Source: Catellatospora paridis (GTDB lineage: Bacteria > Actinomycetota > Actinomycetes > Mycobacteriales > Micromonosporaceae). Taken from it: a DNA stretch of 64,000 bases. The stretch is taken from the NCBI RefSeq assembly GCF_009720365.1, contig NZ_ML769315.1:403621-467620 (forward strand), written 5' to 3'. Within the stretch, counting starts at the first letter, position 1. Each line of letters begins with the position of its first letter. This document shows, one piece after another, positions 1-64,000 of this stretch. Both the position numbers and the translations under genes were made by a program. The notes under the pieces are model-generated. The model was not told where the DNA came from, ran no database searches, and worked only from the letters and a program-made list of their open reading frames with translations.

Positions 1-1599
1 GAGCGCTCGCCGGACGGCGCACTGCGTCCGGCCGCCTCGGCGCCGCAGCCCGACCAGTGGACGAACGACTTCCGCTTCGGCAGGGGCGTGTGGTCCGGCT
101 TCATCCACGACACGGCGTTCCGCGCGGCGACGCCGGCGAACGCCGGGGAGACGAGGCTGCTGATCGACCCGGTCGGCGTCTTCGATCCGCAGCGGCTCGC
201 CGAGTTCTCGCAGCTCAGTCGAGTGCCACTGGAGACGTATCAGGCACCCGGGGCAGCCGGGGCAGACGCCGCGAGCCGCGAACTGCTCGACGACCGTCCG
301 CTCGCCCCGTCCAGCAACCCGCAGGGTTACCTGGCACCTAGCCCGCAGATCCTCACCACGCTGGACGCACTGCCCGGCATCATCGGCCCGCAGCGGGCCC
401 GCGACGCGATCTCCGCGGTGCGGGTGCGGGTCGGCAACGTGCACACCCTGGACGAGCTGACCCGCGAGCGCATCCGGCGCATCGCCGAGGAGATCAGCAC
501 CACCACCGGCCTCGACGTCGACATCACCGTCGGCTCGTCCCTGCAACCGCAGACCGTCGAGCTGGCCGCCGGCACGCTCGGGCGGCCCGAGCTGCGGCTG
601 ACCGAGCTGTGGACCCGCAAGGGCGTGGCAGTGGCGATCATGGAGGCGATCGACCGCAAGAGCGTGCTGCTGTTCGGCCTGATCCTGGTCGTGTGCGTGC
701 TCTTCCTGGCCAACGCGACCACGGCGGCGGTCCGCGACCGCAGACGCGAACTCGCCGTGCTCGCCTGCGTCGGCTGGCCACGGCACCGCCTGGCCGCGCT
801 GGTCTCCGGGGAGGTCGCGCTGGTCGGCCTGGCCGCCGGGCTGGTCTCGGCGGGACTCGCGCTGCCGCTGAGCCGGGCGGTGGACGTCCCGGCGGGAACG
901 GCGCAGGCGCTGGCGGCGGTGCCGCTGGCCCTGCTGCTGGCCGTCGTGTCGGCGGTCGTCCCGGCGATCCAGGCGGCCCGCGCCCACCCGGGCACCGCGC
1001 TGGCTCCGCTGGTCTCCCCCGTACGCCGGGCGCGGCGCTCGCGGACCGGGCACACCGTGCTGTCCGCCGCGCTGCGCAACACCCGGCGCAGGCCGGGCCG
1101 CACGCTGCTGGCCGCCGCCGCGGTCGCGCTCGGGGTCGGCGCGTTCACCACGCTGCTGACACTGACCTGGGTGTTCCACGGCAACGTCACCGGCACCCTG
1201 CTCGGCGACGCGGTCTCGCTGCGGGTCCGCGCCGTGGACACCGTCGCGGTCGCGGCCACGCTGCTACTGGCCGTGCTGGCGCTGGCCGACGTGCTCTACC
1301 TCAACGTGCGGGAGCGTTCGGCCGAGCTGGCGACACTGCAGGCGGCCGGATGGAGCGACGGGGCGCTCACCCGCCTCATCGCGTACGAGGGAGTGCTCAT
1401 CGGCGCCGCGGGCGCGCTGCTCGGAGCGGGTGTCGGGCTGTTCTTCGTCGACCGGTTCGCTGCCGCCGTGCCCGCGACGGCCGTGGCGGTCACCGCCGCC
1501 GCGGCACTGGCCGGGGTGGCCCTGTCCGGGCTCGCCGCGGTGCTGCCCGCCCTGTCCGTACGCCGACTGCGCCTGTCGACGCTGCTCGCCCAGGAGTAG
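1..1599 (+). CDS. FtsX-like ABC transporter permease (5' end outside window)
   Basis: The frame is open from the first base, so the gene starts upstream of the window; about 532 codons are visible. The first ~200 visible residues look like an extracytoplasmic domain. They are followed by membrane segments around codons 220-240, a block of hydrophobic helices, and a second repeat ending in three more helices. Cytoplasmic loops RDRRRELAVLACVGWP and RERSAELATLQAAGW match the FtsX/MacB permease pattern. Such permeases work with a cytoplasmic ATPase in export or cell-envelope functions; the partner gene is not in view. A GTG at 88 is an internal codon, not a credible start. Confidence 0.8.
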   Translation, partial: ERSPDGALRPAASAPQPDQWTNDFRFGRGVWSGFIHDTAFRAATPANAGETRLLIDPVGVFDPQRLAEFSQLSRVPLETYQAPGAAGADAASRELLDDRPLAPSSNPQGYLAPSPQILTTLDALPGIIGPQRARDAISAVRVRVGNVHTLDELTRERIRRIAEEISTTTGLDVDITVGSSLQPQTVELAAGTLGRPELRLTELWTRKGVAVAIMEAIDRKSVLLFGLILVVCVLFLANATTAAVRDRRRELAVLACVGWPRHRLAALVSGEVALVGLAAGLVSAGLALPLSRAVDVPAGTAQALAAVPLALLLAVVSAVVPAIQAARAHPGTALAPLVSPVRRARRSRTGHTVLSAALRNTRRRPGRTLLAAAAVALGVGAFTTLLTLTWVFHGNVTGTLLGDAVSLRVRAVDTVAVAATLLLAVLALADVLYLNVRERSAELATLQAAGWSDGALTRLIAYEGVLIGAAGALLGAGVGLFFVDRFAAAVPATAVAVTAAAALAGVALSGLAAVLPALSVRRLRLSTLLAQE

Positions 1600-1602
1600 C
1601 GC

Positions 1603-1809
1603 TCAGCCGCGACAGAACGGGTAGACGTCGCCCTCGACCCGGCGCGTCTGCCCGTTCGGCGACTGCACGAAGAAGGCGCTGCCCTGCACCCAGGTGCGCT
1701 GCCCCGGGCGGACCATCACCGTCTCGGACAGCTCCATCACGTATTCGCCGATGGTCAGCACGCTGACCAGCAGTAACCGGTCGGCGACGACGGGCTCGGT
1801 GGCAGGCAT
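1603..1809 (-). CDS. Small hypothetical protein, 68 aa
   Basis: A short frame convergent with the FtsX permease, with 3 bp between the stops. The start chosen is the ATG at 1809, preceded by GGAGAG at good spacing; a longer frame from 1899 lacks a ribosome binding site. The sequence has a hydrophobic stretch near residues 10-22 and a single Cys near the C-terminus (YPFCRG). I recognise no family. High third-position GC supports coding. Confidence 0.55.
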   Translation of the reverse strand: MPATEPVVADRLLLVSVLTIGEYVMELSETVMVRPGQRTWVQGSAFFVQSPNGQTRRVEGDVYPFCRG

Positions 1810-1921
1810 GGAACTCTCCGGGGGGCGGGGGAGCGCCCACGTTACCGCCGCACCCGCAGCCGCGGGAAGGGGCGCTGATCGATACGTGCGCCACACCACC
1901 GTCCTTCTTTCGTGCCGAGGG

Positions 1922-1948
1922 TGTCGATTCGGGCGGACGCTGTACGTA
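1922..1948 (+). promoter_or_regulatory. Candidate ECF-type promoter for the YCII/sigma operon
   Basis: TGTCGA (1922-1927), 17 nt, CGTA (1945-1948) has the shape of an ECF sigma promoter and lies about 50 bp upstream of the YCII start, so the sigma factor encoded in this operon may recognise it. Seen: the two motifs and the spacing. Inferred: recognition by the adjacent sigma factor. Confidence 0.45.
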
Positions 1949-2000
1949 TAGAGGGTGAGAGGCCGCGACGCCGGCGGCCGTGAAGACGAGGAGCGCCGCC

Positions 2001-2348
2001 ATGAAGCAGTACCTGCTCAGCATCTACCAGCCCGACGGCGGGTCACCGCCGCCCGAGGTGCTGGACCCGGTGCTGCGGGCCCTCGCCACGCTGAACGCCG
2101 AGCTCGACGCGGCCGGCGTGACCGTGTTCAAGGACGGGCTGCAGCCGCCGGAGACCGCCACGGTGGTTCGCGCCAAGGGTGACGACATCCTGCTCACCGA
2201 CGGGCCGTACGTCGAGGGCAAGGAGCACATCGGCGGGTTCTGGATCATCAAGGCGCCAGACCTCGACGCGGCGCTCGAATGGGCGGCCAAGGCAGCCCGC
2301 GCGGTCACCCTGCCGATCGAGGTGCGCCCCCTGTACTCCGAGGCCTGA
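2001..2348 (+). CDS. YCII/DGPF-domain protein linked to ECF42 sigma factor
   Basis: A 115-residue YCII-related protein of the DGPF type. The signature is present as [18 protein letters not shown] at about residues 65-82. The ATG at 2001 has GAGGAG upstream at about 8 nt; an in-frame GTG at 1980 has none. The stop is one base from the TTG start of the sigma factor, so the two are translationally coupled. DGPF proteins are the conserved genomic partners of ECF42 sigma factors. Their biochemical activity is unsettled. Confidence 0.85.
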
Positions 2349-2349
2349 G

Positions 2350-3555
2350 TTGGCCGACGTCGACGGTGTCTTCCGGGCGGAGTACGGCCGCGCGGTCGCC
2401 GTGCTGGTGCGCGCCTTCGGCGACATCGACCTCGCCGAGGAGGCCGTCCAGGACGCGTTCGCCGAGGCGGTGCGGCGCTGGCCGGACGACGGTGTGCCGC
2501 CGAGCCCGGCCGGCTGGATCATCACCACGGCCCGCAACCGCGCCGTGGACCGGCTGCGGCGCGAGGCCACCCGCGGCGACCGGCACGCGCAGGCCGTGCT
2601 GCTGCTCGCCCCGGACCCGCCGGCCGAGGAGGGACCCGTGTCCGACGACCGGCTCCGCCTGATCTTCACCTGCTGCCACCCCGCGCTCGCGGTCACCGCC
2701 CAGGTGGCGCTGACGCTGCGGCTGCTCGGCGGCCTCAGCACCGCCGAGATCGCGCACGCGTTCCTGGTGCCCGAGGCCACGATGGCGCAGCGCCTGGTCC
2801 GGGCCAAGAACAAGATCAAGGGCGCGGGCATCCCGTACCGTGTCCCGCGCGACGCGGACCTGCCCGCCCGCCTGCGGTCCGTGCTCGCCGTGGTCTACCT
2901 GGTCTTCAACGAGGGCTACACGGCCAGTTCCGGGGACGCGCTGGTGCGGGCCGACCTGTGCCAGGAGGCGGTGCGCCTGGGACGGCTGCTCGCCGAGCTG
3001 ATGCCCGACGAGCCGGAGGCGCTGGGCCTGCTCGCCCTGATGCTGCTCACCGAAGCCCGCCGGGCGGCCCGCACCACCGCGACCGGGCAGCTTGTGCCAC
3101 TGCCCGAACAGGACCGCGGCCGCTGGGACCGGGCGCTGATCGCCGAGGGGCTGACCCTGGTCGGCCGGTGCCTGCGGCGGCGGCAGCTGGGTCCGTACCA
3201 GCTCCAGGCGGCGATCAGCGCGGTGCACGCCGCCGCGCCCGACGCCGCGGCCACCGACTGGCCGCGCGTGCTGGCCCTCTACGACCGCCTCCTGGCACTG
3301 GCGCCCAGCCCGGTCGTGGCACTGCACCGCGCGGTCGCGGTGGCCGAAGTGGACGGCCCCGGCCAGGCCCTGGCCCTGCTGGACACGCTCGACCTGGACG
3401 GCCACCACGTGTACCACGCGGTGCGCGCGGACCTGCTGCACCGCCTGGGCCGCGACGCGGAGGCCGCAGCCGCCTACGAGACGGCCGCTGCCCGCACCGA
3501 CAACACGGCCGAACAGGAGTTCCTGCGCCGCCGCCAGCAGGCTTTGCCCGCTTGA
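2350..3555 (+). CDS. ECF42-type RNA polymerase sigma factor with C-terminal TPR-like extension
   Basis: A 401-residue sigma factor. Region 2 comes first ([16 protein letters not shown], then [14 protein letters not shown]), followed by region 4 ([20 protein letters not shown]) near residues 135-155. About 230 further residues form a helical, DUF6596/TPR-like extension ([11 protein letters not shown], then [15 protein letters not shown]). That extension and the DGPF gene directly upstream define the ECF42 group, in which the extension controls sigma activity instead of an anti-sigma factor. TTG at 2350 is the only start compatible with coupling to the upstream stop at 2346-2348. The frame runs further upstream but without similarity. 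Confidence 0.9.
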
Positions 3556-3681
3556 GGCCAGCCCGCGCACACCACCGGCCAGAAGCTGGTCCCAGCGCAG
3601 GCCCCTGGCGATCGAGTCCACTGCCGAGCGCGGGCGGACCTTCCGCCGGAAATCAGGCCGACAACAGGCGGTGGTGATCGT

Positions 3682-3693
3682 TAAGGTCGCCGG
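3682..3693 (+). promoter_or_regulatory. -10 box of a leaderless promoter
   Basis: TAAGGT at 3682-3687 is followed by 6 nt and the ATG at 3694, and no Shine-Dalgarno sequence is present. This is the geometry of a leaderless actinobacterial transcript and supports the chosen start. Confidence 0.55.
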
Positions 3694-4518
3694 ATGGCAT
3701 CGAACCTGGAATGTGTCGGCCTGGGCGTCTCAGACGGCGACGGGCTGTCCGCACTGATCGGCGAAGCGCTGGAGCGGGCCGAACTGCTCGGCGAGGTCGC
3801 GGGGACGTCCGTGCACGCGTGGCAGGACCCGAGCGGCGCCCGGCTCGTCGTGTCCACCCAGGAACGCACGGTCAAGGACCTGCTTCCCTCGTACGCCGGC
3901 ACGCCCGGCGCGCGCCTGGCGGGACTCCACGCGGTCAACGACGAGGTCGCCGTGGCGCACGTGGTCGACGCGGACGGCGAGACCCTGACAATGCTGGCCG
4001 TCGAGGTGGAGCAGCGCCGCCTGCTGTCCGCGAGCAAGCAGCCCGTGGACGCCGAGGCGGCCGTGGTCGCGCTCGGGGTCGACGTCACGGTGCATGCCGA
4101 CGAGGCGGCGTTCGCGGCCTCGGACGCCAGCCTGCTCAGCCCCGGCAAGGAGCCCGGTGAACCGCCGGCCCACATCGTCGAGCAGGGCATGCCGTGGCCG
4201 CCACGGATGGGCCCCGAGTCGTTCATCTCGTACGGCGTGTTCGGACCGCCCGAGCAGGCTGAGGCGTACGCCCGGCTGCACGGCACCGTGCTCTCCGCGC
4301 AGCGGCGCACGGTCGCCCTGACCGGCGGATCCTTCGTGGTCGCCCGGGTACGCACGGTCGGCTTCGAGGTCGACCTGTGCCTGGCCGCGGCCGACACCCC
4401 CGAGCTGCCCCGGCCGGGCAACGTCATCGGGGGCACGGTGTTCCTGGTCGCCTCCGTGCCCGCACTGGCCGCCGCCGCATCCGCACGACGCTCCTCGCTG
4501 CCCTGGCGCAAGGGCTGA
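3694..4518 (+). CDS. Hypothetical protein, 274 aa
   Basis: A cytosolic-looking acidic protein without signal peptide or membrane segment. The two halves look loosely repeated (an N-terminal ECVGLGVSDGDGLSALIGEAL block and a later FISYGVFGPPEQAEAYARL block), consistent with a tandem alpha/beta fold. No catalytic motif is recognisable. The start is set by a leaderless -10 box. Transcribed alone, convergent with the metallo-hydrolase gene. Confidence 0.7.
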   Translation: MASNLECVGLGVSDGDGLSALIGEALERAELLGEVAGTSVHAWQDPSGARLVVSTQERTVKDLLPSYAGTPGARLAGLHAVNDEVAVAHVVDADGETLTMLAVEVEQRRLLSASKQPVDAEAAVVALGVDVTVHADEAAFAASDASLLSPGKEPGEPPAHIVEQGMPWPPRMGPESFISYGVFGPPEQAEAYARLHGTVLSAQRRTVALTGGSFVVARVRTVGFEVDLCLAAADTPELPRPGNVIGGTVFLVASVPALAAAASARRSSLPWRKG

Positions 4519-4536
4519 CATCCGCGGCGGCCCGGA

Positions 4537-5190
4537 TCACCAGCCGCGGGTGCGCCACTCCGGCAGGGACGGCCGTTCGCGGCCGAGCGTGCTGTCCTTG
4601 CCGTGGCCCGGGTAGAACCAGGTGTCGTCGGGCAACCGGGCGAAAAGCTTCGTCTCGACGTCGTGCAGCAGCGAGGCGAACGCCTGCGGGTCACCCCAGG
4701 TGTTGCCGACCCCGCCCGGGAAAAGCGAGTCGCCGGTGAACAGGTGCGGGTGCCCGTGCGGGTCGCGGTAGAGCAGCGCGATCGAGCCCGGGGTGTGCCC
4801 GACGAGGTGAATGACCTCCAGCTCGGCCTGACCGACGCGGACGGTCTGTCCCTCCGCGACGGTCTGCGCCTTGACCGGCAGCTCGTCGGCGTCGTCGGGG
4901 TGCGCGAGCGGCGTCGCGCCGGTGGCCGCCACGACCTCGGCGAGCGCCTGCCAGTGGTCGCCGTGTCGGTGCGTGGTCACCACGGTGGCCAGACCGGAGT
5001 CACCGGCCAGCGCGAGCAGGGTGTCGGCGTCGTTGGCGGCGTCGATCAGCAGCTGCTCGCCGGTGTGGCGGCAGCGCAGCAGGTAGGCGTTGTTGTCGTG
5101 CGGGCCGACGGACACCTTGCTGATGACGAGGTCGTCGAGTTCGCGTACGTCGGCGGCCGCGCCGCGGCTCACGTCTCCGGTGTAGGGCAC
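4537..5190 (-). CDS. MBL-fold metallo-hydrolase (glyoxalase II-like)
   Basis: 217 residues with the full metallo-beta-lactamase metal set: H74, H76, D78 and H79 in THRHGDH, H132 in VGHTPGS, D154 in FTGDS and H196 in YPGHG. These bind two metal ions and hydrolyse thioesters or related substrates; the layout is closest to short glyoxalase II-like hydrolases, but the substrate cannot be told from sequence. The GTG start at 5190 follows TAGTCT by 6 nt, so the transcript is probably leaderless. It lies downstream of the GntR gene with 46 bp between them. Confidence 0.88.
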   Translation of the reverse strand: MPYTGDVSRGAAADVRELDDLVISKVSVGPHDNNAYLLRCRHTGEQLLIDAANDADTLLALAGDSGLATVVTTHRHGDHWQALAEVVAATGATPLAHPDDADELPVKAQTVAEGQTVRVGQAELEVIHLVGHTPGSIALLYRDPHGHPHLFTGDSLFPGGVGNTWGDPQAFASLLHDVETKLFARLPDDTWFYPGHGKDSTLGRERPSLPEWRTRGW

Positions 5191-5236
5191 TCCCGCAGAC
5201 TAGCGCCGGGTGCGGGGCCGCGCCGGGCGGAGCGGG

Positions 5237-5899
5237 TCAGAACAGGCGGGCCAGGATCAGTTCGAGGGCTTCCTCGGCGTGGCGGCGGGACAGCTCGGCC
5301 GCGCGGTCCGCGTCGCGTTTGCGCAGCGCCTCGACCAGGTCCTGGTGTTCGGCCTGGGAGGCAATGATCTCGTCGGGGCGGTAGCGGGCGGCGACCTGGT
5401 CGTTGAAGTAGTACAGGTGGTTCTGCTCGATGACGCGGGCCAGGCGGGGGTTGTGGGCGGCCTCGACGATCAGGTGGTGGAAGCGGTCGTTGAAGACCAC
5501 GAACTCGTCGGGTGGGCCGCCGGCGGACCAGCTGTCGCAGTGGGCGGCGATCGCGGTGAGTTCGGCATCGGTGGCGCGCTGGCAGGCGAATCGGGCCGCG
5601 AACGACTCCAGCGCCATCCGCACCTCGTAGATGGCCACGATCTCGTCTCGGCCGTGCTGGCGCACGATCCAGCGGCGGCGGTGGGACACGATCAGCCCGT
5701 CGGCGGCCAGCCGCTGCAGGCTCTCCCGGATGGGCGTACGGCTGACCTGGAGCTTCTCCGCGATCACGGCCTCGACCAGCGGCTCGTTAGGGCCGATCTT
5801 GCCCAGCACGATCTGGTCGCGCAGCCAGCGGTAGACGTTGTCCGACAGGGTGCGGGTGGCGTGCATCGGTTCGGCGGGCAGATCCTCCGCAGTGGGCAT
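5237..5899 (-). CDS. GntR-family transcriptional regulator (FadR/FCD subfamily)
   Basis: 220 residues. An N-terminal winged helix (DNVYRWLRDQIVLGKIGPNE, then VSRTPIRESLQRLAADGLI) is followed by an FCD all-helical ligand-binding domain with YEVRMALESFAARFA, FNDRFHHLIVEAA and the metal-site-like H in SQAEHQDLVEAL. The ATG at 5899 has GAGGAGG 7 nt upstream; a longer frame to 5965 has no ribosome binding site. Ligands of this subfamily are usually organic acids. Its target may be its own promoter or the downstream metallo-hydrolase. Confidence 0.9.
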   Translation of the reverse strand: MPTAEDLPAEPMHATRTLSDNVYRWLRDQIVLGKIGPNEPLVEAVIAEKLQVSRTPIRESLQRLAADGLIVSHRRRWIVRQHGRDEIVAIYEVRMALESFAARFACQRATDAELTAIAAHCDSWSAGGPPDEFVVFNDRFHHLIVEAAHNPRLARVIEQNHLYYFNDQVAARYRPDEIIASQAEHQDLVEALRKRDADRAAELSRRHAEEALELILARLF

Positions 5900-6085
5900 C
5901 TGGCCGCCTCCTCGTCGTGTCCGTCTCGAGCGCCCACAGTAAACGCATCGACGAGCGGCGGCCATGAGTCCATCACCACAACCGCGCTCGGCTCAGTTGG
6001 TCGACGCGGAGGTCTGCCCCCTGCTGTCCGGTTCGGCGCGACAGCAGTCTGGATCGATGCGGTCACATGGGGTACGCTTCGCTCC

Positions 6086-6148
6086 GTGGTTCGCATGTAT
6101 TGGCGCTTTACGCTGGCTCTGGGTGGAGCCGGCGGTTCTATGCGCTGA
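6086..6148 (+). CDS. Leader peptide of the DAHP synthase attenuator (Tyr-Trp-Arg-Phe)
   Basis: A 20-codon frame in the leader of the DAHP synthase gene. Codons 5-8 read Tyr-Trp-Arg-Phe (6098-6109), so all three aromatic amino acids are tested within four codons. The GTG at 6086 lies 7 nt after a TACGCT -10 box (6073-6078), so translation is probably leaderless; an ATG at 6095 is the alternative. The stop codon lies in the loop of the first hairpin. Starvation for any aromatic amino acid would stall a ribosome here. Confidence 0.75.
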   Translation: MVRMYWRFTLALGGAGGSMR

Positions 6149-6200
6149 CCGCGATTCCACCCAGAGCCAGCAGGGCGAAGACGTCTCGTCTTCGCCCTTT
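6112..6200 (+). promoter_or_regulatory. Transcription attenuator upstream of DAHP synthase
   Basis: There are two adjacent perfect stems. Stem A pairs 6112-6127 with 6156-6171 (16 bp), with an inner 5-bp stem 6132-6136/6148-6152, and spans the end of the leader peptide. Stem B pairs 6172-6183 with 6187-6198 (12 bp, 3-nt loop) and is followed by TTT, as in an intrinsic terminator. The layout of leader peptide, hairpin, terminator and biosynthetic gene is that of amino-acid attenuation. The two stems abut instead of competing for the same bases, so the exact switch is unclear. Confidence 0.75.
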
Positions 6201-6277
6201 GCCATGTCATGGACGGGCTGGCCTGGGACATTCCGAGGTGCGGGGCCCGTCCCCCCACGGAACCGGGAGACGCTCCG

Positions 6278-7336
6278 ATGACCCAGACCAACGACGTCCA
6301 CGTCCTGTCCTTCGAGCCGCTGCGGCCGCCGCGCGAGCTGCTCACGGAGCTGCCGCTCGGTGATCATCGCGCCGCGCTGGTGGAACGGTCCCGCCAGGAG
6401 GTGCGCGACGTGCTCACCGGTCGCGACGACCGGCTGCTCGTGGTGGTCGGCCCGTGTTCGGTGCACGACACCGAGGCGGCCATGGACTACGCCCGCCGGC
6501 TGGCCGAGGCCGCCAAGCAGCACTCCCGTGAGCTGTGTGTGGTGATGCGCGTCTACTTCGAGAAGCCGCGCACCACGATCGGCTGGAAGGGCCTCATCAA
6601 CGACCCGGGGCTGGACGGCACCTACGACGTGCACCGCGGGCTGCGCACCGCGCGGGCGCTGCTGCTCGACATCCTCGACCTGGGCGTGCCGGTGGGCTGC
6701 GAGTTCCTCGACCCGACCAGCCCGCAGTACATCGCCGACGCGGTGACCTGGGGCGCGATCGGCGCCCGGACCATCGAGAGCCAGGTGCACCGCCAGCTGG
6801 CGTCCGGCCTGTCCATGCCGGTCGGGTTCAAGAACACCACCGACGGCGGCGTGCAGGGCGCGATCGACGCCTGCGAGGTGGGCCGCAACAGCCACGTCTT
6901 CTTCGGGGTGGACACCGACGGCCGGGCCGCGATCGTCACCACCACCGGCAACGAGGACTGCCACGTGATCCTGCGCGGCGGCCGCAGCGGCCCGAACTAC
7001 GGCCCCGAGTCGGTGGCCGCGACGCTGGCCATGACCGAGAAGGCCGGCCTGAAGCACCGCCTGGTCATCGACGCGAGCCACGGCAACAGCGGCAAGAGCC
7101 ACGAGCGCCAGGCCGTCGTCTCCGACGAGATCGCGGCGCAGATCGCCGGCGGCCAGGCCGGCATCGCGGGCGTGATGCTGGAGAGTTTCATCGTCGCGGG
7201 CCGCCAGGACCTCGACTCCGGCCAGCCCCTGACCTACGGCCAGAGCGTCACTGACGCCTGCATGAGCTGGGAGACCACCGAGCAGACCCTGGCCACCCTG
7301 GCCCAGGCCGTCACCGCCCGCCGCGCCGCCGCCTGA
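6278..7336 (+). CDS. aroF: 3-deoxy-7-phosphoheptulonate synthase (DAHP synthase), AroG/AroF class I
   Basis: Catalyses condensation of phosphoenolpyruvate and erythrose 4-phosphate, the first step of the shikimate pathway. 352 residues, the usual length of class Ia enzymes. All metal ligands are at the E. coli AroG positions or one off: C60 (VGPCS), H268 (DASHGN), E302 (MLESF) and D326 (SVTDAC). The substrate loops KPRTTIGWKG and EFLDPTSPQY are intact. The ATG at 6278 has GGGAGA upstream. Expression appears to be attenuated by aromatic amino acids through the leader at 6086-6200. Confidence 0.95.
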   Translation: MTQTNDVHVLSFEPLRPPRELLTELPLGDHRAALVERSRQEVRDVLTGRDDRLLVVVGPCSVHDTEAAMDYARRLAEAAKQHSRELCVVMRVYFEKPRTTIGWKGLINDPGLDGTYDVHRGLRTARALLLDILDLGVPVGCEFLDPTSPQYIADAVTWGAIGARTIESQVHRQLASGLSMPVGFKNTTDGGVQGAIDACEVGRNSHVFFGVDTDGRAAIVTTTGNEDCHVILRGGRSGPNYGPESVAATLAMTEKAGLKHRLVIDASHGNSGKSHERQAVVSDEIAAQIAGGQAGIAGVMLESFIVAGRQDLDSGQPLTYGQSVTDACMSWETTEQTLATLAQAVTARRAAA

Positions 7337-7356
7337 CGTTCCCGCGCCTGCTGCCT

Positions 7357-7435
7357 GCGCGGCTAGATCGCCGTTTCCGGTCAGGAACTCGGGTGACACC
7401 GCAGTTTCTGGCCGAAAACGGCGATCTAGCCGCGC
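7357..7435. repeat. Long intergenic palindrome, family copy A
   Basis: A perfect 20-bp inverted repeat (7357-7376/7416-7435) continues inward with mismatches, giving arms of about 33 bp. Its 61-bp core (7366-7426) aligns gap-free with the palindrome at 36582-36642. It lies between aroF and the VOC gene, both on the plus strand, and could terminate or stabilise transcripts. Confidence 0.8.
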
Positions 7436-7484
7436 GGCGCGGGTGTGTCCCGCCCGGCGTGAGCCCGCCGCGCGCGGCCGCCGA

Positions 7485-7497
7485 TAGATTGGCAGGC
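7485..7497 (+). promoter_or_regulatory. -10 box of a leaderless promoter
   Basis: TAGATT at 7485-7490, then 7 nt, then the ATG at 7498. Confidence 0.55.
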
Positions 7498-7866
7498 ATG
7501 CTCGATCACCTGTCGATTCAGGTCGCCGACGTCGAAGCGGCCGCCTACTTCTACGACACCGTGCTGGAGCCGCTCGGCGGGCGGCGCATCCTGGAGTTCG
7601 GTGACGTCATCGGCTACGGCGTCGACCGGCCGGTGTTCTGGCTCGGCCCGGTCACCACCGAGGGCGTCGCCCGTGAGGCGCACATCGCCTTCGTCGCCGC
7701 CGACCGGGCCGCGGTCACCGCGTTCTTCGATGCGGCCGCCGGGACCGGCGCAGAGGTGCTGCACGAGCCGCGGGTGTGGCCGGAGTACCACGAGCACTAC
7801 TTCGGGGCGTTCGTACGCGACCGCGACGGCAACAACGTCGAGGCGGTCTGCCACCTGCCCGGCTGA
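7498..7866 (+). CDS. VOC-family (glyoxalase/bleomycin resistance fold) protein
   Basis: 122 residues forming the paired beta-alpha-beta-beta-beta units of the VOC fold. It starts LDHLSIQVADVEAAAYFYD and ends RDRDGNNVEAVCH, with H4 and E115 at usual metal positions. Proteins of this size are dioxygenase- or lyase-like, or bind small molecules; the substrate is unknown. The chosen ATG follows a leaderless -10 box. The stop adjoins the stop of the convergent membrane-protein gene with no gap. Confidence 0.8.
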   Translation: MLDHLSIQVADVEAAAYFYDTVLEPLGGRRILEFGDVIGYGVDRPVFWLGPVTTEGVAREAHIAFVAADRAAVTAFFDAAAGTGAEVLHEPRVWPEYHEHYFGAFVRDRDGNNVEAVCHLPG

Positions 7867-8115
7867 TCAGTCCTTGCGGCGGGCGGCCAGCATGCCCCTG
7901 ACGCCGAGCACGCCGACGGTGGTGCCGATGGCCAGCGAGGCGCCGATCAGCAGCGCGTGCACCCACAGGAAGCTGGTCGGCGAGCCGTCGCCGGACACGC
8001 CGGTCGACCAGGCCCGCGGGTCGTCCCAGATGGCGAGGGCGAACCGCGGCCAGATCAGCCAGGTCCACACGCCGACCCCGATCAGGAACAGCGACCAGCC
8101 CCGCGACAACCTCAT
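7867..8115 (-). CDS. SCO4848-family small membrane protein
   Basis: 82 residues with two membrane helices (about 8-27 and 50-70) and the family pattern WTWLIWPRFALAIW, then GSPTSFLWVHALL and a C-terminal RGMLAARRK tail. The family is conserved in actinobacteria and its function is unknown. Convergent with the VOC gene. Confidence 0.8.
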   Translation of the reverse strand: MRLSRGWSLFLIGVGVWTWLIWPRFALAIWDDPRAWSTGVSGDGSPTSFLWVHALLIGASLAIGTTVGVLGVRGMLAARRKD

Positions 8116-8133
8116 AACCGGCGAGTATGCCAG

Positions 8134-8589
8134 TCAGCGCGGGTACTGCCGCACCGAGACCGGCCGCTCGAAGAACGTCTCCAGCGCCACGATGGTCTGC
8201 GTGCCGGTCACCCCCGGCACCGCGAAAATCTCCTTGAGCACGGCCTGCAGTTCCTCGGTCGTCGAGGTCCGGATCTTGGTGAGCACGGACGCGGAGCCCG
8301 CGGTGATGTGCGCCTCCTGGATCTGCGGGATCGCGCGCAGGGCGTCGGCGGTCTCCGCGTCGCCCATCCACGCGTTCGCCTCGATCAGCACGAACGCGAG
8401 CACGCCGCGCCCCGCCGCGTGCGGGTCGACCTCGACCGTGCTGCGCCGGATGACTCCCCGTTCGCGCAGCTTGCGAACCCGGTCGTGGGCGGCCGCGCCG
8501 GACAGGCCCACCGCCTGGCCCAGCGCCGCGTACGCCTGGGTCGCGTCCTCCTGCAGCAGCGCGATCAGCGTGCGGTCGATCTCGTCCAT
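8134..8589 (-). CDS. Lrp/AsnC-family transcriptional regulator
   Basis: 151 residues. The helix-turn-helix (residues 1-50: DRTLIALLQEDATQAYAALG, then AHDRVRKLRERGVIRRSTVE) is followed by a RAM/ligand domain (residues 65-140). AGRGVLAFVLIEA begins that domain. It probably controls itself and the divergent SMP-30 gene through the 87-bp gap between them. Confidence 0.88.
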   Translation of the reverse strand: MDEIDRTLIALLQEDATQAYAALGQAVGLSGAAAHDRVRKLRERGVIRRSTVEVDPHAAGRGVLAFVLIEANAWMGDAETADALRAIPQIQEAHITAGSASVLTKIRTSTTEELQAVLKEIFAVPGVTGTQTIVALETFFERPVSVRQYPR

Positions 8590-8676
8590 GATCGTTCACT
8601 CCCTGGAGCCTTTGACAGAACCATGTTAGGTGATGTTAGCGTTTTGCCGAACAACGTTAAGCATGGGAGGCACATC
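8590..8676. promoter_or_regulatory. Divergent promoter region with repeated ATGTTAG
   Basis: The plus strand holds TTGACA (8612-8617) and a TAGCGT-like -10 region. Two direct repeats ATGTTAG (8623-8629 and 8633-8639) fall inside the presumed promoter. Their position between an Lrp regulator and its divergent neighbour makes them candidate operator half-sites. Confidence 0.4.
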
Positions 8677-9597
8677 GTGAGTGCGCTGCTCGCCACCGAC
8701 ACCATCCCCGCCCAGCTCGTGACGCTGGATCCACGCTTCGCCTGCAACGGCGACGAGCGCGTGGAACGGCTCTTCACCGGCGGCCGCTGGCTGGAGGGCC
8801 CGGTCTACCACGCGGCCGGGCGATACCTGCTCTGCAGCGACATCCCCAACGACCGGATGCTGCGCTGGGACGAGACCACCGGCACGGTCGGCGTCTTCCG
8901 GCAGCCCGCGGGCCACACCAACGGGCACACCCTGGACGGGCAGGGCCGGCTGGTCAGCTGCGAGCAGGGCAACCGCCGGGTCACCCGCACCGAGCACGAC
9001 GGCAGCATCACCGTGCTGGCCGACAGCTGGCAGGGCAAGCGGCTCAACAGCCCCAACGACGTGGTCGTCCACTCCGGCGGCACGGTCTGGTTCACCGACC
9101 CGTCGTACGGCATCGACAGCGACTACGAGGGAAATCGCGCGCCCAGCGAGATCGGCGCCTGCCACGTGTACCGGGTCCGCCCCGGCGGGGCGCCCGAAGC
9201 CGTGGTCCAGGACGCCGTACGCCCCAACGGCCTCGCGTTCTCCCCCGACGAGCGCCGGCTCTACCTGGCCGACACGCGCCGCAAGCACATCCGGGTCTTC
9301 GGCGTCACCGCCGAGGGCGGCCTGACCGGCGGCGACGTGCTGGCCGAGTGCGACGCGGGCTCGTTCGACGGGCTGCGGGTGGACGACCGCGGCATGATCT
9401 GGGCGGCGGCCCACGACGGGGTGCACTGCTACCACCCCGACGGCACCCGGCTCGGCCGGATCCTGCTCCCCGAGATCGTGTCCAACCTGGTCTTCGGCGG
9501 CCCGAAACGCAACGTGCTCTTCATGACCGCGAGCACCTCGGTGTACGCGATCAGGCTGACCGTGAACGGCTGCACGCCCCCGTGGGCGCGCGGCTGA
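8677..9597 (+). CDS. SMP-30/gluconolactonase-family lactonase
   Basis: 306 residues forming a six-bladed propeller. Metal-site residues are E40 (LEGPVYH), N184 (RPNGLAFS) and D231 (FDGLRVDD), as in SMP-30 and gluconolactonases, which open sugar lactones. The GTG at 8677 has GGGAGG 6 nt upstream; the frame is open further upstream but shows no similarity there. No signal peptide, so cytosolic. Confidence 0.88.
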   Translation: MSALLATDTIPAQLVTLDPRFACNGDERVERLFTGGRWLEGPVYHAAGRYLLCSDIPNDRMLRWDETTGTVGVFRQPAGHTNGHTLDGQGRLVSCEQGNRRVTRTEHDGSITVLADSWQGKRLNSPNDVVVHSGGTVWFTDPSYGIDSDYEGNRAPSEIGACHVYRVRPGGAPEAVVQDAVRPNGLAFSPDERRLYLADTRRKHIRVFGVTAEGGLTGGDVLAECDAGSFDGLRVDDRGMIWAAAHDGVHCYHPDGTRLGRILLPEIVSNLVFGGPKRNVLFMTASTSVYAIRLTVNGCTPPWARG

Positions 9598-9603
9598 GCA
9601 CGA

Positions 9604-10206
9604 TCAGGGCTGCATGTTGACGGCGGCACGGCTGCGCACGATGGCCAGCACCGCCGCCTCGACCTGCTCGATCGGCTGTTCCGGGGTGAACACCAGCCAG
9701 TCCAGCGCCACCACCAGGCACACGCCGAACAGCGCCGAGGCGGACAGTCGTACGTCCAGGTCCGGGGCGAAATCGCCGCTGTCCACGCCCGCCTGCAGCG
9801 TCGCGGCGATCACGGTGATCGCCTCCTCGCGCAGCAGGCGCAGCGTCTGCTGCCAGTCACGGTGCGTCCGCCACATCTCGGACAGCAGCAGCTGCGCGAA
9901 GGACCGGTAGCGCTGGATGAAGGCGAGCTCCGCCCGGACCAGCGCCTCGACGGCGGCCGTCGGCTCCCGCCCGGCGACCGCGGTCTTGAAGTCGTCGGTG
10001 AGCAGGCCCACCCCGTAACGCAGCAGCTCCTCGAACAGCACGCTCTTGGACGCGAAGTTGTAGTAGACGGTCCCCTTGGCCACCCCGGCCCGCTCCGCGA
10101 TCTGATCCACCGTCGTATCGGAGAACCCCTGCTCCGCGATCAGCGCCATGGTCGCCTCGAACAGCTTCTGCCGCGTCGCATCCCGCCGCGCACTCCGCCC
10201 ATCCAC
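9604..10206 (-). CDS. TetR-family transcriptional regulator
   Basis: 200 residues from the GTG at 10206, which has GAGGGGG at 8 nt; a GTG at 10212 is too close to it. The N-terminal HTH is TTVDQIAERAGVAKGTVYYN with the following F-x-SKSVLFEELL helix, and a TetR C-terminal domain follows. It is last in an apparent operon with the ABC ATPase and YhgE genes, whose promoter carries a TetR-type palindrome, so autoregulation of that transporter is the likely role. Confidence 0.9.
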   Translation of the reverse strand: MDGRSARRDATRQKLFEATMALIAEQGFSDTTVDQIAERAGVAKGTVYYNFASKSVLFEELLRYGVGLLTDDFKTAVAGREPTAAVEALVRAELAFIQRYRSFAQLLLSEMWRTHRDWQQTLRLLREEAITVIAATLQAGVDSGDFAPDLDVRLSASALFGVCLVVALDWLVFTPEQPIEQVEAAVLAIVRSRAAVNMQP

Positions 10207-10251
10207 GCCCACAGCCCCCTCGATAACTCAGCGTCCGCGCCTCCCCGGCTC

Positions 10252-10311
10252 GCAGTTTCGGGGAAACTGCCGCTACCGGCGCACCGATTCACGCACTTTC
10301 CCCGAAACTGC
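10252..10311. repeat. Intergenic palindrome B (15-bp arms)
   Basis: Perfect inverted repeat 10252-10266/10297-10311; the left arm can also fold on itself. Sits between YhgE and tetR in the same operon, so it may act as a processing or attenuation element. Same size class as copies A and D but a different sequence. Confidence 0.65.
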
Positions 10312-10361
10312 AAGCCGCTGCGGGTATGCCCCCACCGTGCCACATCGGCCCTGCGGGCAGG

Positions 10362-12509
10362 TCACATGGTGAGGGCGGGGTGGAGTTTGTCGGGGGTGAG
10401 GCGGCGGGCTCGGGAGGCGGTGAGGGTGGTGAGGGTCAGGGCCAGGGCGGTCACGGCGAGCAGGACGGTGACGCCGGTGACGACGGTCCTGGTGGAGCCG
10501 CCGAGGATGAGGCGGCGCAGGCCGTCGACGACGTAGGTCATCGGCAGGTACGGGTGGATCACCTGGAAGAAGCCGGGGCTGGTGGCCACGGGGTAGGTGC
10601 CGCCCGAGCCGGTGAGCTGGAGCATCAGCAGGATCAGGGCGACCAGGCGGCCGGTCGAGCCCAGGGCCGCGCCGAGCAGTTGCAGCACGGCGGTGAAGGC
10701 CAGCATCGTGGCCAGCAGGTAGCCGTACATGCCCCAGGGGTGGGCGGGGTCCAGGCCCAGTGCGAGCAGCAGCACCGCGTACAGCACGGTGGCCTGCGCG
10801 AAGCCGACCGCGACCGCGGGCCGCCAGCCGGCCAGCGCGACCCGCCAGGCGGGCGCGCCGGTCATCAGGTGCCGCCGGGTCACCGGCCGCAGCAGCATGT
10901 ACGTCAGCATCGCGCCCACCCACAGCGCCAGCGCCAGGAAGTACGGCGCGAACCCGGCCCCGTAGGCGGCGGCCGCGTGCCACACGTCGCGTTCCAGGGT
11001 CACCGGCGCGGCCAGCACCCCGGCCCGCTGCGCCCGGGTGTCCGCGTCGTAGCCGGGCACCTGCGCCGCCCCGTCGGACAGCCCTGCGGCCAGTGTGCGC
11101 GCCCCGTCGTCGAGCCGGACGAGCCCGGCGGCGAGCTCCCCCGCCCCGCCGGAGAGCCGGACCAGCCCGCCGTCCAGCTGCCGTGCCCCGGTGGACAGCC
11201 GGTACAGGCCGCCGTGCAGCGACTTCGCGCCCGCTGCGGCGTCGGCGACCCCGCCGTGCAGCCGGTCCGCGCCGGTGGACAGCGTGGCCAGTCCCGCGGC
11301 CAGCTCGTCGACGCTGCGCCGGGCCGCGGCGACGTCGTCGGCCAGGTGCGGGGCGGCCTTCGCCACCGCGCGGGCGGCTGCCGCGACCTCGGTCAGCTGC
11401 GCCTTGACCTGCGGCAGCCCGGCGGTGTCGAGCCGGTGTGCCAGGTCCCGCGCGGTGTCCGCGGCGCTCGTCGCGGCCCGGCGGGCGGCGGTGAAGGCCG
11501 GGTCGTCGGCGAGTTCGGGGTGCGCCTTCACGAGCGCGTCCAGCGAGGTGACGACCTCGGCGGTGCGCCGTACGGCCTGGTCGGCGAGCTGAGGCAGCGC
11601 GTCCAGGTGGGCGGCGAGCGCATCGGCGGCCGCGGCGACGGCGTCGGCACCGCGCTCGATGGTGCCGGCGTGCTCGCGCAGCACCGGCTCGACCCGGCCG
11701 CCGACACCGTCCACCGTGGACGCCAGCTGCGCACCGCCTGCGGCGGCCCGGGCCGCGCCGTCGGCGAGCTGCTCCGCTCCGGCCTCCAGCGTGGCCAGGC
11801 CACCGGCCAGCTCGCGGGAGCCGGACTCGGCCCGCGCCAGCCCGTCGGCGAGGGAGCCCGCCCCGGCCTGGACGCTGTGCGCGCCGTCGGCCAGCGCGTC
11901 CGCACCGTCGCGCGCGTCGGTCGCGCCGCCGGCAAGGTCGCCCGCGCCGTCGGCCGCGTCGCCCAGCGCCGACTTCACGTCGCTGAAGCCGATCAGCATG
12001 CCGTCGAAGTATTTCGCCGCCGCCGACTCGGCCGCCGCCGCCCGGATCTCGGTGAACGCGCTGCGCGCCAGCATCCCGGAGATGTAGTTGACCCCATCGT
12101 CACTGACGACGGTGAGCTGCCCGGCCCGTGCCGTCGCCGCCGGGTCCGGCCCGGTGACCAGGGCCGCCGAGAAGTCCGCCGGGATGCGCAGCATCAGCTG
12201 GTAGGTGCCGTCCCGCAGCCCGTCCGCCGCCTGCGCCGCGCCCACCCGCCGCCACCCGAAGACCTGCCGCTGCTCCAGCTCGTCGGCCAGGTCCCGCCCC
12301 GCGTGCACCTGCCCGCCGTCCGGATCGCTCGCCGCCTCGTCCTCCAGCACCAGCGCCACCGGGATCCGGTTCATGTTGCCGTACGGATCCCAGAACGCCC
12401 ACAGGTACAGCGCCCCGTACAGCAGCGGCACCAGCGTCAGCACCACCAGCGCGGCCCGCGTCATCCGGTGCCGCCGGAACCGCCGCAACTCCAACCTGCC
12501 CAGACTCAC
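10362..12509 (-). CDS. YhgE/Pip-family membrane protein (ABC-2-like permease)
   Basis: 715 residues. One N-terminal helix (about 18-36) is followed by a large extracytoplasmic domain with Ala/Gly-rich heptads of the type LADGAxxLAxGLxxL (residues ~170-470). Five C-terminal helices follow, including LALALWVGAMLTYMLLRP and the ABC-2-like VIHPYLPMTYVVDGLRRL. This is the YhgE/Pip architecture, related to type VII-associated and phage-receptor proteins. The GTG start overlaps the ATPase stop (GTGA), so the pair is translationally coupled. Confidence 0.9.
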   Translation of the reverse strand: MSLGRLELRRFRRHRMTRAALVVLTLVPLLYGALYLWAFWDPYGNMNRIPVALVLEDEAASDPDGGQVHAGRDLADELEQRQVFGWRRVGAAQAADGLRDGTYQLMLRIPADFSAALVTGPDPAATARAGQLTVVSDDGVNYISGMLARSAFTEIRAAAAESAAAKYFDGMLIGFSDVKSALGDAADGAGDLAGGATDARDGADALADGAHSVQAGAGSLADGLARAESGSRELAGGLATLEAGAEQLADGAARAAAGGAQLASTVDGVGGRVEPVLREHAGTIERGADAVAAAADALAAHLDALPQLADQAVRRTAEVVTSLDALVKAHPELADDPAFTAARRAATSAADTARDLAHRLDTAGLPQVKAQLTEVAAAARAVAKAAPHLADDVAAARRSVDELAAGLATLSTGADRLHGGVADAAAGAKSLHGGLYRLSTGARQLDGGLVRLSGGAGELAAGLVRLDDGARTLAAGLSDGAAQVPGYDADTRAQRAGVLAAPVTLERDVWHAAAAYGAGFAPYFLALALWVGAMLTYMLLRPVTRRHLMTGAPAWRVALAGWRPAVAVGFAQATVLYAVLLLALGLDPAHPWGMYGYLLATMLAFTAVLQLLGAALGSTGRLVALILLMLQLTGSGGTYPVATSPGFFQVIHPYLPMTYVVDGLRRLILGGSTRTVVTGVTVLLAVTALALTLTTLTASRARRLTPDKLHPALTM

Positions 12510-13069
12510 CGCCCCACCCCCACCGTCGAAAGGAAGGGGTCGCGGCAGACGGCGATGACCGCGCGGCCGGTCGCGTCGAGGTCGCTGAGCAGGGTCTGCG
12601 TCTCGGCGGGGGTCAGGCCCACGTCGATGTCGTCGATGAGCAGCACGTCGGGGTCCTCCAGCAGGGCAAGCTTGATCATCAGGCGGTGCCGGTCGAGTGG
12701 GGACAGGTCGCGGACCAGGTCGTCGGACTCGCCCGCGAGCAGGGCGTGCCGGCTGCGGCGGTGCCAGGGCCGGGCCAGGCCGAGCAGGCGCAGCCGCTCC
12801 CCGACGTGCTCGGCGACGGTGAGCGCGGGCTCCGGCTCGTTGACGCCGGGGACCAGGCCGAACGCCGTACGCCCGGGGTTTCGCAGCGTGCCGTGCGAGG
12901 TGCGGAAGCGGCCGCCGAGCGCGAGCAGCGCGCTGGTCCGCCCGCCGCCCGCGGGGCCGGTCAGCGTCACCAGCTCGCCCGGATGGACCGCCAGGTCGAG
13001 ATCCCGAAAGACCCATCCCCGGCGGGTACGCAGCCCGAGTCCCTCGGCCCGCAGCAGTGCCGCCTCCAA
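12506..13069 (-). CDS. ABC-type ATPase subunit with degenerate motifs
   Basis: 187 residues from the TTG at 13069 (a TTG at 13081 would overlap the -10 box). The fold is that of an ABC nucleotide-binding domain, but key motifs are off consensus. Walker A is GPAGGGRTS with Arg44 in place of the invariant Lys, the LSGGQ signature reads LSPLD, and Walker B ends in DD instead of DE (D146-D147). It may bind without efficiently hydrolysing ATP. Coupled by a 4-bp overlap to the YhgE-like gene. Confidence 0.82.
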   Translation of the reverse strand: MEAALLRAEGLGLRTRRGWVFRDLDLAVHPGELVTLTGPAGGGRTSALLALGGRFRTSHGTLRNPGRTAFGLVPGVNEPEPALTVAEHVGERLRLLGLARPWHRRSRHALLAGESDDLVRDLSPLDRHRLMIKLALLEDPDVLLIDDIDVGLTPAETQTLLSDLDATGRAVIAVCRDPFLSTVGVGR

Positions 13070-13079
13070 CTCCGCCCCC

Positions 13080-13113
13080 AAAGTATTTGAACCGACCAGT
13101 CAGTTCAAATACT
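13080..13113 (-). promoter_or_regulatory. TetR-type operator overlapping the ABC/YhgE/tetR promoter
   Basis: A perfect 11-bp inverted repeat (13082-13092/13103-13113, 10-nt spacer) covers a minus-strand promoter: TTGAAC (13108-13103), 17 nt, TACTTT (13085-13080). A dimer bound here would block both boxes. The only TetR gene nearby is the last gene of the same operon. Confidence 0.7.
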
Positions 13114-13174
13114 CGCTCACAGCGGGACCCGATCGGAAGTGAGGGTGAGCCGCCTCACCGACTACGATCCAGAG

Positions 13175-13630
13175 GTGATCTCGGCAGAGCCAATGATCTT
13201 CCGTACGGCGAGCTTCCAGGACCTGGACGCCACGACCCTCTACGCCCTGCTCAAGCTGCGCGTGGACGTCTTCGTCGTGGAGCAGTCGTGCCCCTACCCG
13301 GAGCTCGACGGCCGCGACGGCGAGCCCGGCACCCGGCACCTGTGGTACGAGGTCGACCGCAGACCCGTGGCCTACCTGCGCATGCTCGAAGACGCGGAGC
13401 CGGAAGGCAGGGTGTGCCGCATCGGGCGTGTGGTGACCGCCCCCGAGGCGCGCGGCGACGGCCTGGCCGGGCAGCTGCTCACGGCCGCACTGGCCGCGGT
13501 CGGCGAGCGCCCCGCGGTGCTGGACGCGCAGGCGCACCTGGCGAGGTTCTACGCCAAGTACGGCTTCGCCCCCAGCGGCCCGGAGTTCCTGGAGGACGGC
13601 ATCCCGCACGTGCCCATGCGCAGGGGCTGA
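13175..13630 (+). CDS. GNAT-family N-acetyltransferase (ElaA-like)
   Basis: 151 residues with the GNAT order: LYALLKLRVDVFVVEQ, a WYEV strand, the acetyl-CoA loop near RVVTAPEARGDGLAGQLL, and FYAKYGFAPSGPEFLEDGIP at the C-terminus. This is typical of ElaA-type acetyltransferases; the acceptor is unknown. The GTG at 13175 follows TACGAT by 6 nt (leaderless); ATG 13193 and GTG 13139 are alternatives. Divergent from the ABC operon. Confidence 0.85.
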   Translation: MISAEPMIFRTASFQDLDATTLYALLKLRVDVFVVEQSCPYPELDGRDGEPGTRHLWYEVDRRPVAYLRMLEDAEPEGRVCRIGRVVTAPEARGDGLAGQLLTAALAAVGERPAVLDAQAHLARFYAKYGFAPSGPEFLEDGIPHVPMRRG

Positions 13631-13649
13631 GCCCCGGGTCAGGACGCGG

Positions 13650-14648
13650 TCAGGACGCGGCGGCGACCACCGCGGTCGAGCCGCGCACGACCAGCTCGGG
13701 GTCGAACAGGTACTCGTCCGGGGCGACCTCGCCGCCGTCCACCTGCGACACCAGCATGGCCACCGCGGCCGTGCCCATCGCGCCGATGGGCTGGCGCACC
13801 GTGGTCAGCGGCGGGTCCGTGCAGGCCATGAAGAGCGAGTCGTCGTATCCGACCACGGAGATGTCCTCCGGCACGCGCAGGCCCATCCGGCGCACCGCGC
13901 GCACCGCGCCGAGTGCGAACACGTCGGAGGCGCAGACCAGCCCGGTCACGCCCTCCTTGATCAGCCGCACCGCCGCGGCCTGTGCCGCCTCCATCGAGTA
14001 GATGGTGCGCGCGACCGGCGGGTTCTTCTGCCCGGTGCGCTTGCGGAACGCGGCCAGCTTGCGCGCCGACGGCACGTGGTCGACCGGCCCGAGCAGCAGG
14101 CCGATCTTCGTGTGCCCGAGCGACGAGAGGTGCCCATAAGCCTGATCGACCGCGACCGCGTCGTCGGCCGCCACGACCGGGAAGCCCAGTCCGTCTATGG
14201 CCGCGTTCACCAGCACCACGGGCAGGCCGCGCTGGCGCAGCCGGTGGTAGTGCTCGTGCTCGGCGTCGGCCTGCGCGTACAGGCCGCCCGCGAAGATCAC
14301 GCCGGAGACCTGCTGCTCCATCATGATGTCGACGTACGCCGACTCGGCCACGCCCTCCTCGGTGCGGGTGCACAGCACCGGGGTGAAGCCCCGCTGCGCC
14401 AGCGCCCCCGCCACGATCTCGGCGAACGCCGGGAAGATCGGGTTCTGGAGTTCGGGCAGCACGAGGCCGACCAGGCGGGCCCGCTCGCCGCGCAACTTGG
14501 TGGGCCGCTCGTAGCCGAGCACGTCCAGGGCGGTCAGTACGGCGGTGCGGGTCGCTTCGGAGATGCCGGGCTTGCCGTTGAGCACACGGCTCACCGTCGC
14601 CTCGCTCACCCCCACGTACTTCGCCACTTCGGCGAGTCTGCGCGTCAC
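13650..14648 (-). CDS. LacI-family regulator 1 of the alpha-glucan locus
   Basis: 332 residues. The HTH/hinge is RLAEVAKYVGVSEATVSRVL followed by TALDVLGYERPTKLRGERA, then a periplasmic-binding-protein-like sensor domain ending PLTTVRQPIGAMG. It is a close paralogue of regulator 2 at 24207-25226; the recognition helix differs at one position (E/T). The GTG at 14648 lies 7 nt after TACAGT; an earlier GTG at 14657 lies inside that box. It lies after the terminators that end the GH87 gene, so it has its own promoter. Confidence 0.92.
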   Translation of the reverse strand: MTRRLAEVAKYVGVSEATVSRVLNGKPGISEATRTAVLTALDVLGYERPTKLRGERARLVGLVLPELQNPIFPAFAEIVAGALAQRGFTPVLCTRTEEGVAESAYVDIMMEQQVSGVIFAGGLYAQADAEHEHYHRLRQRGLPVVLVNAAIDGLGFPVVAADDAVAVDQAYGHLSSLGHTKIGLLLGPVDHVPSARKLAAFRKRTGQKNPPVARTIYSMEAAQAAAVRLIKEGVTGLVCASDVFALGAVRAVRRMGLRVPEDISVVGYDDSLFMACTDPPLTTVRQPIGAMGTAAVAMLVSQVDGGEVAPDEYLFDPELVVRGSTAVVAAAS

Positions 14649-14744
14649 GCCGGTCACTGTAACCGGTCCGCCGCGTGACGGTTGCCGGGCGAACCGGTAA
14701 ACCGGATCACGTTACGGCCTGGGGCGACTGCCCTGCCGGTGTCG

Positions 14745-14790
14745 AGAAGGGCACCTTCTACAACGCGGAGCGTTGCGAAGGTGCCCTTCT
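14745..14790. terminator. Perfect 14-bp hairpin, distal terminator of the GH87 gene
   Basis: 14745-14758 pairs with 14777-14790; the loop holds a further inverted pair (aacgc/gcgtt). With the hairpin at 14802-14830 it forms a double barrier between the catabolic operon and LacI regulator 1. Confidence 0.65.
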
Positions 14791-14801
14791 TTCACTCAAC
14801 C

Positions 14802-14830
14802 GGTGGAGAGGGCCGCTCACCCTCTCCACC
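14802..14830 (-). terminator. Terminator of the GH87 gene
   Basis: 11-bp perfect stem (14802-14812/14820-14830, 7-nt loop) starting 15 nt after the GH87 stop. No long U-tract, as is common in high-GC actinobacteria. Confidence 0.75.
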
Positions 14831-14844
14831 GGGGCTGGGGTGGG

Positions 14845-17800
14845 TTACGAGGCGTAGACCTCGTACTCCGAGAGCTGGCCGGCGGGCCAGCCCGTGTTTC
14901 CGGTGAAGCTCAGGCGCAGGTAGCGCTGGCTGGTCGCCGGGAACGTGATGGTGACGGTGTTGGCCGAGGACGGGTTGAAGACGTAGCCGGCCGAGGCCTT
15001 CACGGTGCTGTAGGAGGAGCCGTTGGTGCTGCCGAGGACCGACAGGGTCTGGGTGCGGGTGGCCCAGGCCGAGGCGGGCGGCAGCTTGAGCACGACGCGG
15101 GACACCGAGGTCGTCGCGCCGAGGTCGACCGTGATGGTCTGCGGCCAGGCGTTGTTCGGCGACTCCCAGTAGGAGTTGGCGTTGCCGTCGACCGCGTTGC
15201 CCGCGCCGTACACGTCGACGTGGCCGCTCTCGGTCACCGGGCGGCCCAGCGCCAGGTTGGTGTTCGCGACGACGCCGTTGCCCGACAGGTTGATCGTGTG
15301 CGGGCTGCCCGGCGCGTTGCTGGTGAAGCTGACCGAGCCGGAGCGGGCCCCGGACGCGGTCGGCGTGAACGTCACCGAGATCGTGCAGGACGCGCCCGCC
15401 GCCAGCGATGAACCGCAGGTGGTGGTCCGGGCGTAGTCACCGCTGACGGTGACCGCGCCCAGCGTCGCCGACGCCGTGCCGGTGTTGGTCACCGTCACCG
15501 ACTGCGCGCCGCTGGTGCTGCCGACGGTCTGGTTCGCGAACGACAGGCTCGACGAGGACAGGCCGACGGCCGGGGTCTGCGGCGGCGGGCTGCCGTTGCC
15601 GTACACCTCGAACTCGCTGAACTGGCCCGCGGGCCAGCCGGTGTTGCCGGTGACCGTCACCCGGACGTAGCGGCGCGACCCGGCGGTGAAGTTGATCGTC
15701 GCGCTGTTGCCGGTGGCCGGGTTGAAGGTGTAGCCGGCCGAACCCGCCAGGCTGCTGAAGTTCGAGCCGTCCGTCGAGCCCAGCACCTGCAGGGTCTCCG
15801 TGCGGGTGCCCCACGACGGGGGCAGCTTCAGCACGACCTGGTTGACGGTCGCGCTCGTGCCCAGGTCGACCGTGATCGACTGCGGGAAGGCGTTGTTGTT
15901 GCTCTCCCAGTACGTGTTCACGTCGCCGTCGACCGCGTTGCCCGAGCCGTACGACTGGGTGTGGCTGGTCTCGGTGGTCGGGCGGCCCGCGGCGAGGTTG
16001 CCGTTGGGGTTGAAGCCCGAGCCGGACAGGTTCACCACGTGCGGGTTGCCCTGCGCGTTGCTGCCCACGGACAGCTGCCCGTTGCGGGTGCCGGTCGCGG
16101 TCGGCGTGAACGTCACCGAGGCGGTGCAGCTCGCACCGGGCGCCAGCGTCGTGCCGCAGTTGGTGGTCCGGGCGAAGTCACCGCTGACGGCGACGCCGCT
16201 CAGGTTCGCGGTGATGGTGCCCGGGTTGCTGACTGTGACCGTCTGCGCGGCGCTGGTCGTGCCCACGTTCTGCGTGCCGAACACCAGGTTCGACGTGCTC
16301 AGGCTCAGCTGCGCCGAGGGCGGCGGGGGGCTGCTGGGCGGCGGCGGGCTGTTGCTCGGCGGCGTGGTCGGGCCGCCGGTCCAGACCGGGGTCGGCCAGA
16401 TGCCGGTGCAGGCCGGCGGGTTGGCGTACCAGCCGGAGTTGGTGCCGATCTGGGTGATCTGGAACGACGGGCCCACGCAGTTGTGGATCGGGTTGCTCTG
16501 CGCGATGCCGGTGGCGGTCACGTTCTCGAACGTGGCCTGGCCCTGCGACTGCACCTGCAGCGCGTACGTGCCCGCGCCGATGATGCGCACGTTCTTGAAG
16601 TGGATGCCGCTGGCCCCGCCCTCGATCCAGTGCAGCGCCGCATAGGAGCTGTCCAGGATGTCGGCGTCGGTGACGTTGATGGTCGCCCCGGCGATGGGCT
16701 CGTTGAGTCCGGAGAACCAGATCGCGCCGACGCCGAAGTTCCAGTTGTAGTCGGAGTTGCCGGCCCGGATCAGCGTGTTGCGGGCGATGGTGAAGGTGCC
16801 CGCCACGGCCGTGCCCTGGCCCGAGTTGACGCCCGGGTAGCGGTTGCCGATGTGGATGCCGCCGCCGTTGGTGATGGTGTCCGCGACCACGTTGTCCGTG
16901 ATCTTGATGTCGCGGCCGCCGTACGACACGATGTTGTTCGCCAGGATCGTCACGCCGACCGTGTTGAACGAGAACGTGTTGTTGACGTTCGGGATGCGCT
17001 CGGGCCACATGGCCAGGCCGTCGTCACCGGTGTTGCGGACGAACGTGTTGGTGACCGTCGAGTTGGTGACGCCGGTGTGGAAGTTCACGCCGTCGGCGGT
17101 CTGGTCCAGGATCACGCTGTTGCGGATGGTGAAGTTGTCCATCGGGCCGTCCATCCAGGCGCCGACCTTCGTGTGCTGCATCCACACGTGGTCGACCACC
17201 GAGTTGGTCATGGCTCCGCCCATGGCGTTGACCTGGTCGTTGTCCTCGCGCTCGCGGACGTCGCCGATGATGGCGAAGTCCTTGAGGGTCACGTTGCGGC
17301 TCGGGCCGCCCGCCTCGTGCGCGCGGATCTCGCCGCCGTAGCCGCCGCCGGACACGTACTTGCCGTAGACGCCCACCGCGCGGTTGCGGTTGGTCGGGTG
17401 GCGGCCGGTGAGCACCGAGTGCCACATGCCCGCGCCCTGCAGGGTCACCCCGTCGACCACGATGTGGTCCCAGACGGTGTACGTCCCCGCGGGGATCCAG
17501 ACGACCCGGCCCTGCGCCCGGCCCGCGTCGACCGCGGCCTGGAACTTCGCCGTGTTGTCGGCGGTGCCGCCGTTCGGGTCGGCGCCGAAGTCGGCCACCA
17601 CGTCGATCGCGTTGGCGGGCTTGGTCTTCGGGCCACCGACGACCTCGAAGTCGGCCAGGTCGATGGTGAACGTCGGCGACTGCGCGGTCGAGTTCACCTG
17701 CAGCCGGATCTTCGTGCCGATCGGGTAGGTGCTGCCGAGCAGGCTGCGCTGCTCGTCGTAGAAGTGGTGCGGGTTGGTGTCGTTCGGGTTGTTGTTGAAC

Positions 17801-18306
17801 GGGTAGCCGCCGTAGTACCAGCCGTACTTGGAGGTCACCGGGACGGCCTTCAGCAGGTTCCCGTTGATCCGCAGGTCGATGGTGGCGTCGCGGCCGGTGC
17901 CCGCGCCGTTGTCCGGCAGGCTGTACCGGAAGTTGATGGAGTCGGCGGGTGCGGTGAGGGTGAACTCGACGTACTCGCCGACGGCGTCGAGGACCACGGC
18001 CTGGCGGCCGGACGCCTCGGAGGCCAGCTGGCCGTAGTAGCGGGTGTGCGCCAGGATCGTGCCGTTGGTCGGCTGCTCCTCGGCCTCGAACTCCTTGAAC
18101 GCGACGGTCGCGCCGCGCCCGGCGATCGAGAACGGGGAGATCGACGCGACCTGCTGCAGGTCCGGGCTGGAGGTGCCGAAGGCGGTGACCGCGACCAGCG
18201 CCACGCCGGCCAGCATCGAGCTGGCGGCCGCGGCGGCCAGCCCGGTGCGGCGGCGGGGCGCTGACGCGCGGCCCGTCGGTGCGGGTGGGGTGCTGAGCTC
18301 GTTCAT
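14845..18306 (-). CDS. Secreted GH87-like alpha-1,3-glucanase/mycodextranase with carbohydrate-binding modules
   Basis: 1153 residues. Order: signal peptide with a long n-region (hydrophobic core ~23-43); CBM35/CBM6-like module (~65-225, FEAEEQPTNG to ADFEVVGG); right-handed beta-helix (~235-640); Pro-rich linker (~645-665); choice-of-anchor D domain; F5/8C (CBM32) domain; second anchor D; second F5/8C. D405 (TADGVNFH) and D428-D429 (NTGDDGLAMW) resemble the Asp triad of GH87 alpha-1,3-glucanases. The enzyme would cut alpha-1,3-linked glucan outside the cell. It follows the GH13 gene by 129 bp and is last in the sugar operon. A polysaccharide lyase with the same fold is the alternative. Confidence 0.75.
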   Translation of the reverse strand: MNELSTPPAPTGRASAPRRRTGLAAAAASSMLAGVALVAVTAFGTSSPDLQQVASISPFSIAGRGATVAFKEFEAEEQPTNGTILAHTRYYGQLASEASGRQAVVLDAVGEYVEFTLTAPADSINFRYSLPDNGAGTGRDATIDLRINGNLLKAVPVTSKYGWYYGGYPFNNNPNDTNPHHFYDEQRSLLGSTYPIGTKIRLQVNSTAQSPTFTIDLADFEVVGGPKTKPANAIDVVADFGADPNGGTADNTAKFQAAVDAGRAQGRVVWIPAGTYTVWDHIVVDGVTLQGAGMWHSVLTGRHPTNRNRAVGVYGKYVSGGGYGGEIRAHEAGGPSRNVTLKDFAIIGDVREREDNDQVNAMGGAMTNSVVDHVWMQHTKVGAWMDGPMDNFTIRNSVILDQTADGVNFHTGVTNSTVTNTFVRNTGDDGLAMWPERIPNVNNTFSFNTVGVTILANNIVSYGGRDIKITDNVVADTITNGGGIHIGNRYPGVNSGQGTAVAGTFTIARNTLIRAGNSDYNWNFGVGAIWFSGLNEPIAGATINVTDADILDSSYAALHWIEGGASGIHFKNVRIIGAGTYALQVQSQGQATFENVTATGIAQSNPIHNCVGPSFQITQIGTNSGWYANPPACTGIWPTPVWTGGPTTPPSNSPPPPSSPPPPSAQLSLSTSNLVFGTQNVGTTSAAQTVTVSNPGTITANLSGVAVSGDFARTTNCGTTLAPGASCTASVTFTPTATGTRNGQLSVGSNAQGNPHVVNLSGSGFNPNGNLAAGRPTTETSHTQSYGSGNAVDGDVNTYWESNNNAFPQSITVDLGTSATVNQVVLKLPPSWGTRTETLQVLGSTDGSNFSSLAGSAGYTFNPATGNSATINFTAGSRRYVRVTVTGNTGWPAGQFSEFEVYGNGSPPPQTPAVGLSSSSLSFANQTVGSTSGAQSVTVTNTGTASATLGAVTVSGDYARTTTCGSSLAAGASCTISVTFTPTASGARSGSVSFTSNAPGSPHTINLSGNGVVANTNLALGRPVTESGHVDVYGAGNAVDGNANSYWESPNNAWPQTITVDLGATTSVSRVVLKLPPASAWATRTQTLSVLGSTNGSSYSTVKASAGYVFNPSSANTVTITFPATSQRYLRLSFTGNTGWPAGQLSEYEVYAS

Positions 18307-18435
18307 TGGCTGTGCTGCCTTCCGGTGGGGACGGGTGACCGGAGCGGAGTGAGGCGGCGCGATTCGGGGGTGCGCGCCGCCACGGCCGTGGCGATGCTGA
18401 GCTACGGGCTCCTTTCCAGCCCGCGTGCGAAGAGG
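18307..18435 (-). other. Gap between GH13 and GH87 genes
   Basis: Contains a 16-bp perfect palindrome (18378-18393, cgccacggccgtggcg), a possible hairpin or operator. The GH87 ribosome binding site (GGAAGG) lies 11 nt from its ATG. No -10 box is convincing, so read-through from the upstream genes is likely. Confidence 0.4.
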
Positions 18436-20085
18436 TCAGGCGGGGCGGATCCAGACCGCGGTGTCCGCGGGCAGGCGGTCGCCGTCCAGCGGGCCGCTGG
18501 CGACGAGGACCTGCGCGTACGCCGGCAGGTCGACGGCGTGGTCGGCGAGGTTGACCACGCAGACCAGGTCGAGGCCGTCCGGGGCGGGACGGCGGAACGA
18601 CAGCACCTGCGCGGAGTTGTCCAGCCACGACATCGGGCCGTCGCCGAGCGCGGGCTCGCTGTGGCGCAGGCTCAGGCAGCGGCGGTACAGCTCCAGCATC
18701 GAACCCGGGTCACCGGTCTGCGACTCGGCGGTGTACGCCTTCCAGGCCGCCGGCTGGGGCAGCCACGGCTTGGCCGTCGCGGCGTCCGGGCTGAACCCGA
18801 ACGGCGCCTGGGCACCCGACCAGGGCAGCGGCACCCGGCAACCGTCGCGGCCCGGGTCGGCGCCCGCGGTGCGGTGCCACATCGGGTCCTGCATCAACTC
18901 GGCCGGGATGTCCTCGACCTCCCAGAGGCCGAGCTCCTCGCCCTGGTACAGGTAGGCCGAGCCGGGCAGCGCCAGCGCCAGCATGATCGCGGCGCGGGCG
19001 CGGCGGGTGCCGAGCTCCAGGTCGACCGGGGTGTCGTGGGTGCGGCCCTTGAAGCTGAACGAGGTGTCGGCCCGGCCGTACCGGCTGACGTGGCGGGTCA
19101 CGTCGTGGTTGGACAGCACCCAGGTCGCCGGGGCGTCCACCGGCGCGTGCGACTGCAGGGTGTCGTCGATGACGTCGCGCAGCAGCGCGGCGTCCCAGGG
19201 CGAGCACAGGAAGTTCATGTTGAACGCGGTGTGCATCTCGTCCGGGCGCAGGTAGTTGGTGAACCGCTGCACGTCGGGCATCCACACCTCGCCGATCAGG
19301 GCGCGGCCGCCGTACTCGTCGGCGATGCGCCGCCAGGCGCGGTACACGTCGTGCACCTCGTCCAGGTCCTCGAACGGGTGCCGCTCGGTGGTGCCGACCT
19401 CGGGCAGGGTCGGGTCCTTGACGAGCAGTCCGGCCGAGTCGATCCGGATGCCGTCGGCGCCCCGGTCGAACCAGAACCGCAGCACGTTCTCGTGCTCCTC
19501 CCGCACCGCGGGGTGGTCCCAGTTCCAGTCGGGCTGCGCGCCGTCGAACAGGTGCAGGTACCACTCGCCGTCGGGCACCCGGGTCCAGGTGCCGCCGCCG
19601 AAGTTCGAGGTCCACTCGGTCGGCGGCAGCTCGCCGTGCTCGCCCTTGCCGGGGCGGAACCAGAACAGCTCGCGCTCCGGCGAGCCGGGGCCGGCCGCCA
19701 GCGCCGCCTGGAACCAGGGGTGCTGGTCGGAGCAGTGGTTGGGGACCACGTCGACGATGACGCGGATGCCCAGCTCGTGGGCCTCCCGGATCATCTGCTC
19801 GCACTCGGCCAGGTCACCGAAGATCGGGTCGATGTTGCGGTAGTCGCTCACGTCGTACCCGCCGTCCGCCTGGGGCGAGACGTAGAAGGGGTTGAACCAG
19901 ATGGCGTCGATGCCCAGGTCCCTCAGGTACTGCAGATGCGCCCGGACACCGGCCAGGTCGCCGACGCCGTCGCCGTTGCCGTCGGCGAAGCTGCGGACGT
20001 ACACCTGGTAGATGGCGGCATCGCGCCACCAGGCGTCAGTCGCCGAGCGCACCCCCTGCGGCAAGGGGGCTCCGATGTCAACCAC
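18436..20085 (-). CDS. GH13 alpha-glucosidase (AglA/oligo-1,6-glucosidase type)
   Basis: 549 residues without signal peptide. It carries the four GH13 regions: DVVPNH (112-117), GIRIDSA with nucleophile D216, LIGEVW with acid/base E266, and SNHD with D328. It hydrolyses imported alpha-linked oligosaccharides to glucose. The order sugar-binding protein, two permeases, glucosidase matches the aglEFGA operon of Streptomyces. GTG start at 20085. Its upstream gap contains the poly-G tract. Confidence 0.93.
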   Translation of the reverse strand: MVDIGAPLPQGVRSATDAWWRDAAIYQVYVRSFADGNGDGVGDLAGVRAHLQYLRDLGIDAIWFNPFYVSPQADGGYDVSDYRNIDPIFGDLAECEQMIREAHELGIRVIVDVVPNHCSDQHPWFQAALAAGPGSPERELFWFRPGKGEHGELPPTEWTSNFGGGTWTRVPDGEWYLHLFDGAQPDWNWDHPAVREEHENVLRFWFDRGADGIRIDSAGLLVKDPTLPEVGTTERHPFEDLDEVHDVYRAWRRIADEYGGRALIGEVWMPDVQRFTNYLRPDEMHTAFNMNFLCSPWDAALLRDVIDDTLQSHAPVDAPATWVLSNHDVTRHVSRYGRADTSFSFKGRTHDTPVDLELGTRRARAAIMLALALPGSAYLYQGEELGLWEVEDIPAELMQDPMWHRTAGADPGRDGCRVPLPWSGAQAPFGFSPDAATAKPWLPQPAAWKAYTAESQTGDPGSMLELYRRCLSLRHSEPALGDGPMSWLDNSAQVLSFRRPAPDGLDLVCVVNLADHAVDLPAYAQVLVASGPLDGDRLPADTAVWIRPA

Positions 20086-20148
20086 GAGATACCTGCTTCC
20101 TGTTACGGAACACGAACTGGACGTGGGGCACGGCGGGCGGGGCCCCCC

Positions 20149-20171
20149 GGGGGGGGGGGGGGGGGGGGGGG
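20149..20171. repeat. Poly-G tract of 23 bases
   Basis: An uninterrupted run of 23 G on the plus strand (C in the mRNA of the operon) between the permease stop and the glucosidase start, flanked by C6 and GC-only sequence. Either a hypervariable slippage tract or a sequencing/assembly artefact. Confidence 0.9.
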
Positions 20172-20188
20172 CGGGCCCCCGCGGCCGG

Positions 20189-21076
20189 CTACTCCTTGAG
20201 ACCGCCGGCGGTCAGGCCGGACATGATGCTGCGCTGGAAGATGAGGAAGAACACGATGGTCGGGATCGCGGCGATGACGGCCGCGGCGACGACCACGTTC
20301 TGCGGCGTACCGCCGGAGAAGGCGTAGATGCCGACGCTGATGGTGCGGGTCTCCGGCGAGGGCATGACCAGCTTGGGCCAGAGGAAGTCCTTCCACACCG
20401 CGGTCACCGCGAAGATGGAGACCACGCCGAGGATCGGCCGGGAGATCGGCAGCACGATCGACCAGAGCGTGCGCATCGAGCCCGCGCCGTCCATCCGCGC
20501 CGCCGACATCAGGTCCTCGGGGATGGAGTCGAAGAACCGCTTCAGCAAGAAGATGTTGAACGCGTTGGCCACCGCCGGCAGCCAGATCGAGAACGGCGAG
20601 TCGATCAGGCTGATGTGCAGGATCGGCAGGTCGATCACCGTCACGTACTGCGGGATGATCAGCACCATCGCCGGGATCATCAGCGTCGCCAGCATCATGC
20701 CGAGGATCAGGTTGCCCAGCTTCGGCCGCAGCTTCGACAGCGCGTACGCCGCCGCCGTGTCCAGCACGAGCTGGAACGCCAGCGCGCCGACCGCGTAGTA
20801 GAAGGTGTTGAACAGCAGCTTGGCCAGGTCCAGCCGGTTCCACGCGTCGGAGTAGTTCTCCGGCTGCGGGTCGGCCGGCCACAGCGTCGGCGGGGTCTGC
20901 GCCAGCTCGGGGCTGGACTTCAGCGCGCCGGTGATCATCCAGTACAGCGGCCCGATGAAGACGAGCGTGAACAGGATGACCACGACGGTGAGGAGGGTCC
21001 AGTAGATCACCTTGCCGCGGCCCCGCTGGAGCTGCGCGAAGGAGACCAGTGACCGCGTCTCGGATTGCTGCGCCAT
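20189..21076 (-). CDS. ABC sugar transporter permease (MalG/AglG type)
   Basis: 295 residues with six predicted helices and the EAA loop EDLMSAARMDGAGSMRTLW near the middle, where MsiK-like ATPases dock. Pairs with the permease encoded just upstream (11 bp apart). No ATPase gene is in the cluster, as usual in actinobacteria, where a shared MsiK energises many sugar importers. The start at ATG 21076 removes a spurious upstream extension. Confidence 0.93.
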   Translation of the reverse strand: MAQQSETRSLVSFAQLQRGRGKVIYWTLLTVVVILFTLVFIGPLYWMITGALKSSPELAQTPPTLWPADPQPENYSDAWNRLDLAKLLFNTFYYAVGALAFQLVLDTAAAYALSKLRPKLGNLILGMMLATLMIPAMVLIIPQYVTVIDLPILHISLIDSPFSIWLPAVANAFNIFLLKRFFDSIPEDLMSAARMDGAGSMRTLWSIVLPISRPILGVVSIFAVTAVWKDFLWPKLVMPSPETRTISVGIYAFSGGTPQNVVVAAAVIAAIPTIVFFLIFQRSIMSGLTAGGLKE

Positions 21077-21087
21077 GACTCGTTCCC

Positions 21088-22041
21088 CTAGTCCTGTTTC
21101 GCGTTCAGCCGGGCGTAGACGGCGGAGAAGCCGATCAGCGCCACGAGCATGATCACGCCGAGCGCCGCCGCGCCGTTGAGGTCGTTCTGGAAGAAGCCGT
21201 GCTGGTAGATGAGGTAGACGACCGACGTGGCCGAATCCTCCGAGCCCGCGCCGTTGGCCAGGATCAGCGGCTCGATGAACAGCTGCATGGTCGCCACGAC
21301 CTGGAGCATGGCCATCAGCGACAGGATCAGCCTGGTCTGCGGGATGGTCACGTTGGTGATGCGCCGCCACAGGCCGGCGCCGTCGAGCTCAGCGGCCTCG
21401 TACAGCTCGCCCGGGATGTTCTGCAGCGCGGCCAGGTAGATCAGCACCGCGCCGCCCATGTTCATCCAGGTCGAGGCGATGACCATGGCCGGCATCGTCA
21501 TGTCCGTCGACTGCATCCACTGCGAGGTCGGCAGCCCGAGCCCCTTGAGGATCGAGTTGAACAGGCCGGCGTCGCTGGGGTCGTAGGCCAGGTACTTGAA
21601 CAGGAACAGCGCCGAGGCCGGGGGCAGCATCACCGGCAGGTAGATCAGGATGCGCAGGTAGCCCTTGGCGTGCCGGAACTCGTTGAGCAGCACCGCCAGG
21701 AAGAAGGGGACCGCGTAGCCGAGGACCAGCGCGAGCACCGTGAAGTACAGGGTGTTCTGCCAGGCCGTCCAGAAGCTCGGGTCGTTGATGATCCGGTCGT
21801 AGTTGTCCCAGCCCACCCAGGTGGTCTCGCCGGCGCGGGTGCGCTGGAAGCTCATGACCACGCCGCGGATCATCGGGTACCACGAGAAGAACGCGAAGCA
21901 GATGACCGCGCCGATCAGGAACGCGTAGCCGGTCAGGTTGTCCTTGAGCCGGCGGTTGCGCCGGGCGCGACGCGGATCGACGGGTGCTGGCGCTTGGCTG
22001 CCGACGTCGATGCCGGCGCCAGGAACGGTGGCGATCGCCAT
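21088..22041 (-). CDS. ABC sugar transporter permease (MalF/AglF type)
   Basis: 317 residues. A cytoplasmic basic N-terminus (RRARRNRRLK) precedes six helices, with the EAA motif ELYEAAELDGAGLWRR. AGGAG lies 7 nt before the ATG. Forms the membrane heterodimer with the MalG-type protein. Confidence 0.93.
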   Translation of the reverse strand: MAIATVPGAGIDVGSQAPAPVDPRRARRNRRLKDNLTGYAFLIGAVICFAFFSWYPMIRGVVMSFQRTRAGETTWVGWDNYDRIINDPSFWTAWQNTLYFTVLALVLGYAVPFFLAVLLNEFRHAKGYLRILIYLPVMLPPASALFLFKYLAYDPSDAGLFNSILKGLGLPTSQWMQSTDMTMPAMVIASTWMNMGGAVLIYLAALQNIPGELYEAAELDGAGLWRRITNVTIPQTRLILSLMAMLQVVATMQLFIEPLILANGAGSEDSATSVVYLIYQHGFFQNDLNGAAALGVIMLVALIGFSAVYARLNAKQD

Positions 22042-22083
22042 GTCATCACTCCTGAAGGAAGGTGCGGGGTCAGGTCCGCGCGA

Positions 22084-22119
22084 GGACGGGGAGCCGGCGT
22101 GGTGCCCGGCTCCCCGTCC
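22084..22119 (-). promoter_or_regulatory. Intercistronic hairpin after the binding-protein gene
   Basis: A perfect 14-bp stem (22084-22097/22106-22119, 8-nt loop) begins 5 nt after the binding-protein stop and has no U-run. Such structures between malE- and malF-like genes slow 3' decay or partly terminate, keeping the binding protein in excess over the permeases. Confidence 0.7.
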
Positions 22120-22124
22120 CTACA

Positions 22125-23504
22125 TCACTTGGCGGCCTGGGTGAGGAGCTGGTTGACCCGCTCCTCGGCCTTCTTGAGCTCCGCGTCGACGTTCGCGTTC
22201 GGGTTGGTCAGGATCGCCGACATCGCACCGTCGAGGATCGCGTAGATGCCCTGCGCGTTCGGCGGCTCGAACTTGATCGTGACCGGGTTGTTCTCGAAGG
22301 CGCTGAAGTCGTCCGGCGCGATGTTGCCGTTCGTCTTGCGCAGGTCGAACTCCGCCTTCTGCGACGGGCTGCCCGGGGTGAACAGCTGCGGCTGCGGCAG
22401 ACCGACCTGCTCGCCCAGGGTCTTGGCGCGGGCGTAGTCGAACTGGCCCTTGCCCGGGGTGAGCTTCTCGAAGGCGAGCCACTTCAGACCGGCCTTGACC
22501 TGGTCGTCGGTCAGGCCCTTCTTGAAGAAGTAACCCTCACCGCCACCGAGGGTGCCCTTGGCGGCGCCGTCCTGGCCGGGCATGGCGCCCATCGCCCAGT
22601 CCTCGTACTTGCCCTGGAACTGGGTGACGATCGCGGTGGTCGCGTCGGGCGCGCCAACGAACATGCCGACCTTGCCGGCGCCCGCGATGGTCAGCAGGTC
22701 GCCCCAGCCGAGCAGCTGGCGGGCGCCCATGCTGTTGTCGCCGTAACGCATGTCCTTGAGGTTCTGCAGAACCTTCTTGCCCATGTCGTTGTTGAAGTCG
22801 GCCTTCTTGTTGTCGGCCGTCACCAGGGCGCCGCCCTGGGCGTACAGCTCGGCGGTGAAGTGCCAGCCGCCGGTGTTGCCGGAGCTGTACTCGCCGAAGC
22901 CGGCGACGCCGTCACCGAGCGCCGAGATCTTCTTGGCGGCCTCGCGAACCTCGGCCCAGGTCTTCGGCGGGCTCTTCGGGTCGAGACCGGCCTTGCTGAA
23001 CAGGGTCTTGTTGTAGACCAGGCCCATCGAGTAGTTCTTGGTCGGGACGCCCCAGACCTTGCCGTCCTTGGTGAACGTGCTCTTCGCGTCGCCGAGCACG
23101 TCGTCCCAGGTCGGGATGTTGTCCTTGTTGACGAAGGCGCTGATGTCCATCGCCTGGCCGGAGTCGATGACCTGCTGGACGTCGGTCATGTAGCCGTAGA
23201 ACACGTCGGTCATCGAGCCGCCCTGCAGGCGGGCGGTGAAGTCCGGCGGGTTGGCGCACTGGGTGCCGACCGAAACGCTCTTAATCTTGATGGTCGGGTT
23301 GGCCGCCTCGAACGCCTTGACGTCGTCGTTCCACGCCTGCAGCAGGTTCTTCTGCGCACCGACCGGCTGGCAGTCGACCGTGATGATCGTCTTGCCGGCA
23401 GCATCCGTGTCATCGTCGCTCTTGGTGGAGCAGGCCGCGAGGCCCAGTCCCAGGCCGGTCGCGAGCGCGATCGCCGCGACCTTCCGGAAGTGCGGTACGG
23501 ACAT
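22125..23504 (-). CDS. Extracellular sugar-binding lipoprotein (AglE/MalE type)
   Basis: 459 residues. The signal peptide ends in the lipobox LAAC with Cys25, so the mature protein is lipid-anchored. Family 1 solute-binding features follow: KAFEAANPTIKIKSVSV, FYGYMTDVQQVIDSG, VGVPTKNYSM-like and GKVGMFVG segments. The ATG at 23504 has AAGGGA at good spacing; an upstream extension to 23639 lacks one. It delivers alpha-gluco-oligosaccharides, judging from neighbours, and is the first gene of the operon. Confidence 0.93.
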   Translation of the reverse strand: MSVPHFRKVAAIALATGLGLGLAACSTKSDDDTDAAGKTIITVDCQPVGAQKNLLQAWNDDVKAFEAANPTIKIKSVSVGTQCANPPDFTARLQGGSMTDVFYGYMTDVQQVIDSGQAMDISAFVNKDNIPTWDDVLGDAKSTFTKDGKVWGVPTKNYSMGLVYNKTLFSKAGLDPKSPPKTWAEVREAAKKISALGDGVAGFGEYSSGNTGGWHFTAELYAQGGALVTADNKKADFNNDMGKKVLQNLKDMRYGDNSMGARQLLGWGDLLTIAGAGKVGMFVGAPDATTAIVTQFQGKYEDWAMGAMPGQDGAAKGTLGGGEGYFFKKGLTDDQVKAGLKWLAFEKLTPGKGQFDYARAKTLGEQVGLPQPQLFTPGSPSQKAEFDLRKTNGNIAPDDFSAFENNPVTIKFEPPNAQGIYAILDGAMSAILTNPNANVDAELKKAEERVNQLLTQAAK

Positions 23505-24150
23505 CTGTCCATCCCTTCGGGAAACAGTTCTTGATCTACGGAGCCGCGAGGACGGATCGCCGCGGCGGCCTCTTGGTGTTGCGCTGACTTCCGTGTGACC
23601 TGCCTCGCATTTTCCAAGGTCAGGCTTAGGTGAAGTCACTGTAGCGTTGGCGACTCATGTCCGCAAGGTGTCGAGATAGTTACGCAATTTTTCGACCGAA
23701 CCCTGTCGCACGCGAGCCAGTGTCTGCGCTGCAAGGGATACGTGTGGTCTGGTTCACACGGCATGTGTCGATACCGTTTCGCAATCTGGTTTGCACACGG
23801 TCGGGTCTTTGCGGTGCGGTGTGCGCGATGATCGGTACGAAGTCATGAACGTGCAGCTCATGGCCGCAAACCCGGCAGCGGCGACGCGGGCGCGGGCGAC
23901 CAGGGGCGCAAGGAGAGCGGCCCGCGGCGGGCAGGTATCGACCACGGCCGACGGCGGTCACGTTTACGCAACGTTTCAGCGCCCCGCGGGACCGCACCAC
24001 ACCGCACCCCGCCGCGGCTCGGATCACGCGGTGGGTGACCCGGGTCGGCTGCGGGCGGTGATCGTCGTTTCGGGTCGGAAAGTGGAGCTGGACCGCAGAT
24101 CAAGGCACGAGACGGCGACATCACCGGCCCGCGCCCGCCGGGGAACGCGA
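23505..24150. promoter_or_regulatory. 646-bp regulatory gap upstream of the sugar operon
   Basis: No coding frame here has actinobacterial third-position bias. Less GC-rich than its surroundings around 23650-23800. Contains an interrupted pair ACCGT...ACGGT (23773-23801) enclosing two TT(C/T)GCA motifs. TTGCA-type motifs also occur upstream of LacI regulator 2, so these are candidate operators. The operon promoter must lie here, but no -35/-10 pair stands out. Confidence 0.45.
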
Positions 24151-24194
24151 AACGGCTCCGTGCACACCGTTTGCACGGGGTGGACGGAGCCGTT
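24151..24194 (-). terminator. Terminator of LacI regulator 2
   Basis: Perfect 11-bp stem 24151-24161/24184-24194, starting 12 nt after the stop; the loop contains a second 7-bp pair. Separates the regulator from the sugar operon downstream. Confidence 0.7.
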
Positions 24195-24206
24195 GCGGAG
24201 TGAAGG

Positions 24207-25226
24207 TCAGCCGGTGGCGCGGGCCTGGGCGGGGACGAGGCGGGCGCTCGCGGGGACAGCGGCGGTCGAGCCGCGTACCACGAGCTCGGTCTCGAACAGC
24301 AGCTCGTCGGCCGGGACCACGTTGCCGGCGATCTCGCTGACCAGCAGCGCCACCGCGGCCTGGCCCATCGCCTCGATCGGCTGGCGCACCGTGGTCAGCG
24401 GCGGGTCGGTGCAGGTCATCACGGCCGAGTCGTCGTAGCCGACCAGCGACACGTCACCGGGTACGTTCAGGCCGAGGCGGCGCGCACCGCGCACCGCGCC
24501 CAGCGCCAGCACGTCGGAGGCGCAGATCAGGCCGGTCACCCCGCGCGAGATCAGCCGCGCCGCGGCGGCGTGGCCGCCCTCCATGGAAAAGATGGTGCGC
24601 TCGACCATGTCGTCCGCCCCCGGGAACGCCTGGCGCTTGCGCGAGGAGGGCATGTGGTCGGGCGGGCCCAGGATGAGTCCGATCCGGTCGTGGCCCAGCG
24701 ACACCAGGTGGTTGTACGCCTGCTCGGTGGCCACCGCGTCGTCGGCCGACACCCGGGGGAAGCCCAGGTCGTCGATGCCGGCGTTGACCAGTATCGCGGG
24801 CAGTCCCCGGTCGAGCAGCCGCCGGTAGTGCTCGTGGTCGGCATCGGCCTGGGCGTAGTTGCCGCCCGCGAAGATCACGCCGGACACCTGCTGCTCCAGC
24901 AGCATATCCACGTAGTCGGACTCGGCGACGCCGTCGGCGGTGCGGGTGCACAGCACCGGGGTGAACCCGCGCTTGGCCAGGGCTCCGGCCACGACCTCGG
25001 CGAACGCCGGGAAGATCGGGTTCTGCAACTCGGGCAGCACGAGGCCGACCAGCCGGGCCCGTTCGCCGCGCAGCTTGGTGGGCCGCTCGTAGCCGAGCAC
25101 GTCCAGCGCGGTGAGCACGGCCGTTCGGGTGGCCTCGGAGATGCCGGGGCGACCGTTGAGCACCCTGCTCACGGTCGCCGTGCTCACTCCCACGTACTTC
25201 GCCACTTCGGCGAGTCTGCGCGTCAT
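24207..25226 (-). CDS. LacI-family regulator 2 of the alpha-glucan locus
   Basis: 339 residues, closely similar to regulator 1 across HTH, hinge (GYERPTKLRGERARLVGLVL) and sensor domain (PLTTVRQPIEAMGQAAVALL). Sensor pockets differ in patches, e.g. FPGADDMVERTIFSMEGG against the FRKRTGQKNPPVARTIYSME segment. ATG 25226 follows TACACT by 8 nt. Upstream of the binding-protein operon in the same direction, so the likely AglR-type repressor. Confidence 0.92.
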   Translation of the reverse strand: MTRRLAEVAKYVGVSTATVSRVLNGRPGISEATRTAVLTALDVLGYERPTKLRGERARLVGLVLPELQNPIFPAFAEVVAGALAKRGFTPVLCTRTADGVAESDYVDMLLEQQVSGVIFAGGNYAQADADHEHYRRLLDRGLPAILVNAGIDDLGFPRVSADDAVATEQAYNHLVSLGHDRIGLILGPPDHMPSSRKRQAFPGADDMVERTIFSMEGGHAAAARLISRGVTGLICASDVLALGAVRGARRLGLNVPGDVSLVGYDDSAVMTCTDPPLTTVRQPIEAMGQAAVALLVSEIAGNVVPADELLFETELVVRGSTAAVPASARLVPAQARATG

Positions 25227-25251
25227 GGTACGCAAGTGTAGGGCACGATCG

Positions 25252-25266
25252 TGCAAATCAGTTGCA
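25252..25266. promoter_or_regulatory. Candidate LacI operator TGCAA-N5-TTGCA
   Basis: A 15-bp inverted repeat located where the -35 box of LacI regulator 2 should be (its -10, TACACT, is at 25240-25235). A further TTTGCA lies at 25282-25287. Position suggests autorepression. Confidence 0.5.
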
Positions 25267-25336
25267 TGGGTTGCCCTACAGTTTGCAGAACTTCGCTCGA
25301 GCCCTGATGACGGGACGTAACGCCCCGTCGGGCGCC

Positions 25337-25348
25337 GGGAGCGCTCCC
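25337..25348. promoter_or_regulatory. Perfect 12-bp palindrome GGGAGCGCTCCC
   Basis: Identical to the core of the CebR operator (TGGGAGCGCTCCCA) of Streptomyces. It directly adjoins the hemQ stop and lies about 110 bp upstream of LacI regulator 2. It could be an operator or part of the hemQ terminator together with the stem 25309-25314/25324-25329. Confidence 0.45.
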
Positions 25349-26050
25349 CTACGGCAGGGCGGCGACGAGGTCCTCCACCGAGCGGCGGCGGCCCGTGTAG
25401 AACGGGACCTCCTCTCGCACGTGCCGACGGGCGGACGAGGCGCGCAGGTCGCGCATCAGGTCCACGATCCGGTGCAGCTCGTCGGCCTCGAACGCCAGCA
25501 TCCACTCGTAGTCGCCCAGCGCGAACGAGGCGACCGTGTTGGCCCGCACGTCCGGGTAGCCGCGCGCCATCTTGCCGTGCTCGGCCAGCATCTCCCGCCG
25601 CTGTTCGTCGGGCAGCAGGTACCACTCGTAGGAGCGCACGAACGGGTACACGCAGATGTACCGGCGGGCCTCCTCGCCGGCCAGGAACGCCGGGATGTGG
25701 CTCTTGTTGAACTCGGCCGGGCGGTGCAGCGCCGCCTGCGACCACACCGGGGTCAGGCACTTGCCGAGCGCGGTCCGCCGGAACAGCCCGTACGCGTCCT
25801 GCAGCGCGTCGGAGGAGCCGGAGTGCCACCAGATCATCACGTCCGCGTCGGCCCGCAGTCCCGCCACGTCGTAGACGCCGCGCACCGTGACGTCCTTCTC
25901 GGCGAGCTGGGCGAACAGCGCCTCGACCTCGCCCGACACCTCGGAGCGGATCGACGGCAGCGGGCCCTTGACCCGGAACACCGACCACATCGTGTACCGG
26001 ATGGTGTCGTTGAGCTCCCGCAGCCGGGCCGCGTTGGTCTGTTCGGTCAT
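25349..26050 (-). CDS. hemQ: Coproheme decarboxylase (ChdC/HemQ)
   Basis: Converts coproheme to heme b by two peroxide-dependent decarboxylations, the last step of the coproporphyrin-dependent pathway. 233 residues. H158 (proximal ligand), H118 and Y135 fall at the positions known for actinobacterial ChdC. The ATG at 26050 has GGAAGGA upstream, inside the end of hemG, 4 bp from its stop. Last gene of a hemE-hemG-hemQ operon. Confidence 0.95.
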
Positions 26051-26054
26051 GCTC

Positions 26055-27458
26055 TCATCCTTCCAGAATCCGGTCTGCGGCCTGCTCCGCGGAGGTGACA
26101 CAGGCGGGGATGCCGACCCCGTCGAAGGCCGCGCCCGCCAAAGCCAGTGGCAGGCCGGCCAGCAGCATGCGGGCCTGCCCGACCCGGTCCACGTGGCCGG
26201 GGGCGTACTGCGGCAGGCCGCCGCCCCAGCGGGTCACCTCCGCCGCGACGGGTGCGGGCAGGGCCGTGCCGAGCACCGTGCCCAGGTCGGCCAGCACCGT
26301 GCGCACCAGCTCCGCGTCCGGGCGCTGCAGCGCCGCCTGCTCGCCGTACCGGCCTACGCTGGCGCGCAGCAGCACGCGGCCGTCGGAGCGGGCATGGTGG
26401 GCCCACTTGGTGCTGAAGAAGGTGGCCGCCTTGATGGTCAGCCCCTGGTCGGCGGGGACCAGGAAGCCGGTCAGCGCGGGCAGCTCGACGCCCGCCAGCT
26501 CCAGCGTCACCAGCCCGACGCTGGCGTAGTCGAGTGCGCCGACCAGCGCCGCCGCGTCCGGCGACACGTCGTGCAGCAGCCGCGACGCCGGGCGCGCGGG
26601 GCAGGCCAGCACCACCGCGTCGCACTCGACGCGCTGCGCGCGCACGCTCTCCGGGGCGTCCGGCGCGGCCGCGCCCACCGACAGCACCCAGCCCGCGCCG
26701 TGGCGCTCCAGCCGCCGCACCGGCACCCCGGTCAGCAGGCGCACCCCGCGGCGGGCCAGCTCCGCGGCGGCGGCGTCGATCAGAGCGCCCAGGCCGCCGC
26801 GCAGGGTGCCGAACACGGGACTGCCCGGCTGGTGGGCCCGGCTCGCGGCCGCGGTCAGCGCCACCGCTCCGCGCAACGTGTGCTCGGTGCCGAGCAGCCG
26901 GTGCAGGGCCGGCACCGTGGCCGCCAACGACAGGCCGTCGGCGCTGCCCGCGTACACCCCGCCGAGCAGCGGGTCGACCAGGTGCGTGACCACCTCGCCG
27001 CCGAGCCGCTCGCGCACCAGCGCACCGACGGACCGGTCCTCGCCCGCGGGCAGCACCGGGACGCCGCGGTCCGCGTCGTGGTCGTCGAGGGTGGCGATGC
27101 CGTCGAGCGCCGCCTGCGGGCCGGGCACGCCCATCACGGTGCCGCCGGGCAGCGGCCGCAGCCGCCCGTCCAGCCACAGCCCGGCCCCGGCGATCGCCGG
27201 ATGGACCAGCCGGTCCCCCAACGCCAGCTCGTCGACCAGGCGCTTGGCGCCGCTCGGGCCACCGGCCGGGTCGCGCATCAGGAACTGCTCGGCGCCGGTG
27301 TCCACGCCGTCGGGCCGGGTGCTGATCCGGCCGCCCAGCCGGGCGGACTGCTCCACCAGGGTCACCCGGCCGCCCGCACCGGACAGCCGCAGCGCGGCCG
27401 CCAGCCCGGCGATCCCGCCCCCGACGACGACCGTGTGCGTCATGCTGAGCTCGCTCAT
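26055..27458 (-). CDS. hemG: Coproporphyrinogen III oxidase, HemY/CgoX type
   Basis: 467-residue flavoprotein. FAD dinucleotide motif [16 protein letters not shown] near residues 9-24, [15 protein letters not shown] next, and a C-terminal [22 protein letters not shown]-binding stretch. Because hemQ is co-encoded, the substrate is most likely coproporphyrinogen III (CgoX), not protoporphyrinogen. The start ATG 27458 overlaps the hemE stop (ATGA); ATG 27443 is an alternative. Confidence 0.93.
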
Positions 27459-28525
27459 CGGGCGCTGAGCGTGTGCACCAGCTCTACGATGCGGGTGAGC
27501 ACGGTGGGGTCGGTCTCGGGCAGCACGCCGTGGCCGAGGTTGAACACGTGGCCGGGGGCGGTGCGGCCCTCGGCGAGCACCCGGCGCACCTCGCGTTCGA
27601 CGACCTCCCACGGCGCGAACAGCACCGCCGGGTCGAGGTTGCCCTGCACCGGATGCCCCGGCACCTGCTTGGCCGCCTGGTCCAGCGGGGTGCGCCAGTC
27701 GACGCCGACGACGTCCGCGCCCGCCTGGGCCATCGCGGGCAGCAGCAGGCCGGTGCCGACACCGAAGTGGATGCGCGGCAGCCCGGCGTCGGCCAGGCCG
27801 TCCAGCACCTTGCGCGAGTGCGGCTGCACGTACTCGCGGTAGTCCGCTTCGGACAGCGCGCCGACCCAGGAGTCGAACAGCTGCACCGCGCTGACGCCCG
27901 CGCCGATCTGCACCCGGAGGAAGGTCAGCGTGATGTCGGCCAGCCGGTCCAGCAGCGCGTGCCAGAGCTGCGGGTCGCCGTACATCAGGGCCTTGGTCTG
28001 GGTGTGGTTGCGCGACGGGCCGCCCTCGACCAGGTAGCTGGCGAGCGTGAACGGCGCGCCCGCGAAGCCGATCAGCGGCGTCGCGCCCAGCTCCGCGGTC
28101 AGCATCCGCACGGCCTCGTCCACGTAGGACACCGCGGCCGGGTCCAGCGGGCGCACCCGGTCCAGGTCCGCGAGCGTGCGCACGGGCTCCGCGACGACCG
28201 GGCCGGTGCCGGCCACGATGTCCAGGTCGACCCCGGCCGCGTCCAGCGGCACCATGATGTCGCTGAACAGGATGGCCGCGTCCACGCCGTGGCGGCGTAC
28301 CGGCTGCAGGGTTATCTCGGTGACCAGGTCGGGCCGCCGGCACGACTCCAGCATGCGCACCCCGGCCCGCAGCGCGCGGTACTCCGGCAGGGAGCGGCCC
28401 GCCTGCCGCATGAACCACACGGGGGTGAACGGGACGGACTCGCCCCGACACGCGCGGACGAAAGCGGAGCCCGCCGTCGGGCGGTCCGCGGGACTGGTCT
28501 GCTCTGCGCTGCTCATCACGGCCAT
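27455..28525 (-). CDS. hemE: Uroporphyrinogen decarboxylase
   Basis: 356 residues. Signature [13 protein letters not shown] (38-50) and the catalytic Asp89 in [10 protein letters not shown] are present, with [11 protein letters not shown] and HFGVGTG loops. Converts uroporphyrinogen III to coproporphyrinogen III, feeding the two enzymes encoded downstream. The ATG at 28525 or 28516 could start it; neither has a strong ribosome binding site. Divergent from the DUF3000 gene. Confidence 0.95.
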
Positions 28526-28629
28526 CGTGCCACCGGTCAGATAACGATCTCCGAACGGGTGGCGTTGATGTGAGCCGTATCGGCGCGCCGAACCACGACA
28601 ACGGTCCCGAAGCGCCCTAGGGTACGGCT

Positions 28630-29202
28630 ATGGCGCTCACGACGGCACTGCCCGAGACGTTCACGCGCGCCGTCGCCGCGCTGCGTGCCGCCGACCCCCG
28701 GAGCGAGATAGCGCTGGAGGAGGTGCCTGCCCCGAGCCGGCTCGCCCCGCACGCCTTCGCCCTCGGCGCGACCGTGCTGCGCCGCGGCGAGGAGGTCACC
28801 ACCGGGCGGCTCATCCTCCTGCACGACCCGGCGGGCCACGAGGCGTGGGAGGGCGACACCCGGCTAGTCACCTACGTCACCGCGGAACTGGAGCCCGAGC
28901 TGGCCACCGACCCGCTGCTGCCCCAGGTGGGCTGGAGCTGGCTGGTGGACGCGCTCGACGCGCACAGCTCCGGATACGCCGCCATCGGCGGCACGGTGAC
29001 GCAGACCATCTCCAGCCGCTTCGGCGCGCTGGCCGCCGACGGGCCGCCCACCACCGACCTGGAGCTGCGCGCGTCCTGGACCCCGCTGGACCTGAACCTG
29101 GAAGGCCACGTCGCGGCCTGGTGCGCGCTGCTCGCCTCGACCGCGGGCCTGCCGCCGGTCGGCGTGTCCGCGCTGCCGCTGCGGCGCTTCGAACAGCGCT
29201 GA
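28630..29202 (+). CDS. DUF3000 protein
   Basis: 190-residue actinobacterial protein of unknown function (family DUF3000), conserved next to hemE and rnd across the phylum. No membrane segment. The ATG lies 6 nt after TAGGGT (28618-28623), so the mRNA is probably leaderless. HTH-like or catalytic motifs were not seen. Confidence 0.88.
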   Translation: MALTTALPETFTRAVAALRAADPRSEIALEEVPAPSRLAPHAFALGATVLRRGEEVTTGRLILLHDPAGHEAWEGDTRLVTYVTAELEPELATDPLLPQVGWSWLVDALDAHSSGYAAIGGTVTQTISSRFGALAADGPPTTDLELRASWTPLDLNLEGHVAAWCALLASTAGLPPVGVSALPLRRFEQR

Positions 29203-29269
29203 ACCGGCACCGCCCGACGGAGGCCGGCCGCGCCGGCGGTGGGGTGTCCCGACTCACGGCGACGACGAA

Positions 29270-29293
29270 GGGCGGCCGGAACACCGGCCGCCC
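29270..29293. terminator. Bidirectional terminator hairpin
   Basis: 10-bp stem (29270-29279/29284-29293) with loop AACA between the convergent DUF3000 gene and the Ala/Pro-rich protein gene. Confidence 0.7.
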
Positions 29294-29350
29294 CTGTCAG
29301 CGGTTCACGCGGTCACCTGCCGCACGGACCGTCCGGCCCGCGGCTGCGCA

Positions 29351-30223
29351 TCAGAGATAGGCCTTGCAGGCCTTGTCCATGGCGGTCGCCCGGGCCTCGG
29401 ACGGCGCGCTGAAGAACGCGTCTAGCTTGTCGAGGCAGGCCACCAACGCCTTGTTCTCGTTCTGCACGCCCTCGAGGTCCTGCTTGGACTTCGCCAGCTC
29501 GTCCTTCGTGGTCTCCAGCTGCGACTTGCCCGAGGAGATCTCGCCGTCCTTGGACTTGATGGCCTTGTCGCGCTCGTCGACCTGCTGGGTCAGCGTCGAC
29601 CTGGTGTCGGCGAGCTCGCCCGACTTGAGCACGAACAGCGTGGTCATCACACCGGTGGTCAGCACGAGCACACCCGTCGCGATCGCCAGCAGCAGCGTGG
29701 CCGTGGACTTCCTGACCGGCGCCGGGGCGGCGGCCGGGTAGCCGTAGCCCGAGGTCGGGTATGCCGACACCGGCACGGCCGACACCGGGTAGCCCTCAGG
29801 CTGCGCCGGGATGGCCGCGTAACCCGCCGGGTAACCGGCCTGCGCGGGGTAACCGGCCTGCGCGGGTACCGGCTGCGTGGGGACCGGGTAACCGGGCTGC
29901 GCGGGCACCGCCTGCGCGGGCACCGGGTAGCCGGCCGGCTGGGCGGCGGGCTGGGCAGCCGTGGCCGGGTACGCGGCGACCGGCTGCGGCGCAGTGGCCG
30001 GATACGCGGCTACCGGCTGTGCCGCGGTGGCGAACGCATCCGCGGGCTGCGCCGCAGCGGCGGCGTACGCGGTGGCCACCGGGGCGGGTGCGACCGCCAC
30101 CGGCTCCGTGGCGGGTGCGACCGCTACGGGCTCCGTGGCGGGAGCGGTCTCCGGAAGAGCGGGCGCCTGCGCGGGCACTGCCGGCGCGGGAGCCTCGTCG
30201 GCCGGGGACGCGGGATGGGTCAT
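29351..30223 (-). CDS. Ala/Pro-rich membrane protein with C-terminal coiled coil
   Basis: 290 residues. The N-terminal ~170 residues are low-complexity Ala/Pro/Gln/Tyr repeats (AAYPAT, AQPGYPVP types) with no basic signal region. One helix follows (about 175-200, LLLAIATGVLVLTTGVMTTL), then a charged coiled coil (205-262) and a C-terminal region with two Cys. Probably cytoplasmic disordered tail, single span, extracellular coiled coil. It shares this plan with the adjacent S1C protease and is encoded just downstream of it (49 bp). Function unknown. GGAGG lies 8 nt before the ATG. Confidence 0.8.
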   Translation of the reverse strand: MTHPASPADEAPAPAVPAQAPALPETAPATEPVAVAPATEPVAVAPAPVATAYAAAAAQPADAFATAAQPVAAYPATAPQPVAAYPATAAQPAAQPAGYPVPAQAVPAQPGYPVPTQPVPAQAGYPAQAGYPAGYAAIPAQPEGYPVSAVPVSAYPTSGYGYPAAAPAPVRKSTATLLLAIATGVLVLTTGVMTTLFVLKSGELADTRSTLTQQVDERDKAIKSKDGEISSGKSQLETTKDELAKSKQDLEGVQNENKALVACLDKLDAFFSAPSEARATAMDKACKAYL

Positions 30224-30272
30224 GGCTGTTTCCTCCGTGAAGGTGGTGCGCGCTGAGCCGAAGGGGTTCCGG

Positions 30273-31556
30273 TCAGCAGACGGTGAAGAGCTTGCAGGCG
30301 TCCGCGATCGGGATCGCCAGGCCGAGGCCTTCGGCGTTGAGGTATCCGGCGACGGTGATGCCGACCACCTGCTGCTGGCCGTTGATCACCGGGCCGCCGG
30401 AGTTGCCGGGGTTGATCGCGGCGTCGAACTGGACCATCGGGCCCTCTTCGTAGCCGGATTCCCGGATCGCGCTGATGACGCCGCTGGTGACGGTGTCGGT
30501 GAGGCCCAGCGGTGCGCCCACCGCGATGATCTGCTGACCGGGCTTCGCGGGCGTCGTGGCGACCGTGAGACCGGCGAACTTCGCCGTGGTGTGCAGCTGG
30601 GCCACGTCCCGCAGCTTGTTGACGCCGACGATCTTCGCATCGAACCGCTGTCCGTCACGCGTGATTTTCACGGTGCGGCCGCCGTCCTGATACAGCTCCT
30701 CGACCACGTGGTAGTTCGTGAACAGGTTGGTGCCGCCGTCAGCGGCATTGGGCCCCACCGCGAACGCGGTGCCGATGGAGCGACCGGCCTCCACGCGGAA
30801 GACGCTCGGCAGCACGGCCGCGGCCAGCTTCTCCACGTTGAAGGCCCCGCCGACCTCCTTCTCCAGCGCGCCGAGCCGGGTCTCGGCCTCCTTCAGCCGC
30901 TCGCCGTCCTTCTGCTGCAGCTCCGTGAGCCGCCGGTCGGCGCCGTCCAGGGCCGCGCTCAGCTCCCCGATCCGCACGTTCTGCCAGGCCACCAGGCCGA
31001 TCAGCAGGGCCGACAGCACGACCAGCACCGTGTTGAAGCCCAGCAGGCGACGCAGCCGGCCACGGGATGCGGGCGGGCGGGGCACGACGGGCGCGGGGTG
31101 CGGGGGCAGCGCGTACGCCATCGGGACGGGCTGCGGCGGCCACGGCTGCTGGGGGTGGCCCGCGGGGGCGGGCGGGAACGGGCCCGGCAGGTGACCGGCC
31201 GGAACCGGCGGATAGGAACCCGCCGGCAGGGCTGGCGCACCGGGCACGGGACCGGCCGGAACACCGTGGCCTGCCGGAACCGGCGGGTACGGCCCGGCGA
31301 CGTGGGCCTGCCCCGGCTGAGCCGGGATCGGCTGGACCGGGATCGGCTGGACCGGGATCGGCTGGACCGGGATCGGCTGGACCGGGATCGGCTGGACCGG
31401 GATCGGCTGGACCGGGATCGGCTGGGCAGGGATCGGCTGGGCAGGGATCGGCTGGGCAGGGATCGGCTGGGCAGGGATCGGGGCACCGGCCGGCGGTGCG
31501 GGCACGCCCTGCGGAGCGGCGCCCTGCGACGTGTCGGGCTGAGGGCCCGTGCTCAT
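30273..31556 (-). CDS. Membrane-anchored S1C (HtrA/trypsin-like) serine protease with Pro-rich repeat domain
   Basis: 427 residues. A Pro-rich cytoplasmic N-terminus includes 11 tandem IPAQP/IPVQP pentapeptides (27-81). One membrane helix (~175-197) and a short coiled coil precede the protease domain with H283 (TNYHVV), D317 (LRDVAQL) and S386 (GNSGGP). A PDZ domain is absent, and the protein ends right after the protease fold. The ATG at 31556 has GGGGAGG at 5 nt. Likely acts on extracytoplasmic proteins. Confidence 0.9.
   Translation of the reverse strand: MSTGPQPDTSQGAAPQGVPAPPAGAPIPAQPIPAQPIPAQPIPAQPIPVQPIPVQPIPVQPIPVQPIPVQPIPVQPIPAQPGQAHVAGPYPPVPAGHGVPAGPVPGAPALPAGSYPPVPAGHLPGPFPPAPAGHPQQPWPPQPVPMAYALPPHPAPVVPRPPASRGRLRRLLGFNTVLVVLSALLIGLVAWQNVRIGELSAALDGADRRLTELQQKDGERLKEAETRLGALEKEVGGAFNVEKLAAAVLPSVFRVEAGRSIGTAFAVGPNAADGGTNLFTNYHVVEELYQDGGRTVKITRDGQRFDAKIVGVNKLRDVAQLHTTAKFAGLTVATTPAKPGQQIIAVGAPLGLTDTVTSGVISAIRESGYEEGPMVQFDAAINPGNSGGPVINGQQQVVGITVAGYLNAEGLGLAIPIADACKLFTVC
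31314..31478. repeat. 15-bp tandem repeat (11 units) inside the S1C protease gene
   Basis: Eleven units of 15 bp encode four IPAQP, six IPVQP and one IPAQP. Units differ mainly by one codon (GCC/GTC class), and neighbouring units are almost identical, which points to recent expansion. Copy number should vary between strains. Confidence 0.9.
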
Positions 31557-31739
31557 GTGTTCCTCCCCGTGCGGCTGATCATGTGCGATCGGCTGGCACA
31601 CCATACTGGGAGCCGTCGACTCGCATCGCCCCGTTTCCGGGGCCTCTTCGCACGCCGTTCACCGGTCCGTCACACCTGTCCCACCGGTCACCGACGCGCC
31701 ATACCCGGGGTGCTGCCGTCCTCGCCGACCGGCTGGCCG

Positions 31740-31751
31740 TACGGTGTGACC
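31740..31751 (+). promoter_or_regulatory. -10 box of the leaderless rnd promoter
   Basis: TACGGT at 31740-31745, then 6 nt, then the ATG at 31752. Confidence 0.55.
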
Positions 31752-33113
31752 ATGACCGACGAGGACGCACCACTGCGCCGTCGGACCCGCCATCGCACGC
31801 CGACAGGCGACGGCGCGCCGGACGCGACACCGAACGGCGGTGGGCCGACACTGCTGACCGAACCTGCCGACGGCACCCCCGAACCGGTGGTCACCTCGGC
31901 GGAGTTCGCCGACGTCGTGGCCAGGTTCGCCGCGGGCACCGGCCCGGTCGCCGTGGACGCAGAACGGGCCTCCGGCTTCCGCTACAGCCAGCGGGCATAC
32001 CTGGTCCAGCTGCGGCGCCGGGGTGCCGGCACCGCGCTCATCGATCCGGTGCCGCTGGGCGATCTGTCCGCCTTGGACGAGGCGCTGGCCGACACCGAGT
32101 GGGTGCTCCACGCGGCGAGCCAGGACCTCCCGTGCCTGGCCGAGGTGGGCCTGCGGCCGCGCCGCTTGTTCGACACGGAACTGGCCGCCCGCCTGGCCGA
32201 CTTCGAGCGGGTCGGCCTGGCCGCACTGACCGAACAGCTACTCGGACGCACCCTGGAGAAGCACCACTCCGCGGCGGACTGGTCCACCCGTCCACTCCCC
32301 CATGACTGGCTGACCTACGCGGCGCTGGACGTCGAGCTGCTCGTGGAGCTGCGCGACGCGCTCGCCGAGGAGCTCGACCGCCAGGGCAAGTCCGCCTGGG
32401 CCGCGCAGGAGTTCGCCGCGCTGGTCGCCGGCGGCGCCCGCCCGCCCAAGCAGCGGACGGACCCGTGGCGGCGCACCTCCGGCATGCACCGGGTGCGCGG
32501 GGCGCGTGCCCAGTCGCGGGTGCGCGCGCTGTGGTACGCCCGGGACACCATCGCGATTCGCCGCGACACCGCGCCCGGCCGGGTGCTGCCCGACGCCGCG
32601 ATCGTCGCGGCGGCCGAGATGAACCCCAAGACCGAGCGCGAGCTGCTGCTGCTGCCGGGCTTCGGCGGCCGGTCGGTGCGCCGGCTGGCGACGACCTGGC
32701 TGGAGGCGCTCGACGAGGCCCGCGCCCTGCCCGACGACGCCCTGCCCACCACTCCGGTGTTCGAGGGGCCGCCACCGCCGCACCGCTGGGCCGACAAGGA
32801 CCCGGAGGCCGCCGCGCGGCTGGTCCGCTGCCGCGAGGTGGTCACCAAGACCGCCGAGCAGCACCACCTGCCGCCGGAGAACCTGATCACGCCGGAGTTC
32901 ATCCGCCGGCTGGCCTGGGAGCCGCCCGCCGACCCCGACACGGCCGCGGTCACCAAGGTGCTCAGCGACCTCGGGGCCCGGCAGTGGCAGTGCGGGCTGC
33001 TGGCCGAGGAGCTGGCGCATGCACTGGTCGCCGTCCCGGCGGAGCCCGAGCCGGACAGTTCGGTCCCGGAACCGTCCGGGCCGGACCCGACACCGGACGG
33101 CGCGCCCGCCTGA
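31752..33113 (+). CDS. rnd: Ribonuclease D-like 3'-5' exonuclease with HRDC domain
   Basis: 453 residues. The DEDDy exonuclease set is D69 and E71 (VAVDAERA), D125 (ASQDLPCL), Y189 and D193 (LTYAALDVE). An HRDC domain (LPDAAIVAAAEMNPKT, then LLPGFGGRSVRRL) follows, with a second helical C-terminal region. Trims tRNA and other RNA 3' ends. Conserved neighbour of DUF3000 and dxs in actinobacteria; here dxs is 12 kb away. Confidence 0.93.
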   Translation: MTDEDAPLRRRTRHRTPTGDGAPDATPNGGGPTLLTEPADGTPEPVVTSAEFADVVARFAAGTGPVAVDAERASGFRYSQRAYLVQLRRRGAGTALIDPVPLGDLSALDEALADTEWVLHAASQDLPCLAEVGLRPRRLFDTELAARLADFERVGLAALTEQLLGRTLEKHHSAADWSTRPLPHDWLTYAALDVELLVELRDALAEELDRQGKSAWAAQEFAALVAGGARPPKQRTDPWRRTSGMHRVRGARAQSRVRALWYARDTIAIRRDTAPGRVLPDAAIVAAAEMNPKTERELLLLPGFGGRSVRRLATTWLEALDEARALPDDALPTTPVFEGPPPPHRWADKDPEAAARLVRCREVVTKTAEQHHLPPENLITPEFIRRLAWEPPADPDTAAVTKVLSDLGARQWQCGLLAEELAHALVAVPAEPEPDSSVPEPSGPDPTPDGAPA

Positions 33114-33136
33114 GCCGAGCGCGCCGCGGGTGCCAT

Positions 33137-33211
33137 GATCGCCCGATTTGCCAGGCAGATGTTGGTATGCGTGCGCAAGATGCGCACAGCTGCCAGGCAA
33201 GTCCGGCGATC
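33137..33211. repeat. Long intergenic palindrome C
   Basis: 22-nt arms (33137-33158/33190-33211) with three mismatches enclose a small perfect hairpin (gtgcgc/gcgcac). It begins GATCGCC and ends GGCGATC like copy A, but it is 75 bp long. Between rnd and fadA. Confidence 0.65.
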
Positions 33212-33286
33212 TTGGCCACGCGGCCGGGTCGACGGCCTCGGCTGCGCTGTGTGAGTCAAGCCACAGCGGTTCCCTTCACCGGACTA

Positions 33287-33302
33287 GTTACTCACGAGTA
33301 GC
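33287..33302. promoter_or_regulatory. Candidate operator of the fadA-fadB operon
   Basis: Near-palindrome GTTACTCACGAGTAGC (TACT-N4-AGTA core, 33289-33300), about 37 bp upstream of the fadA start, where a promoter should be. Consistent with a TetR-type fatty-acid regulator site; the protein is not encoded nearby. Confidence 0.45.
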
Positions 33303-33338
33303 ATCCGGGGCAGCTCCCTAACTGCAAGGAGGCAGACC

Positions 33339-34535
33339 GTGCCCCGTGAAGTCCGCGACGTCGTCTTCGTCGACGGCGTGCGCACCCCGTTCGGCAAGGC
33401 GAACGGAGGCATCTACGCGAACACCCGCGCCGACGATCTCGTCGTGCGCTGCATCCGCGAGCTGCTGCGCCGCAACCCGCAGCTGCCGCCGGAGCGCGTC
33501 GACGAGGTGGCCATCGCCGCCACCACCCAGATCGGCGACCAGGGCCTGACCATCGGCCGCACCGCCGCCCTGCTGGCCGGCCTGCCCAAGACCGTGCCCG
33601 GGTACGCGATCGACCGCATGTGCGCGGGCGCGATGACGGCGGTCACGACCGTCGCCTCCGGCATCGCGATCGGCGCGTACGACGTCGCGATCGCGGGCGG
33701 GGTCGAGCACATGGGCCACCACCCGATGGGCGAGGGCGTCGACCCGAACCCGCGCTTCCTCGCCGAGAAGATCGTCGACCCGTCCGCGCTCGTCATGGGC
33801 GCGACCGCGGAGAACCTGCACGACCGGCTCCCCCACCTGACCAAGCAGCGGGCCGACGCGTTCGGCCTGGCCAGCCAGCAGAAGACCGCCGCGGCGTACG
33901 CCGCCGGCAAGCTGCAGGGCGACCTGGTCACCGTGGCCACCCGCGACCCGGAGACCGGCTGGGGCCTGGCCACCGCCGACGAGGCGCCGCGCGAGACCAC
34001 GCTGGAGAAGCTGGCCGGGCTGAAGACCCCGTTCCGCCCGCACGGCAAGGTCACCGCGGGCAACGCGGCGGGCCTCAACGACGGCGCGACCAGCTGCCTG
34101 CTGGCCGCCGAGGACACCGCCCGCGAGCTGGGCCTGCCCATCGCGATGCGGCTGGTCTCCTACGGCTTCGTGGGCGTGGAGCCCGAGGTGATGGGCGTCG
34201 GCCCGATCCCGTCGACCGAGCGGGCACTGCGCCTGGGCGGCCTGACCATCGACGACATCGGCCTGTTCGAGCTGAACGAGGCGTTCGCGGTGCAGGTGCT
34301 GGCCTTCCTCGACCACTTCGGCATCGCCGACGACGACCCGCGGGTCAACCCGTGGGGCGGCGCGATCGCCGTGGGCCACCCGCTGGCCTCCTCCGGCGTA
34401 CGGCTGATGACCCAGCTGGCACGCCAGTTCGCCGAGCACCCCGAGGTGCGCTACGGCCTGACCGCCATGTGCATCGGCATCGGCATGGGCGGCACCGTTA
34501 TCTGGGAGAACCCGAACTGGGAGGGCGCCAAGTGA
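33339..34535 (+). CDS. fadA: Acetyl-CoA C-acyltransferase (thiolase)
   Basis: 398 residues. Thiolase residues are C95 (DRMCAGAMT, acyl-enzyme), H347 (AVGHPLASSG) and C378 (AMCIGIGMGG). NEAFAVQVL is present. It performs the last step of beta-oxidation. GTG start with AAGGAGG at ideal spacing. The stop overlaps the fadB start (GTGA). Confidence 0.95.
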   Translation: MPREVRDVVFVDGVRTPFGKANGGIYANTRADDLVVRCIRELLRRNPQLPPERVDEVAIAATTQIGDQGLTIGRTAALLAGLPKTVPGYAIDRMCAGAMTAVTTVASGIAIGAYDVAIAGGVEHMGHHPMGEGVDPNPRFLAEKIVDPSALVMGATAENLHDRLPHLTKQRADAFGLASQQKTAAAYAAGKLQGDLVTVATRDPETGWGLATADEAPRETTLEKLAGLKTPFRPHGKVTAGNAAGLNDGATSCLLAAEDTARELGLPIAMRLVSYGFVGVEPEVMGVGPIPSTERALRLGGLTIDDIGLFELNEAFAVQVLAFLDHFGIADDDPRVNPWGGAIAVGHPLASSGVRLMTQLARQFAEHPEVRYGLTAMCIGIGMGGTVIWENPNWEGAK

Positions 34536-36559
34536 GCGAGATCGTCACCCACGCGAAGCTGCGGCTGATCGCCGTACCCGGGCTCGACCGGCCCGCCGCG
34601 CTGATCACCCTGGACAACGGGCTGGACCACACCAAGCCGAACACGTTCGGCCCCGGCGGGCTCACCTCGCTGTCGCAGGCGATCGACGAGGCGCACGCCG
34701 CGAACCCGTCGTTCATCGCGGTCACCGGCAAGCCGTACATCTTCTGCGTCGGCGCGGACCTCACCGGCTTCTCCGCGATGACCTCGCGCGAGCAGGTCGT
34801 GCAGATCGGACGGCTGGGCCACGCCACCTTCGCCAAGCTGCGCGAGAGCACCGTGCCCACGTTCGCGTTCGTCAACGGCGCGGCCATGGGCGGCGGCCTG
34901 GAGGTGGCGCTGCACTGCCACTACCGGACCCTGTCCTCGGGTGCGGCCGCCCTCGCCCTGCCCGAGGTCTCGCTGGGCCTCATCCCCGGCTGGGGCGGCT
35001 CGCAGGTGCTGCCGAACCTGATCGGCATCGTGCCGGCGGCGCAGGTCGTGGTGCAGAACCCGCTGATGATGAACAAGATGCTCAAGCCGCAGCAGGCGGC
35101 CGAGATGGGTGTCGCCGATGTGCTGCTGGAGCCGGCCGACTTCCTGGAGCGCTCGCTGGAGTGGGCCGCGGGCGTCGTCAACGGCACGGTCACGGTGAAC
35201 CGGGCCGAGGTGGACCGCTCCGAGATGTGGGACGCGGTCGTCGGCTTTGCCCGGGGCGAGCTGGACAAGCGTCTGCACGGTGCGGTCCCGGCCGCCTCGA
35301 AGGCACTGGACCTGCTGCTGCTGGCCAAGAACGGCGTCACCGCCGAGGGCATCGAGACCGAGATCCAGGCCCTGGCCGACCTCGCGGTCACCCCGGAGCT
35401 GCGCAGCGGCCTGTACGCCTTCGATCTGGTGCAGCGCCGGGCCAAGCGCCCCGCGGGCGCGCCGGACAAGTCCCTCGCTCGCAAGATCACCAAGGTCGGC
35501 GTCGTCGGCGCGGGCCTGATGGCCTCGCAGCTGGCCCTGCTGTTCGCCAAGCGGCTCGAGGTGCCGGTCGTGCTGACCGACCTCGACCAGGCGCGGGTCG
35601 ACAAGGGCGTGGTTTACGTGCACGCCGAGATCGACAAGGCCGTGAGCAAGGGCCGCATGTCCGTGGGCACCGCGGCCAAGCTGCGCGGCCTGGTCAGCGG
35701 CTCGGTCGACAAGTCCGTGTTCGCCGACGCCGACCTCGTCATCGAGGCCGTGTTCGAGGAGCTGTCGGTCAAGAAGGCGGTCTGGGCCGAGCTGGAGCAG
35801 ATCGTCAAGCCGGAGACGGTGCTGGCCACCAACACCTCCTCGCTGTCGGTCACCGCGATGGCCGCCGACCTGGCGCACCCGGAGCGGGTGGTGGGCTTCC
35901 ACTTCTTCAACCCGGTCGCGATGATGCCGCTGCTGGAGATCGTCCGGGGCGAGGCCACCGACGACGCCACGCTGGCCACCGCGTTCGCCGTCGGCAGGCA
36001 GCTGAAGAAGAGCTGCGTGCTGGTCAAGGACGCACCGGCGTTCGTGGTGAACCGGATCCTGACCCGCTTCCTGGGCGAGATCTGGAACGCCGTCGACGCG
36101 GGCACCCCGCTCAAGACCGCCGACCGCGCGCTGGACCCGCTGGGCCTGCCGATGCGCCCGATGGCGCTGCTGGCGCTCGTCGGTCCGGCGGTGGCCGCGC
36201 ACGTGGGCGGCACGCTGCACGGGGCGTTCCCGGACCGCTTCTCGGCCAGCCCCAACCTGGCCGCGATCGCGAAGTCGGGCCTGCCGCTGCTGGTCGACGA
36301 GCGGCTCAACCCGGAGGTGGAGGCGCTGCTCGTGCAGGGCGACGCCCCGCTGACCGGCGAGCAGGTCCGCGAGCAAGCGCTGGCGGCGCTGGCGCAGGAG
36401 ATCCGGCTGATGCTGGACGAGGGCGTGGTGGCCGAGGCCGCCGACATCGACCTGTGCATGATCCTCGGCGCGGGCTGGCCGTTCCACCTCGGCGGCATCA
36501 CGCCGTACCTGGACCGCGCCGGCGTCTCCCAGTCCGTCACCGGCCGCCGCTTCGCCTGA
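34532..36559 (+). CDS. fadB: Fatty-acid oxidation bifunctional protein: enoyl-CoA hydratase / 3-hydroxyacyl-CoA dehydrogenase
   Basis: 675 residues. The N-terminal crotonase domain has oxyanion loops (GKPYIFCVGADLTGF, NGAAMGGGLEVALH) and the catalytic Glu in LPEVSLGLIPGWGG. The NAD-binding domain starts KVGVVGAGLMASQLALLFA. The dehydrogenase signature is GFHFFNPVAMMPLLEIV and KDAPAFVVNRILTRFLGE. Catalyses hydration and oxidation steps and forms the FadAB complex with the upstream thiolase. A 4-bp overlap couples translation. Confidence 0.95.
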   Translation: MSEIVTHAKLRLIAVPGLDRPAALITLDNGLDHTKPNTFGPGGLTSLSQAIDEAHAANPSFIAVTGKPYIFCVGADLTGFSAMTSREQVVQIGRLGHATFAKLRESTVPTFAFVNGAAMGGGLEVALHCHYRTLSSGAAALALPEVSLGLIPGWGGSQVLPNLIGIVPAAQVVVQNPLMMNKMLKPQQAAEMGVADVLLEPADFLERSLEWAAGVVNGTVTVNRAEVDRSEMWDAVVGFARGELDKRLHGAVPAASKALDLLLLAKNGVTAEGIETEIQALADLAVTPELRSGLYAFDLVQRRAKRPAGAPDKSLARKITKVGVVGAGLMASQLALLFAKRLEVPVVLTDLDQARVDKGVVYVHAEIDKAVSKGRMSVGTAAKLRGLVSGSVDKSVFADADLVIEAVFEELSVKKAVWAELEQIVKPETVLATNTSSLSVTAMAADLAHPERVVGFHFFNPVAMMPLLEIVRGEATDDATLATAFAVGRQLKKSCVLVKDAPAFVVNRILTRFLGEIWNAVDAGTPLKTADRALDPLGLPMRPMALLALVGPAVAAHVGGTLHGAFPDRFSASPNLAAIAKSGLPLLVDERLNPEVEALLVQGDAPLTGEQVREQALAALAQEIRLMLDEGVVAEAADIDLCMILGAGWPFHLGGITPYLDRAGVSQSVTGRRFA

Positions 36560-36578
36560 CCGGCTCGCAGGGCCGTTT

Positions 36579-36645
36579 GATGATCGCTGTTTCGTGTCAG
36601 ATAGTGGGGTCCGACCCGACTTTCTGACACGAAACAGCGATCATC
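36579..36645. repeat. Long intergenic palindrome, family copy D
   Basis: Perfect 23-bp inverted repeat (36579-36601/36623-36645) with an inner stem gggtc/gaccc. The 61-bp core 36582-36642 aligns gap-free with copy A (43 of 61 identical by my count). Between convergent fadB and VOC genes, so it can serve as a bidirectional terminator. Confidence 0.8.
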
Positions 36646-36660
36646 GCTGCCACGGCGGCT

Positions 36661-37050
36661 TCAGACGGCGGCGGTGGCGCGTTCGGCGGCGGAGCGTTCT
36701 ACGCAGAATTCGTTGCCCTCGGGGTCGGCCATGACCGCCCAGCCCGTGCCGTCCGGGTTGCGCAGGTCGTTGACCAGCGTCGCGCCGACGGCGAGCAGCC
36801 GCTCGATCTCCTCGTCGCGGCTGCGGTCGGTCGGCTGCAGGTCGAAGTGCACCCGGTTCTTCACGGCCTTGCCCTCCGGCACCGCGATGAACAGCAGCCC
36901 GGGCCCGTCGTCGGGCGACATCAGCAGCGCGGCCGGGTCCTCGGGCTTGTCGTCGGGGTCACGGGGGTAGCCGGTGACCTCGCTCCAGAAGCCCGCCAGC
37001 GCGTAGGGATCGGTGCAGTCCACGGTCAGGTGCCGGATGAGGGAGGTCAT
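36661..37050 (-). CDS. VOC-family protein coupled to a two-component system
   Basis: 129 residues, with IRHLTVDCTDPYALAGFWSE at the N-terminus and ADPEGNEFCVER at the C-terminus. Typical VOC fold related to glyoxalase-like proteins of unknown substrate. Its ATG overlaps the kinase stop (ATGA), so it is the third cistron of the regulator-kinase operon. TAGCAT 7 nt upstream could also give a leaderless internal transcript. Confidence 0.85.
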   Translation of the reverse strand: MTSLIRHLTVDCTDPYALAGFWSEVTGYPRDPDDKPEDPAALLMSPDDGPGLLFIAVPEGKAVKNRVHFDLQPTDRSRDEEIERLLAVGATLVNDLRNPDGTGWAVMADPEGNEFCVERSAAERATAAV

Positions 37051-38207
37051 CTCTCCGATGCTAGGGGTAGTGCGATGGTGACCTCCATACCTCCACCGGG
37101 CAGTGCGACCGCGCCGACCGTGCCGCCGTGGGCCACGCACACCGCGCGCACGATGGACAGGCCCAGGCCGGAGCCCCGCGCGCCGGTGCGCTCACGACCG
37201 CCGCGGCGGAAGGGCTCGAACAGTCCGGGCACGTCGGCCTGGTCGACCTTGAACCCGGTGTTGCCGACCATCAGCCGGGCGTACTCGCCGTCGTGGCGGC
37301 TCTCCACCCAGATCTGCCCGCCCAGGTGGTTGTAGCGGACCGCGTTCTCGATGAGGTTGCCCGCCAGCCGGTCCAGCAGGCTCGGGTCGCCGATGACCGG
37401 GGCCGGGTGCAGCTGCGTGTCGACCGCGATCTTGATGCGTCGCACCTCGTGCTCCATCGCCGACAGCGCCCCCAGCACGCCCGCGCCGAGGTCGACCGGC
37501 TCGTTGCGCAGGCCGGTGCGGCCCTCGCTGCGGGCCAGCATCAGCAGCGCGTCGACCAGGGCGTTGGCGCGTTCGGAGGCGTCGCGCACCACGGTCGCCA
37601 TGCGCCGCAGCTCGGCGGTGTCGACCGCGGGGTCGGACAGCGTCACGTCGATCTCGGTGCGCATCACCGCCAGCGGGGTGCGCAGCTCGTGCGAGGCGTT
37701 GGCGACGAAACGCTGCTGGGCGGTGAAGGCCGCGCCGAGCCGGTCGAGCATCGCGTCGAAGGTGTCGGCCAGCTCGGCCACCTCGTCGTCCGCGCCGGTG
37801 TAGCGGATGCGCTGGTCGAGGGTCTCCCCGCCGAGCTTGCGGGCGGTGGCGGTGACGTGGTGCAGCGGGCGCAGGGCGCGGCCGACCACGGCGTACGCCC
37901 CGAGGATGCCGACCACGCTGATCGCCAGCACGGCGACGATGCCCTTGGCGGTCAGCTCGGTCTGCGCGGCGGACAGCACCGACTCCTGCCACTGGCGCGC
38001 GTCCAGCTGCTGGCCGTCGGCGAGGCGGACCATGGTGCCCGCGGCCAGCTCGTCGGCGGGATGCAGCACCGCGTTCACCACCAGCCAGGCGACCAGCATC
38101 ACGAGGATGCCCGCGCCGACCAGCAGCACCCCGTTGAGCAGGGTGAGCCGCAGGCGCAGGGTGGGCCGCAGCCCGCGGCGGGGCACCCGCACGGGTCGTG
38201 CGATCAC
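37047..38207 (-). CDS. Sensor histidine kinase
   Basis: 386 residues. Two membrane helices (about 22-45 and 89-108) enclose a short extracellular loop of ~40 residues. HAMP, then dimerisation box NASHELRTPLAVM with H173, and ATPase boxes NLIENAVRYN, GLFEPFRRG, GSGLGLSIV follow. Such a small loop suggests membrane or envelope stress sensing. Start GTG overlaps the response regulator stop (GTGA). Confidence 0.93.
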   Translation of the reverse strand: MIARPVRVPRRGLRPTLRLRLTLLNGVLLVGAGILVMLVAWLVVNAVLHPADELAAGTMVRLADGQQLDARQWQESVLSAAQTELTAKGIVAVLAISVVGILGAYAVVGRALRPLHHVTATARKLGGETLDQRIRYTGADDEVAELADTFDAMLDRLGAAFTAQQRFVANASHELRTPLAVMRTEIDVTLSDPAVDTAELRRMATVVRDASERANALVDALLMLARSEGRTGLRNEPVDLGAGVLGALSAMEHEVRRIKIAVDTQLHPAPVIGDPSLLDRLAGNLIENAVRYNHLGGQIWVESRHDGEYARLMVGNTGFKVDQADVPGLFEPFRRGGRERTGARGSGLGLSIVRAVCVAHGGTVGAVALPGGGMEVTIALPLASER

Positions 38208-38884
38208 GCGGCACCGTCCTGCGCCGCGGACGGAATGCGGTAGCCGGCGCCGACCAGCGTCTCGATGAGCGCGGGCTGACCGATCTTCATGCGCAGCGTG
38301 CGCATGGTGACCCGCACTATGGTCGTGAACGGGTCGGTGTTGGCGTCCCAGACCCGCTCCAGCAGCTCCTCGGTGGAGACCACGCCGCCGCGGGCCCGCA
38401 ACAGCTCCTCCAGTACGCCGAACTCCTTGTTGGTCAGGTCGATCAGCACGCCGCCCCGGGTCACCGAGCGCTTGGCGGGGTCGAGTTCGAGGTCGCCGGC
38501 GCGCAGCACGGGCGGGGTGACCGGGGTGGCCCGGCGGCCCAGCGCCTGCACCCGCGCCACCAGCTCGTCGAAGGCGAACGGCTTGGGCAGGTAGTCGTCC
38601 GCACCCAGGCGCAGGCCCTCGACCCGCTCGGCGACGCTGCCGCTGGCGGTCAGCATCAGCACCCGGGTCAGCGCGCCGGAGCCGACGAGCGCGGCGCACA
38701 GCTGGTCGCCGTGCATGCCGGGCAGGTCCCGGTCCAGCACCACCACGTCGTACCGGGTGACGAAGGCCATCTCGTGGCCGACGCTGCCGTCGTAGGCCAC
38801 GTCCACGGCCAGCCCGTGCCGGCGCAGCCCTCGGGCGATCGCATCGGCCAAGTGCCGTTCGTCCTCCACCACCAGCACCCGCAC
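38204..38884 (-). CDS. OmpR/PhoB-family response regulator
   Basis: 226 residues. The receiver has E8-D9, phospho-acceptor D51 (VVLDRDLPG), T79 and K101 (LPKPF). The winged-helix effector ends IVRVTMRTLRMKIG and LVGAGYRI. GTG 38884 has GAGAGG at 7 nt; the frame runs on to 39043 without a ribosome binding site. Partner of the kinase downstream. Confidence 0.93.
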   Translation of the reverse strand: MRVLVVEDERHLADAIARGLRRHGLAVDVAYDGSVGHEMAFVTRYDVVVLDRDLPGMHGDQLCAALVGSGALTRVLMLTASGSVAERVEGLRLGADDYLPKPFAFDELVARVQALGRRATPVTPPVLRAGDLELDPAKRSVTRGGVLIDLTNKEFGVLEELLRARGGVVSTEELLERVWDANTDPFTTIVRVTMRTLRMKIGQPALIETLVGAGYRIPSAAQDGAA

Positions 38885-39045
38885 GTTTCCGCCTCTCTCC
38901 CGACCGCCTGACATCGCCCGCGGTGTCCGCCGGCGAGGGTGTCTGCCACGAAGATAGAGCCCCCAGGCCATTGCAAAAAATCTTCGCGTATAGAAATCTC
39001 GTCGCAGAGATTCGCCATCGGTCGGGCGACGCACGGGAGGCACCG
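38885..39045. promoter_or_regulatory. AT-rich divergent promoter region
   Basis: Unusually AT-rich around 38969-39000 (ttgcaaaaaatcttcg, tatagaaat). Contains an inverted pair AATCTC-N6-GAGATT (38995-39012), a candidate response-regulator site. Drives the two-component operon leftward and the C39 gene rightward. Confidence 0.5.
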
Positions 39046-40290
39046 ATGAATCAGCGCGAAACGCTGCCCGCGTCCGCCGACCTGCCGGCTGCCGAAGCCG
39101 TCAGGCAGCCGTCCGCCGGGCGCGACATCGCCTTCCGGCGGTGGGACTCACCACAGCGCTGGGCCGAGGGCACGGGCAGCGGCGTCTTCGCCGGCACCGG
39201 CGGCCTCACCTTCACCACCGCGACCGGGACGCTGTCGCACACCGACCCCCACACCGGGCTGACCGCCGACTACGAGACCGCCACCTGGACCGGCCCGGAG
39301 ACGGCTGTCGGCTTCGCCGCCACCGAGCTGATCCCGTCCTGGACCGCCGACACCCCCGGCGGCAGCTTCCTGCGGGTCGAGGTGAGCGGCACGACCACGG
39401 CGGGCACCGTCACGAAATGGTTCAACCTCGGCGACTGGGCCGCCGACGACACCGCCTTCCGGCGCACCTCACAGCGCGGCCAGGGCGACCCGGACGGCGA
39501 CGTGAGCGCCGACACCTACCTCGCCGCCGAAGGGCGCGCGCTGGCCTCCTGGCGGCTGCAGGCGACCCTGCTGCGCCCGGCCGGCAGCACGGACACGCCG
39601 GTGCTGCGCACCCTCGGCGCGGCCGCCTCCGCGCTGCCCGCGCCCGGCGCCCTCACCCCGAGCAGCCCGCTCGCGGCGCAGGGCCTGGTGCTCGACGTGC
39701 CGCCCTACTCCCAGCAGATCCACCGGGGCGAGCACCCGCAGTGGGACAACGGCGGCGAGGCGTGGTGCAGCCCGACCTCCACCTCGATGGTGCTGGCCTA
39801 CTGGGGCGTCGGCCCGACCCCGGCCGACCATGCCTGGGTCGAGCCCGGCCACCCCGACCCGTGGGTCGACTTCGCCGCCCGGCACACCTACGACCACACG
39901 TTCGCCGGCTGTGGCAACTGGCCGTTCAACACCGCGTACGCCGGCCGGTTCGGGATGCGTGCCTTCGTCACCCGGCTGCGCTCGCTGAACGAGGCCGAAC
40001 GTTTCATCGCCGCCGGAATCCCGCTGATCGCGTCGGCGTCGTACCGCAAGGGCCAGGTCCCCGGCCTGGACTACGACACCAAGGGCCACCTGGTGGCGCT
40101 GGTCGGCTTCACCGAAGCGGGCGACCCGGTGCTCAACGACCCGAACTCGCCGACGAACGCGCAGGTGCGCAAGCCCGTCGGCCGGGCCGAGTGGGAGTCG
40201 GCCTGGCTCGACAGCAGCCGCGGCCTGGTCTACGTGATCCATCCCGCGTCGGTGCCGCTGCCGACCCCGCCGGGCCAGGCCAACTGGTGA
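39046..40290 (+). CDS. C39-family cysteine peptidase-like protein
   Basis: 414 residues. The N-terminal ~200 residues form a beta-rich domain. The C39-like peptidase domain follows: C241 in EAWCSPTSTSMVLAYW, H348 in TKGHLVALVGF and D365 in LNDPNSPT. No signal peptide or membrane helix is visible from the ATG at 39046, which has GGGAGG at 5 nt. Related Peptidase_C39_2 proteins are usually secreted, so an unconventional route or a cytosolic role is open. Divergent from the two-component system. Confidence 0.85.
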   Translation: MNQRETLPASADLPAAEAVRQPSAGRDIAFRRWDSPQRWAEGTGSGVFAGTGGLTFTTATGTLSHTDPHTGLTADYETATWTGPETAVGFAATELIPSWTADTPGGSFLRVEVSGTTTAGTVTKWFNLGDWAADDTAFRRTSQRGQGDPDGDVSADTYLAAEGRALASWRLQATLLRPAGSTDTPVLRTLGAAASALPAPGALTPSSPLAAQGLVLDVPPYSQQIHRGEHPQWDNGGEAWCSPTSTSMVLAYWGVGPTPADHAWVEPGHPDPWVDFAARHTYDHTFAGCGNWPFNTAYAGRFGMRAFVTRLRSLNEAERFIAAGIPLIASASYRKGQVPGLDYDTKGHLVALVGFTEAGDPVLNDPNSPTNAQVRKPVGRAEWESAWLDSSRGLVYVIHPASVPLPTPPGQANW

Positions 40291-40342
40291 CGACCAGCCG
40301 GCCCGCGACAGCTCGGCCTCCGTCGGCGGCACCTGCGGCCGG

Positions 40343-41617
40343 TCAGTCCGCGAGGCGGTAGACGTCCAGGCCGACCAGGGACTGGCAGACCAGTGCCGCG
40401 CCGCCCAGCCAGCAGCGGTCCAGGGTGATCCCACCCACACCGACCAGCCGGATCCGGGCCGGACGGGCCAGGTCCACCACGCCGAACCAGGTCCGGTCGC
40501 CGCTCGTCCGGGTCAGCACCAGCCTGCGGCCGTCGGTCCCGGCCGACGTCCAGCCGTCCAGCCGCAGCAGCAGGTCGCCGGTCGTGGTGTCGCGGAGCAC
40601 GCCCGCCTGCGGGCGCTCGTCCGTGCCGGTCAGCACCCGGCCCGGCCCGAGCGGCGCGAACCCGTCGACCCGGCCCTGCCAGCGCACCGCGCCGTCGGCG
40701 GGGTCGAGCAGCCAGACCTCGTCGGCCGCGCTGGCGCAGACCAGCGGTGCGCACTCGGTCAGGTAGACGTGGCGGCTGTCGAACGCGGGCGCGACGTCCC
40801 ACGCGGTCTCCAGCGCGGGCAGCCGCAGCGCCGTGACCCGGCGTCGCCCGTCCCGCTCGTAGGCGGCCACCACCAGGCCGCCGACCACCTGCACGGCGGA
40901 CGTCTGCGCGGGCAGCTCGTGCACGGCGCCCGGCACGCCGTCGACGCCCACGAGCCGCACCCGGTCGCGCCCGTCGTCCTCGACCAGGACCAGCCCGTCG
41001 AGCCGCCCGTCGGCCAGGAACGGTGCCAGCCGGTACGACGTGTCGAGCGTGTGCCGCCACAGTGGACGCCCGGTCGGCACGTCCCAGCCGCCGTACCAGT
41101 CGACCGGGGCGGACATGCCCGCCAGCACGACCGTCCGGGACGCGACGCCCATCACGTAGGCCCGCTCCTGCCACCGCCGCCGGCCGGTCCCCGCATCCAG
41201 CGCGTACGTGCTCCACGGTTCGTCCGCGGCCGCGGTGTCGAGCACCGTGACCAGCAGCAACCCGTCGACCTGCCGGGCCTCGTGCACCTCGGGCGAGCGG
41301 CCGTCCAGCGGCGCACGCCAGCGCACCGCGCCGTCGGCGTCCCCGACGGCCACCAGGTCCCGTGCGGTCTCGCCGCGATCCACCACCAGCACCAGGCCGC
41401 CCGCGAACACGACAGGCGCGGCGAGCGGCGGCGCGAGCTCGGCGATCCGGCGCAGCGGCATGGCGGCGGCCGGGGCCGATCCGGCACAGGCCAGCAGCCC
41501 GGCGAGCGCGACGGCCAGCAGCGCCACCACCCGCCGTCCGGTCCGGGTCAGGCGCGGCCCGCCGTCCGGCTCCTCGGCGTCGCCGCGGGGGTCGCCGAGG
41601 TCGATGAGCACGGTCAC
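40343..41617 (-). CDS. Membrane-anchored PQQ-like beta-propeller protein, paralogue a
   Basis: 424 residues. Short cytosolic N-terminus with TVLIDLG, one membrane helix (~30-50), then an extracellular propeller of WD/PQQ-like blades (DADGAVRWRAPL, DAGTGRRRWQE). Cys pairs are C-x4-C (TECAPLVCA) and C-x8-C (RCWLGGAALVC) in the last blade. Last of four tandem paralogues on the minus strand. Function unknown; propellers of this type bind proteins or cell-wall ligands. The start is the first GTG, matching the VT- start of the remnant. Confidence 0.82.
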   Translation of the reverse strand: MTVLIDLGDPRGDAEEPDGGPRLTRTGRRVVALLAVALAGLLACAGSAPAAAMPLRRIAELAPPLAAPVVFAGGLVLVVDRGETARDLVAVGDADGAVRWRAPLDGRSPEVHEARQVDGLLLVTVLDTAAADEPWSTYALDAGTGRRRWQERAYVMGVASRTVVLAGMSAPVDWYGGWDVPTGRPLWRHTLDTSYRLAPFLADGRLDGLVLVEDDGRDRVRLVGVDGVPGAVHELPAQTSAVQVVGGLVVAAYERDGRRRVTALRLPALETAWDVAPAFDSRHVYLTECAPLVCASAADEVWLLDPADGAVRWQGRVDGFAPLGPGRVLTGTDERPQAGVLRDTTTGDLLLRLDGWTSAGTDGRRLVLTRTSGDRTWFGVVDLARPARIRLVGVGGITLDRCWLGGAALVCQSLVGLDVYRLAD

Positions 41618-41639
41618 CCTGCCTCCCGCTTCACCGGAT

Positions 41640-42926
41640 TCAGTCGGGGAGCCGCCAGAGGGTCGCCTGGTTCCCGTCGTGCAAGCAGAGCAGGGTCGGC
41701 TGCTCGAACGCACACCGTCGCACATCACCCGGCAGCTGCGCCAGGATCTCCGGACCGTCCGGGCCGAGTCGGGCGACCTGCAGCACCGCCCCGTCCTCGA
41801 CGAGCCGCACGAGCACCGAGACCGGCGACTGCTCCCACAGCACCTCCCAGCCCGTGACGTCGGTCTCCCGGCCGGTGCCGAGATCGAGCACCGTGTTCGG
41901 GCGGGGGCCGAGCTCGCCGTCCATGTTGCGGTCCCGGTCGAAGACGAGCAGGTGAGAGTCCCTGACCAGGTACTGCTCCGTGAGCAGGCGGCGCACCACC
42001 GCCCCGGTCGCACGGTCGACCACCTCGAGCCCGCCCGCCGGGTCGGACAGTGGGACGCACCGGAACACCGCGCCGCAGTAGACGCCCCACCCGTCCGGCG
42101 CGGTGGCCGGGATCGCCGCCAGCGTCGTCCCGTCGAACCAGGCCAGTTGGGATCCTGTCCCGCCGGAGTACTGGACGGCGAGTTCTCCCTTGTCGGCGAA
42201 CGCCGTTTCGACCGTGGCGGGCACCTGCACCGTGCCGGTGTGCAGCACCCGGCCGTCGTGCACGTCGTATGCCGTCACGAGACCGGTCGGGCTCACCGTC
42301 CAGGCCGTGTCGCCCTCGCCGTCGAACACGGGATTCACCGCGTCCGGCATCGTCCAGAGCCGGGCCCCGGTCCGCAGGTCGGCGACATGCACGGCAGGCG
42401 CCCCGTTCGCACCGTAGACCGAGTCCATCGTGCGGACGACGTCGCCGACCGGCACCATCAGGTCGCCGCTCCGCCACCGTACGGCCCCGGTCGCGAGGTC
42501 GAGTCCGACGCTGAGTTCCTCGTCGCCGTTCCCGTCGACCTGCGCGACCACGACGATCCCCGGCACCGCGGGCGAGACCACGATGTTGCTCATCTGCGGC
42601 CGCTCGGGCAGCTCCACACTCCAGCGCGGCGCGCCGTCGCTCAGCTCGTACGCCGTGAGCCGGCCCTGCCCCCGCAGCAGGAACACGTCACCCGCGAAGA
42701 CCGGGCCGCTGGCGCGCGCGTCGGCCACCGGCACCCGCACGAGCTCGATCAGGCCTGACCGCGGTGCCCCCGCGCCACCGAGCGTCAGCAGCAGCCCCAC
42801 GCCGAGTGCCGCCGCGGCCGCGCGCACGACGCGACGCGGCTCGCCGGGCTCGGGCAGCGGCTCCCGCCAGCCGCCGCCCAGCTCGATCACGGCTGCGCCG
42901 TCCGGTCCCCCCGCGGTGATGTTCAC
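41640..42926 (-). CDS. Membrane-anchored PQQ-like beta-propeller protein, paralogue b
   Basis: 428 residues. N-terminal motif AVIELGGGW, one membrane helix (~38-55), then propeller blades (DLATGAVRWRSG, DLRTGARLW). Cys pairs C-x5-C (VYCGAVFRC) and C-x8-C (RCAFEQPTLLC). It ends DGNQATLWRLPD. The GTG start overlaps the stop of paralogue c (GTGA), with GGGGAGGA upstream. Confidence 0.82.
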   Translation of the reverse strand: MNITAGGPDGAAVIELGGGWREPLPEPGEPRRVVRAAAAALGVGLLLTLGGAGAPRSGLIELVRVPVADARASGPVFAGDVFLLRGQGRLTAYELSDGAPRWSVELPERPQMSNIVVSPAVPGIVVVAQVDGNGDEELSVGLDLATGAVRWRSGDLMVPVGDVVRTMDSVYGANGAPAVHVADLRTGARLWTMPDAVNPVFDGEGDTAWTVSPTGLVTAYDVHDGRVLHTGTVQVPATVETAFADKGELAVQYSGGTGSQLAWFDGTTLAAIPATAPDGWGVYCGAVFRCVPLSDPAGGLEVVDRATGAVVRRLLTEQYLVRDSHLLVFDRDRNMDGELGPRPNTVLDLGTGRETDVTGWEVLWEQSPVSVLVRLVEDGAVLQVARLGPDGPEILAQLPGDVRRCAFEQPTLLCLHDGNQATLWRLPD

Positions 42927-44197
42927 GGTCTCTCCTCCCCGATCCGCCAGATGACGACCTCGCCGGCCTTGGTCGTGCAGGCCACCGCCCGCGGCACCGA
43001 CGCGCACTGCACCAGTCCGTGCGGCTCCCGGCCGAGCGGCCGCAGCCCGTCGGCGGTCAGCTCGGCGACGTGGGTGGCGAACGGGTCCCCGTCCTCGTGC
43101 CCGAGGATCCGGGCCACCTGTCCGGTCATGGACATGACGCGCCAGCCCGCCACGTCGGTGCGCGGTCGGTGGCCGGTCGGCTCCAGCCGGGCGCGGACCA
43201 CGCTCCCGGGCTCGCCGCCGTCGTCGAACAGCAGCAGCCCGGCCGGACTGCCCACGTGCGACGAGCCCTCCAGCGGCCGGATCGGGGCGCCGGTGGCGCT
43301 GTCGATCAGGTACGGCGGTCCTTCGTCGTACGGGTAGGCGCAGGACGTCCCGGCGCCGCAGTCGGCCTCCCAGGGCCACCGGTTCTCCGCACCCGCGGCG
43401 GCCAGGCGGGCGCGGTCGTACCACAGCACCCCGGTACGTCCCTCGACCCCGTTCGCGTCGAACCGGTAGCCGACGATCCCGATCGCGTCGCGGCTGGCCA
43501 ACACGGCCACCCGGGTCCCGGCCGGCAACCGCACCCGCGCGCTGCGGCGCACCGCGCCCGTGGCCAGATCGTGCTCGACCAGCCCGCCGTCGGCGGCCAG
43601 CTCCCACAGGGCCGATCCCCAGCGGTCCACGACGAACGACCGGGCCGCAGCCACGCGCCAGCGCAGCGCGAACGTCGCCGGATCGTGCAGCTCGACCACC
43701 GGCTGCTCGGGATGCCCGGAGAAGCTGACCAGCGTGCCCGCGACCTGCTCCAGATAGGCCGCCGCCCGCCAGCGCACCTGCCCGGTCCGCCGGTCGACGG
43801 CCACCGCGTCGGCGAGCGCCAACTGCGGCTGCGCCGACGTGCTCTCCGGCCGGGAGAATCCCAGCACGAGGACATCGCCGACGTCGTGCACCCACTCGGT
43901 CGAGCCGGGCAGCCGCCAGCGCCGCCGGCCGTCGGCCGCGTCGTATGCCGCGACCTCGGCCGGGGTGTGGACCAGGACGGTGTCGACGCCGGCCGCGGCA
44001 ACCATGAGCGCCTGCGGCTCGGCCCAGCGGGCCAGCTCCGTCAACCGGGGCTCCGGCGCGGGCGCGGCGGCGGTCATGGTGCAGGCGAGCAGCACACCGC
44101 ACACCGCCGTGGCGGCGAGCACGGTCGATCCGCGGCGCGGCCCGGTCGGCGGGGCAGGCTCGGCGGCCCAGTCGGCACCGAGGTCGATGACCGTCAT
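42923..44197 (-). CDS. Membrane-anchored PQQ-like beta-propeller protein, paralogue c
   Basis: 424 residues starting MTVIDLG, with one membrane helix (~27-47) and blades such as DAADGRRRWRLPG and DRRTGQVRWRA. Cys pairs C-x5-C (DCGAGTSC) and C-x8-C (QCASVPRAVAC). The ATG overlaps the stop of the 15-codon remnant (ATGA). Closest to paralogue d in sequence (LVEHDLATGAVRRSARV against LVEHDLRTGVVRRSARV). Confidence 0.82.
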   Translation of the reverse strand: MTVIDLGADWAAEPAPPTGPRRGSTVLAATAVCGVLLACTMTAAAPAPEPRLTELARWAEPQALMVAAAGVDTVLVHTPAEVAAYDAADGRRRWRLPGSTEWVHDVGDVLVLGFSRPESTSAQPQLALADAVAVDRRTGQVRWRAAAYLEQVAGTLVSFSGHPEQPVVELHDPATFALRWRVAAARSFVVDRWGSALWELAADGGLVEHDLATGAVRRSARVRLPAGTRVAVLASRDAIGIVGYRFDANGVEGRTGVLWYDRARLAAAGAENRWPWEADCGAGTSCAYPYDEGPPYLIDSATGAPIRPLEGSSHVGSPAGLLLFDDGGEPGSVVRARLEPTGHRPRTDVAGWRVMSMTGQVARILGHEDGDPFATHVAELTADGLRPLGREPHGLVQCASVPRAVACTTKAGEVVIWRIGEERP

Positions 44198-44241
44198 CCG
44201 CGCAGCCGCCAGAACGTCAGCTGGTTGCCGTCCGCCGTCAC
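44194..44241 (-). pseudogene. 15-codon remnant of a fifth propeller gene
   Basis: Between d and c there is a mini-frame VTADGNQLTFWRLRG. Its GTG overlaps the stop of d (GTGA) and its TGA overlaps the ATG of c (ATGA). Its tail matches the C-terminus of paralogue b (DGNQATLWRLPD) and its first two codons match the VT start of paralogue a. This is what remains if nearly the whole gene is deleted in frame while both couplings are kept. A functional coupling mini-gene cannot be excluded. Confidence 0.55.
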
Positions 44242-45536
44242 CGCTCCTCCTCGATCCGCAGCACGACGATGTCACCGGCCATGGTGGCGCAGACCAGGGA
44301 CCGTCCCGCCATCGTGCACTCGCGCAGCAGGTACGGCACGGCGTCGAGCCGCACCGCCTCCCGCGCCGTCAGCTCGGCCAGGTAGGTGAGGTTGTGCGGC
44401 AGGTCGTAGTGGGCGAGCACCCGCACGATGCTGTCGTCCATGCCGAGCACCCGCCAGCCCTTCAGGCCGGTCTGCCGATCGCCGGTCAGCGGGTCCAGCA
44501 CGGCCCCCACGGTCGGCAGGCTGAAGGCGGCATCGACCTCCTGGGGGCCGAGCACCAGCACCCCCAGCGGGCTGCCGAGCACCGAGCCGTCGGCCACGGA
44601 CCGGATCACGGCGCCGGTGGCCGGGTCGACCAGGAGCACCTGGTCACCTTCGGCGGAGTACGCGCAGAACAGACCGCGGCCGCACTCCTGCTCCCAGGCC
44701 CACTGGCCGGCTCCGCTGACCCCGGTCAGGTCGGCGGCGTCGTACCAGAGCGTCGGGGCGTCCCGCTGCCAGCCGCCTTCACCGAAGGCGATGATGCCCA
44801 CTGCTGCACGGCTGATCCTCAGGTTCAGGCTCCGGCTCGACTTGGGCAGCGGCACGCGCGCGCTGCGCCGCACGACTCCCGTACGCAGATCGTGTTCGAC
44901 CAGCGTGCCGTCGGGGGTGAGCCGCCAGAGCGCCGCATGCCGCTCGTCAGGCGCCCACGTCTGCGAGTCCGGCAGCCGCCAGCGCAACTCGTTGCTGCGG
45001 GAGTCACGGAACTCCACCACCTGCCCGACGCCGACGGGCAGGTGGGAGACCATGACGTCGCCGTACAGCTCGACCTGCCGGTCACTGCTCCAGCGCTGCT
45101 GCCCGGTCGCCCGGTCCACGGCGCGAACCCACTCGGGCTTCTCCCCCGTCGGCTCGTTCATCGCGTCGCCGCGGAACAGCACCACCAGGTCCTGGTACGC
45201 GACCGCATGGGCGAACGCGGCACCCGGCACGGACCACAGCTCCCGCCAGCCGTCCGGGTCGTACGCGACCGCACGCTGGTTCTCGAACACCATGACCAGC
45301 CCGGCGTCGACCACCCGGGCGACTCCTGTCGACGACGGCAGGAAGGCCAGCGTGGACAACCGGTGCCGCGGCAGCGGCGCGGCGGCGTTGACGCCGATCA
45401 GCACGGCCACCACGGCGAGTCCCGCCACCAGCCGGCGTAGCCACCGCGAGGCGCCGCCGGGCGCCGCGGGCTCGTCCGGCTCGTCGGCCGGCAGCACACC
45501 GAGGTCGATGACGGTGTCGACCGGCTCACGCACCAC
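44238..45536 (-). CDS. Membrane-anchored PQQ-like beta-propeller protein, paralogue d
   Basis: 432 residues, first gene of the array. N-terminal VDTVIDLG, membrane helix (~34-52), then propeller with DRATGQQRWSS and DPATGAVIRS blades. Cys pairs C-x5-C (ECGRGLFC) and C-x8-C (ECTMAGRSLVC). GTG at 45536 or 45533 starts it. The promoter must lie in the short gap up to the dxs terminator; I saw no clear -10. Confidence 0.82.
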   Translation of the reverse strand: MVREPVDTVIDLGVLPADEPDEPAAPGGASRWLRRLVAGLAVVAVLIGVNAAAPLPRHRLSTLAFLPSSTGVARVVDAGLVMVFENQRAVAYDPDGWRELWSVPGAAFAHAVAYQDLVVLFRGDAMNEPTGEKPEWVRAVDRATGQQRWSSDRQVELYGDVMVSHLPVGVGQVVEFRDSRSNELRWRLPDSQTWAPDERHAALWRLTPDGTLVEHDLRTGVVRRSARVPLPKSSRSLNLRISRAAVGIIAFGEGGWQRDAPTLWYDAADLTGVSGAGQWAWEQECGRGLFCAYSAEGDQVLLVDPATGAVIRSVADGSVLGSPLGVLVLGPQEVDAAFSLPTVGAVLDPLTGDRQTGLKGWRVLGMDDSIVRVLAHYDLPHNLTYLAELTAREAVRLDAVPYLLRECTMAGRSLVCATMAGDIVVLRIEEER

Positions 45537-45628
45537 GCCCGCACCACCTCACGCATCGTTGCGCGGGCCCGCCGCACCGCCGGCGGCGGTCGGCCGGCGC
45601 ACCCGCGGGCTCCGCGTGCTCAGACGCG

Positions 45629-45664
45629 CCGGAGCCGCCGACGGGTTGTCGTCGGCGGCTCCGG
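45629..45664 (-). terminator. Terminator of dxs
   Basis: Perfect 14-bp stem 45629-45642/45651-45664, beginning 17 nt after the dxs stop. Confidence 0.8.
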
Positions 45665-45680
45665 TCGTGCGCTGTGGTTG

Positions 45681-47618
45681 CTAGCCGCGCACCGAGGTCG
45701 CGAGCGGCGACGGGGCAGCCGGGGTCACCGCGGCGGCCCACTTGGTGACCCGCTCGGTGATCTCCGGGACGGTGAGCCCGATCTCGGCGAGGATCTCGGC
45801 ACGGGTGCCGTGCTCGATCCACGTCGACGGCACGCCGAGGTCGCGCAGCGGCACGTCCACCTCGTTGTCACGCAGCAGCTTGGAGACCGCGTCACCGACG
45901 CCGCCGGCCCGTACGCCGTCCTCCAGCGTCACCACCAGCTTGTGCTCGCGGGCCAGCGCCACCAGGTCCACCGGCGCCGGGCGCACCCAGCGCGGGTCGA
46001 CCACGGTCACCCCGTAGCCGCGCTCGGCCAGCTTCGCGGCGACCTGCATCGACAGGTGCGCGAACGCGCCGACCGACACCAGCAGCACGTCCTTGCGCTC
46101 GGCCTCGGCCAGCACGTCCATGCCGCCCAGGCCGTCCGAGCCGCCGACGCGGCGGAGCGCGGGCAGCGCCGCGGGCACCGAGCCGGTCGGGAACCGCACG
46201 ATGGTCGGCCCGTCCTCGATGCCGATCGCCTCGCGCAGCTCCTCGCGCAGCGTCTCGGCGTCGCGCGGGGCGGCCACCCGCAGGCCGGGCACCACGCCGA
46301 ACACCGACATGTCCCAGATGCCGTAGTGGCTCGGGCCGTCGGGGCCGGTGATGCCGGCCCGGTCCAGCACGAACGTCACCGGCAGCCGGTGCAGCGCGAC
46401 GTCCAGCAGGACCTGGTCGAAGGCCCGGTTGAGGAAGGTCGCGTACACGGCGACCACGGGGTGCAGGCCGGCCAGCGCCAGGCCCGCCGCCGAGGTGGTC
46501 GCGTGCTGCTCGGCGATGCCGACGTCGTACGCCCGGTCGGGGTACGCCGCGGCGAGCTTGTCGATGCCGGTGGACTCGGGCATCGCGGCGGTGATGCCGA
46601 CGACGTCGGGCCGCTCGCCGGCGATCTCCACCAGCTCCTCGGCGAACACGTTGGTCCACTTCAGGCTCGGGGCGGCCAGCAGCCGGCCGGTCTCCGGGTC
46701 GAACGCGCTGGGCGCGTGGAACCGGTCGGCCTCGTCGTTGAGGGCCGGCTGGTAGCCGTAGCCCTTCGCGGTGACCGCGTGCACGATCACCGGGCCGCCG
46801 AAGCGGCGCGCGCGGCCCAGCGCCGACTCCAGGGCGACCTGGTCGTGCCCGTCGACCGGCCCGATGTACTTCAGGCCGAGGTCCTCGAACATCGCCTGCG
46901 GGGCGACCGCGTCCTTGATGCCCTTCTTGACCGCGTGCAGCGCGTCGAACAGCGGCTTGCCGACCAGCGGGGTCTTCTCCAGCGCGTCCTTGACCAGGTC
47001 CAGGACCTTCTCGTAGCCGGGGTTCAGGCGCAGCGTGGCGAGGTGGTCGGCGAGCCCGCCGATGGTCGGCGCGTACGAGCGCCCGTTGTCGTTGACGATG
47101 ATCACCAGCGGGTTGTCCGTGGCGGCGATGTTGTTCAGCGCCTCCCAGCACATGCCGCCGGTCAGCGCGCCGTCCCCGACGACCGCGACCACGTGGCGCT
47201 TCTCACCGCGCAGCGCGTAGCCCTTGGCCATGCCGTCGGCGTAGGACAGCGCCGTCGAGGCGTGGCAGTTCTCGACCAGGTCGTGCTCACTCTCGGCCTG
47301 GTTCGGGTAGCCGGTGAGGCCGCCGCGCTGGCGCAGCTGGTCGAAGCCGTCCATCCGGCCGGTGACCATCTTGTGCACGTACGCCTGGTGGCCCGTGTCG
47401 AAGATGAAGCGGTCGGCCGGCGAGTCGAAGACCCGGTGCATCGCCAGGGTGAGCTCCACCACACCGAGGTTCGGGCCGATGTGCCCGCCGGTGCGCGCGA
47501 CCTTGGCGATCAGGAAGTCGCGGATCTCGGCCGCCAGGCCGGTCAGCTGCTCCGGGGACAGGGTCTTGAGGTCCTGCGGCCCCTTCACCGACCCCAACAG
47601 GGTCCCACCCTCGTTCAT
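45681..47618 (-). CDS. dxs: 1-deoxy-D-xylulose-5-phosphate synthase
   Basis: 645 residues. Condenses pyruvate and glyceraldehyde 3-phosphate, the first step of the MEP isoprenoid pathway. Thiamine-diphosphate site [17 protein letters not shown]-terminal [13 protein letters not shown], and the catalytic Glu in [14 protein letters not shown] are intact; the transketolase C-terminal domain is complete. The ATG has AGGAG upstream and overlaps the stop of a 48-codon upstream frame. Confidence 0.96.
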
Positions 47619-47761
47619 GCCTTCTCCTCGCTGCGCTCGTCGGCCTCGCTGTGCTCGTCGGCGGCATGAACCGCGTTCAGCCCGCTCATGCCCTCGCCAC
47701 GCGCTCGCCGCCGTTCCCGTACGGCACTCCGGTGGGGGTGCCCTACGTTCCGCTTACCCAT
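47615..47761 (-). CDS. Possible small upstream ORF coupled to dxs, 48 aa
   Basis: Starts at an ATG 8 nt after TAGACT (47775-47770) and ends in a TGA overlapping the dxs ATG (ATGA). It encodes a basic first half and an acidic second half with the duplicated unit [12 protein letters not shown], which comes from a DNA direct repeat. Third-position GC is lower than in neighbours. May be a leader peptide, or an extra N-terminal frame without function. Confidence 0.4.
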
Positions 47762-47826
47762 GCCGGGGAAGTCTATCGGCAGCACGCACGGCCGTTCACC
47801 GCCTCGCCCACCCCTTCACGGGACCT

Positions 47827-49035
47827 TCACCCGCGTCCCGGTGTCAACAGCGCGACGCACTCCACGTGATGGGTCTGCGGGAAGCAGTCGAAGGCCCGCA
47901 GCGCCCGCAACTCCCAGCCGTGCTCACGGAAGGTGCGCACGTCCCGGCCCAGTGCCGCCGGATCGCAGGCCACGTATGCCACGGCGCGCGGGTGGGCCGC
48001 CGTGATCGCCCGGACCACCGCGGCCCCGGCCCCGGTGCGCGGCGGGTCCAGCACCACCACGTCGGGCTGCGGCAGCCGCTCCTTGGGCCGCCGGTCGCGG
48101 TGCAGCGCCCGCTCGACCGTCGCCTCCACCACGCGCACCGGCAGCGCGGCCAGGTTGCCCCGGGCCGCCGCGACGCCGTCGCGGGCCGACTCGACCATGG
48201 TCACCGCGCCGGTCACCCCGACCCGGTCGGCCAGCGCCGCGGCGAACAGCCCGGCCCCGCCGTACAGGTCCCAGGCGTGCTCGCCCGGCCGCGGGTCCAG
48301 CAACTCCAGCACCGTCTGCACCAGCGTGTCCGCCGAGGCGGGGTGCACCTGCCAGAAGCCGCCCGCGGAGATCGTGAAGTCGTGCCCGGCGGCCCGCTCC
48401 ACGATCTGCTGCGGCGGGTCCTGGACCAGCTGCGCCGGGCCGGTGGACGGCTTGACCACGTCGATCAGGTCGGTGTCCGGCCAGCGCCGCTCCAGCACGT
48501 CGAGCTGCTGGATCTCCGGGTGCGCGATGGCGCAGCGGCCGATCGCCACCACCTCGTTCGAGCGGTGCTTGAGCAGGCCCGGCCGGCCCAGCGCGTCCGC
48601 GCGGTAGCGGACCCGGGTGCGCCAGCCCTCGTCGCCGCCGGGCAGCGCGTCGACCGTTACGCCCAGCGCCTGCACCTCGGACTCGTTCAGCTTGCCCAGG
48701 CGGACCAGCTGCTCGCGCACCACGGCCGCCTTCCACTCCCGCTGCGCCGGGGACGCGACATGCTGCAGGTCGCAGCCGCCACAACCATTGGCATGGGCGT
48801 ACGGGCAGCGCGGGGTGATCCGGTCGGCGGACGCCGCCAGCACCTCGACGCAGTCGCCGCGCAGGTAGGCCTTGTGCAGCTCGGTGATCTCCACGACCAC
48901 CCGCTCCCCGGGCAGCGCGTGCCGCACGAAGATCACTTGACCCTCGTGCCTGGCCACGCAGTGCCCGCCGTGCGCGATCGGCCCGACGGTCACCTCGACC
49001 TTGTCGCCCTCGTACAGTTCCGTCACGGCGGCCAT
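47827..49035 (-). CDS. RNA (uracil-C5) methyltransferase, TrmA/RumA/RlmD family
   Basis: 402 residues. TRAM domain (1-60), iron-sulfur cluster Cys77, Cys85, Cys88 and Cys168, SAM-binding DLYGGAGLFAAALA, and nucleophile C357 in YVACDPAALGRD with VVLDPPRTG upstream. Methylates U in 23S rRNA or tRNA; the target cannot be told. The ATG overlaps the permease stop by one base (TGATG). Confidence 0.92.
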   Translation of the reverse strand: MAAVTELYEGDKVEVTVGPIAHGGHCVARHEGQVIFVRHALPGERVVVEITELHKAYLRGDCVEVLAASADRITPRCPYAHANGCGGCDLQHVASPAQREWKAAVVREQLVRLGKLNESEVQALGVTVDALPGGDEGWRTRVRYRADALGRPGLLKHRSNEVVAIGRCAIAHPEIQQLDVLERRWPDTDLIDVVKPSTGPAQLVQDPPQQIVERAAGHDFTISAGGFWQVHPASADTLVQTVLELLDPRPGEHAWDLYGGAGLFAAALADRVGVTGAVTMVESARDGVAAARGNLAALPVRVVEATVERALHRDRRPKERLPQPDVVVLDPPRTGAGAAVVRAITAAHPRAVAYVACDPAALGRDVRTFREHGWELRALRAFDCFPQTHHVECVALLTPGRG

Positions 49036-51041
49036 CAGGAGTCCTCCCCCGCGCGCGGGCCGCGGGCCGGGCTGCGCACCAGGTCCCGGTCCAGCCGGTC
49101 CAGGTCGGTGCTGTTGGTCGAGGCCAGCTGCCAGGGCACGCTGGTGACCATGACGCCCGGCTCGTACAGCAGCCGGCCCTTGATCCGCAGCGCGGACTGG
49201 TTGTGCAGGATGTGCTCCCACCAGCGGCCCACCACGTACTCCGGGATGTAGACCGTCACCACGTCGCGCGGCGAGGCCCGGCGCAGCGACTTCACGTACT
49301 CGATGATGGGCCGGCTGATCTCCCGGTAGGGCGAGTCGACCACGGTCAGCGGGGTGTTGATGCCCCGGCGCTCCCACTCGGCCTGGATGGCCCGGGTGTC
49401 GGCGACGTCCACGTTGACGGTGAGCGCGGTCAGCGTGTCCGGCCGGGTGGCCTTCGCGTACGCCAGCGCCCGCATGGTCGGCAGGTGCAGCTTGCTGACC
49501 AGCACGATGGCGTGGTTGCGGGCCGGCAGCACCGGCCGCTCCTCCGACGGCACCAGCTCCCGGGCGACCGTGTCGTAGTGCTTGCGGATGCCCACCATGA
49601 TCGCGTAGATCACCGCCATCGCCGCGATCGAGATCCATGCGCCGTGGGTGAACTTCGTCAGCAGCACCAGGATCAGCACGAAGCCGGTCAGCACCGCACC
49701 GAAGCCGTTGATCACCCGAGCCCGTTTCATCCGGCGGCGGGCCGACACGTCGCGCTCGGTGCGCAGCAGCCGGTTCCAGTGCCGCAGCATGCCGATCTGC
49801 GACAGCGTGAACGACACGAAGACGCCGACGATGTAGAGCTGGATCAGCCGCGTGGTCTCCGCCTGGAACGCGACGACCAGGACCGCCGCGAAGACGGCCA
49901 GCAGCAGGATGCCGTTGGAGAAGGCCAGCCGGTCGCCGCGGGTGTGCAGCTGGCGGGGCAGGTAGCGGTCCTGCGCCAGGATCGAGCCCAGCACCGGGAA
50001 GCCGTTGAACGCGGTGTTCGCGGCCAGCACCAGGATGAGCGCGGTCACCGCGATGACCAGATAGAACCCGAGCCCGAAGTGGTCGAAGATGGTCGACGCG
50101 AGCTGCGCGATGACGGTCGGCTGCTCGTAGTTCGGTCCGGCCCCGACGATCTGCTGGGCCGGGTCCTCGACGTACTGCAGGCCGGTCTTGAGGCTCAGCG
50201 CCACGATCGAGACCAGCATGATGATCGACAGCAGGCCGAGCATGAGCAGGGTGGTGGCGGCGTTCTTGCTCTTGGGCGGCTTGAACGCGGGCACGCCGTT
50301 GGAGATGGCCTCGACGCCGGTCAGCGCCGCACAACCCGAGGAGAACGCGCGTACCAACAGGAAGGCGAAGGCGAAGCTCGTGCCGACCTGCAGCCCGTGC
50401 TCGGGCAGGATGGTCAGGGCCGCGCTCGGGGCCTTCAGGTCCTCGCCCAGCACGAAGATCCGGATCACGCCCCAGCCGATCAGGCCGAGCATGGAAAGCA
50501 TGAACAGGTAGGTCGGGATGGCGAACATGAAGCCCGACTCGCGCAGACCGCGCAGGTTCACCGCGGCCAGCAGCGCGATCAGCAGCACCGCGGTGATCAC
50601 CTCGTGCCGGCCGATCAGCGGGATCGCCGCCCCCAGGTTCTCCACGCCCGACGAGATCGACACCGCCACCGTGAGCACGTAGTCCACCAGCAGCGCGCTG
50701 CCCACGGCGAGACCGGACTTGGAGCCCAGGTTGACCGTGGCGACCTCGTAGTCGCCGCCGCCGGACGGGTAGGCGTGCACGTTCTGCCGGTAACTGGCGA
50801 CGACGGTCAGCATCACCACCACGACCGCCAGCGCCACCCACGGGGAGTAGGCGTAGGCGGCGGCGCCCGCGATCGACAGGGTCAGCAGGATCTCGTTCGG
50901 CGCGTAGGCGACGCTGGACAGCGCGTCCGAGGCGAAGATCGGTAGTGCGATGCGCTTGGGCAGCAGGGTGTGCTGCAGTCGGTCGGAACGGAACGGCCTG
51001 CCGAGCAGGAGGCGCTTCAGCAGGGAGGTAGGTCTCGCCAC
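49035..51041 (-). CDS. APC-superfamily permease, KimA-like potassium transporter candidate
   Basis: 668 residues. About 12 helices start with FASDALSSVAYAPNEILLTL, followed by a ~170-residue cytoplasmic C-terminal domain (HAIVLVSKLHLPTMRALAYA). This is the layout of KimA/YdaO-type K+/H+ symporters, usually labelled amino-acid permease. It is divergent from ceoB-ceoC, the K+ uptake regulators, which favours K+. GTG 51041 lies 7 nt after TAGGCT (leaderless). Confidence 0.85.
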   Translation of the reverse strand: MARPTSLLKRLLLGRPFRSDRLQHTLLPKRIALPIFASDALSSVAYAPNEILLTLSIAGAAAYAYSPWVALAVVVVMLTVVASYRQNVHAYPSGGGDYEVATVNLGSKSGLAVGSALLVDYVLTVAVSISSGVENLGAAIPLIGRHEVITAVLLIALLAAVNLRGLRESGFMFAIPTYLFMLSMLGLIGWGVIRIFVLGEDLKAPSAALTILPEHGLQVGTSFAFAFLLVRAFSSGCAALTGVEAISNGVPAFKPPKSKNAATTLLMLGLLSIIMLVSIVALSLKTGLQYVEDPAQQIVGAGPNYEQPTVIAQLASTIFDHFGLGFYLVIAVTALILVLAANTAFNGFPVLGSILAQDRYLPRQLHTRGDRLAFSNGILLLAVFAAVLVVAFQAETTRLIQLYIVGVFVSFTLSQIGMLRHWNRLLRTERDVSARRRMKRARVINGFGAVLTGFVLILVLLTKFTHGAWISIAAMAVIYAIMVGIRKHYDTVARELVPSEERPVLPARNHAIVLVSKLHLPTMRALAYAKATRPDTLTALTVNVDVADTRAIQAEWERRGINTPLTVVDSPYREISRPIIEYVKSLRRASPRDVVTVYIPEYVVGRWWEHILHNQSALRIKGRLLYEPGVMVTSVPWQLASTNSTDLDRLDRDLVRSPARGPRAGEDS

Positions 51042-51223
51042 ATGTGGGAGCCTACGACGCCCGGGCGTGAAGCCACGTGGCACTCTGATGTCGCGCGCCG
51101 TGGGCGCGCATGGCAGGCTGGGCGAAGGTGGGGCGTCCCTTGGTGCGCCGCTTGTGTGGCGGCACGCCGGGACGAGCCGCTTTCACGGTGGCCGGGACGA
51201 CGGCATTGTCGGGAGGCGTTGAC

Positions 51224-51886
51224 GTGCACGTTGTGATCATGGGGTGCGGCCGGGTCGGCTCGACGCTCGCGCACAGCCTGGAGGCGCGCGGGCACTCCGT
51301 CTCGATCATCGACCAGGACGCCGACGCGTTCCGGCGGCTCTCCCCCGATTTCGCGGGCACCACGGTCACCGGCGTCGGCTTCGACCGCGAGGTCCTCATC
51401 CAGGCCGGCGTCGAGCGCGCCGACGCCTTCGCCGCGGTGTCCAGCGGCGACAACTCCAACATCATCTCCGCGCGGCTGGCCCGCGAGACATTCGGCGTGC
51501 AGCGGGTCGTGGCCCGCATCTACGACCAGCGCCGCGCCGAGGTGTACGAGCGGCTGGGCATCCCCACCGTGGCGACCGTGCGCTGGACCGCCGACCGCAT
51601 CGTGCGGCACCTGGTGCCCGAGGGCGCCACTGAGCTCTACCGCGACCCCACCAGCACCGTCGCCATCATCGAGATCCCGGTGAACCCCGCCTGGATCGGC
51701 CACCCGCTGCACACGCTGGAAGAGGCGACCGGCACCCGGACCGCCTTCCTCATGCGCTTCGGCCTCGGCACGCTGACCACCGCGTCCACCGTGCTGCAGG
51801 ACGGCGACCAGGTGTTCATGCTGGTCACGGACGACATCGCGGAAACCGTCACGAAGATCGCCGCCGCGCCGCCGGCCACGGTCTAG
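51224..51886 (+). CDS. ceoB: TrkA-family potassium uptake protein CeoB
   Basis: 220 residues. An RCK-N Rossmann domain (VIMGCGRVGSTLAHSLEARG) with the acidic D of IIDQD is followed by an RCK-C domain. Cytosolic regulator that binds NAD(H) or nucleotides and gates a K+ transporter. GTG 51224 has GGGAGG at 7 nt; a longer frame has none. 11 bp before ceoC. Confidence 0.92.
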   Translation: MHVVIMGCGRVGSTLAHSLEARGHSVSIIDQDADAFRRLSPDFAGTTVTGVGFDREVLIQAGVERADAFAAVSSGDNSNIISARLARETFGVQRVVARIYDQRRAEVYERLGIPTVATVRWTADRIVRHLVPEGATELYRDPTSTVAIIEIPVNPAWIGHPLHTLEEATGTRTAFLMRFGLGTLTTASTVLQDGDQVFMLVTDDIAETVTKIAAAPPATV

Positions 51887-51897
51887 GAGGAGTCACC

Positions 51898-52590
51898 ATG
51901 CGGGTCGCCATCGCCGGGGCGGGCAACGTCGGGCGCTCCATCGCCCAGGAGCTCATCGAGAACGGCCACCAGGTCATGCTGCTGGAACGCCAGCCGCGCA
52001 TGCTGCGCCCCGAGCGGGTGCCCGCCGCCGACTGGGTGCTCGCCGACGCCTGCGAGCTGTCCAGCCTCCAGGAGATCAACCTCGCCGCCTGCGACGTGGT
52101 CGTCGCCGCCACCGGCGACGACAAGGTCAACCTCGTGGTGTCGCTGCTGGCCAAGACCGAGTTCGCGGTGCCGCGGGTGGTCGCCCGGGTCAACCGCGCC
52201 GAGAACGAGTGGCTGTTCACCGAGCAGTGGGGCGTGGACGTCTCCGTGTCCAAGCCGCGCGTCATGGCGGCGCTGGTCGAGGAGGCGGTCACGGTCGGCG
52301 ACCTGGTCCGGCTGATGACCTTCCGACACGGCGAGGCCAACCTCGTCGAGATCACCCTGCCCGAGGACGCGCCGCACGTCGGCCTGCCGATCCGCTCCAT
52401 CCCGCTGCCGCCCGACAGCGCCCTGGTCGCCATCGTGCGCGGCCGCCGCGTGCTCACGCCGACCCCCGACGACCCGGTGGAGGTCGGCGACGAGCTGGTC
52501 TTCGTCTGCACCGTCGAGGTCGAGGAGCAGGTCCGCTCGGTCATGCTCGGCGCCGACAGCGTCGAGAAGACCCGCGCCCGCCGCCGCTGA
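51898..52590 (+). CDS. ceoC: TrkA-family potassium uptake protein CeoC
   Basis: 230 residues. RCK-N domain (VAIAGAGNVGRSIAQELIEN, acidic E in LLERQP) and RCK-C domain (PEDAPHVGLPIRSIPLP). Second half of the CeoB/CeoC pair. AGGAGG lies in the short intergenic gap. No membrane subunit of the TrkH type is nearby, leaving the divergent APC permease as candidate partner. Confidence 0.92.
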   Translation: MRVAIAGAGNVGRSIAQELIENGHQVMLLERQPRMLRPERVPAADWVLADACELSSLQEINLAACDVVVAATGDDKVNLVVSLLAKTEFAVPRVVARVNRAENEWLFTEQWGVDVSVSKPRVMAALVEEAVTVGDLVRLMTFRHGEANLVEITLPEDAPHVGLPIRSIPLPPDSALVAIVRGRRVLTPTPDDPVEVGDELVFVCTVEVEEQVRSVMLGADSVEKTRARRR

Positions 52591-52602
52591 CCCCGCGGAC
52601 AG

Positions 52603-52638
52603 CCGCGCCGCGCGGACCTGGCGGTCGGCGCGGCGCGG
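52603..52638. terminator. Bidirectional terminator
   Basis: Perfect 11-bp stem 52603-52613/52628-52638 between convergent ceoC and DUF3159 genes. Confidence 0.75.
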
Positions 52639-52657
52639 TGGTGAGGAAAGGGGCCGG

Positions 52658-53359
52658 TCAGGCCGGTTGGGGCTCTTCGCGGCGGACGCGGCGGACGACG
52701 CCGAAGCTGATCACGACGAGCAGCGCGAACAGCGGCGTGCCCATCACGATGCGGGCGATGCCGAGCGCGGTGCCCTGCTCGGTCATCCACAGCCCGCCCT
52801 GGACCATCACCTTGATCGCGAACACCACCGCCCACAGCGCGGTCAGCTGCGAGAAGACCCGCACCAGCCGGGCGTCCTCACGCCAGTCGTTGCGGCCGCC
52901 GTTGGCGATCACCGACCAGAACCAGCCCACCATCGGGTGGCGCAGTGCGATCGAGCCCAGCAGCACCACGATCTGGCCCATGGTGATCCAGATGCCCGGC
53001 AGGTAGAAGTCGACCTCCTTGCCGGAGTCCCAGGCCATCCACGCGCCCAGGCCGATGCCGAACAGGCCGTTCAGCGCGAAGCGCACCGGCCGCTTCTGCG
53101 CCAGCCGCACGATCGCGACCACGATCGCCACCGCCGCCGACGCGCCGATGGCGGACTGCAGCGCGATGCGCGATTCCTCCGCCGGGAACCAGAAGCCCAG
53201 CACGATGTTGGTCAGCACGAACACGATGACCGGGACGGCCGCCTCGGTCATCCCGCGCCAGCCGCCCAGCTGCTGCGCCACCTGCTCCGCGAACGGCGGG
53301 AGCTGGTCGGGATCCTCGTCCGTCAAGGCCCGATTACGGTCAGTGACAGGCTCGCTCAT
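52658..53359 (-). CDS. DUF3159 membrane protein
   Basis: 233 residues with five or six helices, containing GGWRGMTEAAVPVIVFVLTN and LYLPGIW-like loops typical of DUF3159. Actinobacterial, function unknown, conserved next to ceoC and the OB-fold gene. GAGGAG upstream of ATG 53359. Confidence 0.9.
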   Translation of the reverse strand: MSEPVTDRNRALTDEDPDQLPPFAEQVAQQLGGWRGMTEAAVPVIVFVLTNIVLGFWFPAEESRIALQSAIGASAAVAIVVAIVRLAQKRPVRFALNGLFGIGLGAWMAWDSGKEVDFYLPGIWITMGQIVVLLGSIALRHPMVGWFWSVIANGGRNDWREDARLVRVFSQLTALWAVVFAIKVMVQGGLWMTEQGTALGIARIVMGTPLFALLVVISFGVVRRVRREEPQPA

Positions 53360-53390
53360 GACTGCTCCTCGCTGCGTGCGGATCGCTCGC

Positions 53391-53780
53391 TCACGCGGCC
53401 GCTTCCAGCTCGTAGTAAGGGTTGTAGATGACCTTGCGACCGTCCCGCACGGCGACCCTGCCGCGCACGTGCAGCCCGCGTCCCGGCTCGATGCCGTTGA
53501 TGTGGCGGCGGCCCAGGAACACCAGGGTGATCAGGTCGGTGCCGTCGTAGAGGTCGGCTTCCAGCGTCGGCAGGTTGGTGCGCGGCGTGTAGACGACCGT
53601 ACGCAGCCGGCCGCTGACGTTGACGAGGTCGCCGCGGTGCACGGTGTCCGCGCAGACGCAGCCCGCGAGTTCGGTGTCCCGGCGCAGTTCCTCCGACTCG
53701 AGCTCGGATTCGGTGGCGGTGAGCCGGTGGAGCATGCCACGCAGCCCCTTGTGCCGTGGTCGGGCGTCGTCGGTCGACAT
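53391..53780 (-). CDS. OB-fold nucleic-acid-binding protein
   Basis: 129 residues. The OB-fold is visible as DLVNVSGRLRTVVYTPR, LEADLYDGTDLITLVFLGR and GLHVRGRVAVRDGRKVIYNP. Orthologue of the mycobacterial Rv2694c-type protein. The ATG at 53780 is preferred; an ATG at 53792 has its GGAAGG directly adjacent, too close to work. Function unknown, presumably ssDNA or RNA binding. Confidence 0.88.
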   Translation of the reverse strand: MSTDDARPRHKGLRGMLHRLTATESELESEELRRDTELAGCVCADTVHRGDLVNVSGRLRTVVYTPRTNLPTLEADLYDGTDLITLVFLGRRHINGIEPGRGLHVRGRVAVRDGRKVIYNPYYELEAAA

Positions 53781-53945
53781 GACCTGCTTCATCCTTCCCC
53801 GCCGGGGCGAGGTCCCCGGGCGGCGCGTAACAGCCAGCCTACTGCGGGGCGCCCCGGCTGGGGACACCCCGGGGCGCAACGTCTCGAAGTCTTCCGGCGC
53901 GCCCCGGTAACGGCGGCGCGCCGGATCGAGCCCTGTTCGCCGAGG

Positions 53946-54917
53946 TCAGTCGCGGCGCGGTCGCGGGGAGGGCTTGCGGCGCGGGACGTCGCCAGCAGCG
54001 GGGGCCGCGGCGCCGTAGCCACCGGCCGGCGCGATCGAGCCGAACGGCGTCGGCGCGGGCGGCGGCGGCACCCGGCCGGGCACCAGCTGGTTGCCGGAAC
54101 CGCCGTACGGGTCGCCGCCGTAGGCGCCCTCGCCGTATTGCGGCTGGCGGGGCTGCTCGACGGGGGGCTCAGGCTGCGCCTGCGCCGCCTGCCGGGCCGC
54201 GGCCTCCTCGGCCATGTTCGCCGGCAGGCGCAGCGGCAGCGCCTCGCGGACCGGGCGGGCGGTGTCGTCGCGGCGCACCGCCAGACCGGTCAGGCACAGC
54301 GTCAGCGGGCCGGCCTCGGTCACGTCGATCGCGGCCGGGCCCTGGAACACCGCACGGACCATCCAGCGCGGCCCGTCGACGCCGATGAAGCGCAGGTCGT
54401 TGAAGCCCTCGGGGGTGCGGATCCGGGCCCGCAGCTCGATGCCCCAGCGCCCGGTCACCTCCTCGGCGCCCACGCCGTCGGCGAACAGCGACTTGCGGAT
54501 CTCCTCGCGCACCTCGTCCCAGATGCCCTCGGTCCGCGGTGCCGCGAAAACGCCCAGCTGGAGCGCGTTCGGGCCGTGCACCAGCGCGATCTGCTGGATC
54601 AGGCCCTGGTCGCCGGCCTGCACCCGGATCTCGACCCCGTCGACCGCGGGCAGCAGCAGGCTGCCCAGGTCCAGCCGGGGCGCGTCGGGCGCGTCCTCGG
54701 CGTCGTACGGGCCGTCGTCGCCGAAGATCGAGGATTCGGGGAGGTAGGAGCCGTTCGTGCCGTTGGCGGCCTGGGCGGCGGGCGCGTCAGCCTCCTCGGG
54801 CTGCCAGTCCTCGCCGAGGAGCGCGGCGCGCCGAGCGGCGCGGGCGTCCACGAACTTCGGCTCCTCGGCCTTGGCGTGCCGGCCGCCGGCGGCCGCACGT
54901 CGTCGCGAGAAGATCAC
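53946..54917 (-). CDS. DUF3710 protein
   Basis: 323 residues. A basic, low-complexity N-terminus (FSRRRAAAGGRHAKAEEPKF) precedes the conserved DUF3710 core (GLIQQIALVHGPNALQLGVF, then FIGVDGPRWMVRAVFQGP). A Pro/Gly-rich tail follows. Cytosolic, function unknown, always beside dut. GTG start with GAGGAGG. 9 bp downstream of dut, hence cotranscribed. Confidence 0.9.
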   Translation of the reverse strand: MIFSRRRAAAGGRHAKAEEPKFVDARAARRAALLGEDWQPEEADAPAAQAANGTNGSYLPESSIFGDDGPYDAEDAPDAPRLDLGSLLLPAVDGVEIRVQAGDQGLIQQIALVHGPNALQLGVFAAPRTEGIWDEVREEIRKSLFADGVGAEEVTGRWGIELRARIRTPEGFNDLRFIGVDGPRWMVRAVFQGPAAIDVTEAGPLTLCLTGLAVRRDDTARPVREALPLRLPANMAEEAAARQAAQAQPEPPVEQPRQPQYGEGAYGGDPYGGSGNQLVPGRVPPPPAPTPFGSIAPAGGYGAAAPAAGDVPRRKPSPRPRRD

Positions 54918-54926
54918 TGTTCCTCC

Positions 54927-55382
54927 TCATTTCCCCGTCGAGCCGTGCCCACCGGTGCCCCGTACGGACTCCGGCAGTTCGGCGACGTCGTGGAAGTGTG
55001 CCCGCTCCACCCGCTGCACGACAAGTTGCGCGATGCGGTCGCCGCGAGAGATCTTGGCGGTGTTCGCCCGGTCGTGGTTGATCAGCTGAACCAGGATCTC
55101 GCCCCGGTAGCCCGCGTCCACGGTGCCGGGAGCGTTGAGCACGGTCACCCCCATTTTCGCGGCCAGACCGGACCGCGGGTGGACCAATCCCACGAACCCG
55201 TCCGGCAGGGCGATCGCCACACCGGTGGGCACGAGCCGGTGCTCGCCCGGGGCGAGCACGACGTCGGAGGCGGCGTACAGGTCGGCGCCCGCGTCGCCCG
55301 GATGGGCGTACGACGGCGGGGGCAGGTCCGGGTCGAGCCGGCGGATCGGCACCACGACGGGTGGGGTCGCAGGGGGATACAA
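54927..55382 (-). CDS. dut: Deoxyuridine 5'-triphosphate nucleotidohydrolase
   Basis: 151 residues with the five dUTPase motifs: [34 protein letters not shown] and the C-terminal [10 protein letters not shown]. Trimeric, hydrolyses dUTP to dUMP. TTG at 55382 with GGAGG 8 nt upstream is the start. Divergent from the DUF3093 gene. Confidence 0.95.
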
Positions 55383-55493
55383 CGGTCAAACCTCCGGGGG
55401 GAAGTGCCTGACGCGCGCCCGCGACGGGAGCTGCGTCTCCTTGCCTCTATCCTGCCGCGCCTGTGGGACCCGGCGGGCCCTACCCTCGATGCT

Positions 55494-56006
55494 GTGACAC
55501 ATCCAGGCAGCGGCACGGCATCCTCAGGCACAACGGCGACAGGGGTCGGTGCGGCACGGCCTGTGTGCAGTCACACCGAGCGCCTGTCCGTGCCGTGGTG
55601 GCTGTGGGTGCCGTCCTTGCTGGTCGGAGCCGTGTTGGCGGCTCAGGTCGGATTGGGCGCGGCCGGCCCGCGCGGCTGGGTGGCCTACCCCGTCGTGCTG
55701 ACCGGAGTCGTGGTGGGCCTGTGGCGGCTGGGCCGGATCCGGATCAGCGTGACCGAGGACGAGTTCAGAGTCGACGACGCCCGGCTGCCGCTGCGCCACG
55801 TGGCGCAGGCGATCCCGCTGGACGCCGCCACCAAGCGCGAGCTGCTCGGCGTGCACGCCGACCCGATGGCCTTCGTCGTGCAGCGGCCCTGGGTCTCCGG
55901 CGCCGTGCAGGTGGTGCTCGACGACCCCGACGACGTCACACCGTACTGGGTGATCAGCAGCCGCCGGCCCGAGGACCTGGCCCGCGCGCTACGCCGCGTC
56001 GGCTGA
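55494..56006 (+). CDS. DUF3093 membrane protein
   Basis: 170 residues with two helices (about 35-55 and 60-80) and a cytosolic tail with DEFRVDDARLPLRHV. DUF3093 family, conserved beside dut. GTG 55494 follows TACCCT by 7 nt (leaderless). Its last 18 bp overlap the end of the convergent gene. Confidence 0.9.
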   Translation: MTHPGSGTASSGTTATGVGAARPVCSHTERLSVPWWLWVPSLLVGAVLAAQVGLGAAGPRGWVAYPVVLTGVVVGLWRLGRIRISVTEDEFRVDDARLPLRHVAQAIPLDAATKRELLGVHADPMAFVVQRPWVSGAVQVVLDDPDDVTPYWVISSRRPEDLARALRRVG

Positions 56007-56831
56007 CCCCGGCGGCAGCGCCGGACGGCCGCGCTTGACCCGCAGGTCGCGACGGATGTCGTCGCCCAGCCGGCGGGTGGCCTTGCGGTTGAGGTAGCTG
56101 GCGATGGCCGCGCCGGTCAGCAGCGGGCCCAGCGTGGTCAGGTTGCGCCCGAACCGCTTGAGGACCATGTCGCGCAGCTGCTTGCGGGTGGCCGTGCCGA
56201 GCACGGTGGCCGCGGCCGCACCGGGCAGCATCGGGCTGATGCCCCGGTGGCTGGCCCAGGCCTGCATCAGGCTGATCGCCCGCTGGGACGGCGTGCCGAG
56301 CACCGGCTGGCCGTACACCTCGTGCAGCTCGCCGATGAGTTTGAGCTCGATGCCGACCACGCCGACCGTCTCGGTCGCCAGCAGCACCGGCGTCGACAGC
56401 AGGGTGGGCGGCGCGACCCACTCGATCGAGGCCACCCCGCCGCCGACCGCGCCGACGCCTGCCGCGGCGCGGGCCGCGTTGCGGATCAGCCGCTCGGCGA
56501 GCGCCTCGTCGTCGAGGCCCGGGTAGTGCCGCCGCAGCGTCTCCAGGTTGCGCACCGGCACGTGCGGGGCCAGGTCGGAGACCGCCTCGGTGATCCAGTT
56601 GATCGCCTTGCGGGGCATGAAGACTTCTTTGACCCCGCGCTCGCGCAGGCCCACCAGCATCCGCCCGAGCAGTTTGCGCCGTCCGGCCCTGTCGAGGTCC
56701 TCGTCGGCGAGCCCCGCCACCGCCAACGCCAGTTCGTCGGGCCTACCGGCGCCGGTGCCGGGTGCGGCAGTGCCCGACGCGCCTGTCGCTGACGCAGCGT
56801 CGCCGGGCACCTCTTCGGGACTGGTGGTCAT
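55989..56831 (-). CDS. Hypothetical protein, 280 aa
   Basis: Low-complexity Ala/Gly N-terminus (1-40), then a mostly helical region with hydrophobic stretches around residues 130-170 (AGVGAVGGGVASIEWVAPP) and 215-250. A peripheral or weakly integral membrane protein is possible. No family recognised. AGGAG 6 nt before the ATG. It has no counterpart at this spot in the mycobacterial order. Confidence 0.75.
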   Translation of the reverse strand: MTTSPEEVPGDAASATGASGTAAPGTGAGRPDELALAVAGLADEDLDRAGRRKLLGRMLVGLRERGVKEVFMPRKAINWITEAVSDLAPHVPVRNLETLRRHYPGLDDEALAERLIRNAARAAAGVGAVGGGVASIEWVAPPTLLSTPVLLATETVGVVGIELKLIGELHEVYGQPVLGTPSQRAISLMQAWASHRGISPMLPGAAAATVLGTATRKQLRDMVLKRFGRNLTTLGPLLTGAAIASYLNRKATRRLGDDIRRDLRVKRGRPALPPGSADAA

Positions 56832-57013
56832 GACTGGCTCCTGTCGGCTGAGACGGCATCTGGTCCACGACGTTCGTCGGGGCCGCCCTGGACCCGGTCC
56901 CCGTGTGGCACGCCGCGTCCGTTGCGGCGTGCCTCGATCCGTGTACCCAGATGTTCTGCGCCATCTCACCCCATCGCGTCAAGCCCCGGAAACCGTCCGG
57001 TGGGCGCACGCGG

Positions 57014-57310
57014 TCAGGCGCACTCGCGGCAGATCGGCTCGCCGTTGCGCTCGCCTGCCAGCTGGCTGCGGTGATGCACCAGGAAGCAGCGCGAGCAGCG
57101 GAACTCGTCGGCCTGCATCGGCACGACCTTCACCGTCAGCTCCTCATCCGACAGGTCACCGCCGGGCAGCTCGAAGTTCTCGGCGATGTCGGTCTCGTCC
57201 ACGTCCACGCTGCCCGACTGTGTGTCGACACGCCGGGCCTTCAGCTCCTCGAGGCTGTCCTCACCGAGGTCGGCCTCGTCACGGCGCGGGGCGTCGTAGT
57301 CGGTGGCCAC
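57014..57310 (-). CDS. DUF4193 zinc-ribbon-like protein
   Basis: 98 residues. Acidic core DLGEDSLEELKARRVD, then a C-terminal metal site CSRCFLVHHRSQL and CREC (two CxxC pairs). DUF4193 is widespread in actinobacteria, with unknown function. GTG 57310 matches the family start (ATDYDAPR); an upstream frame to 57364 is not conserved. GGGAG lies 10 nt upstream. Confidence 0.9.
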   Translation of the reverse strand: MATDYDAPRRDEADLGEDSLEELKARRVDTQSGSVDVDETDIAENFELPGGDLSDEELTVKVVPMQADEFRCSRCFLVHHRSQLAGERNGEPICRECA

Positions 57311-57651
57311 GATTGTCACACTCCCAATTTGTGTCTTGTCCGTCATGCGTACGCACGTTGTCACTCTTGACGAGCGCGGTACTTTAGCGCGCCCGTGTGG
57401 GAGTTGTACGCTCCAGCACGGGAAGTTGTTCCCGATGTGACTGAGCCGACAGCGTTATGGGGCCGTCGGGTCAGGCGAGACCAAGGTAGGGGCAGCCGCC
57501 CGCCGATCACGGTCGGCGCGCCGGGAACGTCCGGCCAATTCCGGCCGTCTGTCGGGTCGCGGCCCCCGGCGGGCCGGTCAACCGATAACCTCTGGCCCAT
57601 GCCGTCAAAGTGGCGGCAGCGGACCTCTGGCTCACGGGGAGCGGCACCGAG
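57311..57651. promoter_or_regulatory. Divergent promoter gap with a short leaderless ORF
   Basis: Holds the DUF4193 promoter and, on the plus strand, TAACCT (57586-57591). Nothing else coding was seen between 57320 and 57585. Confidence 0.5.
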
Positions 57652-57661
57652 ATGCAACTAG
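57599..57661 (+). CDS. Possible 20-codon leaderless upstream ORF of the Cei-like gene
   Basis: The ATG lies 7 nt after TAACCT, so it would be the first codon of a leaderless mRNA. The 20-codon frame ends at 57659-57661, 7 nt inside the next gene, allowing termination-reinitiation at ATG 57652. Confidence 0.45.
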   Translation: MPSKWRQRTSGSRGAAPRCN

Positions 57662-58182
57662 CACGAATTCGGGCGATCGCCATCATCAGCACCCTGGCGA
57701 TCATCGGTATCACCCTGGCCGTGATCACGCTCAATCGTGACACGCAGAGTGACGCTCCCGTGGCCCAGAGCTGTCCGGCGGGCTTCGTACCCGTCGACAA
57801 CACGCTGCCTGACTCCGAGAGCGAAGTTAAGATCAACGTCTACAACGCCACGACCACGGTGGATCTCGCCCGTAACGTGGCCGCGGACTTCACCAACCGC
57901 AAGTTCAAGGTGGAGAAGACGGGCAACGAGAAGAAGGCCCAGCCCGACATCGTCGCCGAGCTGCGCTACGGCCCCAAGACGGTCGGCGCGGCCCAGCTGC
58001 TGAAAGCGTACTTCCTCAACGACGTCGAGCCCGTGTTCGACATCAAGCGCGACAACGACACCATCGACGTGATCATCGGCGGGCAGTTCAAGCAGCTCGC
58101 CACGCCCACCGAGATGCGCCAGGCGGTCGCCGCCCTGGGTCGTCCGGTGCTGCCCGAGGGCACCTGCGCCGAGAAGCCCTGA
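57652..58182 (+). CDS. LytR C-terminal-domain envelope protein (Cei-like)
   Basis: 176 residues: N-terminal membrane helix (5-25, IRAIAIISTLAIIGITLAVI), then an extracellular LytR_C-type domain (VKINVYNATTTVDLARNVAA). Orthologue by position and layout of mycobacterial Cei (Rv2700), needed for envelope integrity. Starts ATG 57652 or GTG 57610; the first has GGGGAG upstream. Confidence 0.85.
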   Translation: MQLARIRAIAIISTLAIIGITLAVITLNRDTQSDAPVAQSCPAGFVPVDNTLPDSESEVKINVYNATTTVDLARNVAADFTNRKFKVEKTGNEKKAQPDIVAELRYGPKTVGAAQLLKAYFLNDVEPVFDIKRDNDTIDVIIGGQFKQLATPTEMRQAVAALGRPVLPEGTCAEKP

Positions 58183-58214
58183 CCGAGCGCACCACGGGTC
58201 CCCCCGCCCTGAGC

Positions 58215-58259
58215 CGAAGGCCCCGTCCGGCCGCTGTACGCCGCCGGACGGGGCCTTCG
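58215..58259. terminator. Bidirectional terminator
   Basis: Perfect 17-bp stem 58215-58231/58243-58259 between convergent Cei-like and suhB genes; a strong hairpin without U-tract on either side. Confidence 0.85.
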
Positions 58260-58272
58260 ATCGTGTGCGGGG

Positions 58273-59073
58273 TCACGGGCCGCCGTCGGCGACCAGCTCG
58301 GTGAGCAGGGCGTCGAGCGGGGCGTGCAGGGCCGGCGGCGCCGCCAGCACCATGTCCCCGCCGGCCGGACGCCCCGACAGGCCGGTGACCAGCAGCCCGG
58401 CCTCCCGCGCGATCAGGCCGCCCGCGGCCAGGTCCCACTCCGCGAGGCCCTTCTCGTAGTACGCGTCCAGCATCCCCTCGGCCGCCGCGCACAGGTCCAG
58501 CGCCGCCGCGCCCATCCGCCGGATGTCGCGCACCAGCGGCAGCACCTGCGCCACCACCGCCGCCTGGTGGACGCGACGCTCCCGGGCGTAGCCGAAGCCC
58601 GTGCCGACCAGCGACAGGGCCAGCTCGGTGGCGCGTGAGCCGGTCAGCCGCCGCCCGTCCCGCCACGCGCCGTGGCCCCGCGCGGCCGTCCAGGTCTGCC
58701 CTGTGGCCGCGTTGCGCACCACCCCGGCCACCACCTCCCCGTCCACCTCCGCGGCGATCGACACGGCGTACTGGGCCAGCCCGTAGAGGTAGTTCACGGT
58801 CCCGTCGATCGGATCCACGATCCAGCGGACCCCGCCGTCACCGGCAATTCCCGCGCCGCCGAACTCCTCGCCGAGTACCGTGTCACCCGGGCGCCGCGCC
58901 GCCAACGCGGCGATCACCTGTTGCTCGACCGCGCGATCCGCGGCCGTCACGACGTCCGTGGCGGTGGATTTCGTGCCGACATCGTTGATCGCCTCGTTAC
59001 GCATACGGCGGGCGGTGTCGGCCGCGTCAGCGGCCACCTGTACCGCGATATCCAGCAGTTCCAGCTCGTTCAC
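58273..59073 (-). CDS. suhB: Inositol-1-monophosphatase family protein
   Basis: 266 residues. Metal-site residues: E69/E70 in GEEFGG, D87 and D90 in IVDPIDGT, and the later AEWDLAAGG. Hydrolyses inositol phosphate, feeding inositol for phosphatidylinositol and mycothiol-like metabolites. GTG 59073 has GAGGAGG at 6 nt. Divergent from sigA, where mycobacteria also carry ppgK. Confidence 0.92.
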
Positions 59074-59309
59074 GACCGTCCTCCTCGTCACCTGGTGCCA
59101 TCCTGCCAAGGCCCCGGAGCCCGCTCGCGGACCTCCTGCGGCGTGCGCGCCGAGATGATCGCCGAGTACGGCGCTACAATTCACGCCTGCCACGTGCCGA
59201 AGGTGCGGGGCGCATCCACACATCACACTGGCTGACTCACCGCGACGCGCCATGCGACGCGGCCGAAGCTGCAGATTCTTGTTTGATACTCGCCTCCGGA
59301 AGGTCGTCC
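59074..59309. promoter_or_regulatory. Divergent suhB/sigA promoter region
   Basis: 236 bp without a coding frame. Must contain the sigA promoter; TTGATACT near 59283-59290 is the best -10 candidate, too far from the start for a leaderless message. GGAAGG precedes the sigA GTG by 6 nt. Confidence 0.4.
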
Positions 59310-61007
<1,698 letters not shown>

Positions 61008-61388
61008 CACCGGCAGGTCAAGTCGACATTCACCGCGAATCGGGCATTTGCTATCCACCGAACGTACGGACTTAGTCACCGTGCGTACATAGACGGGTAG
61101 GCGCTCTGTTTCTGTTCGACGCGGGATCGTTGACGTGGCACTCTGGTGGAACGGCACACTGTCCATGACGGGTCATCTCCCCGATAGCCCGTCTGACCAG
61201 GTAGGCTCGATCGTTCACCGGCTGTGACCCCGGTCCCCCCGAGGCCCCATCCGGGAAGCCCTCCGGCACGGCCGGTGTTGGAGGCTTACATGGGCAACGA
61301 GCTGAATGACAATGGCGGGTTCGGCGCTGCTGGACTCGGCGGATCGACGATGGATATCAGCATCGGTGACGACCAGAGGAGGAAGGCG
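61008..61388. promoter_or_regulatory. 381-bp gap between sigA and the DUF7455 gene
   Basis: Has TTGACG (61130-61135) and TAGGCT (61202-61207) as possible promoter elements. ATG 61290 with GGAGG at 5 nt could extend the DUF7455 protein by 33 residues. No other coding signal; no clear sigA terminator. Confidence 0.4.
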
Positions 61389-61622
61389 ATGACCCAGACC
61401 CTCACGCCGCCGCCGGAAACGGTGGCTGCCCCAGCCGCCGATGAACGGTGCGACCGCTGTAACGCGGCGGGCAAATTGCGTGTGAAGCTGGCCGGTGGGG
61501 GCGAGCTGGTGTTCTGCGGACACCACGCCAACAAGTACGCCGACGACCTTGTCAAGATTGCCGTGGAAGTGGCGGCGGACCCCGAGTTCACGTGGCGGGG
61601 CGCCGACATGATGGCCAAGTAA
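61389..61622 (+). CDS. DUF7455 small zinc-binding protein
   Basis: 77 residues with CDRCNAAGKLRVKLAGG and LVFCGHHANKY, a probable CxxC...CxHH zinc site. Conserved next to sigA-type genes in actinobacteria; function unknown. ATG 61389 follows AGGAGGAAGG. An upstream in-frame ATG (61290) also has a good ribosome binding site. Confidence 0.85.
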   Translation: MTQTLTPPPETVAAPAADERCDRCNAAGKLRVKLAGGGELVFCGHHANKYADDLVKIAVEVAADPEFTWRGADMMAK

Positions 61623-61637
61623 CACCACAAGCCTGAC

Positions 61638-61672
61638 CCGAAGGGGCACCGCAACCAGCGGTGCCCCTTCGG
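61638..61672 (+). terminator. Terminator of the DUF7455 gene
   Basis: Perfect 15-bp stem 61638-61652/61658-61672, loop AACCA, starting 16 nt after the stop. Confidence 0.85.
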
Positions 61673-61724
61673 CGTGCTGTGCTGCTGGCAGCCGCCTCCG
61701 GCGGCTGCGGCGTCCGGCCTCTCA

Positions 61725-61789
61725 GCCGGCGTCACGCCCCAGTCGTCGGCTTCGCTTCGCTTACCTCCTTGGTGGCGCGTGACGCCGGC
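61725..61789. repeat. 13-bp inverted repeat after the helicase gene
   Basis: 61725-61737 pairs with 61777-61789 (gccggcgtcacgc). A 39-nt loop separates the arms. Between convergent DUF7455 and helicase genes. Confidence 0.55.
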
Positions 61790-61825
61790 GGCCGAACGCG
61801 GCGGTGGGCCGGGATCACTCAGACC

Positions 61826-63544
61826 TCAGAAGCTCTGGATCGTGGCGATGCGTTCTTCGAGTTGTTCGATCGTCGCCTGGGCGCTGGGGGGACCGCCGCA
61901 TTTCGAGCGCAGCTCGGCGTGGATCTTGCCGTGGGGCAGGTTGGTGCGGTGGTGGTGGGCGGCGACCAGGGCGTTGAGCTGGCGCCGCAGGTGGATGCGG
62001 CGCTCGGTGGCCGACATGTCGCGGGCGACCGGCTCGCGCTGAGCGGGGGTCTGCTCGGCCCGGTTGCGGCGTACGGCGGCAGCCTGCTCGGCCTGGCGCT
62101 TGGTCAGCAGCGCGGACACCTGGTCGGCGCTGAGCAGGCCGGGCAGACCCAGGAAGTCCTCCTCCTCGGGCGTGCCGGCCTGGGCAGGCAGGCCGAAGGT
62201 GGCACCGTCGAAGATCACCTGGTCGAGCTCGGCGGTGGCCGACAGCGCCTCGAACGACTTGGTCAGCTCACCGCTGGCGTTCTCGGACTGCTGCGCCCGC
62301 TCCAGCAGCTCGTCGTCGAGCCCGTCCTTGGCCTTGGGGCCGCCGAGCACGTGGTCGCGCTCCAGCTCCATCTCGCTGGCCAGTCCGAGCAGCGTGGGCA
62401 CGCTGGGCACGAAGACGCTGGCCGTCTCCCCCGGGCGGCGGGCCCGCACGAAGCGGCCGATGGCCTGGGCGAAGTACAGCGGGGTGGAGGCGCTGGTGGC
62501 ATACACGCCGACGGCCAGCCGCGGAATGTCGACTCCCTCGGACACCATGCGCACCGCGACCATCCAGCGCTGCTGGGAACCCGCGAACTCGGCGATCCTG
62601 GCCGACGCCCCGGTGTCGTCGGAGAGCACCACGACGGCCTTCTCGCCGCAGATGGTCTCGATCAGCTTGGCGTACGCCCGGGCGGTCTGCTGGTCTGAGG
62701 CGATGATCAGGCCTCCGGCGTCCGGGATGCCACCGGCGCGCAGCACCTGCAGCCGCGCGTCGGCGGCCCGCAGCACCTGCGGCATCCAGTCGCCCTTGGG
62801 ATCCAGCGCGGTGCGCCAGGCGTGCGCGATCAGGTCCTGGGTGAGCGGCTCCCCGAGGCGCACCGCCAGCTCGTCGCCGGCGCTGGTGCGCCACCGCGTC
62901 TCCCCCGAATAGGCGAGGAAGATCACAGGCCGGACGACGCCGTCGGCGAGCGCGTCGGCGTAGCCGTACACCGAGTCGGCGCGCGAGCGCTGCACCTCGC
63001 CCACCCGCTCGTAGGTGACGAACGGGATCGGGTTCTCGTCGGACCGGAACGGGGTCCCGGTGAGCATCAGCCGCCGCACGGCGGGCTCGAAGGCCGCCTT
63101 CACGCCGTCGCCCCAGCTGCGCGAGTCGCCCGCGTGGTGGATCTCGTCCAGGATCACCAGCGTCCGGCGGGTCAGCGTGCGCCGCAGGTGCACCTGCGGC
63201 GCCATGCCGACCTGCGCGTACGTCACCACCGCGCCGTGGAAGTCGGCACTGGTGTGCACGTCGGCGTTGCGGAACATGGCGTCGAGCTGGATGCCCACCC
63301 GGGCCGCCGCCTGCGCCCACTGCAGCTTCAGGTGCTCGGTCGGGGCGACCACGGTGACCGCGTCCACGCTGCCGTCGGCCAGCAGCTCGGCCGCGATGCG
63401 CAGGGCGAACGTCGTCTTGCCCGCGCCGGGCGTGGCGACCGCCAGGAAGTCGGGGGAGCGCCGGCGGAGGTATTCGACCATTGCCTTGCGCTGCCAGGCG
63501 CGCAGCGCCGGGAACGACTCGGGGACGGGGCGGGCCAGCGCCAC
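61826..63544 (-). CDS. SF2 DEAD/DEAH-box helicase
   Basis: 572 residues. Walker A ATPGAGKTT with K43, TEHLKLQW, DEIH at 133-136, the SAT-like TGTPFR, and motif VI AQAIGRFVRARR. The C-terminal ~170 residues carry a helical region unlike standard helicases. Conserved in actinobacteria near sigA; substrate unknown. GTG 63544 with AGGAGG at 7 nt. Confidence 0.92.
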   Translation of the reverse strand: MALARPVPESFPALRAWQRKAMVEYLRRRSPDFLAVATPGAGKTTFALRIAAELLADGSVDAVTVVAPTEHLKLQWAQAAARVGIQLDAMFRNADVHTSADFHGAVVTYAQVGMAPQVHLRRTLTRRTLVILDEIHHAGDSRSWGDGVKAAFEPAVRRLMLTGTPFRSDENPIPFVTYERVGEVQRSRADSVYGYADALADGVVRPVIFLAYSGETRWRTSAGDELAVRLGEPLTQDLIAHAWRTALDPKGDWMPQVLRAADARLQVLRAGGIPDAGGLIIASDQQTARAYAKLIETICGEKAVVVLSDDTGASARIAEFAGSQQRWMVAVRMVSEGVDIPRLAVGVYATSASTPLYFAQAIGRFVRARRPGETASVFVPSVPTLLGLASEMELERDHVLGGPKAKDGLDDELLERAQQSENASGELTKSFEALSATAELDQVIFDGATFGLPAQAGTPEEEDFLGLPGLLSADQVSALLTKRQAEQAAAVRRNRAEQTPAQREPVARDMSATERRIHLRRQLNALVAAHHHRTNLPHGKIHAELRSKCGGPPSAQATIEQLEERIATIQSF

Positions 63545-63777
63545 GCGGCAGCCTCCTGCTCTTCGAGGGATTCGCACGAAAGAGCCCTCGGGTCGGCGGA
63601 CCTCGAAGGCGGGGCCTTGAGTCTATCGGCTCGTCAGGACAGGTCCGCGCGACCGCCAGGTGGAAATCGGTGAGTCGCTTTGCACACCACCCGATCCGGG
63701 TGCCGCACGTCCAGCCGGATTCGGCCGGTCGCGCCCGCGTTCCGTCGCGGCGATGGCGCCGACCACCGGCGGCACGC
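63545..63777. other. Intergenic gap without recognised feature
   Basis: 233 bp upstream of the helicase. I see neither a coding frame nor a strong hairpin. It must contain the helicase promoter. Confidence 0.5.
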
Positions 63778-64000
63778 CTAGCCGGACTCGGGCGTGGCAC
63801 CCCCGCCGAGCCGCGGCCGCGGCGCTGACCAGTGGCGGTAGAGGGCGGTGATACGCACCACGAACACCAGCAGCGCCGCGCAGGTGAAGGTGAGCACGCT
63901 CCCCCAGCCGAGCCGCACCAGGACCGCCACCGCGATCGCGCCGAGCAGCGACGCCACCGCGTAGATCTCCCGGCGCAGCACCACCGGGATCTCGGTGAGC
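63778..64000 (-). CDS. TRIC/UPF0126-family cation channel, C-terminal end (start outside window)
   Basis: The frame is open to the window edge, so the N-terminus is missing; 73 residues are visible. LRREIYAVASLLGAIAVAVL and two helices then TALYRHWSAPRP match the end of UPF0126/TRIC proteins, which are trimeric cation channels. Confidence 0.75.
   Translation of the reverse strand, partial: LTEIPVVLRREIYAVASLLGAIAVAVLVRLGWGSVLTFTCAALLVFVVRITALYRHWSAPRPRLGGGATPESG

Follow-up and report, generated by a model that had tools for sequence, protein, structure and literature searches.

The window is a stretch of 64,000 nucleotides from Catellatospora paridis, and the features described below are on its plus strand unless stated otherwise. 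The gene aroF (6278..7336) encodes a type I 3-deoxy-7-phosphoheptulonate (DAHP) synthase, which matches TIGR00034 (aroFGH) with 495 bits against a cut-off of 173, and its start codon is the ATG at 6278 in a direct reading of the window. Among the matches listed, AroF is 98% identical to the protein of Catellatospora vulcania and 97% identical to that of C. sichuanensis. Because the genome also encodes a type II DAHP synthase outside this locus, it has two or more DAHP synthase genes including aroF. A probable aroF ribosome-binding site, GGGAGA, is located at 6265..6270. Two genes on the minus strand encode a GntR-family regulator (5237-5965), divergent from aroF, and a GloB-like hydrolase of the metallo-beta-lactamase fold (4537-5190); each scores below the curated cut-off of the model that it matched.

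Upstream of aroF is a leader frame of 20 codons (VVRMYWRFTLALGGAGGSMR, 6086..6148) with a GTG start and a TGA stop at 6146-6148. Its sensor codons UAU UGG CGC UUU (6098..6109) encode Tyr5, Trp6, Arg7 and Phe8, as the preliminary description had read them, and translation could also start at an in-frame ATG at 6095. The -10 box TACGCT (6073..6078), 7 nt before the GTG, is the only recognisable promoter element, and a generic scan of 5900-6400 returned neither a sigma-70 promoter nor a T-rich terminator. The 16-bp and 12-bp stems noted earlier are both there on direct reading. The first, stem A, is a perfect helix of region 1 (6112..6127) and region 3 (6156..6171), and the second is the terminator-like hairpin T (6172..6198), in which 6172-6183 pair with 6187-6198 around a 3-nt loop. 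The two had been placed after the frame, which is true of T but not of stem A, as its 5' arm (region 1) sits in codons 9-14. The stem of T is followed by TTGCC, hence the CCCTTT at the stem end, and the U-tract of the window is weak.

The last base of stem A is 6171 and the first of T is 6172, leaving a gap of 0 nt and no shared bases. From this abutment it had been concluded that the switch would differ from that of trp. The abutment stands; what had been missed are two overlapping pairings that make the switch largely trp-like, namely the hairpin P1 (6102..6146, arms 6102-6120 and 6125-6146, pairs 6102-6106/6142-6146 and 6111-6120/6125-6134) and the helix 3:5, in which region 3 (6156-6171) pairs around T with region 5 (GCTGGCCTGGG, 6217..6227) in a duplex of -21.6 kcal/mol. 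P1 includes part of the sensor and competes with stem A when the leader frame is folded alone. Bases are shared only between A and P1 and between A and 3:5. Three alternatives for these segments have support from comparative pairing: P1, A (1:3) and 3:5. The segment 6086-6206 folds at -73.2 kcal/mol compared to -43.5 +/- 3.9 kcal/mol in 200 shuffles (z -7.6, 0/200).

Two other features are located between T and aroF. A second small frame (MSWTGWPG..., 6203-6281) begins right after T and its TGA overlaps the aroF ATG (ATGA); it was interrupted or short by eye in two related loci (L002 and L005) and is probably due to chance. A hairpin of GGACGGGC and GCCCGTCC (6211-6218 with 6245-6252) shares part of region 5, and similar hairpins were seen by eye in several relatives.

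Relatives of AroF were taken as the best 80 from a scan of genome contigs and, at E <= 1e-80, from searches of the phylum, with matches in 41 of 396 genomes, and of the family, with matches in 169 of 200. The resulting 179 loci, numbered with an L here, include the same species repeated from two collections. Leaders having two or more aromatic residues and a TANNNT box 5-9 nt ahead of the start were located before aroF in 140 of the 179 upstream regions. Three of these were not actinobacterial (L068, L077, L080) and were removed ahead of the structure counts, leaving 137 actinobacterial loci with an aromatic leader ahead of aroF. T is present as a separate hairpin in 124 of them and absent from 13. 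The conservation of the aromatic codons in relatives that had been anticipated was thus found, and its absence was not. Shared 8-mers were used to choose 71 non-redundant representatives, of which 66 bear T; tests on 62 sequences exclude L084, L092, L099 and L101. The limits of T were shifted by hand in seven Promicromonosporaceae loci including three representatives (L012, L035, L038).

Thirty-nine of the 179 loci had no leader by this criterion. Most of the proteobacterial loci are in this group, as are Thermobifida, Saccharopolyspora and several further actinobacterial bins. Among the thirty-nine, L125 is a miss of the script, which probably kept a second upstream TANNNT, as TATGCT is located 6 nt before its GTG. 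In L076 (Saccharopolyspora) a region-3-like hairpin, GAGCCGG...CGGCTC, and a TACGGT box are kept and no aromatic leader was found, possibly representing a decayed attenuator. Proteobacterial leaders were treated as a separate group and set aside. Aromatic-rich leaders, such as MFATKFYFYFFWYLRPLADREG and MKFASPAFYFYFYGFLKPLAEEGTRAV, precede DAHP synthase in Paraburkholderia (L062, L065, L078), Pigmentiphaga (L077), Bordetella (L080) and Dyella (L064), with strong T-rich terminator hairpins in L077 and L080, and the four that were scanned against Rfam (L062, L064, L077, L080) gave no match. These look like an independent attenuator for the same enzyme.

A covariance model built on 34 sequences matched its own genome strongly at one place (E 7e-30). 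A search of that genome for a second copy gave only weak matches (E 0.16 to 1.5), the first of them at the same place on the opposite strand. Across the order a single match was found in each of at least 107 of 298 genomes under strict filters that lose weak matches. AroF was encoded downstream at 57 of the 61 model loci checked, a set including some places twice and one chosen for its AroF; the other four were two weak own-genome matches, one match at E 3.8e-4 and one contig end. No model of Rfam release 15, including those for leaders and T-boxes, matched the window or ten relatives above its curated threshold, and the sub-threshold matches were to unrelated sRNA and microRNA families.

The spacing of the -10 box is highly regular among these leaders. 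A TANNNT box was located 6-9 nt ahead of an in-frame start in all 132 leaders found by peptide motif, the gap being 7 nt in 92, 6 nt in 30, 8 nt in eight and 9 nt in two. The motif list was composed after the peptides were seen, and the 132 leaders include none from proteobacteria and cover 67 of the 71 representatives. With a background of 0.0026 TANNNT per position and 2.1 in-frame candidates examined in each leader, chance alone would give about 3.5 of 132. In probable Corynebacterium the box was 7 nt before the start of the aromatic leader in 14 of 15 genomes. The distance from a -10 box to the first transcribed base is established for promoters, and together with the fixed gap it would put the first base of the transcript at or next to the start codon. 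The excess over chance strongly supports the earlier suggestion of a leaderless peptide, and the leader of aroF is very probably leaderless.

The aromatic cluster of the peptide varied by clade. It reads YWRF in Catellatospora, Mycolicibacterium and Isoptericola, YQRF and YRWF in other genomes of the window's family, YFWF in Amycolatopsis, Nocardia and Rhodococcus, and RFYF in probable Corynebacterium (13 of the 15 AroF-bearing genomes of that genus). Codon usage at the sensor was strongly biased, as UAU:UAC was 73:11 and UUU:UUC 70:14 in the leaders of the 71 representatives. The corresponding ratios were 1:125 and 0:177 in the first ~1 kb of aroF at 24 of these loci and 11:241 and 1:310 in the 39 long ORFs of the window, a stand-in for whole-genome usage. 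The third place was G or C in 21 of 164 leader Tyr and Phe codons compared to 252 of the 368 remaining codons in this part of the leader (p=1e-34), and the last aromatic codon was 2-5 nt ahead of region 1 in 58 of 66 leaders. Tyr and Phe normally have one tRNA each, which reads both codons, and the bias should therefore not reflect isoacceptor charging. Such a charging theory of codon choice in attenuators has been described (PMC1183508). The bias points to decoding speed, through slow wobble decoding, or to RNA folding, and the rare UAU and UUU codons would probably slow decoding at the sensor.

These patterns bear on whether the leader responds to amino acids at all. Conservation at the RNA level is strong in regions 1 and 3, as would be the case for a constitutive pair of hairpins in which the aromatic codons were a by-product of the conserved RNA. 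It is highly improbable that this is the case as the clades retain the aromatic cluster in differing orders (YWRF, YRWF, YFWF, RFYF), the third-place preference for A or T is specific to the Tyr and Phe codons and the last aromatic codon keeps its distance from region 1. Features of the peptide beyond the aromatics (APGGA, ALGG) are also conserved, which would suit a released leader peptide acting in trans in the manner reported for peTrpL of Sinorhizobium (PMC7298713). However, APGGA and ALGG are encoded by RNA regions 1 and 2, so that pairing can explain their conservation, and a role in trans is considered extremely improbable.

Three alignments picked by clade from the 66 T-bearing representatives (A1, A2 and A3 with 34, 20 and 34 sequences) were used to examine the pairing. 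Two-sided changes were found in 10 of 24 pairs of A and T over 34 sequences compared to 4.4 in shuffles, so the covariation that had been predicted for the stems was seen in both. By helix, T contributed 7 of 10 pairs and A 3 of 14, seven A pairs never varying, and all of the cells of T in the 34-sequence alignment were paired. The RNAalifold consensus of 34 sequences consisted of A, T and three further pairs. For A2, from another clade, the consensus featured P1, with the sensor UGGU paired near the frame end, and 3:5 enclosing T. Matching changes were present in P1, 3:5 and T of this alignment, two-sided ones in one of seven pairs of the 3:5 helix and none of six in the inner P1 helix. Helix 1:3 was present in A2, where change did not exceed that of shuffles and six of eight pairs never vary.

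Pairing within a species was also compared to pairing between species, using statistics that ignore species relatedness. Own pairing exceeded cross-species pairing for 1:3 in 60 of 66 leaders (p=9e-11), for 3:5 in 47 of 66 (p=2e-4) and for the outer arms of P1 in 49 of 62 (p=1e-8), and did so in 33 of 66 for the control 1:5, which was no better. Individual duplexes were above shuffles at p<0.05 in 51 of 66 leaders for 1:3 and in only 28 of 66 for 3:5, and as a group the control 1:5 was also above shuffles (p=8e-4).

The position of stem A relative to T is closely kept. The A-T spacer, scored inside the 24 nt ahead of T, was 0-2 nt in 59 of 66 leaders and 0-5 nt in all 66 (sd 1.1), while the stop-to-T and T-to-aroF distances had sd of 4.8 and 39.9. 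The T fraction at the end of hairpin T was 0.49 compared to 0.13 in the spacer and was higher in 61 of 62 leaders. Several sequences were inspected by eye for an extension of stem A into the 5' arm of T, by which the two would share bases, and none was found. A small helix, CGTC...GACG, that lies right after T and is made up of the U-tract tail and the bases following it, was seen in L006, L011, L022 and L048 with matching changes between species by eye. The distant actinobacterial loci L099, L101 and L102 have RFYY leaders and a T followed by long T-rich tails.

An alternative account is a trp-like switch, in which A and 3:5 are the exclusive pair, T is an accessory within the 3:5 loop and 3:5 is the off-state, either as a polymerase stop or as a lock on leaked transcripts. 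We regard this account as doubtful. The own-versus-cross result for 3:5 and its place in the A2 consensus are in its favor, as are the 13 loci that lack T, among them those of Amycolatopsis, Nocardia and Rhodococcus, in which region 3 pairs directly with a downstream arm in the trp topology and so excludes A. Against it, no U-tract follows region 5, the T fraction over the next 8 nt being 0.09 compared to 0.13 in the spacer and TTTT being absent within 14 nt in 61 of 62 leaders (L016 is the sole exception). The 3:4 hairpin of the 13 T-less loci likewise has no proper U-tract, L039 coming closest, and region 5 was not evident by eye in probable Corynebacterium (L214, L244) or in the distant L101.

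Region 5 could alternatively act in translation if the state of the leader frees or hides the aroF ribosome-binding site through the hairpin of region 5 and downstream bases. A hairpin is close to the aroF start in several species by eye, and in some the downstream hairpin overlaps region 5. Sequestration of the site by the state of region 5 was not supported in the 62 representatives, as the predicted site accessibility with region 5 free was 0.44 compared to 0.49, rising in 13 of the 62 and falling in 24 (p=0.09), the ribosome-binding sites and start codons of aroF being assigned by script. Translational control of this kind is judged very unlikely.

The effect of ribosome position was simulated by masking the RNA up to an edge 12 nt downstream of the first base in the A site. 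The mean probability of stem A was 0.86 with Tyr in the A site (76 codons), 0.89 with Trp (72), 0.51 with Phe (74) and 0.00 with the stop (66), where it was above 0.5 in none of the 66 leaders. With the edge at 10 or 14 nt Phe stayed the weakest of the three and the stop gave 0.00-0.01. Hairpin T folded at a probability of 0.96-0.97 in the whole leader and with the ribosome at the stop alike. For the window, stem A was predicted at 1.0 for Tyr, 1.0 for Trp and 0.42 for Phe, and stalls at codons 2-4 also freed region 1 in the simulation. In silico, then, it is the position of the ribosome that decides the leader fold. The proposal that one leader senses all three amino acids holds in that Tyr, Trp and Phe are all present in the leader peptides of 58 of the 71 representatives, and the simulated response is full for Tyr and Trp but only partial for Phe. 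For the R-F-Y-F leaders of probable Corynebacterium, the first Phe gave more A than the second in 11 of 13 and a Tyr stall was predicted to act in 12 of 13 (A 0.64-0.97); in L243 A was about 0.1 throughout, where T was perhaps misplaced by the script.

We consider it likely that aroF is controlled by a predicted leaderless, ribosome-mediated transcription attenuator. Judging from the -10 box, transcription would begin at or next to the GTG, and the ribosome would load at the 5' end and translate the leader. When charged Tyr-, Trp- and Phe-tRNA are ample it would reach the stop at 6146 and cover the 5' part of region 3, which blocks stem A in silico, and T would then fold and end transcription. 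When Tyr or Trp is short, and to a lesser extent Phe, the ribosome would stall at codons 5-8 and open P1 from the 5' side, leaving region 1 free to pair with region 3 as it emerges. In silico this gives stem A flush against T, and RNA polymerase would be expected to continue into aroF. A stall allows A and completion prevents it; as aroF should be switched on by starvation, A is expected to be the on-state, and T is the best candidate for the terminator given its U-rich end and the U-poor stretch after region 5. As regards the means by which A would block T, we infer that a 16-bp helix standing flush with T crowds the RNA exit channel, so that the base of T cannot close there. Such flush-helix blocking is proposed because the two helices, which have no base in common, stand at a tightly kept distance while neighbouring distances vary more. 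Phage antiterminators that have been described as acting at the exit channel are a loose parallel. When T is present 3:5 could form only after read-through, and in the Nocardia-, Amycolatopsis- and Rhodococcus-type leaders without T the corresponding pairing is a trp-like 3:4 hairpin.

Several observations count against this attenuator model. There is no base-pairing reason for A to stop T, 3:5 cannot act on T until region 5 has been transcribed, the U-tract of the window is weak with no terminator in the scan, and the two-sided changes are mostly in T. The release of region 1 by stalls at codons 2-4, the Tyr response predicted for the probable Corynebacterium leaders and the 39 loci that gave no leader also weigh on this side. 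A tentative proposal, possible while falling short of probable, is an antiterminator without a shared base, in which the flush helix keeps the last pairs of T open inside the polymerase and 3:5 was the bridge by which the Nocardia, Amycolatopsis and Rhodococcus lineages reached a trp-like overlap by losing T.

The aroR-aroF attenuator of Corynebacterium glutamicum was reportedly described by Neshat et al. in 2014. Its aroR leader is reported to attenuate aroF transcription, and according to a review Phe limitation acts on it and Tyr availability does not (PMC4046766, PMC11802643). Both leaders encode an aromatic peptide before a homologous type I DAHP synthase gene. C. glutamicum is compared here through published descriptions; among the leaders examined, those of probable Corynebacterium have the -10 spacing of the window and, by eye, a stem A beside T; region 5, present in the window, was not evident by eye in L214 and L244. 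The stronger effect of the first Phe in the simulation would fit the reported Phe response, and the predicted Tyr response conflicts with the reported absence of one. With its added Trp and abutting antiterminator, the window leader appears to be a variant homologous to the aroR attenuator rather than the same element, as its sensor is Tyr-Trp-Arg-Phe in place of the Phe-Tyr-Phe described for C. glutamicum.

In the E. coli trp attenuator, as outlined in PMC1183508, ribosome position likewise picks between exclusive helices before a terminator, and P1, A and 3:5 of the window take the places of 1:2, 2:3 and 3:4. The window differs in that A abuts T without shared bases, the leader is predicted to be leaderless and three amino acids are encoded in one leader, so that it would be a ribosome-mediated attenuator in its working and not in the classical overlapping topology. 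The ilvB-II motif of Corynebacterium is described as having an actinobacterial leader frame that spans P1 and precedes a terminator, and as sensing several amino acids, although these are branched-chain amino acids and the antiterminator takes bases of the terminator stem (PMC10272879). By its description, the uORFC-13-1 motif of Acholeplasma is a proposed Phe-codon leader frame before aroF with a terminator, but has a ribosome-binding site and is given only for Acholeplasma and environmental sequences (PMC8632094). Leaderless attenuators of Streptomyces lividans (leuL, trpL, ilvL and others) also have hairpins, some without a clear U-tract, and none of the eight attenuators listed there is for aroF (PMC8079986).

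A 2005 survey reported no conserved RNA structure ahead of Phe and Tyr operons in Actinobacteria. A literature search that was mainly open-access and not exhaustive, in part covering excerpts of the sources, found no report of this leader outside Corynebacterium. The aroF leader is now seen across the window's family, the mycobacteria, Nocardia, Amycolatopsis and other lineages. These lineages include makers of natural products, and their aromatic precursors pass through DAHP synthase. The UAU/UUU bias at the sensor poses a clean codon question, and one locus offers a comparative series of abutting, enclosing and overlapping antiterminators.
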